Source: Psychrobacter fulvigenes
GTDB lineage: Bacteria; Pseudomonadota; Gammaproteobacteria; Pseudomonadales; Moraxellaceae
Assembly (NCBI RefSeq): GCF_904846155.1
Contig: NZ_CAJGZP010000001.1
Location: 1,550,001 to 1,614,000 of the forward strand
DNA length: 64,000 nt
Direction of reading: 5' to 3'
Shown here: piece by piece, positions 1-64,000 of the stretch
Layout: each line of letters starts with the position of its first letter
Numbering within the stretch: position 1 is the first letter of the stretch
Notes under the pieces: model-generated
Database searches by the model: none
The model's input: only the letters and a program-made list of their open reading frames with translations
What the model was told of the DNA's origin: nothing
Made by a program: the position numbers and the translations under genes

Positions 1-585
1 GGCGCACGTGCCTTGCGTAATGTGATATTAGATATGGCTTTGACGGCTAACGTTGCCAATGCGGCTGAGTGGGCGCAGCAGCAGTATGAGAATGCTGGCT
101 GTATGACTGAGCGTTTTGGTGCGCTAAAAGCAATGGTCGATCATCAGGTTGCCAGCGCAAATGATTATTTGGCTGATTTTTATGAGCGCTTTCAAGAGGA
201 TGACTTAGTCATTGATCTGTGGTTTAGCGTGCAAGCATCTGCTGATAAGGTCAATACTGATGATATTACAGCGCTGCTCAATCATGCAGACTTTGATTGG
301 AACACACCCAATCGTGTGCGCTCAGTGATCAGTGCCTTTACTACGCAGCCCACTGTTCTATGGACATCAGAAGGCTTGGATATCTATACCGATGTGATTC
401 AAAGGCTCGATGAGGCCAACCCTGTGCTAGCTTCACGGTTATTACAGGTGCTCGCGCGTTGGTATACTTTGATTGAACCACGTCGTCAAATGGCACAGGA
501 GCAATTAATAGAGCTGCAAAAACAAGCGTCATCAAAGCATGTGCTTGAGAGCTTAGATAGCGTGCTAGGGGCAGCGAAGAGTTAA
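1..585 (+). CDS. pepN: Aminopeptidase N, C-terminal part
   Basis: This is the 3' end of a gene that begins before the window; the frame is open from base 1 to the TAA at 583-585. The about 194 residues match the C-terminal helical domain of E. coli-type PepN, a cytosolic M1 zinc aminopeptidase that trims N-terminal residues from peptides. Recognisable pieces are the MTERFGALKAM stretch, the DLVIDLWFSVQA segment, the NPNRVRSVISAF segment and the NPVLASRLLQ segment. The catalytic HEXXH domain lies upstream and is not visible. A hairpin terminator follows about 40 bases after the stop. Confidence 0.93.
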   Translation, partial: GARALRNVILDMALTANVANAAEWAQQQYENAGCMTERFGALKAMVDHQVASANDYLADFYERFQEDDLVIDLWFSVQASADKVNTDDITALLNHADFDWNTPNRVRSVISAFTTQPTVLWTSEGLDIYTDVIQRLDEANPVLASRLLQVLARWYTLIEPRRQMAQEQLIELQKQASSKHVLESLDSVLGAAKS

Positions 586-623
586 TCTATGGGCAGATAT
601 TGACGTTTTGAGATGTTGAGTAT

Positions 624-661
624 TAAAAAAAGCTAAACTGGTTCGCTGGTTTAGCTTTTTA
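624..661 (+). terminator. Rho-independent terminator after pepN
   Basis: An A-run and the sequence AGCTAAAC pair with GTTTAGCT, followed by a T-run, with a short loop containing TTCG. It sits 40 bases after the pepN stop and would end that transcript. Confidence 0.85.
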
Positions 662-822
662 AATGCCCATTATTTAATAACCTTTGAATTAAAGCTATAC
701 TGATAGTGTGGATTTAGTTATTCTAAGAACACCTTGTAGATAAATCAGCACACCCTCCAAAATCTGGTTGATATCCTTTTATCAGATGTCTCTTTTATCC
801 AGCAACAAAAGGCATGTGTGGC

Positions 823-2391
823 ATGGATCTAAAAAGTATTGAAACAATTGAGAAAAAGTCAGGCTTTAGTCGCGGAGAAGCGCTGCGTATGGCTTGGGTA
901 TTGGCATTTATCATGGGGGTGATGCTGTATACCCATTTTAATACTGCTGATGTGCCTGGCCGTATGATGCTGATCGTAGCGGCGATGATTGGCGGCTATA
1001 TGGCATTGAATATCGGTGCCAATGATGTTGCCAATAATGTCGGACCTGCTGTCGGTTCGCAAGCTTTGACCATGGTCGGGGCGATTATTATTGCGGGCAT
1101 ATTTGAGGCAGCTGGGGCATTGATTGCTGGCGGGGATGTGGTCAGCACGATTAAAAGCGGTATCATCGATCCCAGTATGATTCAGGATAGTTCGGTTTTT
1201 ATTTGGGTGATGATGGCGGCCTTGCTGGCAGGCGCGGTGTGGCTGAACTTTGCTACGGCAGTAGGCGCGCCAGTATCGACCACGCATTCTATCGTCGGCG
1301 GCGTGATGGGGGCTGGCATCGCGGCTGGGGGCTGGGGCATCGTCAACTGGAGTCAGATGGCGGCGATAGCATCTAGCTGGATCATCTCTCCGGTCATGGG
1401 CGGGGTTATTGCCGCCGGCTTTCTTATGCTTATCAAACATACCATTACTTATAAAGACGACAAAATAGCAGCGGCCAAGCGTATGGTACCGCTGCTGATA
1501 TCATTAATGGCATGGTCATTCACCACTTACCTCATCATGAAAGGGCTAAAAAAGCTATGGGAGCTGAGCTTTCCCATGGCGCTGGGCATGGGTTTTGTCG
1601 TTGCCATTGTCATTTATCTAATTATCAAACCTTTAATCGCCAAAGCCGCTGATAAAATTGAAAATGATAAAAATGCCATCAATTCTCTTTTCACGGTGCC
1701 TTTGATATTTGCCGCGGCTATGCTTAGCTTTGCTCATGGAGCCAATGACGTTGCCAATGCTGTAGGGCCACTCGCGGCGATTAGTGATGCGATTACCAGC
1801 GGCGGCATCGCTAGCGAAGCCTCTATTCCTTTGTGGGTGATGATGGTCGGCGCGATAGGCATCGTACTAGGTCTAGCGCTATTTGGCCCCAAGCTGATTC
1901 GTACTGTGGGCTCGGAGATTACCGAGTTAAATAAGATGCGTGCTTTTAGCGTGGCTATGGCGGCATCGATTACTGTGATTATTGCTTCACAATTGGGCCT
2001 GCCGGTGAGCTCTACCCATATCGCTGTGGGCGGTATTTTTGAGGTAGGGTTTCTGCGTGAATATATCAAAAAATCTTACGATATTATGGTCAGAGAGATT
2101 ATGGAGCATCATAAAGCGTCTGAGCATGAAGTGGTCGAGGCGTTTTTAAAAGACTTTCAAAAAGCGTCAGTGGCTGGCAAGCATAGCATGCTGCAAACGT
2201 TAAAAGAAAATAACACAGCAACTCACTTTACCAAGCGCGAAAGAAAAAATTTAAAAAAGGTCTACCGCCGTGAGTTAGTAAAGCGCTCGGCACTGCTTAG
2301 AATCGCCGCTGCTTGGGTGATAACGGTACCAGCTTCTGCTATTTTGGCCGCCTTAATTTTTTATACCATCAGAGGTGCATTGCTGCCTTAA
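823..2391 (+). CDS. PiT-family inorganic phosphate transporter
   Basis: A multi-span inner membrane permease of the PiT family (PF01384), which takes up phosphate with protons or sodium. The protein has the two diagnostic inverted-repeat signatures, GANDVANNVGPAVGS near residue 65 and GANDVANAVGPLAA near residue 310, and a second half-repeat with PVSSTHIAVGG. About 522 residues. An ATG lies at 814, but the AAAAGG ribosome site at 807-812 is correctly spaced only for the ATG at 823, so I place the start there. A second, unrelated phosphate transporter follows. The gap between them has no obvious terminator, so the two may share a transcript. Confidence 0.92.
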   Translation: MDLKSIETIEKKSGFSRGEALRMAWVLAFIMGVMLYTHFNTADVPGRMMLIVAAMIGGYMALNIGANDVANNVGPAVGSQALTMVGAIIIAGIFEAAGALIAGGDVVSTIKSGIIDPSMIQDSSVFIWVMMAALLAGAVWLNFATAVGAPVSTTHSIVGGVMGAGIAAGGWGIVNWSQMAAIASSWIISPVMGGVIAAGFLMLIKHTITYKDDKIAAAKRMVPLLISLMAWSFTTYLIMKGLKKLWELSFPMALGMGFVVAIVIYLIIKPLIAKAADKIENDKNAINSLFTVPLIFAAAMLSFAHGANDVANAVGPLAAISDAITSGGIASEASIPLWVMMVGAIGIVLGLALFGPKLIRTVGSEITELNKMRAFSVAMAASITVIIASQLGLPVSSTHIAVGGIFEVGFLREYIKKSYDIMVREIMEHHKASEHEVVEAFLKDFQKASVAGKHSMLQTLKENNTATHFTKRERKNLKKVYRRELVKRSALLRIAAAWVITVPASAILAALIFYTIRGALLP

Positions 2392-2501
2392 TAAAACAGC
2401 ATTTTTTCATTTGGTTTTTGGTTTTTAGGATTTGAATTTTTAATGAGGTCTTTAAAACAGCTTTTTAACATAAATTGTATCATCAGCAGGTAAGCCATCG
2501 C

Positions 2502-4346
2502 ATGTATAGAAGAATAATACTGCTCACTGTATTCTTAGTTTTATCTTATGGTTTTTGGATCAGTCCTAACCTAAAGCAAATCAGTGCGGGTGTGGCGATA
2601 TTCTTGTTTGGCATGCTAGCGCTAGAGGAGGGCTTTAGAGCTTTCACTGGTGGACTGCTTGAGAAGATTTTGAAAAAAACCACCACAGGTCTTTGGAAAA
2701 GCATGAGCTTTGGGGTGGTTACCACTACCTTGATGCAGTCTAGCTCTTTGGTCTCTGTCATTACCATCTCGTTTTTGTCCGCAGGTTTAATCAGTTTGGC
2801 ATCGGGTATTGGTATTATTTTTGGCGCAAACTTAGGGACGACGACAGGGGCTTGGCTGGTGGCAGGCTTTGGCCTAAAAGTCGATATTGCCGCCTATGCG
2901 ATGCCCATGCTGGTATTTGGGATTATTTTAATACTACAAAAATCTAAGCATCTAAAAGGCGTGGGTTATATATTGGCAGGCCTAGGGTTTTTATTCCTCG
3001 GTATCCATTATATGAAGGAGGGCTTTGAGCTCTTTCGGGAGAATATTGATTTAACCGCTTATGCCATGACGGGTCTCAAAGGCTTGCTGCTCTATACCTT
3101 GATTGGTATCGCGGCAACGGTGATTATGCAATCAAGCCACGCCACCTTGGTGCTGATCATAACCGCTTTAGCGAGCCAGCAAATCACTTATGACAACGCC
3201 TTAGCACTAGCCATTGGCAGTAATATCGGCACCACCATCACCGCGATAATCGGTGCCATCAGTGCTGGGGTCAATGGTAAACGGTTGGCTGCCGCGCATC
3301 TGGTCTTCAACGTGATTACAGGTTTGGTGGCAATTGCTCTGATCTCACAATTGATGCTATCGGTTGACTGGTTGTCCGAGCGCTTAAACATAGCGGCTGA
3401 CAATTACACCCTAAAACTGGCGGTCTTTCACACCTTATTTAATCTATTAGGCGTCATTTTGATGGTGCCTTTCATCGGTAGGCTGGGTGATGCCATTACC
3501 AAACTGCTCCCCGATAAAGCTTATGCGGTTGCTGAACCCATGTATTTAAAAGACTCTGCTTTGGATATTCCCGAGCTTGCCGTAGAGGCCGTCCACAAAG
3601 AAATCCTAAATCTAGGTGATTACTTCTTTGGGATAATATGTCATGGATTGAGCTTTAGGGTAAAAGATATTCGCTCAAATACACCGATACAAGAGGTCAT
3701 AGACTCTTTTGAAAAACCCATTCCTGTCAATTTGGATGAGGAATATACCAATAAAATAAAAGGGCTTTATGTAGAGATAGTGAACTATATTGGCAGAATA
3801 AATAACGAAAACATGTCTGCTGCGCAAAGTAATGAGATATTCGAGCTACGCTCTGCGGGCAGAAGTATGCTGGCCGCCATCAAAAGCACCAAACATCTCC
3901 ATAAAAACCTATCCAGATACTTGAGTGATCCCAATCCCTATGTGCGCGCTGAATATAATAAAATCCGCTATCGCTTAGGGACTATTCTTAGAAGCTTGGC
4001 TGAGATACAAGAGGATCCCGATGAACTTAGAACGGTGCTACCAACCATTGAGGCAATGAGGGTGGATATAATGCAAGCAGATCAGCGTTTTGTCTCTGAT
4101 ATGAATCAACTTATTCGCGAAAGAAAAATCACCGGCGCTATGGCGACATCCTTGATGAATGACAACAACTATACCAATAATATCGCCAATCAGTTGCTTG
4201 AGATTGCCACGATACTGTTTAAAAGTGCTGATGCAGACATGCATGAAGTGGAACAAAGCCTCATGCTAGATGAGCAAGAAACTGCCGATGCTATTGCCGC
4301 TCGTAAAATCAAAGAACAGGAGAGTGTGACCCATGAAAGCCAATAA
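2502..4346 (+). CDS. Na/Pi cotransporter family protein with PhoU-like tail
   Basis: A Na/Pi-cotransporter (PF02690, NptA/YjbB type). The N-terminal about 330 residues form two repeats with the typical QSSSLVSVITISF and QSSHATLVLIITA motifs, GANLGTTTGAW and GSNIGTTITA loops. The C-terminal about 250 residues are soluble and helical and resemble the PhoU-like domain found in long members. It would import or export phosphate across the inner membrane. The ATG at 2502 has AGCAGG at 2485-2490; an upstream TTG at 2475 is less likely. It overlaps the following small gene by 14 bases, which indicates an operon. Confidence 0.9.
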   Translation: MYRRIILLTVFLVLSYGFWISPNLKQISAGVAIFLFGMLALEEGFRAFTGGLLEKILKKTTTGLWKSMSFGVVTTTLMQSSSLVSVITISFLSAGLISLASGIGIIFGANLGTTTGAWLVAGFGLKVDIAAYAMPMLVFGIILILQKSKHLKGVGYILAGLGFLFLGIHYMKEGFELFRENIDLTAYAMTGLKGLLLYTLIGIAATVIMQSSHATLVLIITALASQQITYDNALALAIGSNIGTTITAIIGAISAGVNGKRLAAAHLVFNVITGLVAIALISQLMLSVDWLSERLNIAADNYTLKLAVFHTLFNLLGVILMVPFIGRLGDAITKLLPDKAYAVAEPMYLKDSALDIPELAVEAVHKEILNLGDYFFGIICHGLSFRVKDIRSNTPIQEVIDSFEKPIPVNLDEEYTNKIKGLYVEIVNYIGRINNENMSAAQSNEIFELRSAGRSMLAAIKSTKHLHKNLSRYLSDPNPYVRAEYNKIRYRLGTILRSLAEIQEDPDELRTVLPTIEAMRVDIMQADQRFVSDMNQLIRERKITGAMATSLMNDNNYTNNIANQLLEIATILFKSADADMHEVEQSLMLDEQETADAIAARKIKEQESVTHESQ

Positions 4347-4659
4347 AATAATGGAAATGGCAGACGAGTATTTGGGAGCCGAGAACCGTAAGCGTAAAGA
4401 AAAGATAAAGTACTTAAAAGAAGTTCTCAAAAAGCTAAGGAAACGGGAAAAGAAGCTGGAGTTAAAGTTTGCAGAGGACGACAGTAATAAAGAGAAGATA
4501 TCTAACGAACTCGCCTTGATTCATGCACATAGAAAAAAGGGACTAGACCTGTTACAGCAGCTTGAAAAAGAACGTAAAGAATCCAAACTGGCAAAAAAAG
4601 CAGCCAAGCTAGAAGCTCAAATAGAACAAACAGAGCAAGATACTAAAAAGCCCCTCTAA
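4333..4659 (+). CDS. Small charged coiled-coil protein of unknown function
   Basis: A 108-residue protein, almost wholly helical by composition and very rich in Lys and Glu, with heptad-like spacing of Leu (for example KLRKREKKLELKF and LLQQLEKERKE). No signal peptide or membrane span is visible. The start overlaps the end of the Na/Pi cotransporter gene (14 bases), so translation is probably coupled; this suggests a role with that transporter or its PhoU-like tail, but that is inference only. I do not recognise a named family. The stop codon lies inside the left arm of the terminator hairpin. Confidence 0.75.
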   Translation: MKANKIMEMADEYLGAENRKRKEKIKYLKEVLKKLRKREKKLELKFAEDDSNKEKISNELALIHAHRKKGLDLLQQLEKERKESKLAKKAAKLEAQIEQTEQDTKKPL

Positions 4660-4690
4660 TACCATGAGTAGAGTACTAGAGGGGCTTTTT
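4645..4690. terminator. Bidirectional terminator between phosphate operon and DAHP synthase
   Basis: A perfect 14-bp stem (AAAAAGCCCCTCTA at 4645-4658 with its complement at 4677-4690), with A-run on one side and T-run on the other. It lies between convergent genes and can stop both. The left arm includes the last codons of the coiled-coil gene. Confidence 0.93.
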
Positions 4691-4710
4691 GGTTTTCATA
4701 AAGTACAAGG

Positions 4711-5793
4711 TTAACGATTAGGCAATACGTCTTTTACCATGTCACGTAAATTGTGTAGAGCAGTAACCGTGCTGTCCCAGTCGAGGCAACCATCAGTGAT
4801 AGATTTACCATACTCAAGCTGACTCAAATCAGCGGTGAGCTTTTGATTACCGCCTTTGAGATGACTTTCTATCATCATACCGATGATGGACTTGTTACCG
4901 TTTTGAATCTGCTCAGCAACGTTTTTGATGACCATCGGCTGTAAGTAGGGGTCTTTACCAGAGTTGGCATGGCTTGAGTCGATCATAATCTTGGAGCTAA
5001 CTTTGCCTTTGGCGAGCTCGTTTTCTACTTGAGCGACCGCAGTTTCATCATAGTTAGGCTTACCGTTACCACCGCGAAGTACCACGTGCGCGTAAGGGTT
5101 ACCTTTAGACTTGATGATAGAAACCTGACCGTCTGCCGATAGACCTAAGAAGCTATGACCGGCTTTGACCGCTTGCATGGCGTTTACCGCGACTGTCATG
5201 CCGCCGTCTGTACCGTTTTTGAAGCCGACAGGACATGATAACCCTGAGCTCATCTCACGGTGTGTCTGACTCTCGGTAGTACGTGCACCAATCGCTGACC
5301 AGCTGATCAGGTCTTGCATGTACTGCGGCGTGTTTGGATCTAGTGCTTCGGTGGCACAGGGCAAACCTTTTTCGTTTAGATCGATCAGGAGTTTACGAGC
5401 AGTACGTAGGCCTTTTTCGATATCAAAGCTGTCATTCATGTCAGGGTCATTGATCATGCCTTTCCAGCCAACTGTGGTGCGCGGCTTTTCAAAATAGACT
5501 CGCATCACGACAAAAATACTGTCTTCGACTTCTTTTGCTAATACGGCCAAGCGATCAGCATATTCGTGTGCTGCCTTGATATCGTGGATAGAGCAAGGGC
5601 CGATGACCACAAACAGGCGCTTATCTTCACCGTTCAAAATATTTTGGATGGTCTGACGACCTTTTAAGACAGTATGATAAGCTTTATCTGTCAATGGAAG
5701 CTCAGTTTTTAGCTCAGCTGGAGTGATCAAAGGGATGAATTGTTCAATATTCACGTCATCAATATCTGCGTTGTGAGTAACTGGTGTTGTCAT
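4711..5793 (-). CDS. 3-deoxy-7-phosphoheptulonate synthase (DAHP synthase, type I)
   Basis: The first enzyme of the shikimate pathway: it condenses phosphoenolpyruvate and erythrose 4-phosphate to DAHP for aromatic amino acids. About 360 residues, the size of E. coli AroF/AroG/AroH. Diagnostic segments are VVIGPCSIHD (metal-binding Cys), MRVYFEKPRTTVGWKG, SWSAIGARTTESQ, LSCPVGFKNGTDG, MIDSSHAN and GMMIESHL. The in-frame codons upstream of 5793 are poor starts; MTTPVTHNAD fits the family. No strong ribosome site is visible. Which of the feedback classes (Phe, Tyr or Trp) it belongs to cannot be told from the sequence by eye. It is a single gene between two terminators or promoters. Confidence 0.94.
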   Translation of the reverse strand: MTTPVTHNADIDDVNIEQFIPLITPAELKTELPLTDKAYHTVLKGRQTIQNILNGEDKRLFVVIGPCSIHDIKAAHEYADRLAVLAKEVEDSIFVVMRVYFEKPRTTVGWKGMINDPDMNDSFDIEKGLRTARKLLIDLNEKGLPCATEALDPNTPQYMQDLISWSAIGARTTESQTHREMSSGLSCPVGFKNGTDGGMTVAVNAMQAVKAGHSFLGLSADGQVSIIKSKGNPYAHVVLRGGNGKPNYDETAVAQVENELAKGKVSSKIMIDSSHANSGKDPYLQPMVIKNVAEQIQNGNKSIIGMMIESHLKGGNQKLTADLSQLEYGKSITDGCLDWDSTVTALHNLRDMVKDVLPNR

Positions 5794-6060
5794 AATTATA
5801 CGTCGTCTAGCTAATTTATAGGGATATTCATTATGGGGTGAAAAACGTCCGTTGACAAGGGCAGTCGGCAAGATTATTGACTGATAACAGGAATGTCACA
5901 ACCAAAACTTTGTTATACTTGCCCGCCATTTGAGTCTGTGCAGTCATTTTGAGCCTGTATGGCTTGGCTATTGTGACTGTCGTCACGTATGATTGTTATA
6001 GCACCTGTCTGCTGTATCATTATGTTATCTATTATGTCCTACCCATATAGAGAGTTTGTT

Positions 6061-7356
6061 ATGACTGATTCTGTTACGCCCCTCGTATCTACATCATCTG
6101 TTATAACGGATGCCCAGATTGAGAATGAGGGACAAAAGAAGCCACTGGTCATTGGTATCGTTGCAGGCGAGGTGTCTGGCGATAGTTTGGGCGCAGACTT
6201 TATGCAGCAGATGAATAACTTACGGGATGATGTCGTTTGGGTCGGTGTGGGCGGTGCAAAAATGCAGGCGCAAGGACTGCAAAGTATCTTTCCGTTATCA
6301 CGCTTAGCGGTGATGGGTCTGGTAGAAGTGATGGCACAGTTGCCTGACTTATTGAAGGCGCGTCGCGAGTTGTTAGAAGCCTTTAAAGTCGCTCATATCG
6401 ATTGGTTTATCGGTATAGATGCCCCTGATTTTAACCTACGTGTCGCCAAAAAGCTGAAGCCAAAAGGCGTATTCTGTGTGCAGTATGTCAGTCCCTCGAT
6501 TTGGGCATGGCGTGAGTCACGTATCCACGGTATCAAGGCGGCGACCAATCTGGTGCTGTGCTTGTTTCCGTTTGAGCTAACAGTATATGAGCGTCACAAT
6601 CACCCTGCGATCTGCGTCGGACATCCGCTATTACGCACGATCAATCAAAGGTTAGTAGATACACCGACCAATCAGCTGCGCAGTGAGCTGGTTTGGCATA
6701 ATGATGGCTTGCAGCAGTTTTTTATTGAGCGCTTTGATGACGTCAGTCAGCTTATTTGCGTCATGCCAGGGTCACGCCGCGGGGAGATTACCGCTATTTT
6801 GCCTTTGATGCTAGATGGTATCCAAAGACTGCTGTTACTTGATCCTAAGCTGTGTTTTATCATTCCAACCGTTGATCAAAACCATCAGTATATCGTCCAA
6901 GACGTCATCGATCAGCGCTCAGAGCAACTGCGTGGCGCCATTGTCGTCGTCTATGATGAAAGCCAGCCAAACTTTAGTCAACAAGCGATGGCGTCTTCTG
7001 ACATTATTATGTTGGCATCGGGTACTGCGACGTTTGAGGCGATGTTACTCGAGCGTCCGATGGTGGTCATCTATCAGTTAAATCAGCTGACTTATCAGGT
7101 TGCTAAGCGTTTGGTAAAAGTCCCTTATGTGGCACTGCCTAATATTCTAGCTGGCAGCGCAATTGTGCCTGAGCTGGTCCAAGAGCAGGCCAGTGGCGAT
7201 AATATCTGTCGTACCGTGATGCGGCTGTTACAACCCCGTGCCTATGCTGAGCAACTGCAAGATCTGGTGACCACCAAGCAAGAGCTACAGCAACAAAGCA
7301 ACCATGACCCTGCAAACAGTGTGGTTGCAGAGTGGTTCGCTCAAAGAAAGTCTTAA
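6061..7356 (+). CDS. lpxB: Lipid-A-disaccharide synthase
   Basis: LpxB, a peripheral inner-membrane GT-B glycosyltransferase (family GT19) that joins lipid X and UDP-2,3-diacylglucosamine in lipid A synthesis. Seen: VAGEVSGDSLGA near the N-terminus, GVGGAKMQAQG, the YVSPSIWAWRESR segment, PFELTVYERH, GHPLL, PGSRRGEI and LASGTATFEAML. The longer frame starts further up, but the ATG at 6061 has AGAGAG six bases before it and is a better start; a roughly 30-residue N-terminal extension before the core remains. The usual neighbours lpxA and fabZ are not in this window; rnhB follows, as in many gammaproteobacteria. Confidence 0.95.
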   Translation: MTDSVTPLVSTSSVITDAQIENEGQKKPLVIGIVAGEVSGDSLGADFMQQMNNLRDDVVWVGVGGAKMQAQGLQSIFPLSRLAVMGLVEVMAQLPDLLKARRELLEAFKVAHIDWFIGIDAPDFNLRVAKKLKPKGVFCVQYVSPSIWAWRESRIHGIKAATNLVLCLFPFELTVYERHNHPAICVGHPLLRTINQRLVDTPTNQLRSELVWHNDGLQQFFIERFDDVSQLICVMPGSRRGEITAILPLMLDGIQRLLLLDPKLCFIIPTVDQNHQYIVQDVIDQRSEQLRGAIVVVYDESQPNFSQQAMASSDIIMLASGTATFEAMLLERPMVVIYQLNQLTYQVAKRLVKVPYVALPNILAGSAIVPELVQEQASGDNICRTVMRLLQPRAYAEQLQDLVTTKQELQQQSNHDPANSVVAEWFAQRKS

Positions 7357-7583
7357 CGACGACTCATTGAATTACTAGAGAGTGCGCTAATAAAAACTAC
7401 CTAAAAGTTTAATAAAAATTTTCATAAAAAGTCTAATGCTATGAGTAATGAGTGTCATCTAAAAAGCAATATCGAAAGTCGTAACAATACTGACGTTGGT
7501 CATGATAAAGAGGGCAGGATTAAAGATATTACGACTATTAATCGTCATATAACCATATCGATGTCAAAGGCCAATACGTTAGC

Positions 7584-8366
7584 TTGGTGGCTCCGATTCA
7601 TCTAACAGGCCAGCTGCATGTTACCGATGAGTTTCTACAGGACTTATCTAAATTAAGCTTAGACGTAGAACGTCGTCCATTACAAATAGGCGTTGATGAA
7701 GCAGGTCGCGGGCCTTTGCTCGGCAGCGTCCATGTGGCTGCTGCCATATTGCCAACGACGTGGTCAGGTCTGATTGAGATGCAGCCATTGAAAGACACGC
7801 CACTATCGATACTGACCGACTCTAAGCAGCTCAGTGAAAAAAAACGCGACATGCTTTATCCCATCGTGCAGCAGCATGCTGTTGGATATGTCGTGGCTGA
7901 AATTCCAGCGGCGGTGATTGATCAGGTGAATATTCTGCAAGCAACTATGCTCGGTATGCGACTGTGTACAGAAGAGTTATTAGTCGTGGTCGCAGAGCAT
8001 GTTGCGCGCGCTACAAATGCTGTCTCTTGTCCGATACAAGCGCAAATACTATTCGATGGCAATCGTTGCCCTGAGCTTGATTGTAAGCGACTGGCGGCAT
8101 CAAAAATAACGCAATCAGCTATCGACTGCCAAGCATGGGTAAAAGGCGATGCGCGTCATACCAGTATCGCAGCGGCGAGTATATTAGCCAAAGTCAGTCG
8201 TGATCAAACCATGTATGATTTGGACTCTCAGTACCCGCAATACGGTATTGCTAAGCATAAAGGCTATCCGACTCGCGCTCATATAGAGGCGATTGAGAGT
8301 TATGGGGTGTTGTCAGAGCACAGACGCAGCTTTGCACCTGTGAGGCGAGCGCTCGAAAATACATAA
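7584..8366 (+). CDS. rnhB: Ribonuclease HII
   Basis: RNase HII, which removes single ribonucleotides and RNA from RNA-DNA hybrids. The catalytic acidic residues are visible in [12 protein letters not shown] (Asp-Glu), in [10 protein letters not shown] (Asp) and in [21 protein letters not shown] (Asp). The start is uncertain: a stop at 7539 closes the frame and no ATG occurs before the active-site motif, so translation must begin at TTG 7584 or GTG 7587, both poorly spaced from the only purine-rich site (AAAGG at 7566-7570). A 54-codon frame at 7441-7605 overlaps this start in another frame. It follows lpxB by about 230 bases. Confidence 0.9.
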
Positions 8367-8399
8367 GCGGAAGTTTTAACCAGTCAGCTGTATACTAAA

Positions 8400-8415
8400 A
8401 TAGCCTAAGCAAAAA
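8400..8415 (+). repeat. Copy of the ATAGCCTAAGCAAA intergenic motif
   Basis: The string AATAGCCTAAGCAAA occurs here after a TATACT box, and again near 29370 and 59556. A shorter match (AAATAGCCTAAGC) is at 36581. All lie between genes in the same orientation relative to the window. It may be a promoter with a conserved start region or a small dispersed repeat. Confidence 0.5.
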
Positions 8416-8621
8416 TATTAAATTATCCACGCTGATCTTAAGTCATATTCATTACATCTCTTAAAGTAATCCTCAAAACCCATATGATATGATGTCAAAC
8501 TATTTTCTACAGAAGGTATATTTGTGGTTATAAACGGTGATTGCGTCCTAAATTGGCATAATTATTGCTCATTTTAATCATGGTTGCCCCACATACTTAT
8601 ACAGTTACTTTAGGATAAATG

Positions 8622-9815
8622 ATGACATTTAATACTTCAGAGAGAAGACTTGCCATTGCCCTTTTTGCGGCGCTGTTTTTGACAGCTTGTGGTGGGGGTG
8701 ATAGCCCGAGTAACAGCAATGATGGTAACCCTACACCTTCGATACCAGAAGAGCCTTCTGAGCCTATACAGCCTAATGTGCAAACTGAAAATGACAAAGC
8801 AATCGCTAGCAATGATGCTATTGCCGCACTGGTTGCAAGTAATACTATCAGTCTTGCGCGTACCAGCTGTGGTCTCGAGGGTTTAGATAATGATCCAGCG
8901 CTTGAAGAGATTGCTACCAAACACGCTAACTATATCAAGCACGTATTTGCCAACAGCACGCCGACAGCATTTAATGCGCACTATGAAGGTGAAATTAAAG
9001 ACATTAAAGCATGGACAGGAAAAAACAACCCGTTTTTTACGGGTAATATATTTGAGGATCGTATAAGAAAGGCAGCATATCCTAATGCAATGTATGGCGT
9101 AACTGAGAATATCGGTCATACATATTATTATAGCTCTGCAGGTAATATTGCGACGCCTGAAAATGCCGCTGAGTCAATGGCCAAATCCTTACTGGCAGCA
9201 CCTTATCATCTGCGCTCTTTGATGATGCCAAGTTTACGTTTGGCAGGGACGAGCATGGTTACTTATACACCTTATGGCAAAAAAGCAGCTTATAACAAAG
9301 GCTATGTTTTAAATCACAATGCAGCTGCAACTTCAGCCATTAATAATGCAACTTTTAAAGGTGTTTTTACTTACCCTTGTCAGGACGTCAAAGGTACGGT
9401 AACGGCTCTTTATAATGAAAGCCCTAACCCAGTCAAAGACACTGGTCGTGACTTATATATGAATCCTATCGGTCAGCCTGTCTATATTCATGTACCATTG
9501 GCCGCCAGCATTAAAGTCAGTAATGTAAAGTTCCATGACGTCAAACGTAATATAAATGTGCCCGTTCAATTGCTTGATGCTGATAATGACCCATACAAAG
9601 GCCATACTAACTATCAGCTACCAGTAAACGAAGCATTTATTATGCCGCTCACCGATGATCTACAGAGCTGTGACATGCAACGTGCCCCAAATCAAAGTCA
9701 GCAATGCGGGCTGTATAGTAATAGTGAGTATCGTGTCAGCTTTGATGTGTTAATCGATAATAAAACCTTAAATAAACAATCGTTTACTTTTACCACCGGT
9801 GAGGTGACTTATTAG
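8622..9815 (+). CDS. CAP/SCP-like domain lipoprotein
   Basis: An exported lipoprotein: a short basic N-terminus, hydrophobic core and lipobox LTAC, followed by a Gly/Ser/Asn/Pro-rich linker. The central part (about residues 55-220) resembles a CAP (SCP/TAPS, YkwD-like) domain: DPALEEIATKHANYI, the GVTENIGH motif, AAESMAKSLLAAPYHLRSLM and RLAGTSMV. The function of bacterial CAP proteins is mostly unknown. The C-terminal about 170 residues are a beta-rich region with two Cys pairs (positions with YPCQDV, QSCDMQ, QQCGLY) that I do not recognise. Alternative start one codon up at 8619. Likely anchored in the outer membrane; monocistronic. Confidence 0.75.
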   Translation: MTFNTSERRLAIALFAALFLTACGGGDSPSNSNDGNPTPSIPEEPSEPIQPNVQTENDKAIASNDAIAALVASNTISLARTSCGLEGLDNDPALEEIATKHANYIKHVFANSTPTAFNAHYEGEIKDIKAWTGKNNPFFTGNIFEDRIRKAAYPNAMYGVTENIGHTYYYSSAGNIATPENAAESMAKSLLAAPYHLRSLMMPSLRLAGTSMVTYTPYGKKAAYNKGYVLNHNAAATSAINNATFKGVFTYPCQDVKGTVTALYNESPNPVKDTGRDLYMNPIGQPVYIHVPLAASIKVSNVKFHDVKRNINVPVQLLDADNDPYKGHTNYQLPVNEAFIMPLTDDLQSCDMQRAPNQSQQCGLYSNSEYRVSFDVLIDNKTLNKQSFTFTTGEVTY

Positions 9816-10001
9816 CTATAGTCGATACTAAATAAAATGGATAGGTTATTTAATAATGCGAAATTGGTATAAGTCTTCTAGCTTGCTGTGCCTACGCCGA
9901 CAGAGGCTATAAAACCAACATTAAAAAACTAAGCATCCCAGTTCCGCTGTATATTTTTCATATTAGACTGACTATAAGTGACCTAGATAGCATAGAGCAA
10001 T

Positions 10002-10040
10002 AAGGGCGGAATCAGATAACTGGTTCAGCCCTTCTTGTTT
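10002..10040 (+). terminator. Probable terminator
   Basis: AAGGGC and CAG pair with CTG and GCCCTT around an ATAA loop, with two internal mismatches, followed by CTTGTTT. It lies between the CAP lipoprotein gene and the convergent DUF924 gene. Confidence 0.55.
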
Positions 10041-10089
10041 AGAAAGTGTTTTCAGCTACGAAACGTGTAAACCTCTGCAAACTGCTGTC

Positions 10090-10755
10090 TTAAAATGATG
10101 AGTTCGGCTGCTTTAAGAAGGCTTCCTCTTCTTCAGTCGACTCACGATCTAATACGTCGTTACGATGTGGATAACGGCCAAATCGATCAATGATTTCTTT
10201 ATGACGGTGTTCAAAATCTAGGGTATTTGCATCATTTAGCTGCTCGAACAGCGGCAGATAGCGTTCATGTATCATCGTTGACTCAGAGTGCATAAACGGC
10301 ATAATAATAAACCTGCGCCACTGCATCGGCAAATTATCAAACTGAGGCTGTTTAATGGCTTCTTGTGCCAATACCAGTGCCATGCCATCCTGTGCAAAAG
10401 CATCCGCTTGCCCGCGACATAGATTGCGTGAAAACTGATCTAACACAATAATTTCTGCCAGTCTTCCAGCCAAAGCTGTGATAGAGCTGTTGCTGTCTGT
10501 CTGTGATGTTGCAAGCCGCCAAGTCACACATTCACCATGTTTTGCAGATTGCCAAATGTTGCCAAACTTCTCTTTTATCTGCTTATCAAAGTCGTCGTTT
10601 TGCGCAAACCAATATTGCTCATTGTTTTTATCAAACCAAAAATCCAAGACTGCACGCGCATCAGAGTTCAGATGCGTTAAGTCAATATTATTTGGATCGA
10701 GCTGAGATAAATTGGCTTGGCTAGTAGCGGTGGAATAATCGGTTGAGAGTGACAT
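10090..10755 (-). CDS. DUF924 family protein
   Basis: A 221-residue soluble protein of the DUF924 family (PF06041), helical repeat proteins with no assigned function. Family segments are visible: AVLDFWFDKNNEQYWF, ALAGRLAEIIVLDQFSRNLCRG, MQWRRFIIMPFMHSE and HRHKEIIDRFGRYPHRN. No signal peptide or membrane span. It stands alone on the minus strand, divergent from nspC with about 100 bases between. Confidence 0.88.
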   Translation of the reverse strand: MSLSTDYSTATSQANLSQLDPNNIDLTHLNSDARAVLDFWFDKNNEQYWFAQNDDFDKQIKEKFGNIWQSAKHGECVTWRLATSQTDSNSSITALAGRLAEIIVLDQFSRNLCRGQADAFAQDGMALVLAQEAIKQPQFDNLPMQWRRFIIMPFMHSESTMIHERYLPLFEQLNDANTLDFEHRHKEIIDRFGRYPHRNDVLDRESTEEEEAFLKQPNSSF

Positions 10756-10855
10756 AAAATATTCTAATTAAGATGGATTTAGTCTACTATAGCGCAAATA
10801 ACTAACCCTGTCATGGTCTGTCATGCTGCCAACAGCAGCTATTAGGTAACCTCTT

Positions 10856-12088
10856 ATGAATCCAAAAAATTCGCTACAAAGCAATAATTTATCACTACTA
10901 CCAACGCCATATTATCTGCTAGATGAAGCGGCAATCGTTGCCAATATGCAGATTATCGCGCGTCTGTGTGAGTTGTCTGGCGCCAAGGCATTACTCGCGC
11001 TCAAATGCTTTGCCACTTGGGGGGTGTTTGATGTGATGCAGCCTTATTTGCATGGTACGACCTCATCGTCGCTCAACGAAGTGCGTTTGGGCTATGAAAC
11101 CTTTGGCAATAATAGTACTGATAATAATGAAGGCAATGACAAAGATAAAAAAGAAACGCATGCCTATAGCGTGGCCTATAGCGCGGATGAAATCGATGAA
11201 GTTTTAAGCTATGCAGATAAAATTATCTTTAACTCAATCTCGCAGCTAAATGCTTTCAAAGAGCAAGCCCGTGCACAGAACATTCCAGTAGGGTTGCGAT
11301 TAAACCCAAAGACCAGCAACTCGTCATTTATCATTGCTGATCCTGCGCGGCCTTTTAGCCGTCTTGGTGAACATGACAAAGATAAAATTGCCGCCGTGCT
11401 TGATGAGATTACTGGGGTGATGATTCATAATAACTGTGAGAATGATAGCTTTGAAGCGTTTAGTGCAAGCTTGGCTGATATCGAAGACAGATTTGGTAAT
11501 GTTTTAGCCCAGTTAGAATGGGTAAGCTTGGGCGGTGGTATTCACTTTATCGCGCCTGATTATCCGCTGGAAAAATTAGCAGCTCGTTTAAAAGGCTTTA
11601 GTGAAAAATATGGCGTACAAGTTTATCTTGAGCCGGGTGAGGCAAGTATCCATGGCGCTGGCTCATTAGTCACCACAGTATTAGATACCATGCACAATGA
11701 AAAGAACTTAGCCGTCGTCGATGCCTCTATCGAAGCACACATGCTTGATTTACTAATTTATCGTGAGTCAGCGCCAATTGCGTCTATTAATGTAGAATTA
11801 ATGGATATTATGCCTGTCAATAAAGACCAAGTAGATGATGCCCCTGAAAATACTATTATATACGGTCGTTCTTGCTTGGCAGGCGATATATTTGGCGAGT
11901 ATGTACTACTTAGCCATTTACAAGTGGGTGATAAGATTACGTTTGGCAATGCCGCAGGCTATACCATGGTAAAGAAAAACTGGTTTAACGGTGTCAATAT
12001 GCCCGCAATCGTTATCCGTCGCCTGGATGGTAGTATCGATATTCAGCGCGAGTTTGATTATCAAGATTACAAAGCCAGTTTGTCTTAA
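10856..12088 (+). CDS. nspC: Carboxynorspermidine decarboxylase
   Basis: A PLP-dependent fold-III decarboxylase that converts carboxy(nor)spermidine to (nor)spermidine. The Lys that binds PLP is in ALLALKCFATW near residue 50; other family marks are the SVAYSADEI region, GLRLNPK, SLGGGIHF, LEPGEASI, and the substrate-side motif IYGRSCLAGD. 410 residues, close to family size. An insertion rich in Asn/Asp/Lys around residues 84-100 (GNNSTDNNEGND) is unusual and may be a surface loop. Its partner enzyme, a carboxynorspermidine synthase, is the next gene, so both steps of the alternative spermidine route are here. Confidence 0.92.
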   Translation: MNPKNSLQSNNLSLLPTPYYLLDEAAIVANMQIIARLCELSGAKALLALKCFATWGVFDVMQPYLHGTTSSSLNEVRLGYETFGNNSTDNNEGNDKDKKETHAYSVAYSADEIDEVLSYADKIIFNSISQLNAFKEQARAQNIPVGLRLNPKTSNSSFIIADPARPFSRLGEHDKDKIAAVLDEITGVMIHNNCENDSFEAFSASLADIEDRFGNVLAQLEWVSLGGGIHFIAPDYPLEKLAARLKGFSEKYGVQVYLEPGEASIHGAGSLVTTVLDTMHNEKNLAVVDASIEAHMLDLLIYRESAPIASINVELMDIMPVNKDQVDDAPENTIIYGRSCLAGDIFGEYVLLSHLQVGDKITFGNAAGYTMVKKNWFNGVNMPAIVIRRLDGSIDIQREFDYQDYKASLS

Positions 12089-12146
12089 TTTAACTGTTTT
12101 ATTGGCTTGTTTTATACTATTAAAAACAAAGGCTTAAGGCTATTTT

Positions 12147-12191
12147 TCGGTAAGTTTAATAACTATGTTTTTTATGCATTATTTTTACCGA
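12147..12191. promoter_or_regulatory. Inverted repeat upstream of Lys1-like gene
   Basis: TCGGTAA at 12147-12153 is complementary to TTACCGA at 12185-12191. It spans the region just upstream of a TATAAT box (12210-12215). It could be an operator or the terminator-like end of nspC; no factor can be named. Confidence 0.35.
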
Positions 12192-12209
12192 TAACTGAAT
12201 AAAAGTTGT

Positions 12210-12215
12210 TATAAT
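12210..12215 (+). promoter_or_regulatory. Candidate -10 box for the Lys1-like gene
   Basis: A perfect TATAAT lies 160 bases before the TTG start. No good -35 hexamer is seen at 17 bp, so an activator or an extended element may be involved. Transcription would start near 12222, at the beginning of a stable hairpin. Confidence 0.5.
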
Positions 12216-12372
12216 CGCCTCGGGCAAATAGCCATTAAAAAAATGGTGCTTGCCCGACGGGTGCGTGGGTTTTCCTCGGTCTTCCTTTTTAATTCACGCA
12301 TATCATTCACTCGTTTCTGTTTTGCATAGCCATATCAATGGTATCGACAGGGACACAAAGGAGGATTGTTCA
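12216..12372 (+). ncRNA. Structured 5' leader of the carboxynorspermidine synthase gene
   Basis: CGGGCAA at 12221-12227 pairs perfectly with TTGCCCG at 12250-12256, and inside it GCCATT pairs with AATGGT around an A-rich loop. A GC-rich stretch and a T-run (about 12284-12290) follow, then about 80 unremarkable bases and a strong ribosome site. The arrangement suggests a cis-acting leader. I do not recognise a known riboswitch class. Confidence 0.45.
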
Positions 12373-13647
12373 TTGAACACAAACCAAAAAACCAACCAAA
12401 GCAAAAAAGACGTACTCATCATCGGAGCAGGCGGTGTCGCTCAAGTGGTCGCGCATAAGTGTGCGATGCATAATGATGTGCTCGGCGAGATTCATATCGC
12501 CTCACGTACTAAAGATAAGTGCGATGCCATCGCTCAAAGCGTAAAAGACAAAGCGAGCTTTAAGCAAGCTGCTGTCTTGCATACGCACCAAGTCGATGCT
12601 ATGGACAGCCAAGCTGTCATCGATCTTATCAACGATACGGGCATTCAAATCCTAATCAATGTCGGCTCGGCATTTATCAATATGACTGTATTAGAAGCTT
12701 GTATTGAGACGGGCACTGCCTATATCGATACTGCCATTCATGAAGATCCACGCAAGATTTGTGAGACGCCGCCATGGTATGACAACTATGAATGGAAACG
12801 CAAACAGCGCTGTGCGGACAATAATGTAACGGCAATCTTAGGTGCAGGATTTGATCCAGGTATGGTCAATGCCTATGCGCGTCTTGGCTATGACATGATG
12901 GATGCCGGTTCGGTGACTGATATTGATATTATCGATATCAATGCAGGTAGCCACGGAAAGTACTTCGCGACCAACTTCGACCCTGAGATTAATTTCCGTG
13001 AATTTACCGGTACGGTCTACTCTTGGCAGGACAGCAAATGGCAGTCTAACAAGATGTTTGAAGTGAAGCGTACCGATGATTTGCCAGTCGTTGGCGTGCA
13101 AAACAGTTACTTAAGTGGTCATGACGAGATTCATTCCTTATCAGCCAATTTAGACGTGCCGAATATTCGCTTTTGGATGGGTTTTGGTGAGCACTACATT
13201 AATGTCTTCACTGTACTACAAAGTTTAGGTCTGTTGTCTGAGCAGCCGGTGATGACTGCGGAAGGACAAGAAGTGATTCCGTTAAAAGTGGTCAAAGCTG
13301 TATTACCAGATCCAAGCTCTCTTGCGCCGAATTATACGGGCAAGACCTGCATCGGTGACAAGGTTAAAGGTAAAATAAACGGCGTTGATACTGAAGTATT
13401 TATCTATAATATCTCAGATCATAAAGAAGCTTATAACGAGGTCGGTAGCCAAGGTATCTCTTATACCGCAGGCGTGCCACCTGTTGCTGCTGCGATGCTG
13501 GTTGCGACTGGTGAGTGGGATGCTGGCAAGATGGTCAACGTTGAAGAGCTGGATGCCAAGCCATTTATCAATCTATTGAATAAGATTGGTTTGCCAACGC
13601 GTATCAAAGATAGCGCGGGTGATAGAGCATTAGAGTTTGATATTTAA
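12373..13647 (+). CDS. Carboxynorspermidine synthase (saccharopine dehydrogenase-like)
   Basis: A saccharopine dehydrogenase family NAD(P)H enzyme (PF03435) that reductively couples aspartate semialdehyde to a diamine, giving carboxy(nor)spermidine. Seen: the Rossmann motif VLIIGAGGVAQVVAHK at the N-terminus, HIASRTKDKC, NVGSAFINMTVLEAC, TGTAYIDTAIHEDP, GAGFDPGMVNAYA and the C-terminal SYTAGVPPVAAAML. The frame opens 41 codons further up, but AAAGGAGGA at 12357-12365 is seven bases from the TTG at 12373 and no ATG fits, so TTG is the likely start. It follows nspC by about 280 bases that carry a promoter and a structured leader. Confidence 0.9.
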   Translation: MNTNQKTNQSKKDVLIIGAGGVAQVVAHKCAMHNDVLGEIHIASRTKDKCDAIAQSVKDKASFKQAAVLHTHQVDAMDSQAVIDLINDTGIQILINVGSAFINMTVLEACIETGTAYIDTAIHEDPRKICETPPWYDNYEWKRKQRCADNNVTAILGAGFDPGMVNAYARLGYDMMDAGSVTDIDIIDINAGSHGKYFATNFDPEINFREFTGTVYSWQDSKWQSNKMFEVKRTDDLPVVGVQNSYLSGHDEIHSLSANLDVPNIRFWMGFGEHYINVFTVLQSLGLLSEQPVMTAEGQEVIPLKVVKAVLPDPSSLAPNYTGKTCIGDKVKGKINGVDTEVFIYNISDHKEAYNEVGSQGISYTAGVPPVAAAMLVATGEWDAGKMVNVEELDAKPFINLLNKIGLPTRIKDSAGDRALEFDI

Positions 13648-13734
13648 TACGCTATAGCTGCTTAAGAGCAACCTATCTATTATTGAATCGAGTTTGTTAT
13701 TGAATCCAGTACAAAAGATTGGGTAATTAATTGC

Positions 13735-13776
13735 AAAAGGACTGAACTCTGTATTCAACAGGGTTCAGTCCTTTTT
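13735..13776. terminator. Terminator between Lys1-like gene and bioY
   Basis: AAAAGGACTGAAC at 13735-13747 pairs perfectly with 13763-13775 around a 15-base loop, flanked by A- and T-runs. The genes converge, so it can work on both strands. Confidence 0.9.
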
Positions 13777-13828
13777 ATTTAAACGACAATATTTAATTAG
13801 ATCGTTGGGCGCTTTAGTACAGCTATGA

Positions 13829-14392
13829 TTATAGCTTTGAGAAAAACTTATGCGTTGGTACGACTAGGGCAGCTGCCAATACCGCTTTGATAATGCCACC
13901 AATGATAAACGGATACAAACCAAATTGTAGGACAGTTCCTTCTGGTACAAACAAAGATAAATGCATCAGACCAAACACAAAAGTAGCGGCAGTTGCGATA
14001 AGTGCAACCACAGTGCTCATAAAGTAGCTCTTTAATATGCCTTTATCACTGAAATACCCTAAAATGGCAACCGTGGCAATAAATCCGTACAAATAGCCAC
14101 CTGTAGGGCCAAAAAAGGCAGCAATGCCTGCAGAGCCATTGGCGAATACAGGAAGACCGATAGCGCCTTGGAACAAATATAGAAGTACTGCTGCTACGCC
14201 AGCCTTTCTACCTAATGAGAGACCTACTACCGTAACAGCAAGGGTTTGGCCTGTGATGGGTACTGGGTACATTGGTACTGAGATTTGCGCAAACAAAGCG
14301 ATCATCAAAGATCCAAAAATGGCTTTAATAAAAAAAGCGGCCTGCTCATGAGAAATAAGCCACTGTTTAGTCGATGTTAATACGGTTGACAT
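13829..14392 (-). CDS. bioY: Biotin transporter BioY
   Basis: The substrate-binding S component of biotin ECF transporters (PF02632), an inner membrane protein with about six spans; 187 residues, the usual size. Family motifs: ISVPMYPVPITGQTLAV, GRKAGVAAVLLYLFQGAIGLPVF and FFGPTGGYLYGF. No bioM/bioN genes are next to it, so it acts alone or with a shared module elsewhere. It is divergent from the gene at 14508, whose product has a biotin-protein-ligase N-terminal domain. Confidence 0.93.
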   Translation of the reverse strand: MSTVLTSTKQWLISHEQAAFFIKAIFGSLMIALFAQISVPMYPVPITGQTLAVTVVGLSLGRKAGVAAVLLYLFQGAIGLPVFANGSAGIAAFFGPTGGYLYGFIATVAILGYFSDKGILKSYFMSTVVALIATAATFVFGLMHLSLFVPEGTVLQFGLYPFIIGGIIKAVLAAALVVPTHKFFSKL

Positions 14393-14507
14393 AGGTATTC
14401 CTTTCTTATTGATTTATAGTGTACGGATGTATACTTGAATTAAAAAAATATACTATTGCTCATTGAGTTGCAACTTTTTATTTTAATAGCTTTGGGATCT
14501 AACTTTT

Positions 14508-15308
14508 ATGACAAAGAAGGCAATCAGTATCTGGGTGTATGATGACGAAGGTGTTAGTGAGTTGAGCGTAAGATCTGCATTAGCAACTGCCAAAACGAAA
14601 CTGTCAGCAAACTATACTATACAAGTGAGTACTATCTCTAGTAAAGATATTCTGGATAACAAACTCAATGAGGAGACGCAAGAATTAGGTGTTTTGATTA
14701 TGCCGGGAGGCGCGGACCTACCTTATTGCAAAAAGCTTAACGGACTTGGCAATGATATCATTCGTGACTTTGTTCATCGTGGTAATCTTTATATCGGTAT
14801 CTGTGCAGGCGGTTATTACGGAGCTCGTGACATTGAATTCTTTGGTGAGGGTTATGAGATTAGAGGTGCTCGTGAGTTGGCTTTCTTTTCGGGAACAGCA
14901 ATCGGTAGCATAAAGTCGTTGACCAATGGGCAGCTGTATGATGAGAAAGTAACTTCTAAGGCTGTCATTAACTTGGACTATGCAGATGGAAAGCAAGACG
15001 AAGTGTATTATCATGGCGGCTCATATTTTTTGAGCGATGAAAATGCTGCTTTTGATACGTTAGCTACGTACAGTGATGGTGAAAATGCCGTTATCAGCGG
15101 TGATTTTGGGCGAGGGCAGTATTTACTCTCAGGCGTGCATTTTGAGCTGTGTCCTGAGGTCTATGAACAATATGCACTCGCGCAAGCAAATGCTACTGAT
15201 ATAGAAAAAGAAAAGTCTTTGTTATCGGCCATCAGTAATGAACGCTATGGCGCGCTTATATACAAACAAATTGAGAATATGATTGCAGAAGTATTTAATA
15301 ACAACTGA
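14508..15308 (+). CDS. BPL_N-domain (glutamine amidotransferase-like) protein
   Basis: A 266-residue soluble protein like the N-terminal domain of eukaryotic biotin-protein ligases (BPL_N, PF09825), a class I glutamine amidotransferase-like fold. The motif YIGICAGGYYGARD carries the nucleophile-elbow Cys; VLIMPGGADLPY and the GVHFELCPE stretch (a His-x-Glu) fit the same fold. It lacks the catalytic ligase part. It may be a hydrolase or a binding protein of unknown substrate. Being divergent from bioY (about 115 bases between starts), it may take part in biotin handling, which is inference from context. Confidence 0.82.
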   Translation: MTKKAISIWVYDDEGVSELSVRSALATAKTKLSANYTIQVSTISSKDILDNKLNEETQELGVLIMPGGADLPYCKKLNGLGNDIIRDFVHRGNLYIGICAGGYYGARDIEFFGEGYEIRGARELAFFSGTAIGSIKSLTNGQLYDEKVTSKAVINLDYADGKQDEVYYHGGSYFLSDENAAFDTLATYSDGENAVISGDFGRGQYLLSGVHFELCPEVYEQYALAQANATDIEKEKSLLSAISNERYGALIYKQIENMIAEVFNNN

Positions 15309-15350
15309 TAGATGCGGCGTAGGGTATGCACGCTACGCATCTATCAGTTT
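15305..15350. terminator. Hairpin between BPL_N gene and htpX
   Basis: CTGATAGATGCG at 15305-15316 pairs perfectly with 15336-15347, followed by TTT. The BPL_N stop codon is within the left arm. The T-tract is short, so it is a weaker terminator. Confidence 0.65.
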
Positions 15351-15406
15351 AAAGCCATACCAGTGATATGCAGTAGCATTTCAAGTGTTTTATATCACGC
15401 TTCTTA

Positions 15407-16321
15407 CTATGCCTTACTAGGATTATACTTCCTCAACGCCGCAATACGGTCATCAAGCGTTGGATGTGAGCGGAAAAGGTTGGCGATACTAAAGCCTGTA
15501 GACTGCCCTGAGGAGATCGCAAAGGCTTTCATGCTTTCTGGCATTTGATCTGGACGTTGTGCAGAAGGACGCAAGGCATCAAGGGCACTAATCATTTTGT
15601 CTTTACTGGCAAGCTTTGCACCCATCTCATCAGCACGAAATTCGCGTAGGCGTGAGAACCACATCACGATAGCAGATGCCAAGAATCCAAGCAGAATATC
15701 CATCGCAATACTGGTAACAAAGTAACCAATACCAGGGCCATCGCTGGTATTCTTAAAGACAGTACGGTCAACGAAGCTACCGATAATACGGGCAAAGAAC
15801 ATCACAAAGGCGTTTACCACTCCTTGGATGAGTGCAAGGGTCACCATGTCACCGTTGGCCACATGACCAATCTCATGCGCCAAGACTGCTTCCACTTCGT
15901 CAGGTGTCATGTTTTGTAGTAGGCCAGATGACACCGCAACTAGCGCCTTGTTTTTATTCCAGCCTGTTGCAAACGCATTTGGCTGGGTGTTATTAAAAAT
16001 CCCCACTTCTGGCATACCAATATTGACTGCGCGGGCTTGTTTAGCGACGGTATCTACCAGCCATTGTTCCGTGGCATTGCTTGGCGTTTCAATGACAACC
16101 GTTCCCGTTGATCTTTTTGCCATCCATTTTGAGATAAATAGCGAAACCATCGAGCCAACCATGCCGTATATACCGCACATAATGGCAAGACTGGTGTAAT
16201 TTAGCCCACCTGCGCTGTGTACGCCACCAATCCCAAAAAATCTGGATAAAATACCAAACACGATGCTAAATACCACAATCACCGCTAAGTTGGTTAATAA
16301 AAACAATCCAATACGCATCAT
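15407..16321 (-). CDS. htpX: Protease HtpX
   Basis: A heat-shock and envelope-stress inner membrane zinc metalloprotease of family M48B, which helps remove misfolded membrane proteins. 304 residues. Seen: two N-terminal membrane spans, the zinc motif [11 protein letters not shown], two further spans, and the third zinc ligand in [17 protein letters not shown]. The C-terminus [15 protein letters not shown] is typical. The second ATG (MRIGLFLL) may be the real start. Single gene, upstream region shared with the MITE-like element beyond 16560. Confidence 0.95.
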
Positions 16322-16524
16322 TACGCTAACTTCCTAATTCAAATTTAATATTTTTTATGTTTTATGTTTTAACTTTACATTAAATGGCGTTGTTTTGATA
16401 AATAACAATCCCAGTTAATGTCTAAACATTACTGGCTGTTTATTAGTTTCTGCTGAGTGGGTAACTGTTGCCAATATTTAACCATGTTAAAAATCATAGG
16501 ATCATAACTAAGAACACATCACAA

Positions 16525-16558
16525 AAAACGCCCGATATATTATCGAGCGCCTTTATTA
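16525..16558. terminator. Hairpin in the htpX-tolB spacer
   Basis: GCGCTCGATAAT-type arms (CGCCCGATA with TATCGAGCG, one mismatch) follow an A-run and precede a T-rich stretch. It lies between tolB and htpX and would end tolB transcription on the minus strand. Confidence 0.6.
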
Positions 16559-16561
16559 TAT

Positions 16562-16734
16562 TAGGGTGTGTCCTCATTTTGAAAATGATAATAAAAATGA
16601 GATAAATTGAAGTCAAACAAGGAAAATAACGCAGATAATATCGGGATACTAGCCAGTTATTTGACGCCGTTTGGCAAAATTTAGCCATTTTTAGTCCATT
16701 TAGATGCAATCGTTCAGATTTAGGACACGCCCTA
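16562..16734. mobile_element. MITE-like element with TAGGG(C/T)GTGTCCT ends
   Basis: The 173-base segment begins TAGGGTGTGTCCT and ends with the inverted complement of TAGGGCGTGTCCT, one mismatch in 13. A TA at each end may be the target duplication. It has no convincing gene inside, although it contains a 71-codon minus-strand frame that runs over its edge. It resembles the second element at 20956-21224 in its first ten bases. Confidence 0.65.
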
Positions 16735-16756
16735 ACGACCTTACAAAATAATAGAG

Positions 16757-18055
16757 TTATTTAGGACTTGCTGACCATACTGGTGAGCGGATGATACCTT
16801 GTCCTGACTTGCCAAATGCTTCGCCACCATTTAGAGATTTGATGGTCAATACCCCTTTACCACCTTGGATAGAAGCGTAAACGACACGTTTGCCATTCGG
16901 TGAGAAGCTTGGGGCTTCATCAATGCCAGTATTACCAAGATTGGTGGTCACTGCGCCATTGCTATTCATAATGGCTGCTGAACGACCACTTAAAAAAGCA
17001 ATTTGGCTACCGTCACTATTGAACTGTGGGCTGGTCGCATAGCCACTATTAGACACTTGCGTAGTACGTCCAGTCCCAAACTCATGACGATAAATTCTCG
17101 GCTGGTTAAACCCTGTTCTATCAGAGACAAAAACAAAGGACTTGCCGTCAGGCGCATAGCTTGGCTGTACCTCACTGCTTGGCCAGTTGATTAATCTTCT
17201 AGGTTGACCGCCGCTGGCACTTATCTCATAAATATCCGCGCTGCCTTGATAGCTGCTAGAGAATAATATTTTGCTACCGTCAGGTGAAAAAGAAGGACTT
17301 AAATTACTGCCAGGGAAGGGTGTCAGAACGTTAGCACCGCCGCCACTAACGTTTTGTACATAGATGGTAGGATATGATTTTTCACGCTGCACACTATAAG
17401 CGATACGATTACCATCAGGTGACCAAGCAGGCGAGAAGATAGAACCATTGACTTCGGTGATGGTTCTGGCGTTTTCACCATCAGCATCCATGACCTTTAG
17501 GCGAGAGACTTTATCTTTACCGCGTCCAATTTCCTCGATATAAGCAATACGTCCTGAGAAGTCACCCGGCGTGCCAGTGATCAGCTCATAAACTTTATCG
17601 GCGATGACATGACCAGCATAGCGTAGGCTTTGTTGGTTGTTATCTGCGGTTAGACTTTGCTTGCCTTCAAGCACTTGGCCTGATTTTATCTCTATCACTT
17701 CATAATCAATAACAATTTTGCCTCGATTGCTACGGGTGCTACCAACCACTAGATAAGGAATACCTAGGCTTTGCCATACTGGTAAGGTGCCTGCTAGCTC
17801 ACTACTACTGCGCGGCTGTTGCGGCAGATCTCGACTGGTGACCGTCAGCTCCGTGCGACTCAAATCATTTAAAATAACAGGTGAAAGTACGCTATCACCT
17901 GCAAAAGGTACCAAAGCCACTTGGTTCTGCTGTACTGGGATCTCATAGTCTAATTGTAATACAACAGGTTCAGCGAACACACTAGGAGCAACCAGTAGGC
18001 CCGAAGCGCTGGCAAGTAATGTTATTAATAGTTTTTTGTGAGTACGCATAGCCAA
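16757..18055 (-). CDS. tolB: Tol-Pal system protein TolB
   Basis: A periplasmic beta-propeller protein of the Tol-Pal envelope system, which supports outer membrane constriction at division. 432 residues. Signal peptide at residues 1-28 (LLASASGLLVAPSVFAEP), an N-terminal alpha/beta domain, then propeller blades with repeated motifs such as FSPAWSPDGNRIAY, LSPSFSPDGSKILF and VQPSYAPDGKSFVF. The C-terminus (RSPVWSASPK) matches the family. It is the last of four genes tolQ-R-A-B. pal does not follow; a MITE-like element and htpX do. Confidence 0.96.
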   Translation of the reverse strand: MAMRTHKKLLITLLASASGLLVAPSVFAEPVVLQLDYEIPVQQNQVALVPFAGDSVLSPVILNDLSRTELTVTSRDLPQQPRSSSELAGTLPVWQSLGIPYLVVGSTRSNRGKIVIDYEVIEIKSGQVLEGKQSLTADNNQQSLRYAGHVIADKVYELITGTPGDFSGRIAYIEEIGRGKDKVSRLKVMDADGENARTITEVNGSIFSPAWSPDGNRIAYSVQREKSYPTIYVQNVSGGGANVLTPFPGSNLSPSFSPDGSKILFSSSYQGSADIYEISASGGQPRRLINWPSSEVQPSYAPDGKSFVFVSDRTGFNQPRIYRHEFGTGRTTQVSNSGYATSPQFNSDGSQIAFLSGRSAAIMNSNGAVTTNLGNTGIDEAPSFSPNGKRVVYASIQGGKGVLTIKSLNGGEAFGKSGQGIIRSPVWSASPK

Positions 18056-18140
18056 ATCAGGCTCCTAAAATCGTTAATAGATAAGTATGATGATATTTTA
18101 AGGGGATTATTACGTTAAGACAATAAGGCGTTCAGTGCAA

Positions 18141-18192
18141 GTTACTTAAGCAATTTACTTAAGCAGGTTATATAAGCAAATTACTTAAGAGG
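18141..18192. repeat. Four tandem 13-bp units between tolA and tolB
   Basis: GTTACTTAAGCAA is followed by three variants (starting at 18154, 18167 and 18180) with one to four changes. Each has a TTAAG or ATAAG core. It lies in the 170-base spacer of the operon. Confidence 0.8.
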
Positions 18193-18225
18193 ATATTGGC
18201 GATAATCTAAAAAGATGACACTCAA

Positions 18226-19269
18226 TTAGTTGCTACCGTTAAATTGTACGGTAAAAGTAGGGTATTTAGGGTCGTCGACATCGATTGGGAAGTTACGTGT
18301 ATCAAGCACTGCTTGTTTGGCCGCCTCGTTCACGGCACTGTCAGAGCCTGACGCAGAAACATTGACCACATCGCCTTTGCTATTGACGGTAATGGTCAAG
18401 GTTGCCCGTTGAGTAGAGCCTTTAGCAGCTAATGGTGGGCTATAATTGCGCTTAATTAAATTGATGATTTCGCTGTTACTAGTACCTCGGCTGCCACTTG
18501 AGGCAGAGCGACTACTGCCTTTTGCCGTGCTCGCAGTATTAGAGTCACTAGATACCGTGGACTGACCCTCTGATAAGTTAATGTTCTTGTTTGAACCATC
18601 CGAGCTGCCCGTGTCGATTTTTATATTACGATCGCTGCTGGTAGGACGCTCAATCTTAGGTGGGTTGTTCTCCTTGTATCTAAGCTCTCTAAGCTTCTCA
18701 CGTTCAGCTTCAAGCTCTCTTTGTTTGCTTTCATCGATACGCTGCAGCTCTGCTAGCGCGGACTCGTCTAGCTGCGCTGCCATTTCAGCTATATTGCGCT
18801 CATACTCTTGATTTTGTTCAAGCAAGCGTTGTCGATGTTCTTGTGACATAAGCATCGGTTCATCAGCATCAGTATCAGCAAGGTCATCTGAGCGCATAAA
18901 AACTGGCACTCTTTGCGAGCTTTTCCCAGCGCTATCTTGAGTGGCATTATTACTATTGTTTGCACTCATTTGTGTGACAGAGGCTGTGTTGTCGCTACTG
19001 GTTGTACTTTCACTGCTACTAGCAGCTTGTGCAGCAGCGCGATTGGCCAATATCTGCCCTTGCATCTCAGCCAGTTGCTCTGGTGATACCATGGTTGTTT
19101 CAATGCTGCCAGCTGTCTCTATTTCAGGGCTTTGATAGGTGTAAATTAATAATCCAAGCACAATGCCGTGTGCCAGTACGCTGAGTAGCGTAGGCAGTGT
19201 TATTCCATCACCTTCAGGCTGGGTTGGAACATAGACGACAGGCGCATTATTCATGATTTGAGTACTCAT
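18226..19269 (-). CDS. tolA: TolA-like envelope protein
   Basis: Links the inner membrane TolQR motor to TolB/Pal. 347 residues: one N-terminal membrane span (about 23-45, LPTLLSVLAHGIVLGLLIY), a long Ser/Thr/Asn/Ala-rich and charged helical region (KQRELEAEREKLRELR), then a C-terminal domain of TolA/TonB type (about 265-347) with YSPPLAAKGSTQRATLTITV and the DVVNVSASGSD stretch. Shorter and more serine-rich than E. coli TolA. It is placed between tolR and tolB, which supports the name. Confidence 0.9.
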   Translation of the reverse strand: MSTQIMNNAPVVYVPTQPEGDGITLPTLLSVLAHGIVLGLLIYTYQSPEIETAGSIETTMVSPEQLAEMQGQILANRAAAQAASSSESTTSSDNTASVTQMSANNSNNATQDSAGKSSQRVPVFMRSDDLADTDADEPMLMSQEHRQRLLEQNQEYERNIAEMAAQLDESALAELQRIDESKQRELEAEREKLRELRYKENNPPKIERPTSSDRNIKIDTGSSDGSNKNINLSEGQSTVSSDSNTASTAKGSSRSASSGSRGTSNSEIINLIKRNYSPPLAAKGSTQRATLTITVNSKGDVVNVSASGSDSAVNEAAKQAVLDTRNFPIDVDDPKYPTFTVQFNGSN

Positions 19270-19357
19270 TAGCTTGACAAATCAGACTATCTGATAGGTT
19301 GATACAGGTATGTATAGTGTTGAGTTTAAACGATAATATGTTTTTATGGTAATATTT

Positions 19358-19390
19358 TTAATGGACATTGTTAATGGACATTGTTAATGG
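19358..19390. repeat. Tandem 13-bp units between tolR and tolA
   Basis: TTAATGGACATTG occurs twice in a row, followed by TTAATGG, in the 124-base tolR-tolA spacer. Confidence 0.8.
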
Positions 19391-19393
19391 AAG

Positions 19394-19855
19394 TTATTGT
19401 AGCTGAGGTGTTGGCAGTGGTGAGCCAGTTAATAAGCCTACCTTTTGAATACCTGCTTGCTGCAAGTTTGCCATTAATGCCATGATGGCACCGTATTGGT
19501 TGTTTTGATCAGCATTGATCATCACTTGTATGGGTGGCTCGCCAGCATTGTTATTTTGCATCTGTAAATTCGATAAAGTACTAATCAGCTCAGGCTCACT
19601 GATGGGCATATCGATATTGTTTTCATAGCTGATAAAGATCTCGCCGCTGCTTGTTAAGGAGATGATGACAGGCAGTTGGTTTTGGCTCATGGCATTGGTC
19701 TGCTCTTTGGGCAAGTCGACATCGACCCCTGTGGTCAGCATCGGCACGGTCACCATAAATATCACCAATAGCACTAACATGACGTCGATATAAGGAACGA
19801 CGTTCATTTCAGCATTGAGCGCTTTTTTTTCACGGCGATAGGGACTGTGTCTCAT
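19394..19855 (-). CDS. tolR: Tol-Pal system protein TolR
   Basis: An ExbD/TolR-family inner membrane protein (PF02472), 153 residues, which with TolQ forms the proton-driven motor. One membrane span at about 20-40, containing the essential Asp in VPYIDVMLVLLVIFMV; the soluble periplasmic part follows with the segment IMALMANLQQAGIQKVGL. Its start overlaps the end of tolQ by four bases (ATGA), so they are translated together. Confidence 0.96.
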   Translation of the reverse strand: MRHSPYRREKKALNAEMNVVPYIDVMLVLLVIFMVTVPMLTTGVDVDLPKEQTNAMSQNQLPVIISLTSSGEIFISYENNIDMPISEPELISTLSNLQMQNNNAGEPPIQVMINADQNNQYGAIMALMANLQQAGIQKVGLLTGSPLPTPQLQ

Positions 19856-20589
19856 AGGCCTTTCACCTGAGCGACAGTGGCTCTGCCTTCAGCAATGGCA
19901 GTTTCTCTCTCCATCGTATTTTGGCTGCTGGTTTCGCGCTGTAGCATACCGGTCATCTCATCGCAAAACAAAGCGCGTGACTCATAGAGTCGACTTGACT
20001 TGGCGGTAAAGTGGTTATAAGCCAGCACTGCAGGGATGGCAGCGAATAGCCCCATCGCAGTTGCAATCAAAGCTTCAGCGATACCTGGAGCGACAGAGGC
20101 GAGGGTTGCTTGCTCTGTCTGCGATAGACCTAAAAAGGCGTTCATAATACCCCAGACCGTGCCAAACAAACCGACGTAAGGCGCAACCGACCCGATACTG
20201 GCGAGCGTCGCTATACCTGACTCAAGTAGCTGCTGCTGACGACCGAGTCCAACACGCAGCTTACGCTCAACACCATCAATAATGTCATCTTTGGGTTGGC
20301 GTTTTTTATGCATTCTTAAGTATTCAGAAAACCCGACATAAAAAATTTGCTCAAGCCCTTGGCGCTCAGGTGAGCCTTGAACGCCTTGATAAAGCTTGGC
20401 TAAATCCTCACCTGACCAAAACCAAGTCTCAAACTGCTCATCGAAGTTTTTGGCGGTGCCGAGACGCGCACTCAAGCGAAATATAATCACCCAGCTGACC
20501 AAAGAAGCCAGTAACAACAGCGCCATCACAATCTGTACCAACAGGCTAGCTTGGGTAATAAGATCTATAATATTTAATGATTCAGGCAT
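19852..20589 (-). CDS. tolQ: Tol-Pal system protein TolQ
   Basis: A MotA/TolQ/ExbB-family proton channel (PF01618), 245 residues with three membrane spans: about 13-38, 135-160 and 170-195. Family motifs: IASVAPYVGLFGTVWGIMNAF and ASVAPGIAEALIATAMGLFAAIPAVLAYN. First gene of the tol cluster; the ybgC thioesterase often found before tolQ is not here. The upstream 360 bases to the MITE-like element hold its promoter, which I cannot pinpoint. Confidence 0.96.
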   Translation of the reverse strand: MPESLNIIDLITQASLLVQIVMALLLLASLVSWVIIFRLSARLGTAKNFDEQFETWFWSGEDLAKLYQGVQGSPERQGLEQIFYVGFSEYLRMHKKRQPKDDIIDGVERKLRVGLGRQQQLLESGIATLASIGSVAPYVGLFGTVWGIMNAFLGLSQTEQATLASVAPGIAEALIATAMGLFAAIPAVLAYNHFTAKSSRLYESRALFCDEMTGMLQRETSSQNTMERETAIAEGRATVAQVKGL

Positions 20590-20955
20590 GTAACGGACTC
20601 GCTAATGATTAACAATAACTGATTAAGCAGCTTTGCTGAAATCAGATAAACCCCAAGGAAATATAACGTAATTTTTATGATAGATACTATAACTATATTT
20701 TAACTGTCTAGTTTACTTCTAAATGAGACAAAGGTCATTTATTAATGCATTAAATAGCCACTCAATAGTCATTTTGACGAATACTCAATAGAAATGGTCA
20801 AAAAGGGCTTTTTTATCTAACGTTAGAGATGTATTGTGGTTTTGGACCCGCAAGGCACGGGTAATGATTGAATTTGTGTGCTAATTTCTCTAAAATGTTG
20901 CGCTTTGTTACCGCTGCCTTTTTATAAAGACGTCGCAAAACTTTTGCTGACGTCT
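20590..20955. other. AT-rich tolQ upstream region
   Basis: Holds the tolQ promoter on the minus strand by position. I see no gene and no clear operator; there is a weak A/T-flanked GGGC hairpin-like stretch near 20800-20820. Confidence 0.4.
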
Positions 20956-21224
20956 TAGGGCGTGTTGAGCATTCGACCATGGCACTGACAGAGACTATTT
21001 TTTAGGCGGTTCAAAGTTAAAAACAGTAAGCTTAGTCATTCTAAGCGTCTATTTTAAACACAGAAGCGGCAAAAAAGAGTCCTGTCCTTTCAGGCTGAAG
21101 CTAAAATGCTCCCATACTTTGTTGCAAGTCTAGCTAAGGTATCAACATTATCTTCGACTTGCGCCTTGTCTGGAATCATTTTAGCTATCAGCAGTGCCTG
21201 TTTGTGAGTGTTCAACACGCCCTA
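20956..21224. mobile_element. MITE-like element with TAGGGCGTGTTGA ends
   Basis: 269 bases bounded by perfect 13-bp inverted repeats TAGGGCGTGTTGA (20956-20968 and 21212-21224); similarity goes on to about 19 bases with two mismatches. The ends include TA, a possible target duplication. The interior has no clear gene and may be a remnant of an IS5- or IS630-like element. It ends 65 bases before the purine permease start. Confidence 0.7.
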
Positions 21225-21288
21225 TTTATTTCAGGCGCTTATAAATCGGTTCTTTTCACTAGTCACTAGCAAGCTGGGCGCGACACTT

Positions 21289-22584
21289 ATGAATGCAATT
21301 GAACGTTATTTTGGGATCAACGGTGAAAACACCACGATCAAAACGGAAATCCTAGCCGGTATTACCACCTTCTTGACGATGGCTTATATCATCTTTGTCA
21401 ACCCTAGCATATTAGCAGAGGCGGGTATGGACAAGGGCGCGGTATTCGTCGCGACTTGTCTTGCCGCTGCGGTAGGCTGTTTTATCATGGGTATTTATGC
21501 CCGCTTGCCAGTGGCCTTGGCACCAGGTATGGGGCTTAATGCCTTCTTCACTTATGGTGTGGTCTTGGGTATGGGCTATACTTGGCAGACAGCACTGGGC
21601 GCTGTGTTTTTATCCGGTTGTCTATTTATCCTGTTAAGTTTATTTAAGATTCGCGAATGGATCATCAATGCCATTCCGTTAAGCTTGAAGCAAGGTATCG
21701 TCGCTGGTATTGGGGCGTTTTTGGCGTTTATTGCCCTTCAAAGCTCGGGCATTATTGTTGGGCAAGATGCAACGCTAGTGACGCTGGGCGATATGAGGTC
21801 ATTCTCGCCAATGATGGCGGCCTTAGGCTTCTTTGTCATTATAGGACTGGTGTACAAAAAAGTACCAGGAGCTGTGACCATAGGCATCTTACTGATTACC
21901 GTCATCAGCTTGCTGACAGGTCATACTGAGTTTGCAGGCATCATGTCAGCGCCGCCCTCCATCGCGCCTACGCTCATGCAGCTTGATATTGCAGGTGCCT
22001 TTGACGTGGCGATGATCAGTGTGATTTTTGCTTTCTTATTCGTAGATTTATTCGATACCACAGGCAGTTTGGTTGGTATCGCCAACAAAGCGGGTCTCAT
22101 TGACAAAGACGGCAATATCCCAAATATGGATAAGGCGTTATTGGCGGATTCAACAGCGACCGTTGCAGGCGCTATGCTCGGTACGTCATCAACCACCAGC
22201 TATATCGAAAGTGCCTCAGGGGTTGCTTCAGGTGGCCGTACTGGTTTGATGGCTGTGACCGTTGGTGTGCTTTTTGTGCTTAGTATTTTCTTTGCACCGC
22301 TGGCAGGTATGATTCCAGCCTATGCAACCGCTGGCGCAATCTTCTATGTTTCAGTATTAATGTTATTTACTCTAAAAGACATCAATTGGGAAGACTTAAC
22401 AGAATCAGCCCCTGTCGCGGTTGTATTACTGCTCACGCCGCTCACTTACTCAATTGCTGATGGTATCGCTCTTGGGTTTATTACTTATACTGCCGTCAAG
22501 CTGATGACAGGCAAGTTCTCTGACATCACCATCCCAGTCTGGGTGCTTACATTTGTACTACTGGCAAAGATTGTACTGTTATAA
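21289..22584 (+). CDS. NCS2-family purine permease (AzgA type)
   Basis: An inner membrane purine transporter of the AzgA branch of NCS2 (COG2252), whose members carry guanine, hypoxanthine or adenine with protons. About 431 residues and 12-14 spans. Seen: FLTMAYIIFVNPSILAEAG, ALAPGMGLNAFFTY, IPLSLKQGIVAGIGAFLAFIAL with the LQSSGI motif, and GTSSTTSYIESASGVASGGRTGL. The frame is open from 21208, inside the MITE-like element, but ATG 21289 begins the conserved part (MNAIERYFGI). No strong ribosome site is visible. The exact purine cannot be told by eye. Confidence 0.92.
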   Translation: MNAIERYFGINGENTTIKTEILAGITTFLTMAYIIFVNPSILAEAGMDKGAVFVATCLAAAVGCFIMGIYARLPVALAPGMGLNAFFTYGVVLGMGYTWQTALGAVFLSGCLFILLSLFKIREWIINAIPLSLKQGIVAGIGAFLAFIALQSSGIIVGQDATLVTLGDMRSFSPMMAALGFFVIIGLVYKKVPGAVTIGILLITVISLLTGHTEFAGIMSAPPSIAPTLMQLDIAGAFDVAMISVIFAFLFVDLFDTTGSLVGIANKAGLIDKDGNIPNMDKALLADSTATVAGAMLGTSSTTSYIESASGVASGGRTGLMAVTVGVLFVLSIFFAPLAGMIPAYATAGAIFYVSVLMLFTLKDINWEDLTESAPVAVVLLLTPLTYSIADGIALGFITYTAVKLMTGKFSDITIPVWVLTFVLLAKIVLL

Positions 22585-22610
22585 GTCTCAATCTTTATTC
22601 TAACTCTTCT

Positions 22611-22654
22611 AAAGACCCTTCTTATTCATTAAGTAATAAGAAGGGTCTTTTTTT
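22611..22654 (+). terminator. Terminator of the purine permease gene
   Basis: A perfect 16-bp stem (AAAGACCCTTCTTATT with its complement) around an 8-base loop, followed by seven T. Confidence 0.95.
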
Positions 22655-22835
22655 AAGATAAGTTCTCTGTCACTAACTGTATTTATACTCGATGCTACTC
22701 AATCATCATAGAGGATAAAACCTATTCGTGGTAGCATGATCGGGTTAAGCGCATCACCTCAATCAACGCCGTAGAGGTTTTTCTTATAGTGAATGAGCAA
22801 TGGACTGTTTTCACGATCAACAACAATAAGAAGAA

Positions 22836-22847
22836 GGCATTAATGCC
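22836..22847. promoter_or_regulatory. Palindrome upstream of putA
   Basis: GGCATTAATGCC is a perfect 12-bp palindrome 60 bases before the putA start. It could bind a dimeric regulator. The rest of the 250 bases between the terminator and putA show no clear signal. Confidence 0.35.
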
Positions 22848-22906
22848 GCTTAAAAGCCCTAGCGACCATTTAGCATGGTTTTTTAAACGACAGTTGTGGA
22901 GTTGCT

Positions 22907-25900
22907 ATGAACCCAATAGATCAATTTACCCCCAAAGAGCCCATTTTATTTAAGCCCACTGACTTGCTTACCTCTGAGTATATTACCAAGTCAAGCGATG
23001 AGCTGTATGCGCGTATCTCACCACTGTATAGTGTGGATGAAGATCGCTGGCTCACCGAGCTGCTGCCACTGGCGAAGCCGACTGACAAAGAACGAGAGGA
23101 TGCCAGCGAGCAGACGCGTAAGTTGGTAGAGCATGTACGCAGTGATGGCAAAGCCGTGAAGATGGTCGATTCATTGTTGCTTGAGTACAGTCTTGATACC
23201 CAAGAGGGTATCTTGCTCATGAGCTTGGCTGAAGCCTTGATTCGTGTGCCAGACAGTTATACGGCTGATGCCCTTATCCGTGACAAAATGAGTGTCGCTG
23301 ATTGGAAAAAGCATTTAAAAGATGATAATAATTTTATAGTCAATGCCTCGACTTGGGGCATGATGATGACTGGCCGGGTAGTCAGTATTGATAGCAGTAC
23401 CACAGCGTCTGGATTTTTGGATCGTATGACCAAAAGAATGGGCGAGCCGATGATTCGTGCTGCGATGCAAAAAGCCATGCGCATCATGGGTCATCAGTTT
23501 GTGCTGGGTGAGACCATTGAAGACGCTAATAAAAACAGCCAGCCATATCGTAATAAAGGCTATACCTATTCGTTTGATATGCTTGGCGAGGCAGCCGTTA
23601 CCAATAAAGATGCTGAAAAATACTTTAATGACTATCTACATGCGATTAAATCGACTGCCAATGTCAAGGTCAAAGAAGGCATGCCAAAGCCGTCAGTCTC
23701 TATCAAGCTCTCTGCCCTGCATCCGCGCTATGAAGCCACACAAGAGGCGCAAGTTCTCGGGTTATTACGTCAGCGCTGTATGCTACTGATTGAAGCGGCA
23801 CGTGAAGTCGATGTCGATCTCAGTATCGATGCCGAAGAAGCAGATCGTCTGGAGATTTCTTTAAAGCTGTTTGAGTCCTTATATCGTGATGCGTTGACCG
23901 CTGGCTGGGATGGACTGGGTCTGGTCGTGCAAGGTTACTCAAAGCGCGCTATTGCGATATTTGCATGGCTGGCACGCTTGGCACAAGAGGTCGGTAATCG
24001 CATTCCAATTCGCTTGGTCAAAGGCGCTTATTGGGACTTTGAAATCAAGTTGGCACAAGAAAAAGGCCTGTCAGGCTATCCAGTATGGACGCGTAAGGAA
24101 GGAACGGATGTCGCTTATCTTGCCTGCGCACGCTACTTACTATCTGAGTATTTGCGCGGTCTTATCTGGCCACAGTTTGCCACTCACAATGCGCATACCT
24201 TAGCATCTGTGATGACCATGAGCACGCACAAGGAATTTGAGTTCCAGCGCCTGCATGGCATGGGTGATGCGCTGTATGATCATATCTTACAATCATATAA
24301 TATTCCTGTACGTATCTATGCCCCCGTTGGCGCGCATCAAGACTTGCTGCCATACCTAGTGCGCCGTCTATTAGAAAATGGTGCGAACAGCTCATTTGTC
24401 CATCAGCTCCTAGATAAATCTTATCCAATCGAGCAGCTCACTGTCCATCCGTATGACAAGCTGTTGGCGAATGAAACTTTACACAATCCAGCGATACCCT
24501 TACCGCTAGATATCTATGGCAAACGCCGTGCCAGCTTTGGTCCTAATATATTTGTAGAGTCGCAGTGGCAGCCATTCAAAGATGCCATTGACAGTTATAT
24601 GGATAAGACGTGGTCAGCGACGACGATTATCAATGGCCAAGCGATTAGCGAATATGAAGTGGATGGCAAAAAACAAAAGCTTGAGAGCCATAGCGTGCAA
24701 GCGCCTTGGAACCATGAAGTCATCGCTGGTGAAGTACTATATGCCAATGCTGAAGTCGCGCGCCAAGCCATCGATGCAGCAGTCGCAGGGCAGCAAGAGT
24801 GGCAAGCCGTTCCTGCTGCTAAGCGTGCTGAGATATTACGTAAGGTCGCTGACTTATATGAAGAGAACTACGCTGAGGTCATGGCACTATGCCAAATCGA
24901 AGCGGGTAAAACCACCCAAGACGGTATTGATGAGATCAAAGAAGCAGTCGATTTTTGCCGTTTTTATGCCGATGAAGCTGAACGTTTAGATGGCGTTGCT
25001 CATGAGTTTACCGACTTGGCAGGTAATCAGTCGCGTCAGGTCTACAAGCCCCGTGGCACCTTTGTCTGTATCAGTCCTTGGAACTTTCCATTTGCTATTT
25101 ATAGCGGTCAGATCATGGCGGCCTTGGCGGCAGGCAATACTGTGGTGGCAAAGCCGGCTGAGCAAACCAGCTTGGTGGCGCACTTTGCTGTGCAGCTTAT
25201 GTATCAAGCGGGCGTGCCGACAAGTGCGCTACAGTTCGTAACGGGCGGCGGTGAAGTTGGCGGCGCCTTGACAGCAGCAGATAACATAGCTGGCGTGGTC
25301 TTTACTGGCTCGACGCAAACGGCTCAGCGTATCAACCAAAGCTTAAACGACCATGCACAAGCCAGCGGTGAGTTGCCAGTATTGATTGCCGAAACGGGTG
25401 GTCAAAACGCTATGATTGTTGATTCAACAGCATTGCCTGAGCAAGTCGTACAAGACGCTGTACTTTCAGCATTTGGCTCAGCAGGTCAGCGCTGCTCGGC
25501 ATGCCGTATTCTGTGTATCCAAGAAGACATCGCCGACAACTTGATTGAACTGCTGCAAGGTAATATGGCAGAGTTAGTGGTCGGCAATCCAACGTATGTC
25601 GCAACCGATGTAGGCCCAGTCATTGATGCGACGGCTAAGAAGTCTCTTGAAGCTCATATCGAACGCATGCAGTCTGAACCGACAGCCAGTATCTTGGCGC
25701 AGACGCCGATGAGTGCGAACTCAGTGGTTAGCGAAGCGCAGTCCACCTTTGTGTTGCCAACTGCAATCGAAGTGCAAAATATCGATGTGATTGGTGGTGA
25801 GCATTTTGGCCCGATACTCCATGTATTACGCTATCAAGCTCGTGACTTGGATAAGCTGATTGACGCGATTAATGCCACAGGATATGGGCTAACACTAGGT

Positions 25901-26191
25901 ATTCATAGCCGTATTGAAAGCGTCTCTGAGCATATCGAGCGCCGCGCTGTGGTAGGAAATACCTACATAAACCGCAACCAAATCGGTGCCATCGTCAACG
26001 TACAGCCGTTTGGTGGTTGCGGCTTGTCTGGTACAGGGCCAAAAGCAGGTGGTCCACATTATGTAGCCCGCTTAATGCGCCTCACTAATGAATCATTGAT
26101 CCCTGAAAAACTGAGCTCTGAAAAACTAAGCTCTGAAAAATCAGCCACTAAAAGCATGATGGCTTCATCCACTCAAGCAGCAATCGCATAA
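22907..26191 (+). CDS. putA: Bifunctional proline dehydrogenase / L-glutamate gamma-semialdehyde dehydrogenase
   Basis: PutA oxidises proline to glutamate in two steps: an FAD proline dehydrogenase barrel (about residues 90-470, with RLVKGAYWDFEIK and the RIYAPVGAHQDLLPYLVRRL end) and an NAD aldehyde dehydrogenase (about 530-1050, with ISPWNFPFAIYSGQ, VFTGSTQTAQRI, AETGGQNAMIVD and the catalytic Cys in FGSAGQRCSACR). The DNA-binding ribbon-helix-helix domain of E. coli PutA is missing, so it does not repress its own gene that way. 1094 residues, ending in a repeat of EKLSSEKL. The C-terminal domain of long PutA proteins is encoded by the next gene. A GGAG site precedes the start. Confidence 0.95.
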   Translation: MNPIDQFTPKEPILFKPTDLLTSEYITKSSDELYARISPLYSVDEDRWLTELLPLAKPTDKEREDASEQTRKLVEHVRSDGKAVKMVDSLLLEYSLDTQEGILLMSLAEALIRVPDSYTADALIRDKMSVADWKKHLKDDNNFIVNASTWGMMMTGRVVSIDSSTTASGFLDRMTKRMGEPMIRAAMQKAMRIMGHQFVLGETIEDANKNSQPYRNKGYTYSFDMLGEAAVTNKDAEKYFNDYLHAIKSTANVKVKEGMPKPSVSIKLSALHPRYEATQEAQVLGLLRQRCMLLIEAAREVDVDLSIDAEEADRLEISLKLFESLYRDALTAGWDGLGLVVQGYSKRAIAIFAWLARLAQEVGNRIPIRLVKGAYWDFEIKLAQEKGLSGYPVWTRKEGTDVAYLACARYLLSEYLRGLIWPQFATHNAHTLASVMTMSTHKEFEFQRLHGMGDALYDHILQSYNIPVRIYAPVGAHQDLLPYLVRRLLENGANSSFVHQLLDKSYPIEQLTVHPYDKLLANETLHNPAIPLPLDIYGKRRASFGPNIFVESQWQPFKDAIDSYMDKTWSATTIINGQAISEYEVDGKKQKLESHSVQAPWNHEVIAGEVLYANAEVARQAIDAAVAGQQEWQAVPAAKRAEILRKVADLYEENYAEVMALCQIEAGKTTQDGIDEIKEAVDFCRFYADEAERLDGVAHEFTDLAGNQSRQVYKPRGTFVCISPWNFPFAIYSGQIMAALAAGNTVVAKPAEQTSLVAHFAVQLMYQAGVPTSALQFVTGGGEVGGALTAADNIAGVVFTGSTQTAQRINQSLNDHAQASGELPVLIAETGGQNAMIVDSTALPEQVVQDAVLSAFGSAGQRCSACRILCIQEDIADNLIELLQGNMAELVVGNPTYVATDVGPVIDATAKKSLEAHIERMQSEPTASILAQTPMSANSVVSEAQSTFVLPTAIEVQNIDVIGGEHFGPILHVLRYQARDLDKLIDAINATGYGLTLGIHSRIESVSEHIERRAVVGNTYINRNQIGAIVNVQPFGGCGLSGTGPKAGGPHYVARLMRLTNESLIPEKLSSEKLSSEKSATKSMMASSTQAAIA

Positions 26192-26202
26192 GGAGTAACA
26201 AC

Positions 26203-26895
26203 ATGGCGACTGAATTTAAAAAAGATCATGCCCAGGTTTGTGAAGCTTGGCGATTACTGAGCGCGGTAGAGCGTGCGGTCTATCTGGAAGCAGCGATACC
26301 CAAGCTGGCACTGCTGACAGGTGATGCCAATAAGGCGCGCCGCCTGTTCAATCATTTGTTAAGCGCAGCACCCAGTCTCGATGAAGTGCATCGGATGACA
26401 GGCGCTACTGGCGAGTCTAACGACTTGTATGTGACTGCACGTGGCAAAACCATGGTCATCGGTGGCGAGTCAGCCAAGGCAATGGCAGTGCTTGGCCAGC
26501 TTATCGCGGCATTATTAACGGGTAATGAAGTCATATTACATTGCCCAAGCCAAGAAGACATGTGTGAAGCGGCCGCAAAAGCGCTTTATGCGACGGGTAT
26601 CAGTGATAATGTGTTGAGTGTTGCCAATGATTCACAGACGGTCACTTTGTTACATATCGATCGCCTCGCGCAAGTAGCCGTGGCAGGCAGCAGTGCTGAA
26701 ATTCAAGAAATCAGTCAGACACTGGCTAATACTGACGGTATCTTAACGCAAGTAATAGCCGTGACAGATATGGAAGGCTTTTTAGAAATGCTCACGCCAG
26801 ACTATCTGTATCGCTTTGTCACTGAACGCGTTATTACGATCAATACGACGGCGATCGGTGGTAATGCGAGCCTGCTAGAGTTGGGTGCAGATTAA
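26203..26895 (+). CDS. Separate PutA C-terminal (ALDH-superfamily-like) domain protein
   Basis: 230 residues that read like the C-terminal domain of type B PutA proteins, which closes the substrate channel and shapes the dimer. The clearest match is the end, ERVITINTTAIGGNASLLELG, which resembles the last residues of E. coli PutA; the TGNEVILHCPSQEDM stretch looks like a decayed aldehyde dehydrogenase Rossmann segment. It lacks the catalytic Cys and Glu, so it is not an enzyme. AAGGAG overlaps the putA stop, and the ATG is 11 bases after it. It probably works in trans with the shortened PutA upstream. Confidence 0.78.
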   Translation: MATEFKKDHAQVCEAWRLLSAVERAVYLEAAIPKLALLTGDANKARRLFNHLLSAAPSLDEVHRMTGATGESNDLYVTARGKTMVIGGESAKAMAVLGQLIAALLTGNEVILHCPSQEDMCEAAAKALYATGISDNVLSVANDSQTVTLLHIDRLAQVAVAGSSAEIQEISQTLANTDGILTQVIAVTDMEGFLEMLTPDYLYRFVTERVITINTTAIGGNASLLELGAD

Positions 26896-26970
26896 TGTTT
26901 CTGATACTCCTATAATCGACCTAGTATAAGTTTTCTTTTCTATGAAGGCTAAACTCTGTTAAAGCGCATA

Positions 26971-27006
26971 AAAAAGAGGTCTATCCATTGATAGACCTCT
27001 TTTTTT
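26971..27006. terminator. Terminator after the putA operon
   Basis: A perfect 15-bp stem (AAAAAGAGGTCTATC and complement) with a CATT loop and T-run; bidirectional between convergent genes. Confidence 0.95.
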
Positions 27007-27085
27007 CTAATCTTTAAGAGCTAAATATTTATAAGTAGAAAGCTTTTAAAGCAGCAAGCTTTGGTAAGTTTAATAATGGGTCAGC

Positions 27086-28564
27086 TTAATAATATCCAAG
27101 GACTTTCCACCAAATCAAACCAGATCCAATCCAAATTACCAAGTTGACTACACTCATGACGGCTCCAATAGTCCACCATTCACGTAGCGTGGTATAGCCT
27201 GAGTTAAAGATAACAGGCGCGGTACCTGTCGCATAATGAGTCAACGTCATCATGATGTTACCTGCTGCAGCCAGAATTAAGGCGTACAACATAGGAGGCG
27301 CTCCTAAACTCAGACCAACTGCATAAAAAGCGGCAAACATAGCGGTAATATGAGCAGTGGTACTGGCAAAGAAGTAGTGCATATATAAATAAACCAGAGT
27401 CAAGATGGCCACAGCACCCATCCAGCCTACACCAGTTAGCCCAATGGCAGATTCGATGCTAGAAGAAAACCAAGAAATTAATCCGAGCTTGTTTAGATAG
27501 TTGGCCATCATCACCAGTGCGCCAAACCAAATAATGGTATCCCATGCTGACTTTTCTTTTAGCACATCTTGCCAAGTCAGGACGCCTGTGATGATCAGTA
27601 GCGACAAACCCAAAAAAGCCGTCGTGGTAGCGTCTACTGATACCTGCTCACCAAATATCAGGGCAGGTATGTTTGCCCAGAGTAATAACATCAACGCAAA
27701 GACGCCAAGCATAATCTTTTCGTGAGTACTAATCTTGCCAAGCTTATCCAAATTGTCAGTAGCATATTGTCTAGCGTTGGGCGTTTCTTTGACTTCAGGC
27801 GGATATACCATATATACGACCAATGGCATAACTAATAAACAGAGAATACCTGGCACAAACATGGCCAGTGCCCATGTCGTCCAAGACAGCTCAATCTGGC
27901 TACCAGTGGCTTTGTTTACCAAGTCGACTACTAACGGGTTGGGCGCAGTCGCTGTGATAAACATCCCAGAGGTAATAGGGTTGGAATGATAGTTCACCAT
28001 CGCAAGGAAACGGCCAATTTTATTTTGTGTGCCTTCCTCAGGTGTGGAATGGAAGCTGATGGCGATTGAGCGCATGATGGGATGAATGATACCACCACCA
28101 CGGGCAGTATTAGATGGCGTGATAGGTGCTATCATTAGCTCTGCTGCGGCGAGAGAGTAACCAATGCCAAGGGTTTTTTTACCAAATACTGAGATGAAGT
28201 AATAGGCAATGCGAGAGCCTAGCCCCGTCTTAATCAGTCCTCGCGATATCATGACAGAGATACCGATGAGCCAAATCAGCGGACTCGAAAAGCTCGATAG
28301 CGCATCATTAATGGCTTGTTTGGGTGTATCCGCTGTGACTCCAGTGAGAGCGACCAGTGTCACGGCTATGATAGCCAGTGCTCCAAGTGGTAATGCCTTA
28401 CCAATGATCGCTACAATGGTCGCCACAAATAATGCCAGTAGATGCCAAGCATTGTCTGTGACGCCTTCTGGTACTGGAATCACGAACCAGATAATCAGTC
28501 CGATGGCGATAGCAATGGCTGTTGACACGGGATTAAAGGGCAGTTTGTTTGATGTATCGGACAT
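27086..28564 (-). CDS. DASS-family anion:sodium symporter
   Basis: A divalent anion:Na+ symporter (SLC13/DASS, CitT-YbhI branch), an inner membrane protein of about 492 residues with 11-13 spans. Typical marks: ALPLGALAIIAVTLVALTGV, the LIWLIGISVMISRGLIKTGLG segment, AELMIAPITPSNTARGGGI (first SNT loop), a second loop around ATGTAPVIFNSGY, and FASTTAHITAMFAAFYAVG. Likely substrates are dicarboxylates or tricarboxylates such as tartrate, succinate or citrate; I cannot tell which. ATG 28564 has AGGAG six bases before; the longer frame has none. Confidence 0.9.
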   Translation of the reverse strand: MSDTSNKLPFNPVSTAIAIAIGLIIWFVIPVPEGVTDNAWHLLALFVATIVAIIGKALPLGALAIIAVTLVALTGVTADTPKQAINDALSSFSSPLIWLIGISVMISRGLIKTGLGSRIAYYFISVFGKKTLGIGYSLAAAELMIAPITPSNTARGGGIIHPIMRSIAISFHSTPEEGTQNKIGRFLAMVNYHSNPITSGMFITATAPNPLVVDLVNKATGSQIELSWTTWALAMFVPGILCLLVMPLVVYMVYPPEVKETPNARQYATDNLDKLGKISTHEKIMLGVFALMLLLWANIPALIFGEQVSVDATTTAFLGLSLLIITGVLTWQDVLKEKSAWDTIIWFGALVMMANYLNKLGLISWFSSSIESAIGLTGVGWMGAVAILTLVYLYMHYFFASTTAHITAMFAAFYAVGLSLGAPPMLYALILAAAGNIMMTLTHYATGTAPVIFNSGYTTLREWWTIGAVMSVVNLVIWIGSGLIWWKVLGYY

Positions 28565-28689
28565 TGGAACTCCTAGTACTCTGATAGTATACAAAGTTTA
28601 TAAGTACAGAAGATTTGTAAAAAACTTACTATCTATAGGTGCTTAGATAATAGTATAACCTGTGTTTTTGAGCAGAGTTTCACTGGTAA

Positions 28690-28746
28690 CAAATAACAAA
28701 TAAAACTTTAATACACAGCTGTCTCATTGTTATTTGTGGTACTTTT
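28690..28746. promoter_or_regulatory. Inverted repeat in the DASS / small gene divergent region
   Basis: CAAATAACAA at 28690-28699 and its complement TTGTTATTTG at 28737-28746 lie in the 308-base divergent region. They may be operator half-sites or a long-looped hairpin. Nothing else stands out here. Confidence 0.4.
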
Positions 28747-28872
28747 TAACGGCTCATATTCAGAAACCAAAGGTTATAACGCATTTTAATCATGAAAAAA
28801 CAGGCAAAATCGCTGTTATTTCTGAGATTCACAGTAATATCTTTGAATATAAATAAAGGGAGTTACCATCGT

Positions 28873-29190
28873 ATGGCTTTAAATATGTATTTTAAGAACG
28901 GCATGATTCGTAAAACACACTGCCAAATCTCTGATGACTTAGTGCCGACTCTTTATCAGATTCATGATAATGCCAATTTTCCGCAATTAACTTGGCTCAT
29001 TAATAACCTTTATGACAATCCGCAGATTGAGCCAGACATTGCGACGGCATTGGCTGATGAGATGATAGCGTTTGAGAGGTTGATACTCTCCTTGCACTTG
29101 CCTTTTCCTATGGAGTCACTGCAAAAGCTGCAGACCTTTTTTAAAGAGGCTGCTACTAAGGAGCAGACTATCTATACTAGTGGTGACTGA
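28873..29190 (+). CDS. Hypothetical protein, about 105 residues
   Basis: A small soluble protein starting MALNMYFKNGMIRKTHCQISDD, with no signal peptide or span. It looks mostly helical (PTLYQIHDNANFPQLTWLINNLYDN; ALADEMIAFERLILSL). The frame begins at 28792, but AAAGGGAG at 28855-28862 supports ATG 28873. I do not recognise a family. Its neighbours, a DASS transporter and hrpA, give no hint of function. Confidence 0.6.
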   Translation: MALNMYFKNGMIRKTHCQISDDLVPTLYQIHDNANFPQLTWLINNLYDNPQIEPDIATALADEMIAFERLILSLHLPFPMESLQKLQTFFKEAATKEQTIYTSGD

Positions 29191-29369
29191 CTTTGTTATT
29201 TAGGCGGTATGTGAACTTTCTTTAATGGGATTGATAATACAGTTGTCAGTGCCATTAAAGGGAGCGTCTTTAAAAATAGCTCAAAGAAGTCTCAGTTGCC
29301 AACCAAACGCCACAACCAACTTGAATCACACCTCCATAACCTCCATAATCTAAGCACTTTCTATAATAA

Positions 29370-29384
29370 ATAGCCTAAGCAAAT
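29370..29384 (+). repeat. Copy of the ATAGCCTAAGCAAA motif next to the hrpA start
   Basis: A TATAAT box at 29362-29367 is followed at once by AAATAGCCTAAGCAAAT and then the hrpA ATG. If the box is real, the hrpA leader is only about 10 bases and lacks a ribosome site. Confidence 0.55.
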
Positions 29385-32300
29385 ATGCCTAATAATTTTC
29401 AAGACTCTGAAAACTCCAAACAACCAGTATCTGCACAGCCTACTACTCACATAGCCAATGCTGAGCGTCCAGTTGCGCCGTTATCTTCTGGCGCTGCCAA
29501 TAATGCTGATTTGCCCGTACTTGCCAAAGACAAACACTATCTAAGTCGTTTAGAGCGTGAGCTGGCGCGTGCCGCTGTCGCTAAGAATAAGAAAGCTGAT
29601 AACGACTCTGACAATAAAGCAGAAAAGGAACTCGTCAAAAAACGGGCTCAATACGACAAAATAAAAACCCGCTCACAGCAGGCGGTGCAAGCGCGTATCG
29701 ATAGTATTCCAGACAAGTTAGCGGAAAAGCTCAATCTAGAGCTGCCAGTCAGTCAGCGTGCAGAAGATATCGTGCAGGCTATTCATGATAATCAAGTCAT
29801 CATCGTTGCAGGCGAGACTGGCTCTGGTAAGACCACACAGTTGCCAAAGCTTGCAATGCTGGCAGGTCGCGGTATCACGGGACAGATAGGGCATACGCAG
29901 CCGCGCAGGTTAGCAGCACGCAGTGTGGCGAACCGTATCGCAGAGGAGCTGGGTGAGCAGCTCGGTCATACGGTCAGTTTTAAAATTCGTTTTAATGAGC
30001 AAGGTACTGCGCAATCAGTTGTTAAATTAATGACCGATGGTATTTTATTGGCTGAATTGGGTCATGATCGATTTTTGAGTAAATACGATACCATCATCAT
30101 TGATGAGGCGCATGAACGTAGCTTAAACATTGATTTTATTATGGGTTACCTCAAAAAGCTACTGCCTAAGCGCCCCGATTTAAAAGTCATTATCACTTCT
30201 GCAACGCTTGATACCAAGCGCTTTAGCGAATACTTTAGCCGCTATGACAGCAAGTTTAAACGCCAAGTGCCTGCGCCTATTTTTAATATCGAAGGTCGCA
30301 GCTTCCCTGTAGAGGTGCGTTATCGTCCGTTGACTGACGAACCGGTTAATAGCTCTGATGAGGACAGCTACGACGACTTTGAAGAGAACCTGCCACGTGC
30401 GGTGGTTGCTGCCGTAGAAGAATGCTTTAGCGATGCGCAAAGTAAAGGCCATGCCGATCAAGCCGATATCTTGATATTTGCGGCGACTGAAGCCGAGATT
30501 CGTGAGCTGCAAGAGGTACTTGAGCGTCATGGACCCAAACACACCGAAGTGTTGCCATTATTTGCGCGGCAGACTTATGAGGAGCAGCAACGTATCTTTC
30601 AGCCGTCAGGTCGAGGTCGGCGTATCGTTATCGCGACCAACGTTGCTGAGACGGCACTGACCGTACCTGATATTCGTTACGTCATCGACTTAGGGTTTGC
30701 GCGTATTTCACGCTATTCCTACCGCTCACGGGTTCAGCGTTTGCCGATTGAGGCGATTTCACAAGCAGCAGCCAATCAGCGTAAAGGTCGCTGTGGCCGT
30801 GTCGCACCAGGCGTTTGTATTCGTCTGTACAGTGAGGAGGACTTTACCAGTCGTCCTGAGTTTACCGAGCCTGAAATCTTGCGTACCAACTTGGCGTCCG
30901 TCATTCTACAGATGGCCAATTTGCGTTTGGGCAGTGTCGATGACTTTGCCTTTATTGAGCCACCTGATAGCCGATTGGTCACTGATGGTCATAAACTGCT
31001 TGATGAGCTGGGTGCGATTCCCTCAAAAAGTGAACAGGCTGATGCTAAGCCAAGTGGCAAACGCAAACAAGGCCTTGACCATCTGCGTCTGACCCGTACC
31101 GGTCAGCAAATGGCACGCATGCCGATCGACCCACGACTGGCGCGAATGCTGGTTGGTGGTAGCGATTTTGATTGTATGCGTGAGATGCTGATTGTGGTTG
31201 CTGCGCTGGCGGTACAAGACCCTCGTGAGCGTCCTGCGAATAAGCGCACGCAAGCGGATCAAAAGCATGCCTTGTTCCGTCAGGATGATTCTGATTTCTT
31301 ATTCTATTTGAGTCTATGGAAAGCCCTATTTGAAAAAGACGAAAACGGCAATAAATTGTCTAATAATCAGCGCCGCCAATTTGCCAAAAAGCACTATCTC
31401 AGCTTCCCGCGCGTGCGCGAATGGCATCAAACCCATCGCCAATTGCTGCAAATGGTCACCGAGCTCAAGCTTAGCGCAGATAAAGGCAACGGTAAGGATG
31501 CGCTCAATAGCGACCCTACCAGCGTTGACGATGAAGAGATCAAAGCGGTGCGATACGCGCATTTACATCGCGCTTTGATGACAGGGCTATTATCCACCAT
31601 CGCCCATAAGACTGAAAATCGCGGTGAATATCTGGCAGCACGTCAGCAAAAAGCCAAGATATTCCCATCCAGTACCGTATTCAAGCAGACACCGCCTTGG
31701 GTAATGGCGTTCCAGATGGTAGAGACATCTCAGGTCTTTATGCGTAACGTCGCCAAGATTGAGCCTGAGTGGATTATCTCGGCAGCGGGCGACTTGCTGA
31801 AATACCATTACTTTGAGCCGCATTGGTCAAAGAAGACAGGACGGGTCAAAGCCTACGCCCAGGTTAGCCTGTTTGGACTGATTATCATCAGCAAGCAGCT
31901 GACCAACTATGAGCAAGTCGATCTGAGTGAGTCGCGGGAGATATTTATCCGTGATGGTCTGGTGTCGGGTAATTTTGGCCGTCAAGCGCCGTTTCTGCAG
32001 CATAATATGGATAAGATTGCCCATGTTGAGCGCATTGAGGATAAGTTGCGTCGTCGTGATTTGCTGGTCGATGAAGAGGCACTATATCAGCTCTACGATA
32101 ATAAAATCCCCGAGCATATTGCCAGTCGTAAGGCTTTTGAAGACTGGCGTGCCGAGGTAGAAAAGAGCGATAGTAAATATCTGTTCTTTACCGATGACGA
32201 TGTGCTCAACAGTCAAGCGCCGACCACAGGCGATTTCCCTGAAGTTTGGCAGCTGGGCGATTTACGCTTGCCGCTGCGCTACGTCTTTGACCCAGCCAGC

Positions 32301-33617
32301 GATGATGATGGGGTGACCATTCGCGTGCCCCTTGCCGCACTGCCGCAGCTGGATGCTATCGAGCTGTTATGGGGCGTACCTGGTTGGCGCTTTGAGCTAG
32401 TATTGCAGCTGCTCAAATCCTTACCCAAAGAGATTCGTCGTCAGATCGTACCGATTCCTGATACCGCTGACAGCTTGTTCGATGAGTTAGAGCCTGAAGG
32501 CGAGCAAGGTCTGCTCAAGCAGCTTTGCCACGCGCTTAACCGTCGCGGTATTATGTCGGTGACGCCTGATAACTTCAATCCTTCTAGCATTGACCGCTAT
32601 TTGCAGCCGCAAATCTGCGTGGTCGATGACAAAAACCGTATCATTGAAAAGGGTCGCGACCTACAAACACTGCAGATTCGTCATGCCAGTGAGACCAGTC
32701 AAGCAGTGACCGAGCAGCAAGGCGTGCATACTCAGTTCCCTGAACATTTTGCCTTTAGTAAGAATCGGCATAGCGCAGGCGTAGTGATGAAGCAGTTCTC
32801 CGCCTTGGTCGCTGACGAGGCAGGCGAGGCGGTCTCGATTCATCAATATACTGACGTGAATGCCGCTCTAAAAGCGCATCGCACTGGGGTTTTGACCCTC
32901 ATGAAAGGCAAGCTTGGCTCGAAGAAAAAACAGCTGACCAGTCAAATTGATAAGATATTCAAATTGGCTTTTGCTCCTCTTGGTGATATGGAGGCATTGA
33001 AGACCATCGTCATTGATGCGACCTTAGATGCCACGCTTGAAGAGCATTACGTATTGTTTGATCACGCCTCAGACCTGCCTGAGAACGCTGATGACAAAAC
33101 GGTTGGATTGAGTGAGGAGCTGCCCTTTACAGCAGAAGAGTATCAGCAAACCGAAGAAGTCGTGTTAAAGAACTTCCTATTGACTGGCCAAAGCGTCATC
33201 AAGACTCTCAAAAATGTCTACACACGCTGGCAGCGCGTTCGCCAGAGTCTGCTGATGCTAGACCGTGAAGTGTTCGGTGAGTCTATCGATGATATCGAAG
33301 ACCAACTGCAAGATTTGCAGCTGTCAAAATTCATCTATCAGATGGATTATAGCCATTGGCAGCAGTATCCGCGCTATCTTGAGGCGCTAGAGGTGCGTAT
33401 CGAGCGCCTTGAGCACAACCTTGAATCCGATCTCGATGGTGTCTACGCGCTGGACGTGCACATGGAGCGGTTGGCAAATCGTGCTAGTGATGAGGCCATC
33501 AGTGAGTACCGCTGGATGGTGGAGGAGTATCGTATCCAACTATTCGCCCAGCCGATGAAAACTCGCATGGCAGTATCACCGAAGCGGCTCAGTAAGATGT
33601 GGGATAGGGTGAGTTAA
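29385..33617 (+). CDS. hrpA: ATP-dependent RNA helicase HrpA
   Basis: A DEAH-box helicase of 1410 residues, close to other bacterial HrpA proteins, which rescue stalled ribosomes and act in mRNA metabolism. Domains in order: a charged N-terminal extension (1-110), helicase core with VVAGETGSGKTTQLPK (Walker A, about 140), IIDEAHERS (motif II), ITSATLDTKRF (motif III), NVAETALTVPDIRYVID and the QRKGRCGRVAPG motif VI, then winged-helix, ratchet and OB-type regions, and a long DUF3418 C-terminus. Frame is clean throughout. A perfect palindromic terminator follows. The start has no ribosome site but lies right behind a -10-like box. Confidence 0.95.
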   Translation: MPNNFQDSENSKQPVSAQPTTHIANAERPVAPLSSGAANNADLPVLAKDKHYLSRLERELARAAVAKNKKADNDSDNKAEKELVKKRAQYDKIKTRSQQAVQARIDSIPDKLAEKLNLELPVSQRAEDIVQAIHDNQVIIVAGETGSGKTTQLPKLAMLAGRGITGQIGHTQPRRLAARSVANRIAEELGEQLGHTVSFKIRFNEQGTAQSVVKLMTDGILLAELGHDRFLSKYDTIIIDEAHERSLNIDFIMGYLKKLLPKRPDLKVIITSATLDTKRFSEYFSRYDSKFKRQVPAPIFNIEGRSFPVEVRYRPLTDEPVNSSDEDSYDDFEENLPRAVVAAVEECFSDAQSKGHADQADILIFAATEAEIRELQEVLERHGPKHTEVLPLFARQTYEEQQRIFQPSGRGRRIVIATNVAETALTVPDIRYVIDLGFARISRYSYRSRVQRLPIEAISQAAANQRKGRCGRVAPGVCIRLYSEEDFTSRPEFTEPEILRTNLASVILQMANLRLGSVDDFAFIEPPDSRLVTDGHKLLDELGAIPSKSEQADAKPSGKRKQGLDHLRLTRTGQQMARMPIDPRLARMLVGGSDFDCMREMLIVVAALAVQDPRERPANKRTQADQKHALFRQDDSDFLFYLSLWKALFEKDENGNKLSNNQRRQFAKKHYLSFPRVREWHQTHRQLLQMVTELKLSADKGNGKDALNSDPTSVDDEEIKAVRYAHLHRALMTGLLSTIAHKTENRGEYLAARQQKAKIFPSSTVFKQTPPWVMAFQMVETSQVFMRNVAKIEPEWIISAAGDLLKYHYFEPHWSKKTGRVKAYAQVSLFGLIIISKQLTNYEQVDLSESREIFIRDGLVSGNFGRQAPFLQHNMDKIAHVERIEDKLRRRDLLVDEEALYQLYDNKIPEHIASRKAFEDWRAEVEKSDSKYLFFTDDDVLNSQAPTTGDFPEVWQLGDLRLPLRYVFDPASDDDGVTIRVPLAALPQLDAIELLWGVPGWRFELVLQLLKSLPKEIRRQIVPIPDTADSLFDELEPEGEQGLLKQLCHALNRRGIMSVTPDNFNPSSIDRYLQPQICVVDDKNRIIEKGRDLQTLQIRHASETSQAVTEQQGVHTQFPEHFAFSKNRHSAGVVMKQFSALVADEAGEAVSIHQYTDVNAALKAHRTGVLTLMKGKLGSKKKQLTSQIDKIFKLAFAPLGDMEALKTIVIDATLDATLEEHYVLFDHASDLPENADDKTVGLSEELPFTAEEYQQTEEVVLKNFLLTGQSVIKTLKNVYTRWQRVRQSLLMLDREVFGESIDDIEDQLQDLQLSKFIYQMDYSHWQQYPRYLEALEVRIERLEHNLESDLDGVYALDVHMERLANRASDEAISEYRWMVEEYRIQLFAQPMKTRMAVSPKRLSKMWDRVS

Positions 33618-33637
33618 GGTAATGTTTTTACCGTATT

Positions 33638-33681
33638 AAAGAAAAGGCTGGGTTAGCAATTGCTAACCCAGCCTTTTCTTT
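33638..33681. terminator. Bidirectional terminator between hrpA and aspA
   Basis: A perfect 44-base palindrome centred on CAATTG, with arms of 22 bases that include GGCTGGGTTAGC, flanked by A- and T-runs. It lies between converging genes. Confidence 0.95.
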
Positions 33682-33693
33682 ATCAAAAATCCG

Positions 33694-35106
33694 TTAAGGC
33701 GCTAATTTAGCCTTTGGATATACCATATTGGCAGGAGATAATAGATTGTCTAAGGTCTCTTTATCCATGAGTTTCTCTTCTAGCACGATGTCATAAACAC
33801 TGCCGCCTGTTTCTTGCGCTTTTCTCGCCACATAAGTAGACGAGTCATAACCAAGATGCGGGTTCAGCGCAGTGACCAGACCGATATTATTAAATACTTG
33901 CACACTACACATATCATTATTCATCATCAGCCCATCGATACAGCGGGTGGCAAACATCTCACAAATATTGGCCATCATGCTCATACCAGTAAACAAGTTA
34001 AAGGCAATCACTGGCTCAAAGACGTTAAGCTGTAGCTGACCATTTTCTGAGGCCATGACAATAGCGCTATCAATACCCATCACATGAAAGCAAGCTTAGT
34101 TGACCACTTCTGGAATCACAGGATTTACTTTACCAGGCATGATTGAGCTGCCAGGCTGCATTTCTGGTAGACGATATTGTGCTAACCCTGCGCGAGGGCC
34201 AGAAGACTGCAGGCGTAAATCATGAGCGATTTTAGATAGGCGGGCAGCGAACAGACGCACATTACCAGACAAAGCAACATAAGCACTGGTATCTTGCGTC
34301 GATTCAATCAAATCCTCAGCGATGTAGTAGGGTCTGCCAGTCAGCTCTGTCAAAGTCTCAGCACACAGATCAGAATATCCAGCTGGAGCGTTCAAACCAG
34401 TGCCAATAGCTGTACCGCCCATATTGATTTCGTGAAATAGCGCACGACTAGATTCGATACGCTGCATCTCTTTTTTTATCATCGTTGCAAAGGCATTAAA
34501 CTCCTGACCTGCTGTCATAGGTACTGCGTCTTGCAAGTGCGTACGACCCATTTTTAAATGATCAGCGAACTCTATGCTTTTATTTACCAAACTTTGATGC
34601 AACATTGCCATTTTATCTAGCAAGCGCGTGCAGTAGTCATCTAGCGCCACATTTAAGGCAGTTGGGTAGGCGTCATTGGTTGACTGCGAGAGGTTGACAT
34701 GGTTGTTTGGATGCACATGCTGATATTGGCCTTTTTCATAGCCTAAAATTTCTAACGCTCGGTTGGCAATGACCTCGTTAACGTTCATATTGGTTGAGGT
34801 ACCTGCGCCGCCTTGGAACATATCGACAATGAACTGGTCGTGATATTTGTCAGCGATTAAGTCGTCACACGCTGCAACGATAGCGTCTTTGACGGTGTCA
34901 TTTAGCACACCTACTTTATTATTAGCAATGGCAGCGGCTTTTTTGACAGTGGCAAAAGCACGGATAAAGGTAGAAAATTGATTCAAACGTACACCACTGA
35001 CGGTGAAGTTTTCAAAAGCACGTAGCGTTTGAATGCCGTAGTAAGCATCAGCGGGAACATCACGATGGCCGAGTAGGTCATATTCTTGGCGAGTAGCAGT
35101 AGTCAT
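33694..35106 (-). pseudogene. aspA: Aspartate ammonia-lyase, interrupted by an in-frame stop
   Basis: Aspartase makes fumarate and ammonia from aspartate. The start is MTTATRQEYDLLGHRDVPAD with AAGGA before it. The frame runs through DMFQGGAGTSTNMN, HVNLSQSTNDAYPT and the active-site loop GSSIMPGKVNPVIPEVVN, then meets TAA at 34098-34096 and continues in the same frame as ACFHVMGIDSAIVMASENGQ, as in aspartases, to 33694. The expected residue at the stop is Gln, so one base change (CAA to TAA) explains it. Without the stop it would have about 470 residues, the normal length. The C-terminal 130 residues carry part of the tetramer core, so the product is probably inactive unless the stop is read through or is a sequencing error. 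Confidence 0.88.
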
Positions 35107-35344
35107 TAAAATTCCTTCAATAAAAAGCCCTAGTTGAAATGTGCATATCTTATCATTTTTATAAAAAATGGCAGTTTGTAAGATTAGATTGACCACATGC
35201 CCGAGTAAGTCAATCCAGCCAACATTATAGTATAAGCTTTTTGAGTTGCTATTAATAATGAATAATTATTGTATGATGCATAATTAAATAACTGAATTAA
35301 ATAATTGAGTTAAGATGGTCTCAATCATGAATAAGGAAAACATA

Positions 35345-35944
35345 ATGTGGAACGAACGCTATAGCGAAGCCGAGTATGTCTTTGGTACAGAGCCCAATGA
35401 CTTTTTAAAACAAGAGTTCGTCATAATACCTGCAGGCGGGCGCGTGTTGTGTTTGGCAGAAGGCGAAGGTAGAAACGCAGTGTTTTTGGCTGAGCAAGGC
35501 TATCAAGTGACAGCCATGGATTTATCTGATGTGGGCTTAAACAAAGCTTTAAAACTGGCCAGTGAAAGAGGCGTTGAAATCACCACGCAAGTAGCGGACT
35601 TGGCTGACTATCAGTTTGGGAAGGAGCAATGGGATGGCATCGTTTCCATTTGGGCGCATATGCCTGAAGCGGTTCGCCAGCATGTCCATGCTCAGATTGC
35701 GCCTGCCTTAAAACCAAACGGCGCATTCATCGTTGAGGCTTATACCGAGCAGCAGCTCACAATGGATGCTGTTGGCGGGCCACCTGCGACGCAAAGAGAA
35801 CGCTTTGGGTCGTTAGAGAGTTTGCGATTAGAGCTATCAGAGCTTGAAGAGGTCATGGGTGTTGAGACATCACGTATGATATCAGAAGGTAAGCGCCATC
35901 AGGGAGTCAGCGCCGTGGTGCAGTTTATCGGTCGTAAAAAATAA
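35345..35944 (+). CDS. Class I SAM-dependent methyltransferase (copy 1)
   Basis: A soluble methyltransferase of about 199 residues, of the TehB/thiopurine-methyltransferase-like type. Motif I is VLCLAEGEGRNAVFLAEQG, motif post-I is the acidic VTAMDLSDVG, and WDGIVSIWAHMP marks motif IV. AAGGA at 35333-35337 supports ATG 35345 over an upstream ATG. Its closest relative in the window is the gene at 36763, about 70% alike by eye, so the two are probably a local duplication. The substrate is unknown; relatives act on small thiols, tellurite or selenium compounds. Confidence 0.85.
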   Translation: MWNERYSEAEYVFGTEPNDFLKQEFVIIPAGGRVLCLAEGEGRNAVFLAEQGYQVTAMDLSDVGLNKALKLASERGVEITTQVADLADYQFGKEQWDGIVSIWAHMPEAVRQHVHAQIAPALKPNGAFIVEAYTEQQLTMDAVGGPPATQRERFGSLESLRLELSELEEVMGVETSRMISEGKRHQGVSAVVQFIGRKK

Positions 35945-35976
35945 CGCATGTGATTGGCTAAAAGTATTTGCCGTTA

Positions 35977-36306
35977 TCAATTGCTAAGCGAGTTTTTGAG
36001 CGTATAGACGCTATAAAATAAGAATGATAACAACGCTAATAGAGCAATAAAAGGCGTGAAGAACCAAATCAATATATTGATTATGATTGCTGAGAGTAAG
36101 TTATTAAACATATCAATATCGGGAATCAGATATTCGCCAACGACATCAACCACTCGCTTCGCAATAGGGAATAATAAAGTGCTCAAAGCCAGCAGGTAGG
36201 TATGCTTAGTCAAACTAGGGTCATTCGTTAGTACACCAAAATAAAACAAGGTAAAAAATATGGTGCTTAGTGCCCAACATTTGAGTGTGTAGTTTAAACG
36301 TAGCAT
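35977..36306 (-). CDS. Small hypothetical membrane protein
   Basis: 109 residues with about three hydrophobic spans (around 11-28, 38-50 and 68-100, the last IIINILIWFFTPFIALLALLSFLFY). AGGAGG lies at a good distance before the ATG, which supports a real gene. No family recognised. It sits between two paralogous methyltransferase genes, on the other strand. Confidence 0.7.
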   Translation of the reverse strand: MLRLNYTLKCWALSTIFFTLFYFGVLTNDPSLTKHTYLLALSTLLFPIAKRVVDVVGEYLIPDIDMFNNLLSAIIINILIWFFTPFIALLALLSFLFYSVYTLKNSLSN

Positions 36307-36762
36307 AATAGACCTCCTGATATATTGCTTGTTAGTAATGTTGTGGGACTGGTCTAGATGAGTAGGTAAGATATATATTCTATAATATGAATATATAGGT
36401 AAATAGTCAACTATTTTCTGTTAATGAGATAATAGATGAGAACTGATATATATTTTTAAAACAACAAATCCGCTAATTTATAATGGTTGTTGATAATAAA
36501 TGGCTTATAAAAGTCATCTAAATCTACTTTTGAGTATTGTTACTAGATATTGAAGTAGGTAGCTAGTAATTACAGTGGCTAAATAGCCTAAGCTGTTTAT
36601 TTTTAAGCGACTTAAGTTTGGTTGTAAATCTAGTTCTCAGTAAGGTTCTATAGAAAGGCTATTTTGAGCAAGTTTGACTTGTGAGTAAGTCTTCTGAGCA
36701 AGTAAGGCGGTCTAACTAGAAGTGTGAAACACTAGTAATTGTTAATTAATAAGGAAAATTAT
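36307..36762. other. AT-rich intergenic region between the membrane protein and methyltransferase copy 2
   Basis: No gene seen. It contains a partial ATAGCCTAAGC motif at 36581 and three GAG(C/T)AAGT direct repeats at 36666, 36683 and 36696, ahead of the methyltransferase promoter region. Confidence 0.4.
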
Positions 36763-37362
36763 ATGTGGGATCAGCGTTATAGTAATGCAGAGTATGTCTA
36801 TGGCACAGCACCCAATGATTTTTTGAGAGAGCAGTTTCAAAAGATACCTGCAGGCGGGTATGTCCTGTGTCTGGCAGAAGGAGAGGGTAGAAACGCGGTA
36901 TTTTTAGCGGAGCAAGGTTATAAGGTTACAGCCATTGACCGATCGGAAGTCGGCCTCAATAAAGCGCTAAAATTGGCCTGTGATAAAGGCGTTGCGATCA
37001 TTACTCATGTGACAGACTTGGCTGATTATGCATTGGGTGAGGCGCAATGGGACGGTATTGTTTCTATCTCAGCGCATATGCCAGAAGCAGTGCGCCAGCA
37101 CGTGCATGCACAGGTAGCACCTGCATTAAGACCAGGTGGTGTCATGATTCTTGAGGCTTATACTGAGCAGCAGCTTGAGATGGAAGGAGTTGGTGGGCCG
37201 CCTGCCTCTCAAAAAGAGATGTTTATGTCGTTAGAGAAGTTGCGAGCAGAGCTTTCTGATCTTGAAGAAGTTAAGGGTGATGAAGTTCAGCGAAATATTT
37301 CGGAAGGTAAGATGCATAGTGGGCCTAGTGCAGTTGTGCAGTTTGTCGGTCGTAAAAACTAA
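36763..37362 (+). CDS. Class I SAM-dependent methyltransferase (copy 2)
   Basis: Paralogue of the gene at 35345 with the same length and motifs: MWDQRYSNAEYVYGTAPNDFL, VLCLAEGEGRNAVFLAEQG, VTAIDRSEVGLNKAL and WDGIVSISAHMPEAVRQHVH. Both end in SAVVQF(I/V)GRK. The start ATG follows AAGGAAAATTAT, the same leader as copy 1 (AAGGAAAACATA), so duplication included the ribosome site. The IWAHMP to ISAHMP change in motif IV and the altered C-terminal half may reflect a different substrate. Confidence 0.85.
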   Translation: MWDQRYSNAEYVYGTAPNDFLREQFQKIPAGGYVLCLAEGEGRNAVFLAEQGYKVTAIDRSEVGLNKALKLACDKGVAIITHVTDLADYALGEAQWDGIVSISAHMPEAVRQHVHAQVAPALRPGGVMILEAYTEQQLEMEGVGGPPASQKEMFMSLEKLRAELSDLEEVKGDEVQRNISEGKMHSGPSAVVQFVGRKN

Positions 37363-37400
37363 ACGGTACCTTGTGGTAATAACAAGCAGCAAGCTTTTGC

Positions 37401-37892
37401 TTACGACAGTTCACGCCAGTGCAGCCACAAGCGAGTATCCAGCTCAAGCTGATGATAGTCGGGCTCCATATGACAGCATAGCTGATAGAAAGCTTTGTTA
37501 TGCTCATGCTCTTTGAAGTGTGCCAGTTCATGCACGACAATCATGCGCAAAAACTCAGCTGGAGCCTCTTTAAATAAGCTCGCGACTGCGATGCTGTTAT
37601 GGGACTTGAGTTTGCTGCCCTGTACTCGAGATTGAAAGGTATGGGTACCCAAGGCATGTTTAAGTACTTTGAGCTTGCTGTTATAACTGACTTGAGTCAG
37701 AGGTCCGCTTTTACGCATATATTGATTTTTTAGATCATTTACGTATTGATATAGGGCTTTGTCACTTTGTATTTGGTGCTGGCTAGGATACTTCTCTTTA
37801 AGATAACTCCCCAGTTGACCATTGCTAATGAGCATTGCTACTTGGCTGTGAATGTGCTCAGGGTAATGAGCGATGTATTTTAGAGTAGTCAT
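37401..37892 (-). CDS. YgjP-like metallopeptidase (DUF45)
   Basis: A 163-residue soluble protein of the YgjP/DUF45 family (PF01863), zinc-dependent peptidase-like proteins. The motif is in VVHELAHFKEHEHNKAFYQLC, with a third ligand His in EHNKAF, followed by MEPDY(H) as in the family. It is shorter than usual (about 230) in the N-terminal part. Function unknown; single gene. Confidence 0.85.
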   Translation of the reverse strand: MTTLKYIAHYPEHIHSQVAMLISNGQLGSYLKEKYPSQHQIQSDKALYQYVNDLKNQYMRKSGPLTQVSYNSKLKVLKHALGTHTFQSRVQGSKLKSHNSIAVASLFKEAPAEFLRMIVVHELAHFKEHEHNKAFYQLCCHMEPDYHQLELDTRLWLHWRELS

Positions 37893-38112
37893 CTGCTGTA
37901 TCCTTCTAAGACTTGCAATGAATAGTTGGAATAAATAGTTTGTAACTCGCTCTGATAAATAGGTATGTGCTTTCTAAGCGCTGTATATCTGGTTTCCTAT
38001 ATAACTCGCTGTCATTTTGGCGGTTACCGAGACGCTCTAGTAATCATGCTAAGTTCTCGTTTTTATTCTCTATGACATTTTTACACTATCTATACATTAT
38101 AGAAATGTATTG

Positions 38113-38132
38113 TGTCATGATTTGTTTGTGAC
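38113..38132. promoter_or_regulatory. TGTCA/TGACA inverted repeat upstream of the adhesin module
   Basis: TGTCA and TGACA face each other over ten bases; a further TGACATTT lies near 38082. Position about 300 bases before a sigma-54 promoter is usual for activator sites. No regulator can be named. Confidence 0.35.
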
Positions 38133-38172
38133 ATTTCGGGTCAAAATCATTTTATCTTGTTACTTTCCGAGC

Positions 38173-38214
38173 TAAGTTGCCTCTTAAGGTCTTTAAGTTG
38201 CCTCTTGAGGTCTT
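38173..38214. repeat. 21-bp tandem repeat upstream of the adhesin module
   Basis: TAAGTTGCCTCTTAAGGTCTT is repeated at once with a single change. The 21-bp step is two helical turns, so two protein dimers would bind on the same face. About 210-250 bases before the sigma-54 promoter. Confidence 0.65.
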
Positions 38215-38423
38215 TTAGGTAAACACATACTCTATATAATAAATAGCCTGAAAGGTGTTACTGTTAGCAGCTTACAGAGATAATTCAAATAACAAAAGCC
38301 ATTGGGATTTAACATACTGATTCTTCGGCGCTATATTCAATGGACTTTAAACTATAATACATAAATATCTTTATTAGTACTGAGTACTCAGCAAACAAGA
38401 ATTATTGTATTTTTTATAAAAAA

Positions 38424-38439
38424 TGGCACGAAACTTGCC
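38424..38439 (+). promoter_or_regulatory. Sigma-54 (RpoN) promoter
   Basis: TGGCACG, four bases (AAAC), then TTGCC match the -24/-12 consensus with the invariant GG and GC in the right spacing. The start of transcription would be near 38450, 40 bases before the OmpA-like gene. Confidence 0.85.
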
Positions 38440-38490
38440 AAATATATTTATTAACGATCAATTTGATAAGCGATTATTTAGAGGTTAGTT

Positions 38491-39462
38491 ATGAGAAAGG
38501 GATTTAAAAACACTATTGCTGCAGTTGCCTTGCCTTCTGTTTTATTTGCTATGTCCTCTTGCGCTATGATTGGTGGTATCGATAATGAAGGGAACACTCG
38601 TCGTGTTGATGGTGTGATGTGGCACAACCAAACCGATACGGATATCAACGACGTATTAAAAAAAGAAGTGGCTAGTGACAAAGCCCGCTTGGTGTTTATT
38701 CGAGAAGATGATGACTACTCTGAGCAAACCAGTGCCAATATCGCGGTAAACAATCGGTTTCAAGTCAGTTTGCATGCAGGCAACTATACGATGGTTGAGT
38801 CCTGTGCTGGTATCAATCAGTTGAGTGCCCATGCCACTGGTTTTAAGAATAATAATTTATTGGCAGACAAAGAAGACTATGCATTAACCGGCGGGCAAAC
38901 CTACTTTTTTCATATCAATATGAACGAAAAAGGACAAAGCACATTAGAACAGATTACCTCCCAAAATGCCTTGCCATTACTGTCGCAAAAGCGTTATCAA
39001 AGCCATCAGATCAGTCGTGTCGTTCCTAACTGCCCACCATCTATAGCAACTATACAACCTATAACTCCCCCTCCAATGGTAGAGACACAAACACCAGTCT
39101 TGGCTGAGAAAGTGACTATTGATCTTGAAGTACTGTTCGAAACTGATAAAGCCATTGTGCGCCCAGAGTATTATGCAAAAATAGCCGAACTAGCAGAGTT
39201 TATGAAGCAGTACCCTAATACGGTTGTAACTATTGAAGGGCATACGGACAGTCGCGGTAAGGATGATTATAATCAAGCCTTATCACAACGCCGAGTAGAT
39301 GCGGTAAAACAGGTATTAATCTCTCAATTTGGGGTTAGTGTTGAGCGTCTAAGTGCGATCGGTTATGGAGAGTCACAGCCCAGAGCAAGCAATGATACCG
39401 TAGAAGGTCGACAACTCAATCGTCGAGTTGTCGCTGTGGTTGAAGAGCGCTCGGGCAACTAA
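38491..39462 (+). CDS. OmpA-domain lipoprotein beside the adhesin
   Basis: 323 residues: signal peptide with a likely lipobox ending in SSC at about residue 24, a middle domain of unknown fold with a Cys pair, then a C-terminal OmpA peptidoglycan-binding domain (about 205-320) with VLFETDKAIVRPEYYAKI, VTIEGHTDSRGKDDYNQALSQRRVDAV and AIGYGESQPRASND. It should sit in the outer membrane and hold peptidoglycan. AGAGG precedes the ATG. OmpA-like proteins are often found with giant type I adhesins; here the gene shares the sigma-54 promoter and no terminator separates it from the adhesin 96 bases on. Confidence 0.88.
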   Translation: MRKGFKNTIAAVALPSVLFAMSSCAMIGGIDNEGNTRRVDGVMWHNQTDTDINDVLKKEVASDKARLVFIREDDDYSEQTSANIAVNNRFQVSLHAGNYTMVESCAGINQLSAHATGFKNNNLLADKEDYALTGGQTYFFHINMNEKGQSTLEQITSQNALPLLSQKRYQSHQISRVVPNCPPSIATIQPITPPPMVETQTPVLAEKVTIDLEVLFETDKAIVRPEYYAKIAELAEFMKQYPNTVVTIEGHTDSRGKDDYNQALSQRRVDAVKQVLISQFGVSVERLSAIGYGESQPRASNDTVEGRQLNRRVVAVVEERSGN

Positions 39463-39558
39463 TAATTGTATTAACTTTTGGCAAATAAAGCTGCCTAATA
39501 TGAACATATCTCAATCTGTATTATTTGACTTAAAAAAATAGAAGGTATAAACAAGAAT

Positions 39559-42500
39559 ATGAATACTATTATCGTGAAGACTAATGATGCCACTCAGACC
39601 GTAGACCAAGTACAAGTAGTGACTAAAGATGGCAAGCCTACAATCATCACCGCTATGGATAAAGTGAATTACGAGTTTCATGATACTGCTATAGGTCGTG
39701 CACCCAACCATATTATCACTAAGCGCCTTAAAAATGATTTACATATCTCATTTGAAGAAGACGGTGAAGAAAGTGATCTTATTATAGAAGGCTTCTACGA
39801 TAGCGCAGACAGTGCATTGCTTGGTATTGCTGAAGATGGCGAGTACTATTATTATATTCCAGATACTGGTGAGACCTACGACTATGTAACTCAATTAGAG
39901 ATAGGTGATATTGAGGGTCAAGCTTTAGGAGGTCAGGAATATGTAGCAGTTGCTGCCATACCTTGGTGGATACCTGCCGCAGCTGGTCTGGGAGCAGTAG
40001 GTATCGTTGCGGCTAGCAGTAGTAATAATAACTCGTCAATCACTCCACCTGTTAATCAGGCACCAGTTGCCAAAGACGATACGGCAGAAGGCGAAACGGG
40101 TCAGCCTGTCATCATTGATGTGGTGGCAAATGATAAGGATCCTGAAAACGATCTAGACCCAACAAGTGTTAAGCTGATCGACCCTGTTACGGGCGATGAA
40201 GTCACCAGTTTAGTGGTAGATGGCGAAGGTACTTGGGAAGTAGATAGTACTACTGGTACAGTCACCTTTACCCCAGAGGCAGGTTTCACTAATGACCCAA
40301 CGCCAGTTGATTATGTAGTATCTGATAAAACGGGTTTAAAGTCTAACGAAGCAACCATTACAGTCGATTATCCAGCATTAGTCAGCATTAGTGGTACCAC
40401 AAGCTTGAATGAAACCGCCGCAGATGGCAGTGCCAATGAAGCGACTTATACCATCAGCATCAGCAAACCAAGTACGGAAGATACGGTGATTGAAGTCACC
40501 ATTAGTGATGGCAGCACCGAAGGGTCAGCGGACTATACCGCGCCTGTCACCCAGCTTGTGACTATCCCAGCGGGTCAAACGACGGTTGGTATCAGCGTTC
40601 CGATTGTGGATGACAATCTGTTTGAAGGCCCCGAGGACTTTACCGTTACCGTGACGGATATCACTTCAGGTACGGCAACGATAGGCCCTGATGACAGCGT
40701 CAACACCACCATCTATGATGATGGCACCACCGATGGCACAACCCCTGTCGATCCTAACGATCCTACGCTAGGAGATGACACCCCAGTGGCACCTATTACT
40801 GCCACTAAAGCCACCGCCATAGAAGGGGTGGACAACACCTTAGAGTACACCGTTGAGCAGGATAACGAGAGCAACCTTGCCACCACAGTCACTGTTAAAG
40901 TGGCGACGGGCAGCAGCGAGGTTGAAGCGGCGGACATTGCTTCTATTGGCTACATTGATGCCACAGGCAGTCCTGTGACCATTACCGACAGCGCCGCCAT
41001 CCAAGCGTTACTAAATGGCACCACCACCTTGCAAGTCAAAGTACCTGCAGGTAGCACAGCTGCGCCTAAAATTACGGTTATCGTCAAAGATGATGCCATC
41101 TATGAGGACAGCGAGCAGCTGAGCTTTGTTATCGACAGTGCTGATAATGCCGATATCGACAGCACCGTCGCCACTGGCACCATTTATGATGAAGACCGAG
41201 TAGCTGGTAGTGAAGATCGCTTAGGCGACTTTACTGATGGTGATGAAGCGCAGAGCACCGATCAAGGCACGCCTGTGAGTGGCAACTTACTGGATAACAC
41301 CTCAGAGACCGATCCGAGCATCAGCCTGAGTGTCTCGAACGTGCAAGTGGATACCGATGGTGATGGCGTACTAGACACCATCCCAACAGATGGCACCCCA
41401 ACCGCCGTCACCGATGTCAATGGCGACCCGATTGGCAGCATCACCGTTAATGCTAATGGTGACTACACCTTTACCCCAGATGCTGACTTTACAGGTGATG
41501 TCCCTGTGATTGGCTATGAGGTGGTTGATGGTAGTGGCAACGTCCTTGACGATTCTGTCTTAGACCTCACCGTTCTTCCAGGGCCAGTTACCATTGAGAT
41601 TGACGCTACCAAAGACCGCGCTATTGAGCGTCCAAGCAATGATGACACCTTAGAGTTCACCATCCGCCAAAATGTGGCCAGTGACCAAGATACCGTTGTT
41701 AACGTGCGCCTAGATGCAGCAAACAGTCCTGATATTACCGCCGGTGACATTGCGCGTTTGCAGTACACCAAAGCCGATGGCAGCGTGGTTGATACTACTG
41801 ATCAGGGTGAGATCAGCGCCTTCTTAGCCACTGGCGACGACGTCTTAATCGCTGCGGGCAGTAAAGAGAGCCTCATCACTATCAGCGTTGCTGATGACAG
41901 CGTTTATGAGCAAACTGAAGACTTAGGTCTGATCATCTCCAATGCTGTTAACCCTAATGGCGTCACCATTATCACCGCTACTGATAGCGGGGTGATTGAG
42001 GATGAAGCGGCACAAGATGGCACCCCACAAGAAGGCGACCGTCCGACCGTTGGCATTACTGCGAGCAAAGCCACCGCCATAGAAGGGGTGGACAACACCT
42101 TAGAGTACACCGTTGAGCAGGATAACGAGAGCAACCTTGCCACCACAGTCACTGTTAAAGTGGCGACGGGCAGCAGCGAGGTTGAAGCGGCGGACATTGC
42201 TTCTATTGGCTACATTGATGCCACAGGCAGTCCTGTGACCATTACCGACAGCGCCGCCATCCAAGCGTTACTAAATGGCACCACCACCTTGCAAGTCAAA
42301 GTACCTGCAGGTAGCACAGCTGCGCCTAAAATTACGGTTATCGTCAAAGATGATGCCATCTATGAGGACAGCGAGCAGCTGAGCTTTGTTATCGACAGTG
42401 CTGATAATGCCGATATCGACAGCACCGTCGCCACTGGCACCATTTATGATGAAGACGCTGCAGACGGAACACCGCAAGAAGGCGACAAACCGACCGTCAG

Positions 42501-45500
42501 CGTTGGCGATGCCGTTGCCACAGAAGGCGGCGACTTAGTGCATCAAGTCACCGTCAATGGTGAGACAACGCAGGCGGACGTCACCTATGAGTTTAACCTA
42601 GCGGATGGCAGCACTAATCCTGCCACAGCGGGTAGTGACTATACCAATGCCCCCGTATTTAGTAACGGCGTCATCAATAATGGCGATGGTACTATTACCG
42701 TTCCTGCTGGGGTCACTGACTTTACCGTCAGCTATCCGACACTCAATGACAGCATCCTTGAGAACGATGAAACCACCACGATTACCATTGGTAATGACAG
42801 TGGCATCGGTACGATCTTAGATAACGACACCGCGCCGACATTAACCATCACCGATAACAGCGTCACAGAAGCTACAGGTACGACCGTTAATGATACATTT
42901 GAAGTTACTGATCTCCAAAGTGTGACAAGTCTAACCATCAATGGACAGGAAGTAATCACAGCAATTACAACACCTGTTACCATTGTAGGCAGCGCGGGCA
43001 CGCTAGTAATTACTGGTTACGACACAGTAAATGAGTCATTCACTTACGAATATACAGAAAACGGCAATGCAGAAGATCATAGCGCTGGTGCGGTATTTGA
43101 TCAGTTTGACGTGGTATTAACCAACACCATTGGCGATACTATTAATGACACCTTAGATATTGAAATCATCGACACCGCACCGACTGCTAATGATGACAAA
43201 AACACCATTAGCGAAGAAACAGATATCGTTTCAGGCAACGTGCTTACGTCAACGGGTGCCGCGACAGATGATGTGGCTGATGATCTAGGTGCTGATAATT
43301 CAATAACAGCAACTACGGTAACAGCAGTGGATGGTAACACTGGTGCAATTGGAAGCGGTACACAAGGTCAATACGGTGAACTAACGCTAGATGTGAATGG
43401 TGAATATACCTATGATGTTGATAATGCCGCTATACAGTATTTGGCACTAGGTGAAAGTTTAACAGAAACCTTTGAATACACCATAACCGACGCTGATGGT
43501 AGTACTGATACTGCCAAGCTTACCATTACTATCACCGGCACTAATGATCAACCAACCATCACTGCTGATAGTAATGACAATATTGCGAATATATCTTTCG
43601 TCGAGCAAACAGGTGACTCAGTGATTACTCAAAGTGGCATTATTGCTTTTAGTGATATTGATGTCAGTGATACGCTGACACTGGGTTATATTGAAGGTGA
43701 AAACCAATATACCTTTGGTCAAGGTAATACAGCCTTGACTGATCTAACTGTTCCGCAAAAAACTGCGCTAGAAGATATGTTCTCAGTTGCTCAAGCGAGC
43801 AATAGTAATGATGGCACTTGGAACATCAACGCCACTTCCACGGCACTCGATTTCCTCCCAGAAGGCGAAACCATCACCATCCGCTACGCCGTACAAGTGA
43901 ATGATAATAAAGGAGTGGATACTGCTGCTAACGGTAACGAAATCAGCACCAGTGAAATCCGTTACGTGGAAGTCACTCTTACAGGTACTAACGATGGTGG
44001 TATTGCGTTGGCTGATAATACGATTACCATCAATGAAAACGGAACGACAACTAAAAGTGGCAAGCTAGCCACTATTTTTGATGCAAATGATACTGATGAC
44101 CCAGATGTAGGCGAGCAGCTAACGGTAGAAAGCTTCCAGATTGGTGGTGGAACCGCTATTGCTGTAGATCCTGTCAATACAAACAATACCGCTCAAAATG
44201 TTGTCATCAACGGCAATACAGTTGGTACCGTAAAGTTCAATAGTGACGGAACTTACGAGTATAAAGCGACCAGTGACTATAGTGGTACACTACCTGTCAT
44301 CACTGCGAACGTCTCAAATGGTGTTACTGGTGCTACTCGTGAAACAGATAGTCAGACCTTAACAATTACTGTCAAGCCAGTATCTGACAAGCCTATACTT
44401 GCACCTAATAAAACAGTATTTATAGACGAAGATAATACCAAAGCATTAGGTCTCAAAGCACCTATTATCAAAGACGCGATAGACCTTGATGGTACAGGTA
44501 ACAATACCGATAACCCTGAACGCATTGGTTTAATTACTTTAAGTGGTGTCCGTGCGGGCACAACGTTGAATTATAAGCTCAATGGCGTGGACAAAACTAT
44601 AACATCAACTGGCGCTAATATTACAATTAAGCTTGATGATGTGCCTACTATTAATAGCGCAGGCACTGCTACCGCTACTATGTCAAAAGCTGATTTTGAG
44701 GCAATGACACTCACACCGCCTAAAAATGATGCCACTAACTTTAATATAAATATGTCAGTGACGGAATATGAAGTTAATGAAAGCGGTGATATTGCGCGGG
44801 TTGACGCCAATGGCAGTCTTGTTAACACAGGTGGCACAGCTGTTGCAGGAGCGACATCTACAACCACTATCAAGGTCGATGTTCAAGCCGTGACTGATAG
44901 TAATGATAAAAACCAAAGTGGTGATGATGCTAGCTCGTTTGGTTATGACCAAAATGAAGTTGTTGGGGATACTTTAGCCGTAACACTCGAAGAAGGGGAA
45001 TCTGTTGATTTACCAATAACCACTACCTTTGGTGATTTAGTAGGTAGTGCCGCTAAAGGCGATGCTGAGACTTATGGCTTTGTGATTACAGGTCTAGTCC
45101 CTGGCGCCATTATTAACTTCACACCTGCTGGCAGCTCTGAGTCGCTTCCCCCATTCATCGCCGATGAGAATGGTCAGGTATTGATCGGTATTAATGCTGG
45201 CTTAACTTCTACTGATTTTGTAGTCAGTGGTAACTCGGAGCCTAAAATCACTATTCAGACTGGGAAGTTTGATTCTCTAGATATGAATGGTGTGGAAATA
45301 TCGCTATATACTCAAGATCATGACCCTGATTCAGCTATCAAAAATACCTCTGTAGAGCTGATTGGTACAGTAAAAGTAAATCTCACCGTCACCCCAGTTG
45401 CTGGTCAAGTTGAGCTTGATAATCAAGGTGTCACAACCAAAGAAGACACTGCTGTCACCCTTGATGAGTTTGGCTTTAAAGTGCTGGATGATAAGGATGG

Positions 45501-48500
45501 CGCTGGTGCAGAATTTATCACCGATATTAGTTTTGTCCTACCAGAAGGCTGGACGTATACTGATAATAGCAATAATGTAACGGTAGGGGCAGTTGGTGGA
45601 ACATCAATATCGATTAGCGGCATTACTGCAAACGACAATTTTAATTTAGATGCTTATTTGCAAGACTTCTCTATCACTCCACCAGCGCATTCGTCATTAG
45701 ATGCAGACTTTACCTTTACCGTTACTACCCAAGATACTGATGATGATGGCGGTAATACAACCACTGGAACGCCAGACAACCCATTCACCCAAACCGTTGT
45801 CGTCACCCCAGTCGCTGAAAAAGTTGTTGACGATAATGGTGACGTAGTAGACAGTGACGGCGATGGTACACCTGACCTAACCATTAATCCAGATAAAAAT
45901 TACACGACCAAAGCAAAAGAAGACGCAGCATTTGATCTTAATAGTGATGGGTTTGACCTACAAGGCTATTGGAACAACCAAGATACCTCTGAAGATACCT
46001 TCGCCCATATGACCTTTGGTAATAAGAGTGATAGCGGCTTCACCTCAGTTGAAGGAGCAGTATTTACTTATATCAATCGCGATACGGGTGAGACGATCAG
46101 CCTGACTGACAACGGCAATGGTGTCGATATTCCGATGGAGTACCTAGACACCGTCACCGTAACCCCGCCGCAAGACTATAGTGACTTCAACCTTGCTAGC
46201 GGTGCCGAGACAGCAGTCAAGGTCGAGGCAAAAACTGTCGATGTTGACGAAGATGATGACGATAATACCGTAAGTGAAGCCACCAGTGGCGAAAGCTACC
46301 TAACCTTTGAAGTCGAAGGCGTGGCAGATCCTGTAACCTTAGCGGTTGATCCAGCGTATGGTGATGAAGATCAGGCGCTGGCGCTTGGTAATGAACGTGA
46401 TAACGACTCACCAACAGCGGTTATTAATCCTACCGATGGTATCCCACTCAATATCCGACCAAGCTCACGTGATAATGATGGCTCTGAGACTTATGAGGTT
46501 CGGATTAGCAATATTCCAGATGGGGCAATATTATACGTTGGCTCAAACCCAGCTGCCTTAACGCTAGATACCAGCCCTAATGCTGAACCAAATACATATA
46601 CGGCCATCATATCAGGCTATACTGTAGATAGTGCGCCAGACTTGTATTTCGTCCCACCCGAGAACTTTAGTGGCACTGTGCCTCTCAAGGTTCAAGCGAA
46701 GAGTATTGAGAGCGATGGTGATGAATCAGATTTCTTCCCAGCAGGTACCCTAACTGATCCAGCATTGACACTACCAGTTAAAGTCATTGGCAAGGCAGAC
46801 TTAATAACCAATGACGACTTAGCAACCGACACAGATACCATCGATGGTGTGGATTACACACATAACTACATCACTGACGAGGCAACGCTAGACAGTACAG
46901 GCAACCATCAGATTGCCTTATCGAGCGTATTTGCTACTGTTGAGGATATCGAGGCATATGATGGTGACAGCCCAGCTGCTGAGCAGGTGGTCTATCGGGT
47001 CGAAGACTTACCTGCTAGTTTTAACTTAACTGGTGCAGGGGTCACTTTCTTAGGTGGCAGTGGTTCTGATCGAGTATGGTCAGTAACCCTAGAGGCGCTA
47101 CAGAATAATACCGCACAATTAAAGACACCAGATAACTTCGCTGGTGAAATTAACTTTACCATCACGGGTACCACCACCGAGACCAAATCTGGTGACAGTG
47201 TGACTCATGATACCAAAGACGTTTCTATTCTAGTGACCCCTGATGCTGATGATGGCACAGTGAATAATCCAGAGGTCGTTGCTACTGAAGATATATGGGC
47301 GACTATTGACTTTGAATCAGCCTTTATAACGACAGATCAGGGTGACTCAGCGACAGGAACAGAATCACTTGAGAGTATCACGCTATCAGCAACTGATCTA
47401 ATAGATAAAGATGTCGTTTTACGTGTTGACGGTAGCGAAGTGGACTTAACAACTAATCCACCACCAATTTTGACATTTACGCCCGATCAGACAATCGAGA
47501 TTATGTACGATGAGGATAAACGCCATAGCGATGATGATGTCAGTATAGACTTTGACTATACTTATACTGACACCGCTGAGCTGACTGATAGTTCACAGAT
47601 TAGTGCTTCTAAAATAGGCAGTGCAACGGTAGACGTGACCTTCCAAGCGGTCACTGATGCACCAAGCATGAGTTTAGAGGTTACCGATGGCACCATTAAT
47701 AATAGCGGTACGGATAACTTTGCCAAAGTCACTGTTTCATTAACCTCAGATGATAAAGACGGCTCAGAGAGCTTTACTCGCCTAGAGGTCACTGATGTTC
47801 CTGATGGTCTAAATGTAGTGGGCGGTATTTTGTCAAATGGTATTTGGTACGTTGATGTTCCTAATGATCCAGCTATTACCGACACTGCAGCGACTTATGA
47901 GCTAGTGCTTGAGCGTAACGACAGCACAGTCAATATACCTGAAGGTTCTCTCAATATTAAAGTGACGGGTATTACGCAGGATATTAATGGTCAAGGTAGT
48001 GACGGTAGCGAAGCGCGTGTAACCGAGAGCTTTGAGATCGCAATAGAGAGGACAGATGGTGGTGTCACACCTGTCAAGCCTGACTTAATAGATAGCTTTA
48101 CTAGCAAGGCAGAAATACCAGCACAGGTAGAGGATACTGGTTTTACTCTTGGCGACATACTAGATGCGACTCTAAATCCTGCGACCGCTAACACGGTCAG
48201 ATCTTATACTTTCTCATTGACTGATCTGCCAGCAGGCACTGAAGTATCTACTGATAATCCAGCTATAAGCGTGCAGCAAATTGGCGGTAAATGGATCATC
48301 AGTATAGATGATGCAAGTAGCCTCAGTCCAGAAGACGCACTTGATGCAGTGACAGTGACTCCGCCGAAAGATTTTAGTACCAACGTCACAGACGATAGCC
48401 AGGATCTTACCTTTAATGCCAACTTTACTGCGTTGGATAAAGATGGTGGCGAGGAACGAGTGCAGGTTGACGACGTCAAGGTTGAGATCAAGCCAGTTAC

Positions 48501-50292
48501 GGATCCGATAGACAATGATGGTAAAACCACGACAGTTGATACGGATGAGGACACCAAAGTAGAAATTGAGATCGACTTAACCAACACGGCTGACGGTAAT
48601 AATGTTGAGATTATTAATAATAAGCTATATCTGCAGCTGGATGAGTCTGGTCTAACGACTGATAATGGCACTAGCGGAAAACTAACGGATGACAATGGTA
48701 ACGACTTGACGCTTGTAACATTGGCAGATGGTGACGTTGCTGATATTCCAGCTGGTGATTATTATATCGTAGATGTCGGCACGCCTATTTTTTATGAACC
48801 TGCCGAAAATGAAGACGGCACGGCAACAGTTGATGTCTATGCCGCTCATAAAGAAAGTCATAATATCAGCGGACATGACAGTGGTACAAAGACTTATAAG
48901 CACAGTTATGACGTCACAGTCGAGTCGCAGCCAGACAATCTAAGTATTACTGATAAGAGTGATCAATCAACAACCACTGCTAGCGGTAATGAAGATACTA
49001 TGATTGCTATCGACTATAAGATTGCGACTATCGATAAAGACGATACCGATGCCGTTACTGCCATTACCTTAGACAATATCCCTAATGGTTATCTGATCTA
49101 CTATACCGATACTAATGGCGATCCCGTCTTGGCAAGTAACAATGGTAATTCTGGTGGTAATAACTCATGGTCTATTGACGCCTCCAAACTGGGTGATATC
49201 AATCCTGGCGAAACGTCAAATATATTCATCATGCCACCGGAAAACGTCAGTGGTATCGTGTCTGGTATCGAGATGAAAGTGGTCAATGACAGCGGGATGA
49301 TCAGTGCTCCGCTAGAGATTGATCTTGAGGTCAAACCAGTCGCTGATGGGGTAGCTGCTAATCCTTCTACTATTCTTGGTAGTCAGGGTAAGTGGACCAC
49401 GCTGAATCTAAACGCAATTATGCAAGATACGGATGGTAGTGAGACCGTTAATATAGTTGTCACTGATAATGGTGTTAGCTTAACCGATGATGTCTTACGC
49501 TTTAGAGTGAAGAGTACAGGTGAAATGTTGACTGCCGTGTGGGATGATGTCGCTAACAGCTATACCATAACGGGTATTACTCCTGAGCAAATCAATGATT
49601 TACAAATTCAGTCTTCCATACCGTTAAAAGGCGATCTGGACTTTGCGCTTAGTACTACCGATAAAGCTACAGGTATGGCTGATAGTGTATCAACTGAAGT
49701 GACCGAAAAGGTATCTGTAGATATTGTCTTTACCAAAACCTTTGGAGGCACACCTGAAGATGATATCTTTGATGCCTCAGGACAGTCCGTACCTGTGAAT
49801 TATAAAGGCGGCGCAGGTGATGACACCTTAATCGGTGGCAGTGGTAATGACTTCCTTGATGGCGGTACAGGTGCTAATACGCTGATAGGCGGTGCTGGTA
49901 ACGATAAGTTGGTGTTCTCTGCTGATAACCTACTGATGGATGGTGGCGACGGCATCGATACCTTGCTGATCAATACCGCTGGTACGACTATCGACTTTAG
50001 TAGCTTTGATAGTAGCGTGATTGATAACATGGAAGTCATAGAACTGGGTGTTGGCGCGCAGTCATTGTCTAATCTTACTACCAGTGATGTCATTGAAATG
50101 ACAGATAGCAACAATGAGCTGTTTATCAATGGCGATAATGCTGATAATGTGGAGCTGTCTGGTAATGATTGGACAAATACCAATACAACCACTACCCAAA
50201 ACGGTAACACTTATGAGGTTTACAGCTTTAGTGATACGAATGGCAGTTATAATGTGATGATTGACACTGATATCACTACCACAGTGATATAA
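39559..50292 (+). CDS. Giant type I-secreted repetitive adhesin (BapA/LapA type)
   Basis: A 3577-residue surface adhesin for biofilm or surface binding. Order of parts: residues 1-160, an N-terminal region ending in [14 protein letters not shown] (the prefix-like region of BapA/LapA proteins, with AAAG at 140-143 as a possible LapG-type site); about 165-275 a CshA/cadherin-like domain ([10 protein letters not shown]); several Calx-beta domains up to about 1100, two of them identical; a VCBS domain near 1205-1330; a long set of varied Ig/cadherin-like domains with IPDGAI-type motifs; and at about 3417-3450 RTX calcium repeats ([22 protein letters not shown]) before a C-terminal type I secretion signal. 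I see no Cys. AAGG precedes the ATG. Its own transporter genes lie beyond the IS element. Confidence 0.95.
40807..41196 (+). repeat. 390-bp perfect repeat within the adhesin, copy 1
   Basis: Identical at every base to 42067-42456, 1260 bases away, in the same frame. It codes for about 130 residues of a Calx-beta-like domain (starting [14 protein letters not shown]). Confidence 0.95.
42067..42456 (+). repeat. 390-bp perfect repeat within the adhesin, copy 2
   Basis: The second identical copy; the flanking DNA differs sharply on both sides (ACTAAAG versus GCGAGCAAAG before, CGAGTAGC versus GCTGCAGA after). Identity including third codon positions points to recent duplication or gene conversion. 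Confidence 0.95.
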
Positions 50293-50345
50293 CGCAAAAC
50301 ATATCAGCAATAGCAATATCCAAAAAGCCATACCTGTGAGTAATG

Positions 50346-50376
50346 CCAGTCAGTTAAGGCTGACTGGTATTTTTTT
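50346..50376 (+). terminator. Terminator-like hairpin in the left end of the IS
   Basis: CCAGTCAG pairs with CTGACTGG around TTAAGG, followed by TATTTTTTTT. It overlaps the inverted end and would stop transcription coming from the adhesin gene. Confidence 0.75.
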
Positions 50377-51655
50377 TGGGATATTTTTGTGGTTTACCCT
50401 TAACCACCCTCGGGCAAGATCGCTTTCTGCGTTCAGGAATGACAAACAATTTTCCTTCCTCTAAAACTGCATCTAACAACTTAGGGAAGAGTCCTGCAGC
50501 CTGTAAAGGCGCAAACCGTAAAAGATCAACAATCGTAATAGACACCATATGAAAGCTAATTCGTAGAGGGCTAACCTTAGCTCTAACTGCCATATATCGC
50601 ATCAAACGTCTTATCAGATTATAAGCAATCATAAGCCCCCAGAACTCTTGTAACACAAGCTGTGGCAGCTTACTTCTTAACAACAGCCCCTGCTGTAGAT
50701 CAGACTTAATTTCCCTAAAAGCCATCTCGATCTCCCAGCGCTGCAAGTACAGCTGTGCCACTTTATCCTTAGTAAAGCGTTTATCATCTATTAAAGAGGT
50801 GATGTATCGTCTTATCTTACCCTCATAACGACACTCAATTAATCGAGCTTGCCAAGTATCGGGTAGGTTTGGATTTTTCTTTTGAGCTTGGGGAGAAACC
50901 GGCATTTGTATCAAGTAGTCCCCTTCACTAAAGGTTTCAATCACAGTGTAACGCAGATTATCTTTAGCCCGCATGAGCCAGTGACTGTTTGGATGGGTTT
51001 GTTGCCAACTAATCAGTAGGTCTGCTGAGAAATAGGCTCTATCAAAGAGCGTAATGCTGTTGTCTTGAATATTTAGCTGACGGGCTAATGTGATCTCTCC
51101 TTGACCCATATCTCCAAGGGTTGTGTCAATGATCTCATGCGTGTCAGTATTGATCAGGCATACCGAACGCATTTGGGGATAGGGCGCCTCTTTAGTTCTG
51201 CCTTTGCTTGAACTAAAGTACTGAAGGTTCTCATCAGTATAGGGTAGTGAGTATACGACACCGTCTACAGCTTGGACGCTAAGTCCCATAAAGTCTTGCT
51301 GCTGGGCTCGTGATTCTGTTTGGTAGTGAGCACTTAGTTGATGAAATAGCTGCTTTAGAGGCTCATGCCCGAGGCGTTGTCTTGCTTGTACCACTGCACT
51401 GGGTACGCAGGCCTGTGAGTCTATATTAAGCCGCATCTGCTCTGTGATATACCAAATTGAACGGTTTCGATATAAAGCTGTGCCGATGACTATCCAAACA
51501 ACGTGTTCGGCAGGTAGCTTACGCCTTCTAATGCTCGCCTTGCCGGTATACTCTAAAGCTTGCTGTATCCACTCAGGGTCTATTAATTCACTAAATTGTT
51601 CTAGGGTGTCTGGAATCCTTTTATGCGTCTCATTAATAGCGTCTTGTAGTCTCAT
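50354..51655 (-). CDS. IS4-family DDE transposase
   Basis: 433 residues. The N-terminus (TGKASIRRRKLPAEHVVWIVIGTALYRNRSI) and the YREK signature in YLQRWEIEMAFREIK place it in the IS4 family; VDGVVYSLP and TLFDRAYFSADLL supply the two Asp of the DDE triad, with Glu in the YREK motif. Two starts: ATG 51670 lies inside a strong hairpin, and ATG 51655 just after it; I choose the second. The frame is intact. The hairpin is typical of devices that keep transposase translation low when transcripts enter from outside. Confidence 0.93.
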   Translation of the reverse strand: MRLQDAINETHKRIPDTLEQFSELIDPEWIQQALEYTGKASIRRRKLPAEHVVWIVIGTALYRNRSIWYITEQMRLNIDSQACVPSAVVQARQRLGHEPLKQLFHQLSAHYQTESRAQQQDFMGLSVQAVDGVVYSLPYTDENLQYFSSSKGRTKEAPYPQMRSVCLINTDTHEIIDTTLGDMGQGEITLARQLNIQDNSITLFDRAYFSADLLISWQQTHPNSHWLMRAKDNLRYTVIETFSEGDYLIQMPVSPQAQKKNPNLPDTWQARLIECRYEGKIRRYITSLIDDKRFTKDKVAQLYLQRWEIEMAFREIKSDLQQGLLLRSKLPQLVLQEFWGLMIAYNLIRRLMRYMAVRAKVSPLRISFHMVSITIVDLLRFAPLQAAGLFPKLLDAVLEEGKLFVIPERRKRSCPRVVKGKPQKYPKKNTSQP

Positions 51656-51660
51656 AGTAA

Positions 51661-51691
51661 AATAGCCCATCTACTTATTAGATGGGCTATT
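51661..51691. promoter_or_regulatory. Hairpin before the transposase start
   Basis: AATAGCCCATCTA at 51661-51673 pairs perfectly with 51679-51691 around a 5-base loop. In the minus-strand RNA it sits directly before ATG 51655 and swallows ATG 51670, so it can block ribosomes. Confidence 0.75.
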
Positions 51692-51754
51692 TTATTACTT
51701 TTATTGAGTTTTTGCCTTAACTGACTAGCATTACTACCTGTGATGGCTTTTTTG

Positions 51755-52624
51755 TTATCTTAGGTCATCCGTCTTTTGCAGGTCAGCAGTGGGTGTGGTC
51801 AGATAATCGTAAGTTAAGCCCGATACAGGCTCTTTTTCTGCTAAAATTACTTCTGATTCGGACTTTGGTTTTGAAGTGGCGTCAAGCTTTGACTGAGTCT
51901 CTAGCATGATGGCTTGTTGCGTATCTATTTGTTGTTGATTGCGCTGTTTGATCTCATTGATTAGCGTTGAGAGCTGTTCGCTGTCTTTATCGATATCTGC
52001 ATTTAGCTGCTGAGTTTCTTGGGTTTGCTGCAGTCGATATCCAGACAGATTTTGTTGCTCACCATTGACAGCTCTGTTATTGATAGTCGTCACTGAAAGA
52101 TCATCATTGTCATCGCTATCCTTGCTCAAAGAGGCCCTGCGCTTTGTCTCTATAACAGACGGCTCTTGTGACGAAGTGGGCTTTTGGGGTGGTGTATGCT
52201 CTTGCGGTTTATGGTTTTGGGTCGCAGTATTGTTGTTTGATACGTGGGCTGCTGATGCGGTAGGTTCTGTATTTGCGCTCACTTTAGCGGTAAAAACCTC
52301 TGTATCATCAACTGTGACCTGATCAACCGCTATTTGATCAATTGTGATTTTAGTGTCTTCTGCTATCATAGGTTTGCTGGTAATAGGCTGGTTTTTATTT
52401 ATTAAGGCTTGCGATTCAGACGTTTTTTTGTGGTCGAATACGGTAAAATAGACAACGATTGCCAGCAAAGCATGCAGTAATAGAGCCAATACGATGGTTA
52501 GGATCGGCTGATCTTTTGGTTTGCTCGTTGGCGTAGGCGCTGAAGGGTGAGGCATAGAGTAATCCATATGTTGACGCTGAGGCTCAAAACTTTTTAATAA
52601 ACGCTTCAATACGTCTTTAAGCAT
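51755..52624 (-). CDS. TolA/TonB-like single-span protein of unknown function
   Basis: 289 residues: a cytoplasmic N-terminus of about 38 residues, one membrane span (about 41-64, ILTIVLALLLHALLAIVVYF), a periplasmic Thr/Ser/Pro/Gln-rich stretch, and a helical coiled-coil-like part (about 195-250, with LNADIDKDSEQLSTLINEIKQRNQQQ). The layout is that of TolA and TonB, and the His in the span fits TonB-like proteins, but the globular C-terminal domain is absent. Divergent from the tolC gene of the secretion system (66 bases between), so it may serve it. I do not recognise a family. Confidence 0.65.
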   Translation of the reverse strand: MLKDVLKRLLKSFEPQRQHMDYSMPHPSAPTPTSKPKDQPILTIVLALLLHALLAIVVYFTVFDHKKTSESQALINKNQPITSKPMIAEDTKITIDQIAVDQVTVDDTEVFTAKVSANTEPTASAAHVSNNNTATQNHKPQEHTPPQKPTSSQEPSVIETKRRASLSKDSDDNDDLSVTTINNRAVNGEQQNLSGYRLQQTQETQQLNADIDKDSEQLSTLINEIKQRNQQQIDTQQAIMLETQSKLDATSKPKSESEVILAEKEPVSGLTYDYLTTPTADLQKTDDLR

Positions 52625-52690
52625 TGATAATCATCACGATGAACTTTGTTATTATCTAAAAAACAATAGCAGCAAAGAAGCCATAATATC

Positions 52691-54289
52691 ATGTTGCACT
52701 TTTATTTTTATCCCGATCAATCCCAAGCAATGATCAAAAAGCCAATGTTTAAAAGGTGCTTTATCATAAAAAAACTACGTCATAGCTTATCACCTTTGGT
52801 ATCGACAACCGCAATAGGTATGTTACTGATGACGCTATCAAGTGCGGCATTTGCCAATGCTGATATGCATGTCAACACCTTGATCAGTCAAGCCATCCAG
52901 AGCCATCCGCTGGTCGGCGCGGCGCGTGCAGAACAACAAGCCACGACTGAGAGTATTCGTGCTGCCAAGCTAAATATGCTACCTGCTCCTACCTTGTCAT
53001 CAGGCTATGATCGCGACGATGGCATGGTCTCTCAGCTGCGGCTGCGCCAGTCTTTATGGACTGGTGGCAAGCTGACGGCGAATGTCAATCAAGCCGTCTT
53101 TGATGATAAAGCGGCGACAGAGTATGTATACGAACAACAAAACCAAGTTGCTAAGACCACGATTGAAGCGTGGCAAAGCTATATCACAGCTGTGTCTAAG
53201 CAGCGTGTCTATTATGATAACTTGCAGCTGCTGACTGAGTTTGAAGAGATGATGCAACGCCGTGTCAGTCAAGGAGTATCGGCACGTATCGAAATGGATT
53301 TAGTGACCAACCGTATATTACAAGAGCAAAATGCTTATCAAGCGGCGGTAGAGCAGCAGCGTATAGCGATGGCGCGTTTAGAGCAGATAACTGGCCGCCG
53401 GCTATCAGCTGTTGAGCTACCAGTACCGAATCTAAGCGAGCTTGTCAGCCAAGCTAAAGGGTACTCACAAACCTTTGAGCAAATGGCTTTTGATCAAGCC
53501 AGTTTTTACAACCCTACTGTAGTAAAAGAACACTATCAAGTTGAGGCTGCTAAGCAAGGGGTAAAGTCATTACAGGCAGCGCGTTATCCTACTTTTTATG
53601 CGCAGTACGAATACGACTACTATCATGATAAAAATAAAAATAACAATCAAAATGAGAGTGATGGTGAGTTTTCTATAGGTCTGAGCTATGATCCAGGGGC
53701 GGGCCTATCTAATCTGGCGCTGGCGCGGGCATCAGAGTCGCGAGTGAACAGTCTTGTACAGTCAAAAGAAGCATCAAGACGTTCAGTGCTTGAAACCATC
53801 CAAACTCAGTATCAGCAATTTGCCAGTGCCAAAGATCAAGAGCACTCCTTGATCGCTGCAGTTGCAGGTGCGCAGATAGTAGTCAGCTCTTACCGTCGTC
53901 AGTTCATTGCTGGTCGTAAATCTTGGCTTGAAGTGCTCAATGCAGTACGTGAGCATTCTCAGTATCAGGCACAGTTGGTTGAAACCCGAACTTCTATCAT
54001 TGCAGCTTATTATAAGCTGCAAGTTGATTTTGGTATGATGTCTTGGCAGAAGTTTGATCAAAGTCGTCAGCCAGAGCCCTTATTCCATCCGCTGGATCCT
54101 GTTAAAAAATGGCTGACCCGTCAAGATGTGGCAAGACAAGCGCCTGATCAGGCAGTCATTCAACCTATCGTTATGAAAGAAGAGGATAAAGGTATGGTAA
54201 CTTATCCTATTAACGATCCTATCAGTGACGCTTTGAGTAATAACTATCTTAGCGATACCAGCACAGGCTTGCTAACAGATAGCCCTTAA
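52691..54289 (+). CDS. TolC-family outer membrane protein of the type I secretion system
   Basis: The outer membrane channel (LapE/AggA type) of a type I secretion system for the adhesin. About 532 residues: a long N-terminus, signal peptide (about 37-57, LMTLSSAAFANA), then two outer membrane efflux repeats (PF02321) with LISQAIQSHPLVGAARAEQ, LRQSLWTGGKLTANV and the second repeat FYAQYEYDYYHD with ISIGLSYDPGAG-like strand. An extension of about 70 residues ends the protein (EPLFHPLDPVKKW onward). Start may be one of several downstream Met codons (residue 14 or 19). Next genes are the ABC ATPase and the adaptor. Confidence 0.9.
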   Translation: MLHFYFYPDQSQAMIKKPMFKRCFIIKKLRHSLSPLVSTTAIGMLLMTLSSAAFANADMHVNTLISQAIQSHPLVGAARAEQQATTESIRAAKLNMLPAPTLSSGYDRDDGMVSQLRLRQSLWTGGKLTANVNQAVFDDKAATEYVYEQQNQVAKTTIEAWQSYITAVSKQRVYYDNLQLLTEFEEMMQRRVSQGVSARIEMDLVTNRILQEQNAYQAAVEQQRIAMARLEQITGRRLSAVELPVPNLSELVSQAKGYSQTFEQMAFDQASFYNPTVVKEHYQVEAAKQGVKSLQAARYPTFYAQYEYDYYHDKNKNNNQNESDGEFSIGLSYDPGAGLSNLALARASESRVNSLVQSKEASRRSVLETIQTQYQQFASAKDQEHSLIAAVAGAQIVVSSYRRQFIAGRKSWLEVLNAVREHSQYQAQLVETRTSIIAAYYKLQVDFGMMSWQKFDQSRQPEPLFHPLDPVKKWLTRQDVARQAPDQAVIQPIVMKEEDKGMVTYPINDPISDALSNNYLSDTSTGLLTDSP

Positions 54290-54394
54290 TCCTTTTGCTT
54301 TCTAAATCGTAAAACGTTTATGAATAAATAAGATGACTTTTATTCGCGTTACTTATCTATTTAACTACCCGTTAATCAGTAGGATATATTTATC

Positions 54395-56701
54395 ATGAGT
54401 ACACCTGTCCCAGCTTCGAGTGACCCTACATCTGACAGTGAGCTGACAGCAAATCCTACTTCAAATTTATTGACACTTGATCCCGATGAGCAAACAAATG
54501 AGCAGGGGGCACAGTTGGCTGCGGCGCTACACACTTTGCTCACTCAGCAAGGGTATCCTGTTGATAGTGTGCGTCTTTACGGAGTGATACATCAGCAGAC
54601 AGAGCTGACAAGACTGGCAAGTATTGTCAAGATATTGGAGCAGTTAGGAGTTGATCAGCTGCCAGAGGCTTTACCAATGCCAGATGCGGCATTTTTGCCT
54701 TTATTGGCTTTACATCCCGTCCAGGGATGGGGGGTAATTCATCAACAGACCCCGCAGGGGCTGTGGCAGTTTAGCCAGTCTGAGAAAATTAGTGTTCATC
54801 CAAGTGATGCGTTTACACAATTACTGCGTATTCGCTTAGAAAGCGAGCCCAGCAAGCGTAAACAGCTGTCTTTTGACCAACTATTAAAAAAAGATCTAAA
54901 AAACTATCGTGGTATTGTCGTTGAAGCGGTAGTAGCGTCATTTTTGATTAATATTTTAGCATTGGCAGTGTCGCTTTTTTCGATGCAGGTTTATGATCGT
55001 GTGATTCCAACCCGGAGTGAATACACTCTCATTATTTTAGCCAGTGGGGTGGGTCTCGTCATCTTGTTTGAAACTTTTATGAAGTTTGCCCGATCCAAGA
55101 TTATGGATAAAGTAGTGGTCAACTTAGATCAATACCTATCTCGCGAAGTTTTTCAACGCTTGCTGAATGTACGTATTGATCAGATGCCAGGTTCGGTAGG
55201 GTCTATGGCAGCACAGCTACGCGGTTATGAGCAAGTGCGTGGGTTCTATACGGCAAGTACGCTATTTGGTTTGGTTGATATACCGATGGCGATTATATTT
55301 GTGACGCTCATTGTCATTATTGGCAATCCGTTGGTAGCCCTAGTGCCTATTTTGGCTGCTGTTGTCGCAATTATAATAGGATTCAGTGCGCGCAAAAGAA
55401 TCGATAGTATTGCGGCGGTTGGCGCGTCAGCTTCTTACCGTAAAACTGGTATCTTAGTTGAGACCGTAGAGGGCGTTGAAACGATAAAGGCTGGATCAGG
55501 CAACTGGAAGTTTTTGTCACGTTGGCTTGATGTGATGAGTATCACTACCAAAAACGATCTGGACATGAAACATGCCAATGATAACTTGAGTTTTTTGTCG
55601 CAGATGATACAGCAGACCAGCTATGTAGGCATTGTGATTGTTGGCTCGTTTGTCGTGATGTCAGGAGATATGACCATGGGTGGCTTGATTGCCTGCTCTA
55701 TTTTAGGCGGTCGTATTCTAGCACCAATTATGGGTATTCCCAATCTACTGGTACAGCACTCACATGCCAAAGCAGCAAAGCTTAATATTGAGCAGCTGTT
55801 CTCGCTAGAACAAGATAACCACGGGGTCAGTCATCCGCTATCGCCCAGTCATATCTCGGGTAATTTTGACCTAGATAAGGTAACTTTTAACTATCAAAAT
55901 AATGACCAGCCTGCATTGGCTATTAACAGACTTCAAATAAAGGCGGGCGAGCGCATCGCGGTTTTGGGGCCAATCGGTTCTGGTAAGTCGACTTTGTTAA
56001 AAGTGCTATCAGGATTGTATGCACCTACTCAAGGCCGAATATTATTAGATGGACTTGATATTCAACAGATTAGCCGCGAGTCTTTAAGCGCGCAAGTCGG
56101 CTATCTACAACAAGATCATCGTCTATTTGAAGGTACTTTACGGGAGAACTTATTGATTGGCCTACCAGCCCCAAGTGATGATGTCATGCGTGATGCACTC
56201 ATAAAGACGGGGTTGATTAAGTTGGTTGCCAGCCACTCTAGTGGCTTAGACTTGCCGATCAGTGAAGGAGGTAAGGGGTTATCAGGTGGTCAAAAACAAC
56301 TGGTGGCGTTTACTCGCTTAGTACTAACCAAGCCTTCCGTTTTGTTGATGGACGAGCCGACAGCCTCTATGGATAGTCGGCAAGAAGCTCAATGTATCGA
56401 AGTACTTAGCAAAAATTTTGGCAGGGAGCATACTCTAATTGTTGCTACCCATAAAATGCCACTATTACGCTTGGTCGATCGTATTATTATTATGGATAAC
56501 CAACAAATAGTAATGGATGGGCCCAAAGAAAAAGTACTTGCACAGTTAAAAGGTAATGATGATCAAAAGAATACAAAGAGGACTTCAGTTAAGATTAGTA
56601 ACCCTAAGACGCGCATAGTCAGTAAAGACACTTCAAGCATTGAGCTAAAAACCGATGATCAATCTCATCAAGATGATAACCTAGGGCCAAATAATGAATA
56701 A
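54395..56701 (+). CDS. Type I secretion ABC transporter (LapB type)
   Basis: The inner membrane ATPase that drives export of the adhesin. 768 residues: an N-terminal C39-peptidase-like domain without the catalytic Cys (about 40-150), an ABC membrane domain with six spans (about 170-450), and an ATPase domain (about 490-720) with Walker A GPIGSGKST, signature LSGGQKQ, Walker B SVLLMDEPTA and the switch His in VATHKMP. The last about 50 residues are charged and low in complexity. Overlaps the next gene by eight bases. Confidence 0.94.
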   Translation: MSTPVPASSDPTSDSELTANPTSNLLTLDPDEQTNEQGAQLAAALHTLLTQQGYPVDSVRLYGVIHQQTELTRLASIVKILEQLGVDQLPEALPMPDAAFLPLLALHPVQGWGVIHQQTPQGLWQFSQSEKISVHPSDAFTQLLRIRLESEPSKRKQLSFDQLLKKDLKNYRGIVVEAVVASFLINILALAVSLFSMQVYDRVIPTRSEYTLIILASGVGLVILFETFMKFARSKIMDKVVVNLDQYLSREVFQRLLNVRIDQMPGSVGSMAAQLRGYEQVRGFYTASTLFGLVDIPMAIIFVTLIVIIGNPLVALVPILAAVVAIIIGFSARKRIDSIAAVGASASYRKTGILVETVEGVETIKAGSGNWKFLSRWLDVMSITTKNDLDMKHANDNLSFLSQMIQQTSYVGIVIVGSFVVMSGDMTMGGLIACSILGGRILAPIMGIPNLLVQHSHAKAAKLNIEQLFSLEQDNHGVSHPLSPSHISGNFDLDKVTFNYQNNDQPALAINRLQIKAGERIAVLGPIGSGKSTLLKVLSGLYAPTQGRILLDGLDIQQISRESLSAQVGYLQQDHRLFEGTLRENLLIGLPAPSDDVMRDALIKTGLIKLVASHSSGLDLPISEGGKGLSGGQKQLVAFTRLVLTKPSVLLMDEPTASMDSRQEAQCIEVLSKNFGREHTLIVATHKMPLLRLVDRIIIMDNQQIVMDGPKEKVLAQLKGNDDQKNTKRTSVKISNPKTRIVSKDTSSIELKTDDQSHQDDNLGPNNE

Positions 56702-57863
56702 CTACCAACATAAATCTCATGATCCTAAAATTGGACGTACACGGATTATTATTTGGGGCGCGCTGATTGGAATAATTGTGTTAGTTGTTTGGGCTTATTT
56801 CGCCCAAATTGACCAAGTGACACGTGCAACAGCAACGGTCATCGCTAGTGCGCGAACGCAGGATATTCAAGCGGTAGAGGGTGGGGTGCTGACTGAGATA
56901 TTGGTTAAAGAAGGTGAGAAAGTCACTAAAGGGCAATTGGTTGTCACACTTGAAGAAGAGCGGGCACAAGCAGCAGTGGCCAATGCCAGCTCTAAAATAG
57001 CAGCGCTGAAGGCTAAGCTGGCGCGATTAGAGGCTGAAATATATGAGCGACCATTAAGATTTCCAGATGACATAAAAAGCTATAGTGAGTACGTCGGAAA
57101 CCAAACCCAACTCTATAATCGTCGTCGACAAGCGATTGACCAAGATGTCAGCTCCTTACAAAAGATGATGGTACTGGCGCAGCAAGAGCTCAGCATGAAT
57201 GAGCCGCTATTAGAATACGGTGATGTCAGTCAAGCTGATGTGATCAAATTGCGCAGACAAGTGGCTGAGATCCAAGCCCAAATCACCAACAAGCGTAATA
57301 AGTATTTTGAAGAAGCACAGTCAGAGATGACCAAAGCCCAAGAAGAGCTGGACACTGAGCTTGAGCAGCTGCGTGACCATTCACAAGTGTTAGAAGAAAC
57401 CAAACTATTTGCACCGACAGATGGCAAGGTTAATAATATTTTGATTACCACTATCGGCGGCGTTGTGGAACCTGGCGAGGTTATTATGGAGATATTGCCG
57501 ACCAGTAGTGATCTTATTGTTGAGGCCAAAGTCAGCCCAGTGGATATCGCTTATGTAAAAGAACAACAAGCAGCAACTGTTAAGCTTGATGCTTATGATT
57601 ATTCTATTTTTGGTGCTATGAATGGCACAGTAACATACATCAGTCCTGATACATTGATGGAACAAACGCCCAAAGGAGAAGAGCCTTACTATCGTGTGCA
57701 AATAAAAATCACCGGTGCTGAGTTCGCTGAGCGTAGTGATGAGATTGTGATCAAACCAGGGATGACTGCTTCAGTGGATATCAAAGCACAAGAGCGTTCA
57801 GTCCTTTCATACTTAACCAAGCCTATTACTAAGACTTTCTCTGAAGGCCTAGGAGAGCGCTAA
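56694..57863 (+). CDS. Type I secretion membrane fusion protein (LapC/HlyD type)
   Basis: The periplasmic adaptor of the secretion system. 389 residues: N-terminal span (about 16-40, IIWGALIGIIVLVVWAYF), a lipoyl-type half (VEGGVLTEILVKEGEKVTKGQLVV), a long helical hairpin (about 90-225, with SSKIAALKAKLARLEAE), the second lipoyl half (LFAPTDGKVNNI) and beta-barrel (VIMEILPTSSDLIVEAKV). It overlaps the ATPase gene (ATGAATAA), so translation is coupled. A strong terminator follows. Confidence 0.94.
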   Translation: MNNYQHKSHDPKIGRTRIIIWGALIGIIVLVVWAYFAQIDQVTRATATVIASARTQDIQAVEGGVLTEILVKEGEKVTKGQLVVTLEEERAQAAVANASSKIAALKAKLARLEAEIYERPLRFPDDIKSYSEYVGNQTQLYNRRRQAIDQDVSSLQKMMVLAQQELSMNEPLLEYGDVSQADVIKLRRQVAEIQAQITNKRNKYFEEAQSEMTKAQEELDTELEQLRDHSQVLEETKLFAPTDGKVNNILITTIGGVVEPGEVIMEILPTSSDLIVEAKVSPVDIAYVKEQQAATVKLDAYDYSIFGAMNGTVTYISPDTLMEQTPKGEEPYYRVQIKITGAEFAERSDEIVIKPGMTASVDIKAQERSVLSYLTKPITKTFSEGLGER

Positions 57864-57901
57864 ATATGTCCTAGCAAAATACGGCCATAATAAATAGCAA
57901 A

Positions 57902-57938
57902 AGAAAAACCTACGTAATGAATTTACGTAGGTTTTTCT
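57902..57938. terminator. Terminator after the secretion genes
   Basis: A perfect 16-bp stem (AGAAAAACCTACGTAA and complement) with a TGAAT loop; T-run in the right arm. Convergent genes on both sides. Confidence 0.93.
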
Positions 57939-57974
57939 CTATCTAATGGCAATAACTGTGATTGTTATTATTGA

Positions 57975-58346
57975 TTAAAGCTCACAATTAACGCTGTACG
58001 TCTGACCATTGTCTGAAGTGATAGTCATCACACCAAAGTCAGCTTTAGTATGCCAGTCATAAGTTGTTTTAGGGTTAACGTTGTTGACATAACGAGCGCC
58101 AGAACCTGATACTGCTTGTTCCATCATGACTTCGGCGTTATTTAGGCCGACTTTAGGCAAAGTAACGTTTAGCTTTGCCGCTTGACCGCTCGCTGAGTAG
58201 GCAGCTGTAACCATACCATCATCTTCACAAGTAAAAGACTGAACCACTTGTTGGGCGTCAGTGCTTGGTGCGGTAGTAGTAGGTGCATTCGTTGCACAGG
58301 CTGCTAGTAATACTGCGAAACGTGCTACGGCTAATAGTTTTTTCAT
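57975..58346 (-). CDS. MliC/PliC-type lysozyme inhibitor lipoprotein
   Basis: A 123-residue lipoprotein: signal MKKLLAVARFAVLLAAC with lipobox LAAC at residue 17. The rest resembles the MliC/PliC domain (PF09864), which blocks C-type lysozymes: FTCEDDGMVTAAY, VTLPKV, the SGSGARYVN loop and YDWHTKADFGVMTI, with a Cys pair near the ends. Outer membrane or periplasmic. Single gene with its own promoter; 219 bases upstream show no clear signal. Confidence 0.82.
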   Translation of the reverse strand: MKKLLAVARFAVLLAACATNAPTTTAPSTDAQQVVQSFTCEDDGMVTAAYSASGQAAKLNVTLPKVGLNNAEVMMEQAVSGSGARYVNNVNPKTTYDWHTKADFGVMTITSDNGQTYSVNCEL

Positions 58347-58565
58347 AATGTTTTATTCCTCAAGTTGGTGGGTGAGTGTTAGTTGTGACACCGAGCAATA
58401 TGATACAACAGAAGATGTAATTTCATGTTGTGATTAGAGTTCATGAAGGTAATTTTTACGACCTTTTTCGTGAGTATCTTGTATACAGGAGTTACTACCT
58501 AGCGTGCGTTATTCTATTGAGTGCTAAACTCTAACGTGCAAGCTTTGATAGTCCATTTATGCTAT

Positions 58566-59447
58566 TTAAATTGGTGCTTTTGAAGTTTTTTTATTTAAAA
58601 TAAATACCAGTACTGCCCCTAAGATCACCGAGCTTGCTATTACAAACTCTAGAGTCAGCTGCTCAGACAAAAACACCACGCCTAATACCGCTGCAAGTAC
58701 TGGCACGCAAAGTTGTACGATTGCCGCTTGCGTGTTTTTTAATAATGGCATGGCCATATACCAAATGCTATAACCAATCCCAGAAGCGATTGCCCCTGAG
58801 GCGCAAGCAAGTAATATGCCTTGCATGCTGATCTCTCCGAGCCTACTCATCGCTACTAATAACAGTATAGGAACCGCTACAAGGCTTCTGATGAAGTTAA
58901 AACCAGTAGCGCGAAGAGGGGACACACAGGACTTACCGCGTATGCTATAGACTCCCCAAGCGCTACCGCTAATCGCCATGAGCGTCGCTGCTGATAATGA
59001 AGGCATCGCTGCCGAAGGTAGCATCAAATATATAAATCCTGCTACTGCCACTATAAATGCCAGCCACTGCAAGGCGCTTAACTGCTCTTTTTTATAAATG
59101 CCCCAACCAATCATGGTGAGCTGCACCGCTGAAAATAAAATGAGCGCGCCAGTACCCGTATCTAGCTCTACATAAGCGATTGAAAAACACAGCGCATAAA
59201 TGACTAAGCTTGTGCTACTTAACCAACTGCCTTTTTCCTTTACAGTTGCACCATCAAGGCTACGGTTAAGCTTTAGATACTGTGTATGCACTGCGATGAT
59301 AATACCAAGGCAGGCGGCAGCGCTTATTAGGCGAATAATGGTAAAATTCCATGCGTCTATATATCCTTCTGCTAAGGCCATTCTGCAAAATAGAGAGTTT
59401 GCGGCAAAAGCGATTAACGCAATGACCGTATAGAGCGTGGGTTTCAA
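58566..59447 (-). CDS. EamA/DMT-family transporter
   Basis: A ten-span inner membrane protein (two EamA repeats, PF00892), 293 residues. Seen: LIAFAANSLFCRMALAEGYIDAWNFTIIRL, LYALCFSIAYVELDTGTGALILFS and, in the second half, ASGAIASGIGYSIWYMAMPLLKNTQAAIVQLCVPVLAAVLGVVFLSE. Exporter of an unknown small metabolite. Alone on the minus strand. Confidence 0.9.
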   Translation of the reverse strand: MKPTLYTVIALIAFAANSLFCRMALAEGYIDAWNFTIIRLISAAACLGIIIAVHTQYLKLNRSLDGATVKEKGSWLSSTSLVIYALCFSIAYVELDTGTGALILFSAVQLTMIGWGIYKKEQLSALQWLAFIVAVAGFIYLMLPSAAMPSLSAATLMAISGSAWGVYSIRGKSCVSPLRATGFNFIRSLVAVPILLLVAMSRLGEISMQGILLACASGAIASGIGYSIWYMAMPLLKNTQAAIVQLCVPVLAAVLGVVFLSEQLTLEFVIASSVILGAVLVFILNKKTSKAPI

Positions 59448-59555
59448 AAGTAATTCCTAATAAGTTCTAAGCTGGGCTAAAAGTACCAGCCTACGCCAAT
59501 AAAGTGAAAGAGTTGAAAGTGGCGCATGAATAAACCTTAATAATCATAATAAAAA

Positions 59556-59570
59556 ATAGCCTAAGCAAAA
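59556..59570 (+). repeat. Copy of the ATAGCCTAAGCAAA motif
   Basis: AATAGCCTAAGCAAA behind TAATCATAATAAAAA, in the 156-base gap between the EamA gene and the unknown lipoprotein gene. Confidence 0.5.
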
Positions 59571-59603
59571 ATAAAAATCTAAACCAAAAAATCAATATCT
59601 ATA

Positions 59604-60218
59604 TTAAAAACTTACTATGCGTAAGTCTAAGATAATTTGTTCTAAATGCGCTTTACTTTGAGCACTCCAGATATTATAAAAGCAATTATTATTTGGTATG
59701 ACAAGATAAGCTAACCAATTTGCCGAAGGATCGCCGCCTTCATGACCATATCCCACTTTACTGCCATCTTGATAATTAACATTATAAGGCCAGTTGTCAA
59801 ACGTTTCGTTAGTATTCGTAGTACCTGCATTTGCAATCCCATACGCACTGCGCTTATTCGGCAAATCGTAAGCAACTCCCCAGCCTCCAGCAAAATTAGC
59901 ACGACGGACGCTATGACTAGCAAGATGTGATGACGCTTGCTTGGGTAGGGCTAGGATAGGGCATAGTGCTTTATTATCGGATTTCGCCCACTCTTGTCGA
60001 TAAATAGCATCTGTTTCACTATTTTTAATAACAGGATTGGCCCAAGGTGCTCTAGGAGTTGCTGTGTGGCCGTCGTTAGCTAGAGCACCAGTAGAAGGTT
60101 TTGAGAGAGGAGGAGCCTTGGCTATAGGCTTTGAAGAAAGCTCAGACTGACAAGAGAGTAGACCAATACACAGCGTTATTGAAAATAGAGTGCTTAGTAA
60201 TTTATAAAAAAATTTCAT
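59604..60218 (-). CDS. Lipoprotein of unknown function
   Basis: 204 residues: signal MKFFYKLLSTLFSITLCIG with lipobox LLSC, then a Pro/Ser-rich linker and a domain with several Trp, Gly and Asn (GGWGVAYDLP, GIANAGT, WPYNVNYQDGSKVGYGHEGGD, WLAYLVIP). Two Cys (LCPI, NCFY) could pair. I do not recognise a family. Likely an outer membrane lipoprotein; single gene. Confidence 0.65.
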   Translation of the reverse strand: MKFFYKLLSTLFSITLCIGLLSCQSELSSKPIAKAPPLSKPSTGALANDGHTATPRAPWANPVIKNSETDAIYRQEWAKSDNKALCPILALPKQASSHLASHSVRRANFAGGWGVAYDLPNKRSAYGIANAGTTNTNETFDNWPYNVNYQDGSKVGYGHEGGDPSANWLAYLVIPNNNCFYNIWSAQSKAHLEQIILDLRIVSF

Positions 60219-60342
60219 AAGTACGCCTCGTTAGTCAGATAAAAATAACCGAATAAGACAATCAAGGCACATGGATCTAGCCCTTTAGTTTTATATTGTT
60301 TACTGTCTTTTAAGGTTTGTTTGTATTTTTTAGTTATCGCTA

Positions 60343-60960
60343 TCAATTCTCACTAAGCCATTCAGTTACCTGCCGAACTCGCTCCTCTCTATTACCACCA
60401 ATTCGCCTATATTTTTTGTTGTGAGTCTTTAGCTGACTGGCAAAATAGGCACTCATCTCTTTACGCTGATGAGGCGCATCACGTAGATCATCAGCGACCC
60501 AAGGTGTATCCACTTCGGTTAACAAGATCAAATCATAATGATGCGCCAAGGCCGCTTGGGTTAGCGCTTCAGGACAATCGGCATAGTACCAATTGGAATA
60601 GACCATCAGCTCAAATAAGCTGGTATCACAAAATAGATAATTTTGCTTCTCAGTTTTTTGCGTGTTCTGACTGTTTTTGCTGGCTTGAGCGGCTTGTTTG
60701 GCTCGTGTGTTTTCTAGCGCTATTTGACCTTGAGCGATGGGCAGTAAGTCATCCCAAGTGCAAGTGGCTTGTTCATTATCCCATTTGGCTTGCAAATAAG
60801 TACGCATATACTCACTCACCCAAGGGCTATCAAAATGCGCGGCTAAATCACGGCATAAGGTGGTTTTGCCCGTACTCTCTGCGCCCAAAACAGCGACTTT
60901 AAAGACGGATTTAAGCGTATACTGCGTAAGATTGAATGCGGTAGCGTCGTTGCCATTCAT
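60343..60960 (-). CDS. NadR-like nicotinamide ribonucleoside kinase domain protein
   Basis: A P-loop kinase-like protein of about 205 residues like the C-terminal domain of NadR, which phosphorylates nicotinamide riboside to NMN. Seen: VAVLGAESTGKTTLC (Walker A), WVSEYMRTYL, FCDTSLFELMVYSNWYY and the lid-like LRDAPHQRKEM. The adenylyltransferase and repressor domains of full NadR are missing. ATG 60960 begins MNGNDATAF; it overlaps pnuC by 50 bases. The pairing with the riboside transporter PnuC fits one pathway. Confidence 0.85.
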   Translation of the reverse strand: MNGNDATAFNLTQYTLKSVFKVAVLGAESTGKTTLCRDLAAHFDSPWVSEYMRTYLQAKWDNEQATCTWDDLLPIAQGQIALENTRAKQAAQASKNSQNTQKTEKQNYLFCDTSLFELMVYSNWYYADCPEALTQAALAHHYDLILLTEVDTPWVADDLRDAPHQRKEMSAYFASQLKTHNKKYRRIGGNREERVRQVTEWLSEN

Positions 60961-61657
60961 AATAAGCCCAGATTGCGATGAGAGTAAATACGGCATATTG
61001 TAGTGCAGTAAAGGTGAGACCTTTATAAAAATATAATGGTACTGAAATCGCATCGGCGACTATCCACAGCAACCAATGCTCGATTTTGCGGCTGGCCATT
61101 AGCCACATGGCGATCAAAAACAGCGCGGTGGTGAGCATATCGGTATAATCGACCCAAGTAAACAGATGTAGGCCGAGTACCGCACCGTCGAAGCTAAAGT
61201 TATTATTAATCACTGGGCGGAAATAGTAAACCAGCGCCACAAAGCTGACAGTAGCGATAGATAATAGTGCCATTGTCGGTAGGTCACTGGCTTCAATATG
61301 CTCAATATCGATGTCGTTTGAATTGGGATTATCGGTATCAGTACTAGTATTGGTGCTGGCTTTAACGTTGGTGTTTTTAATATGGGTGTCTTTATTTTTC
61401 GTCCAGTTATACCAGCCATACAAACCCATTAGCGTATAATAGGCATTGATAAACATATCACCAAACAACTGCCATTTCCAAAGTAAGTACACAAAAATAG
61501 CGGTACTGACTAGGCCAATGGGGAAAACCAGCACGCTAAGCTTGCGCGCGAGCAAGACACTGGCGACCCCAAAGACAACGGCAATCAGCTCCAGTATGAT
61601 AAATAGGGTTGGATAGTCGGCATATTGCCCGAATAGCCAATTAGAAATCTCTGTCAT
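60911..61657 (-). CDS. pnuC: Nicotinamide riboside transporter PnuC
   Basis: An inner membrane facilitator (PF04973) for nicotinamide riboside, kept inside by phosphorylation. 248 residues, seven spans; family motifs LLWKWQLFGDMFINAYYTLMG with LYGWYNW. A hydrophilic insertion (about 88-125, Asn/Thr/Asp-rich) in a loop is unusual. Followed at once by the overlapping NadR-like kinase gene. Confidence 0.92.
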   Translation of the reverse strand: MTEISNWLFGQYADYPTLFIILELIAVVFGVASVLLARKLSVLVFPIGLVSTAIFVYLLWKWQLFGDMFINAYYTLMGLYGWYNWTKNKDTHIKNTNVKASTNTSTDTDNPNSNDIDIEHIEASDLPTMALLSIATVSFVALVYYFRPVINNNFSFDGAVLGLHLFTWVDYTDMLTTALFLIAMWLMASRKIEHWLLWIVADAISVPLYFYKGLTFTALQYAVFTLIAIWAYYEWQRRYRIQSYAVYA

Positions 61658-61880
61658 CAGCGTTCCTAGTCGCTATTGATAAATGCGCTATTGATTATAA
61701 CGTAGCAACAGGGAAGTGGCTTAGTTTTTATGGGCTATCAAAGCAAATTTGATTATTTGTAACAAAGTATTAGAAAAATAATTATATTCAGGCATAATAA
61801 GGCATTGGTTTTAACATTTTTAGTGCAGAAGTCACCCACCTCTTAGGTGGCAAGATGAATGCGTCAGACTTTTGATATGG

Positions 61881-61886
61881 TATAAT
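61881..61886 (+). promoter_or_regulatory. -10 box directly before tnpB
   Basis: TATAAT with an upstream TGG (extended -10) ends six bases before the ATG. Transcription would start at or within one or two bases of the start codon, giving a leaderless mRNA. No ribosome site is visible. Confidence 0.6.
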
Positions 61887-61892
61887 AGCTTC

Positions 61893-63041
61893 ATGCCAAA
61901 ACAAATCCTAAAAGCCCATAAAGTCAGATTGTATCCTAATGAAGAACAGCAAGTATTTTTTGCTAAGTCATTTGGCTGCACGCGCTTTATATGGAATAGA
62001 ATGCTAGCGGATAAAATACAGCATTATCAAGATACTAAAACAGAATTAAAAAATACTCCAGCTCAATATAAAAAAGAGTTTGACTGGCTTAAAGAAGTCG
62101 ATAGCTTGGCACTGGCCAACGTACAACAAAACCTAAAAGCGGCTTATAACAAATTCTTCAAAGGCTCAGGATTTCCAAAGTTCAAGAAGAAGGGGCAGCG
62201 TGACAGCTATACCACCAACAACCAAAAAGGTACAGTGGCGATAACAGCTAACAGCGTTAAACTGCCTAAAACTGGTCATATCAAAGCCAAGTTTCCAGCC
62301 AAGATAACTGGTTTGATTAAGAGCGCCACGGTCAGTAAAGAGCCTACAGGTAAGTATTTTGTCAGTTTACTGGTTGAGACTATGGTAGAGCCATTACCAA
62401 AAACGCATTCAAACATCGGCATTGATTTAGGACTGACAGACTTTATCGTCTTATCGGACGGCAGCAAAGTCGCCAATCCTAAGTTTTTGTCTAAGCTACA
62501 AGCGAGATTGGCAAAAGAGCAAAAGATATTAGCCAAACGTAGAGAAGTCGCTAAGACCGCCAATCGCAAGTTATCAGAGAGCCGCAACTATCAAAAGCAA
62601 AAGGTCAAAGTCGCCAAAGTATATGAGAAAATAACCAATAAGCGCCGCGACTTCTTACACAAACTCTCAATCAATATCATCAAAAACCACGATGTTATTG
62701 CTATTGAGGACTTAAATGTCAAAGGCATGGTTAAGAATAAAAAGTTAGCCAAAGCGATTAGCGATAGCTCATGGTCAGCGTTTACCACCGTGCTGGCTTA
62801 TAAAGCAGAATGGTATGGTAAAGAGCTTGTCAAAATAGATAGATGGTATCCATCTTCTAAAACCTGCTCAGGGTGCACTCATGTGCTGACTAAGGCTGAT
62901 TTGCCATTGTCAGTAAGATCATGGAATTGCCCAAGTTGCTTGCAAAAAAATGATAGAGACATCAACGCTAGTATCAATATCCTTAATGAGGGTTTGAGAC
63001 TGGCAACACTCAAAACCGTCGATGCGACGGGGTTAGCTTAG
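61893..63041 (+). CDS. tnpB: RNA-guided endonuclease TnpB (OrfB)
   Basis: 382 residues. N-terminal helix-turn-helix part (HKVRLYPNEEQQVFFAKSFGCTRFIWNRML), RuvC catalytic residues in IGIDLGLTDF (Asp), AIEDLNVKGM (Glu) and NDRDINASINI (Asp), and a zinc ribbon with CSGC and CPSC. All key residues are present, so it may be active. TnpB proteins use an RNA from the 3' end of their own element as guide. Start MPKQILKAHK; longer frame from 61872 would include the -10 box. Confidence 0.92.
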   Translation: MPKQILKAHKVRLYPNEEQQVFFAKSFGCTRFIWNRMLADKIQHYQDTKTELKNTPAQYKKEFDWLKEVDSLALANVQQNLKAAYNKFFKGSGFPKFKKKGQRDSYTTNNQKGTVAITANSVKLPKTGHIKAKFPAKITGLIKSATVSKEPTGKYFVSLLVETMVEPLPKTHSNIGIDLGLTDFIVLSDGSKVANPKFLSKLQARLAKEQKILAKRREVAKTANRKLSESRNYQKQKVKVAKVYEKITNKRRDFLHKLSINIIKNHDVIAIEDLNVKGMVKNKKLAKAISDSSWSAFTTVLAYKAEWYGKELVKIDRWYPSSKTCSGCTHVLTKADLPLSVRSWNCPSCLQKNDRDINASINILNEGLRLATLKTVDATGLA

Positions 63042-63135
63042 TTCATTCACTTAACCGCTATTGCAAAACATCGCAAATAAGTATGAGTGTTACCTAAGAA
63101 ACCGCTACCTCTTTAGGTGATCGGTAGCTCATGTT
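62950..63135 (+). ncRNA. Candidate omega RNA (reRNA) of the TnpB element
   Basis: By position: the end of tnpB, the 3' noncoding part and the right-end hairpin. In studied TnpB systems this stretch forms the scaffold, and the guide is the flanking sequence just beyond the right end. Boundaries are inferred only. Confidence 0.4.
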
Positions 63136-63225
63136 TACAGTTATGCACCGAAAGTAAACGACACCTACTTCTTACCTTTTATGCTTAATCACTAAGCGCA
63201 ACAGTAGTAGACAAGGAAGCTTATC

Positions 63226-64000
63226 ATGACGACTTGTATTACCGGCACCGGCCTGTACATCCCCCCTTATAGCATCAGCAATGAAGAGCTGGTGGAATCA
63301 TTCAACCAATATGTTGATAATTATAACGAACAGCATGCTGACGAGATAGCAGCAGAGACGGTGACTGCACTTGAGCATTCCTCAGCGGCATTTATCGAAA
63401 AAGTATCTGGCATTAAATCGCGCTACGTGATGGAAAAAGACGGCATCCTAAATCCTGAAATCATGGCGCCAGTCATTGCCTATCGTAATCTGGGTGAAGA
63501 GCTGTCTGTCATGGCCGAGATGGGTGCTGCTGCGCTGAAAGACGCGCTTGCTGATGCCGGTCTTGAAGCCAACGACTTAGACGGTATTATTCTTGCCTGT
63601 TCGAACTTCCAGCGTACTTATCCTGCCGTCTCTATCGAGATTCAGAATGAAATCGGTATGGTTGGTGGTTTTGCCTATGACATGAACGTTGCCTGTAGTG
63701 CGGCTACTTTTGGTCTATCACAAGCACATGGCTCAATTGTATCTGGTCTTGCCAAACGTGTCGCTGTGGTCAATGTCGAAATCACGTCAGCGCATCTAAA
63801 CTGGCGTAACCGTGACAGCCATTTCATCTTTGGTGATGTCGCAACCGCGTGTATCGTAGAAGAGTTGGATACACCAAAAGGTTATGAAATCGTAAACTGT
63901 AAGCTGTTTACTGAATTCTCTACCAATATCAAAAACGAATACGGCTTTATGGATCGCTCAGAGTTCTTGGCAGCCGAAACGCAAATGTATCCAGATATCA
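63226..64000 (+). CDS. Beta-ketoacyl-ACP synthase III-like protein, 5' part
   Basis: The first 258 residues of a FabH-type thiolase-fold enzyme; the gene runs past the window. Start ATG with AAGGA nine bases before. Seen: ITGTGLYIPPYSISNEELVE, VSGIKSRYVMEK, ALADAGLEANDLDGIILAC, and the active-site Cys in MNVACSAATFGLS, then FGDVATACIVEE. It has an N-terminal insertion (about residues 22-50) as in the longer, roughly 370-residue forms of Pseudomonas and Acinetobacter. It would begin fatty acid chains from acyl-CoA and malonyl-ACP. Confidence 0.9.
   Translation, partial: MTTCITGTGLYIPPYSISNEELVESFNQYVDNYNEQHADEIAAETVTALEHSSAAFIEKVSGIKSRYVMEKDGILNPEIMAPVIAYRNLGEELSVMAEMGAAALKDALADAGLEANDLDGIILACSNFQRTYPAVSIEIQNEIGMVGGFAYDMNVACSAATFGLSQAHGSIVSGLAKRVAVVNVEITSAHLNWRNRDSHFIFGDVATACIVEELDTPKGYEIVNCKLFTEFSTNIKNEYGFMDRSEFLAAETQMYPDI

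Follow-up and report, generated by a model that had tools for sequence, protein, structure and literature searches.

Intrinsic terminators are already known as targets of one class of mobile DNA: group IIC introns insert at them, like the element described here, but these are retroelements that use another mechanism and settle beside the stem, not in the loop. Targeting of a palindrome axis is known among insertion sequences too. ISRm22, from the IS4Sa subgroup of the IS4 family, sits on the axis of REP palindromes, and IS1397, IS621 and other REP-targeting elements share the palindromic target, but belong to other IS families and enter REPs rather than terminators (Tobes and Pareja 2006, PMC1525189). 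ISRm22 resembles our element in being of the IS4 family and inserted on a symmetry axis; it differs in that the REP target is a repeated sequence family, whereas here the stems vary from site to site and the shared part is a frame of A-tract and G/C bases.

For IS4, target-arm specificity was noted by De Palmenaer (2008, PMC2266710), and the words terminator and attenuator are absent from that text. IS4 names a large family of transposons whose target rule has so far been given, in those parts of the literature covered, only as conserved target arms. In the full-text literature searched we found no statement that IS4 elements target terminators; subscription journals lay mostly outside that search, so prior notice may exist. 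Palindrome-axis targeting is therefore known already, and what we did not find spelled out is the terminator as target of the IS4 subgroup. Recognition of the arms as bidirectional terminators would explain copies lying mostly past gene ends and would predict new landing places. It also makes it possible to decide by experiment between sequence and structure as the feature of a terminator to which a transposase responds, and the loss of a terminator, with its possible replacement by the element's ends, is a suggested route of change in the transcription boundaries between bacterial genes.

The element and its surroundings

The window, that is the whole 64,000-nucleotide stretch of Psychrobacter fulvigenes DNA analysed, contains the following features in the region of interest.

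39559..50292, + strand: 3577-aa gene upstream, adhesin-like by eye, with 29 bp between the end of its stop and the left terminator arm
50322..50331: interrupted terminator, left arm AAAAAGCCAT, an A-tract half-site; the terminator is intact in L260 and L261
50330..50340: left target-duplication copy, ATACCTGTGAG, read as 11 bp, with perfect core TACCTGTGA at 50331-50339
50341..51733, transposase on - strand: IS4-subgroup insertion sequence, 1393 bp, ends TAATGCC...GGCATTA
50346..50377, + strand: hairpin and T-run that read inward from the transposase 3' end, formed by the terminal repeat as CCAGTCAG TTAAGG CTGACTGG, then TATTTTTTTT
50354..51670, - strand: transposase, 438 aa, Nterm_IS4 and DDE_Tnp_1 domains, YREK motif Y-LQ-R-WEI-E-MAFREI-K
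51655..51697: hairpin of 19 bp spanning the start region of the transposase; it resembles a terminator on the + strand and has a weak U-tract on the - strand
51734..51744: right target-duplication copy, CTACCTGTGAT, read as 11 bp, with perfect core TACCTGTGA at 51735-51743
51743..51753: interrupted terminator, right arm with T-run, ATGGCTTTTTT
51755..52624, - strand: convergent gene, 289 aa; its stop codon starts one base past the terminator T-run

The region 39559-56701 combines the huge repeat-rich adhesin-like frame with others whose translations, judged by eye, look like an outer-membrane factor (52691-54289) and an ABC transporter (54395-56701), presumably an order of the kind found in type I secreted adhesin loci. 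The convergent gene gave no match in a Pfam search.

The IS4-family element that was originally predicted is confirmed, at 50341-51733, by its coding content. PF13006 and PF01609 both score above cut-off in the transposase, which also matches the IS4 family model NF033592 with 249 bits against a cut-off of 115 and contains, as YLQRWEIEMAFREIK, the YREK signature Y(2)R(3)E(6)K of the family (De Palmenaer 2008, PMC2266710). In that paper the IS4 subgroup is given ends of the form -AATR with WTW further in, direct repeats of 10-13 bp and a size of 1400-1650 bp. The element ends, TAATGCCAGTCAGTTAAGG, fit this pattern. Duplications at clean sites run from 10 to 14 bp and are most often 11, in agreement with the subgroup, 14 bp being reached at one Acinetobacter and one E. 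coli site; the element's size falls 7 bp under the typical published range.

The genome of the window holds 11 copies of the element (the other 11 of 22 search rows are self-matches of internal hairpins). Relatives are present in 7 of 105 genomes of the genus and in 22 of 348 genomes of the family at E 1e-60. A class-wide search with E. coli InsG at E 1e-50 matched only the genome of the window (1 of 369).

The interrupted terminator

Removal of the element leaves just the terminator that had been proposed, a 10-bp stem with the 7-base loop ACCTGTG and a T-run, and the empty sites of two other Psychrobacter genomes agree with this reconstruction except at one loop base. The uninterrupted terminator, AAAAAGCCATACTTGTGATGGCTTTTTTG, lies behind the same adhesin-like gene in both (G012, locus L261; G007, locus L260), and at L261 the right flank also matches the window over 263 bp. 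The G012 empty site folds with -13.1 kcal/mol (z -3.8), none of 200 shuffled sequences being equally good. A second sequence folded as an empty site proved to span an IS junction, was no better than its shuffles and was discarded.

The prediction erred in equating the target duplication with the 7-base loop: clean copies elsewhere carry the longer repeats given above, and that of the window copy can be read either as a perfect 9 bp (TACCTGTGA) or as 11 bp in which the innermost base of each repeat is mismatched. At 50340 and 51734, next to the element, stand G and C, as against T and A in the empty site. Possibly these are two base changes, or else each element end brought one extra base pair.

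Insertion sites in other genomes

We assembled 101 complete sites with distinct flanks, comprising 24 from Psychrobacter, 63 from Acinetobacter, three from one further genome of the same genus group (G210) and 11 of E. coli IS4. The Acinetobacter transposase is around 60% identical to that of the window and the G210 homologue 39%. Acinetobacter sites were taken by rank among the matches listed; those of E. coli come from 16 of the 40 matches listed, plus K-12 (H1-H8, H23 and H26-H40 were left out, and 2699 further records lie outside the set). Six duplicate E. coli loci (L248-L252, L257) and two one-end Psychrobacter loci (L087, L088) were excluded, and draft-genome copies with a single junction (L055-L061, L063-L065, L067, L068, L070-L074, L089-L094) were judged separately by eye. 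The 101 sites are not all independent events, since L180 and L197, like L247 and L255, may each stem from one insertion.

A hairpin was considered strong and centred when it scored at least 20 near the centre of the duplication, the search allowing 4 bp; 16 served as a looser threshold. Scores of at least 20 were reached at 20 of 24 Psychrobacter sites, 59 of 63 in Acinetobacter, all three in G210 and nine of 11 in E. coli, making 91 of 101 overall. Comparison of other copies with random intergenic positions, put forward along with the original prediction, thus shows a clear enrichment in terminator hairpins: against the 20 of 24 Psychrobacter sites stand 1.7% of 2000 control positions, and the corresponding controls (2000 positions each) gave 3.2% in Acinetobacter, with 2.2% in a second draw, and 1.8% in K-12 stretches. 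Copies spread outside hairpins would have told against the idea, but most other copies proved to be in hairpins too. Scores fall below 20 at ten sites, below 16 at seven of them (L003, L075, L102, L167, L183, L198, L202) and between 16 and 20 at three. The window copy itself (L001) scores exactly 20, no higher because its imperfect duplication spoils the join of the flanks.

When the flanks are joined, eleven of the 101 sites lie within open frames of 70 aa or more; where annotation was consulted, it shows a broken gene only at bcsG. At four sites (L004, L008, L102, L132) the flanks show 4-6 mismatches when read as a duplication, and their sequences suggest recombination between element copies or rearrangement after insertion.

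More distant relatives across the order were inspected by eye at 11 loci. Five are complete sites in hairpins flanked by A/T tracts (L276, with a short T-tract, L277, L279, L286 and L288), two are not in such hairpins (L283, L290), one has unmatched halves (L281) and three lack an end pair (L278, L282, L284).

Hairpins at the element ends

The claim that the left end of the element carries a hairpin and T-run of its own also held (50346..50377), and similar structures occur in Acinetobacter copies and E. coli IS4. In all, seven elements were folded, and inward hairpins are predicted at both ends of each. The 3'-end hairpin consists of the terminal repeat paired with an internal copy, then a T-rich run, in the window element and one other from Psychrobacter, in three from Acinetobacter and in E. 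coli IS4; in G210 the 3' hairpin has no T-run. The 5'-end hairpin stops immediately ahead of the start codon or overlaps it. A T-run accompanies this hairpin in G210, E. coli and all three Acinetobacter elements but is weak in Psychrobacter, and the 5' hairpin of the window copy is called a terminator on the + strand only.

By their anatomy the end hairpins fit the idea of a replacement terminator. They could stop transcription arriving from either flank, restoring the termination lost with the broken terminator and, by blocking read-in to the transposase gene, keeping the transposase quiet. Terminator-like ends that act in this manner would lower the cost of insertion and may let the element spread with little harm.

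The 5' hairpin at 51655-51697 is flanked by A/T-rich arms, but in length its stem-loop exceeds the terminators hit. As an idea only, the greater length may spare the element from self-insertion.

Target geometry

Geometry and stems were analysed in 96 sites, after exclusion of five whose duplication copies differ at two or more bases (the window copy L001 and L004, L008, L102 and L132). The sites have in common, about 3 bp outside each cut, an A-tract with a T-tract as its mirror image. Adenine frequencies at -7 to -5 are 98-100% among 42 half-sites of Psychrobacter and 97-99% among 128 of Acinetobacter and G210; G/C bases follow towards the cut, with C at +1 in about three quarters. In 186 of 192 half-sites, 2-4 bp separate the innermost AAA from the cut. 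The cut therefore falls at a nearly fixed distance from the A-tract on each side, and the duplication is the sequence in between. Its length does correlate with the distance from A-tract to T-tract (rho 0.58, n=91), but that distance includes the duplication, so the correlation is partly arithmetic and not the main evidence. The terminators hit span 14-20 bases, with one at 28.

AAA-N20-TTT is a consensus for IS4, and a paper reportedly describes IS4 in the pheST attenuator; neither the consensus nor that paper was found in the full-text literature searched.

On this evidence, IS4-subgroup machinery probably selects symmetric intrinsic terminators by way of inverted half-sites, and the element's end hairpins could replace the terminator that is broken. 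The signal for the transposase is most likely a pair of inverted half-sites in double-stranded DNA, in each of which G/C bases follow an A-tract lying about 3 bp outside the cut; cleavage between the two would give a 10-14 bp duplication covering the loop and inner stem. Paired half-sites are largely confined to bidirectional terminators in these genomes, so that such an element would land mostly just past gene ends.

Sequence or hairpin as the signal

An alternative that we consider unlikely, though it accounts for several of the findings, is that the transposase recognises the hairpin itself, whether as an extruded cruciform, as a loop opened by transcription or through a polymerase paused at the terminator. 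The arms of a site pair with one another into an inner stem at 19 of 21 Psychrobacter sites (90%), 59 of 61 Acinetobacter sites (97%) and eight of 11 E. coli sites (73%), whereas arms swapped between sites do so in 22%, 31% and 14% of cases, respectively. Since own arms pair so far above swapped arms, real hairpins are being hit, beyond a shared consensus, as this alternative would have it. The same figures (22-31% across sites against 90-97% within them) show that the targets of Psychrobacter and Acinetobacter are not one repeated family of the REP type. Insertion at the palindrome axis is, however, shared with REP-targeting elements: among sites scoring at least 20, the dyad lies no more than 1 bp from the duplication centre at 20/20 in Psychrobacter, 59/59 in Acinetobacter, 3/3 in G210 and 8/9 in E. 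coli, a precision that also speaks for hairpin recognition.

Tract spacing alone likewise predicts fewer hairpins than are seen. Intergenic places with A and T tracts at the right spacing form an inner stem in 15 of 49 cases in Psychrobacter and 69 of 131 in Acinetobacter, far less often than the sites (19/21, p 4e-6, and 59/61, p 6e-11), which means that correctly spaced tracts are insufficient. Finally, an IS3-family-like element with different ends and short duplications enters terminator loops too (see below).

Other observations argue for sequence, beginning with the narrow range of the A-tract-to-cut gap. When a matrix of the half-sites was used to find places in the Psychrobacter and Acinetobacter genomes, to which both the matrix and the terminator-hairpin sample are confined, many were hairpins on the strength of sequence alone: 44 of 49 in Acinetobacter, about equal to the sites themselves (58/61, p 0.46), and 14 of 29 in Psychrobacter, somewhat less often than the sites (16/21, p 0.08). 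Terminator-like hairpins without an A-tract are common and yet rarely hit. In 400-kb samples, A fills at least four of the five bases before the stem in 45 of 312 such hairpins in Psychrobacter and 77 of 305 in Acinetobacter (14-25%). The same rule counts 18 of 21 Psychrobacter and 56 of 61 Acinetobacter sites as terminators, and among these 17 of 18 and 51 of 56, respectively, have the A-tract.

The inner-stem threshold failed at seven of the 96 clean sites (L003, L075, L167, L176, L198, L200, L202). Six of these keep at least three of four A in both tracts, again in favour of sequence, and the exception is L202, which, like L183, has no tract on at least one side. At L200 the hairpin is good but displaced from the centre by 1.5 bp.

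A rule based on the hairpin only is weakened by the half-site-matrix background and by the symmetry of the A-tracts. From the sequences compared, we favour a target choice that would be a readout of symmetric A-tract/GC half-sites more than of the hairpin as such. Places found by the matrix are often hairpins, however, so structure may play a part beside the sequence readout.

Other insertion sequences

A 395-aa element was tried as a control and rejected on finding that it is itself of the IS4 family and sits in terminators; six rve-type groups were used instead. The 395-aa element, IS4Sa-like by its ends, CATTGCTGTCCC, was sampled at L292-L311 in two Acinetobacter genomes (G154 and G238), and 16 of its 20 copies score at least 20 by script. 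The three with the lowest scores (L294, L306, L310) do show hairpins in their flanks, the script having set their ends wrongly.

One rve-type group, resembling the IS3 family (domains HTH_Tnp_1 and rve, ends TGAACTGACC, duplications mostly of 3-4 bp), has all three of its copies in the genome of the window in terminator loops (L349-L351). Across the genus, 24 copies were scored from 42 rows (L352-L371, L378-L381), two of them own-genome copies already in the set of three; 20 reach 16 and 18 reach 20. The remainder comprise one copy truncated where its contig stops and three that, by eye, look off-centre. It is possible, although we advance the idea only tentatively, that terminator loops are a niche found more than once, by the IS4 subgroup, by IS4Sa-like and by IS3-family-like elements, with IS4 ends repairing the lost termination, and that the aim is perhaps taken via a cruciform or stalled polymerase and not by sequence alone.

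The other five rve-type groups, with 12, 8, 7, 6 and 4 copies (G238, G268 and the genome of the window), placed none of 37 copies in hairpins even at the threshold of 16, in a set of which only the last four copies are from Psychrobacter and whose ends, placed by script, could be wrong by a few bases. Selection acting on insertion sites in general therefore does not explain the hairpin pattern. This bears on survivorship, the possibility that insertion is random and only copies past gene ends survive. Many sites do lie within 60 bp past an ORF stop (16/24 in Psychrobacter, 60/63 in Acinetobacter, 2/3 in G210 and 7/11 in E. coli), but intergenic positions drawn from just such places (2000 each) reach a score of 20 in only 3.4% of cases in Psychrobacter, 7.5% in Acinetobacter and 5.6% in K-12 stretches, and the base-precise geometry would be left unexplained. 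We thus regard survivorship as very improbable. That hairpins are instead products of insertion, for example by recombination between element ends, has in its favour the four sites with mismatched flanks, where rearrangement after insertion seems to have occurred, but is refuted for the sites checked by empty terminators in element-free genomes and hardly deserves credence elsewhere.

The original suggestion that the element chooses terminators as its targets is supported, then, by the strong hairpins at 91 of 101 sites, by the empty sites where checked and by the contrast with the 37 copies of other elements.

Sites of IS4 and IS186 in E. coli

E. coli IS4, likewise of the IS4 subgroup, is among the known systems closest to the window element. 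The transposases are 35% identical over 417 aa, the left end of IS4 is TAATGCCAGTCAGTTAAG, as in the window element, its duplications are of 11-14 bp, inward hairpins with T-runs are found at both ends and, as noted, nine of 11 sites score at least 20. It differs in that the K-12 copy (L198) and the copy in bcsG (L202) have no convincing hairpin and in that three of the 11 sites are in a single terminator, that of adhE.

The K-12 stretches contain three of the 11 sites without an insertion, at zapB/rraA (99% over 108 bp), raiA/bamD (99% over 104 bp) and bipA/yihL (96% over 108 bp, where the loop differs). At four more, K-12 has another element in the same loop: IS186C splits the nupC terminator (L199) and an ISZ' remnant that of adhE (L247, L255, L258). 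No match to L198, L200, L202 or L256 was found in the K-12 stretches compared.

IS186 of K-12 is a parallel case, the three copies looked at (A, B and C; L272, L382, L383) all being in G/C-rich palindromes. One is in the nupC terminator, which is also an IS4 target in strain AR_0013; the other two sites have no flanking A/T tracts. The target form read from these three sites, GGGG-N6-CCCC, is also the one known for IS186.

The adhE terminator has been hit repeatedly, by IS4 in both orientations in other strains and by ISZ' in K-12 (L247, L255, L258, L273). At bipA/yihL, the centre of the terminator is inverted between K-12 and the strain bearing IS4, as a 30-bp match on the opposite strand reveals (L253, L274).
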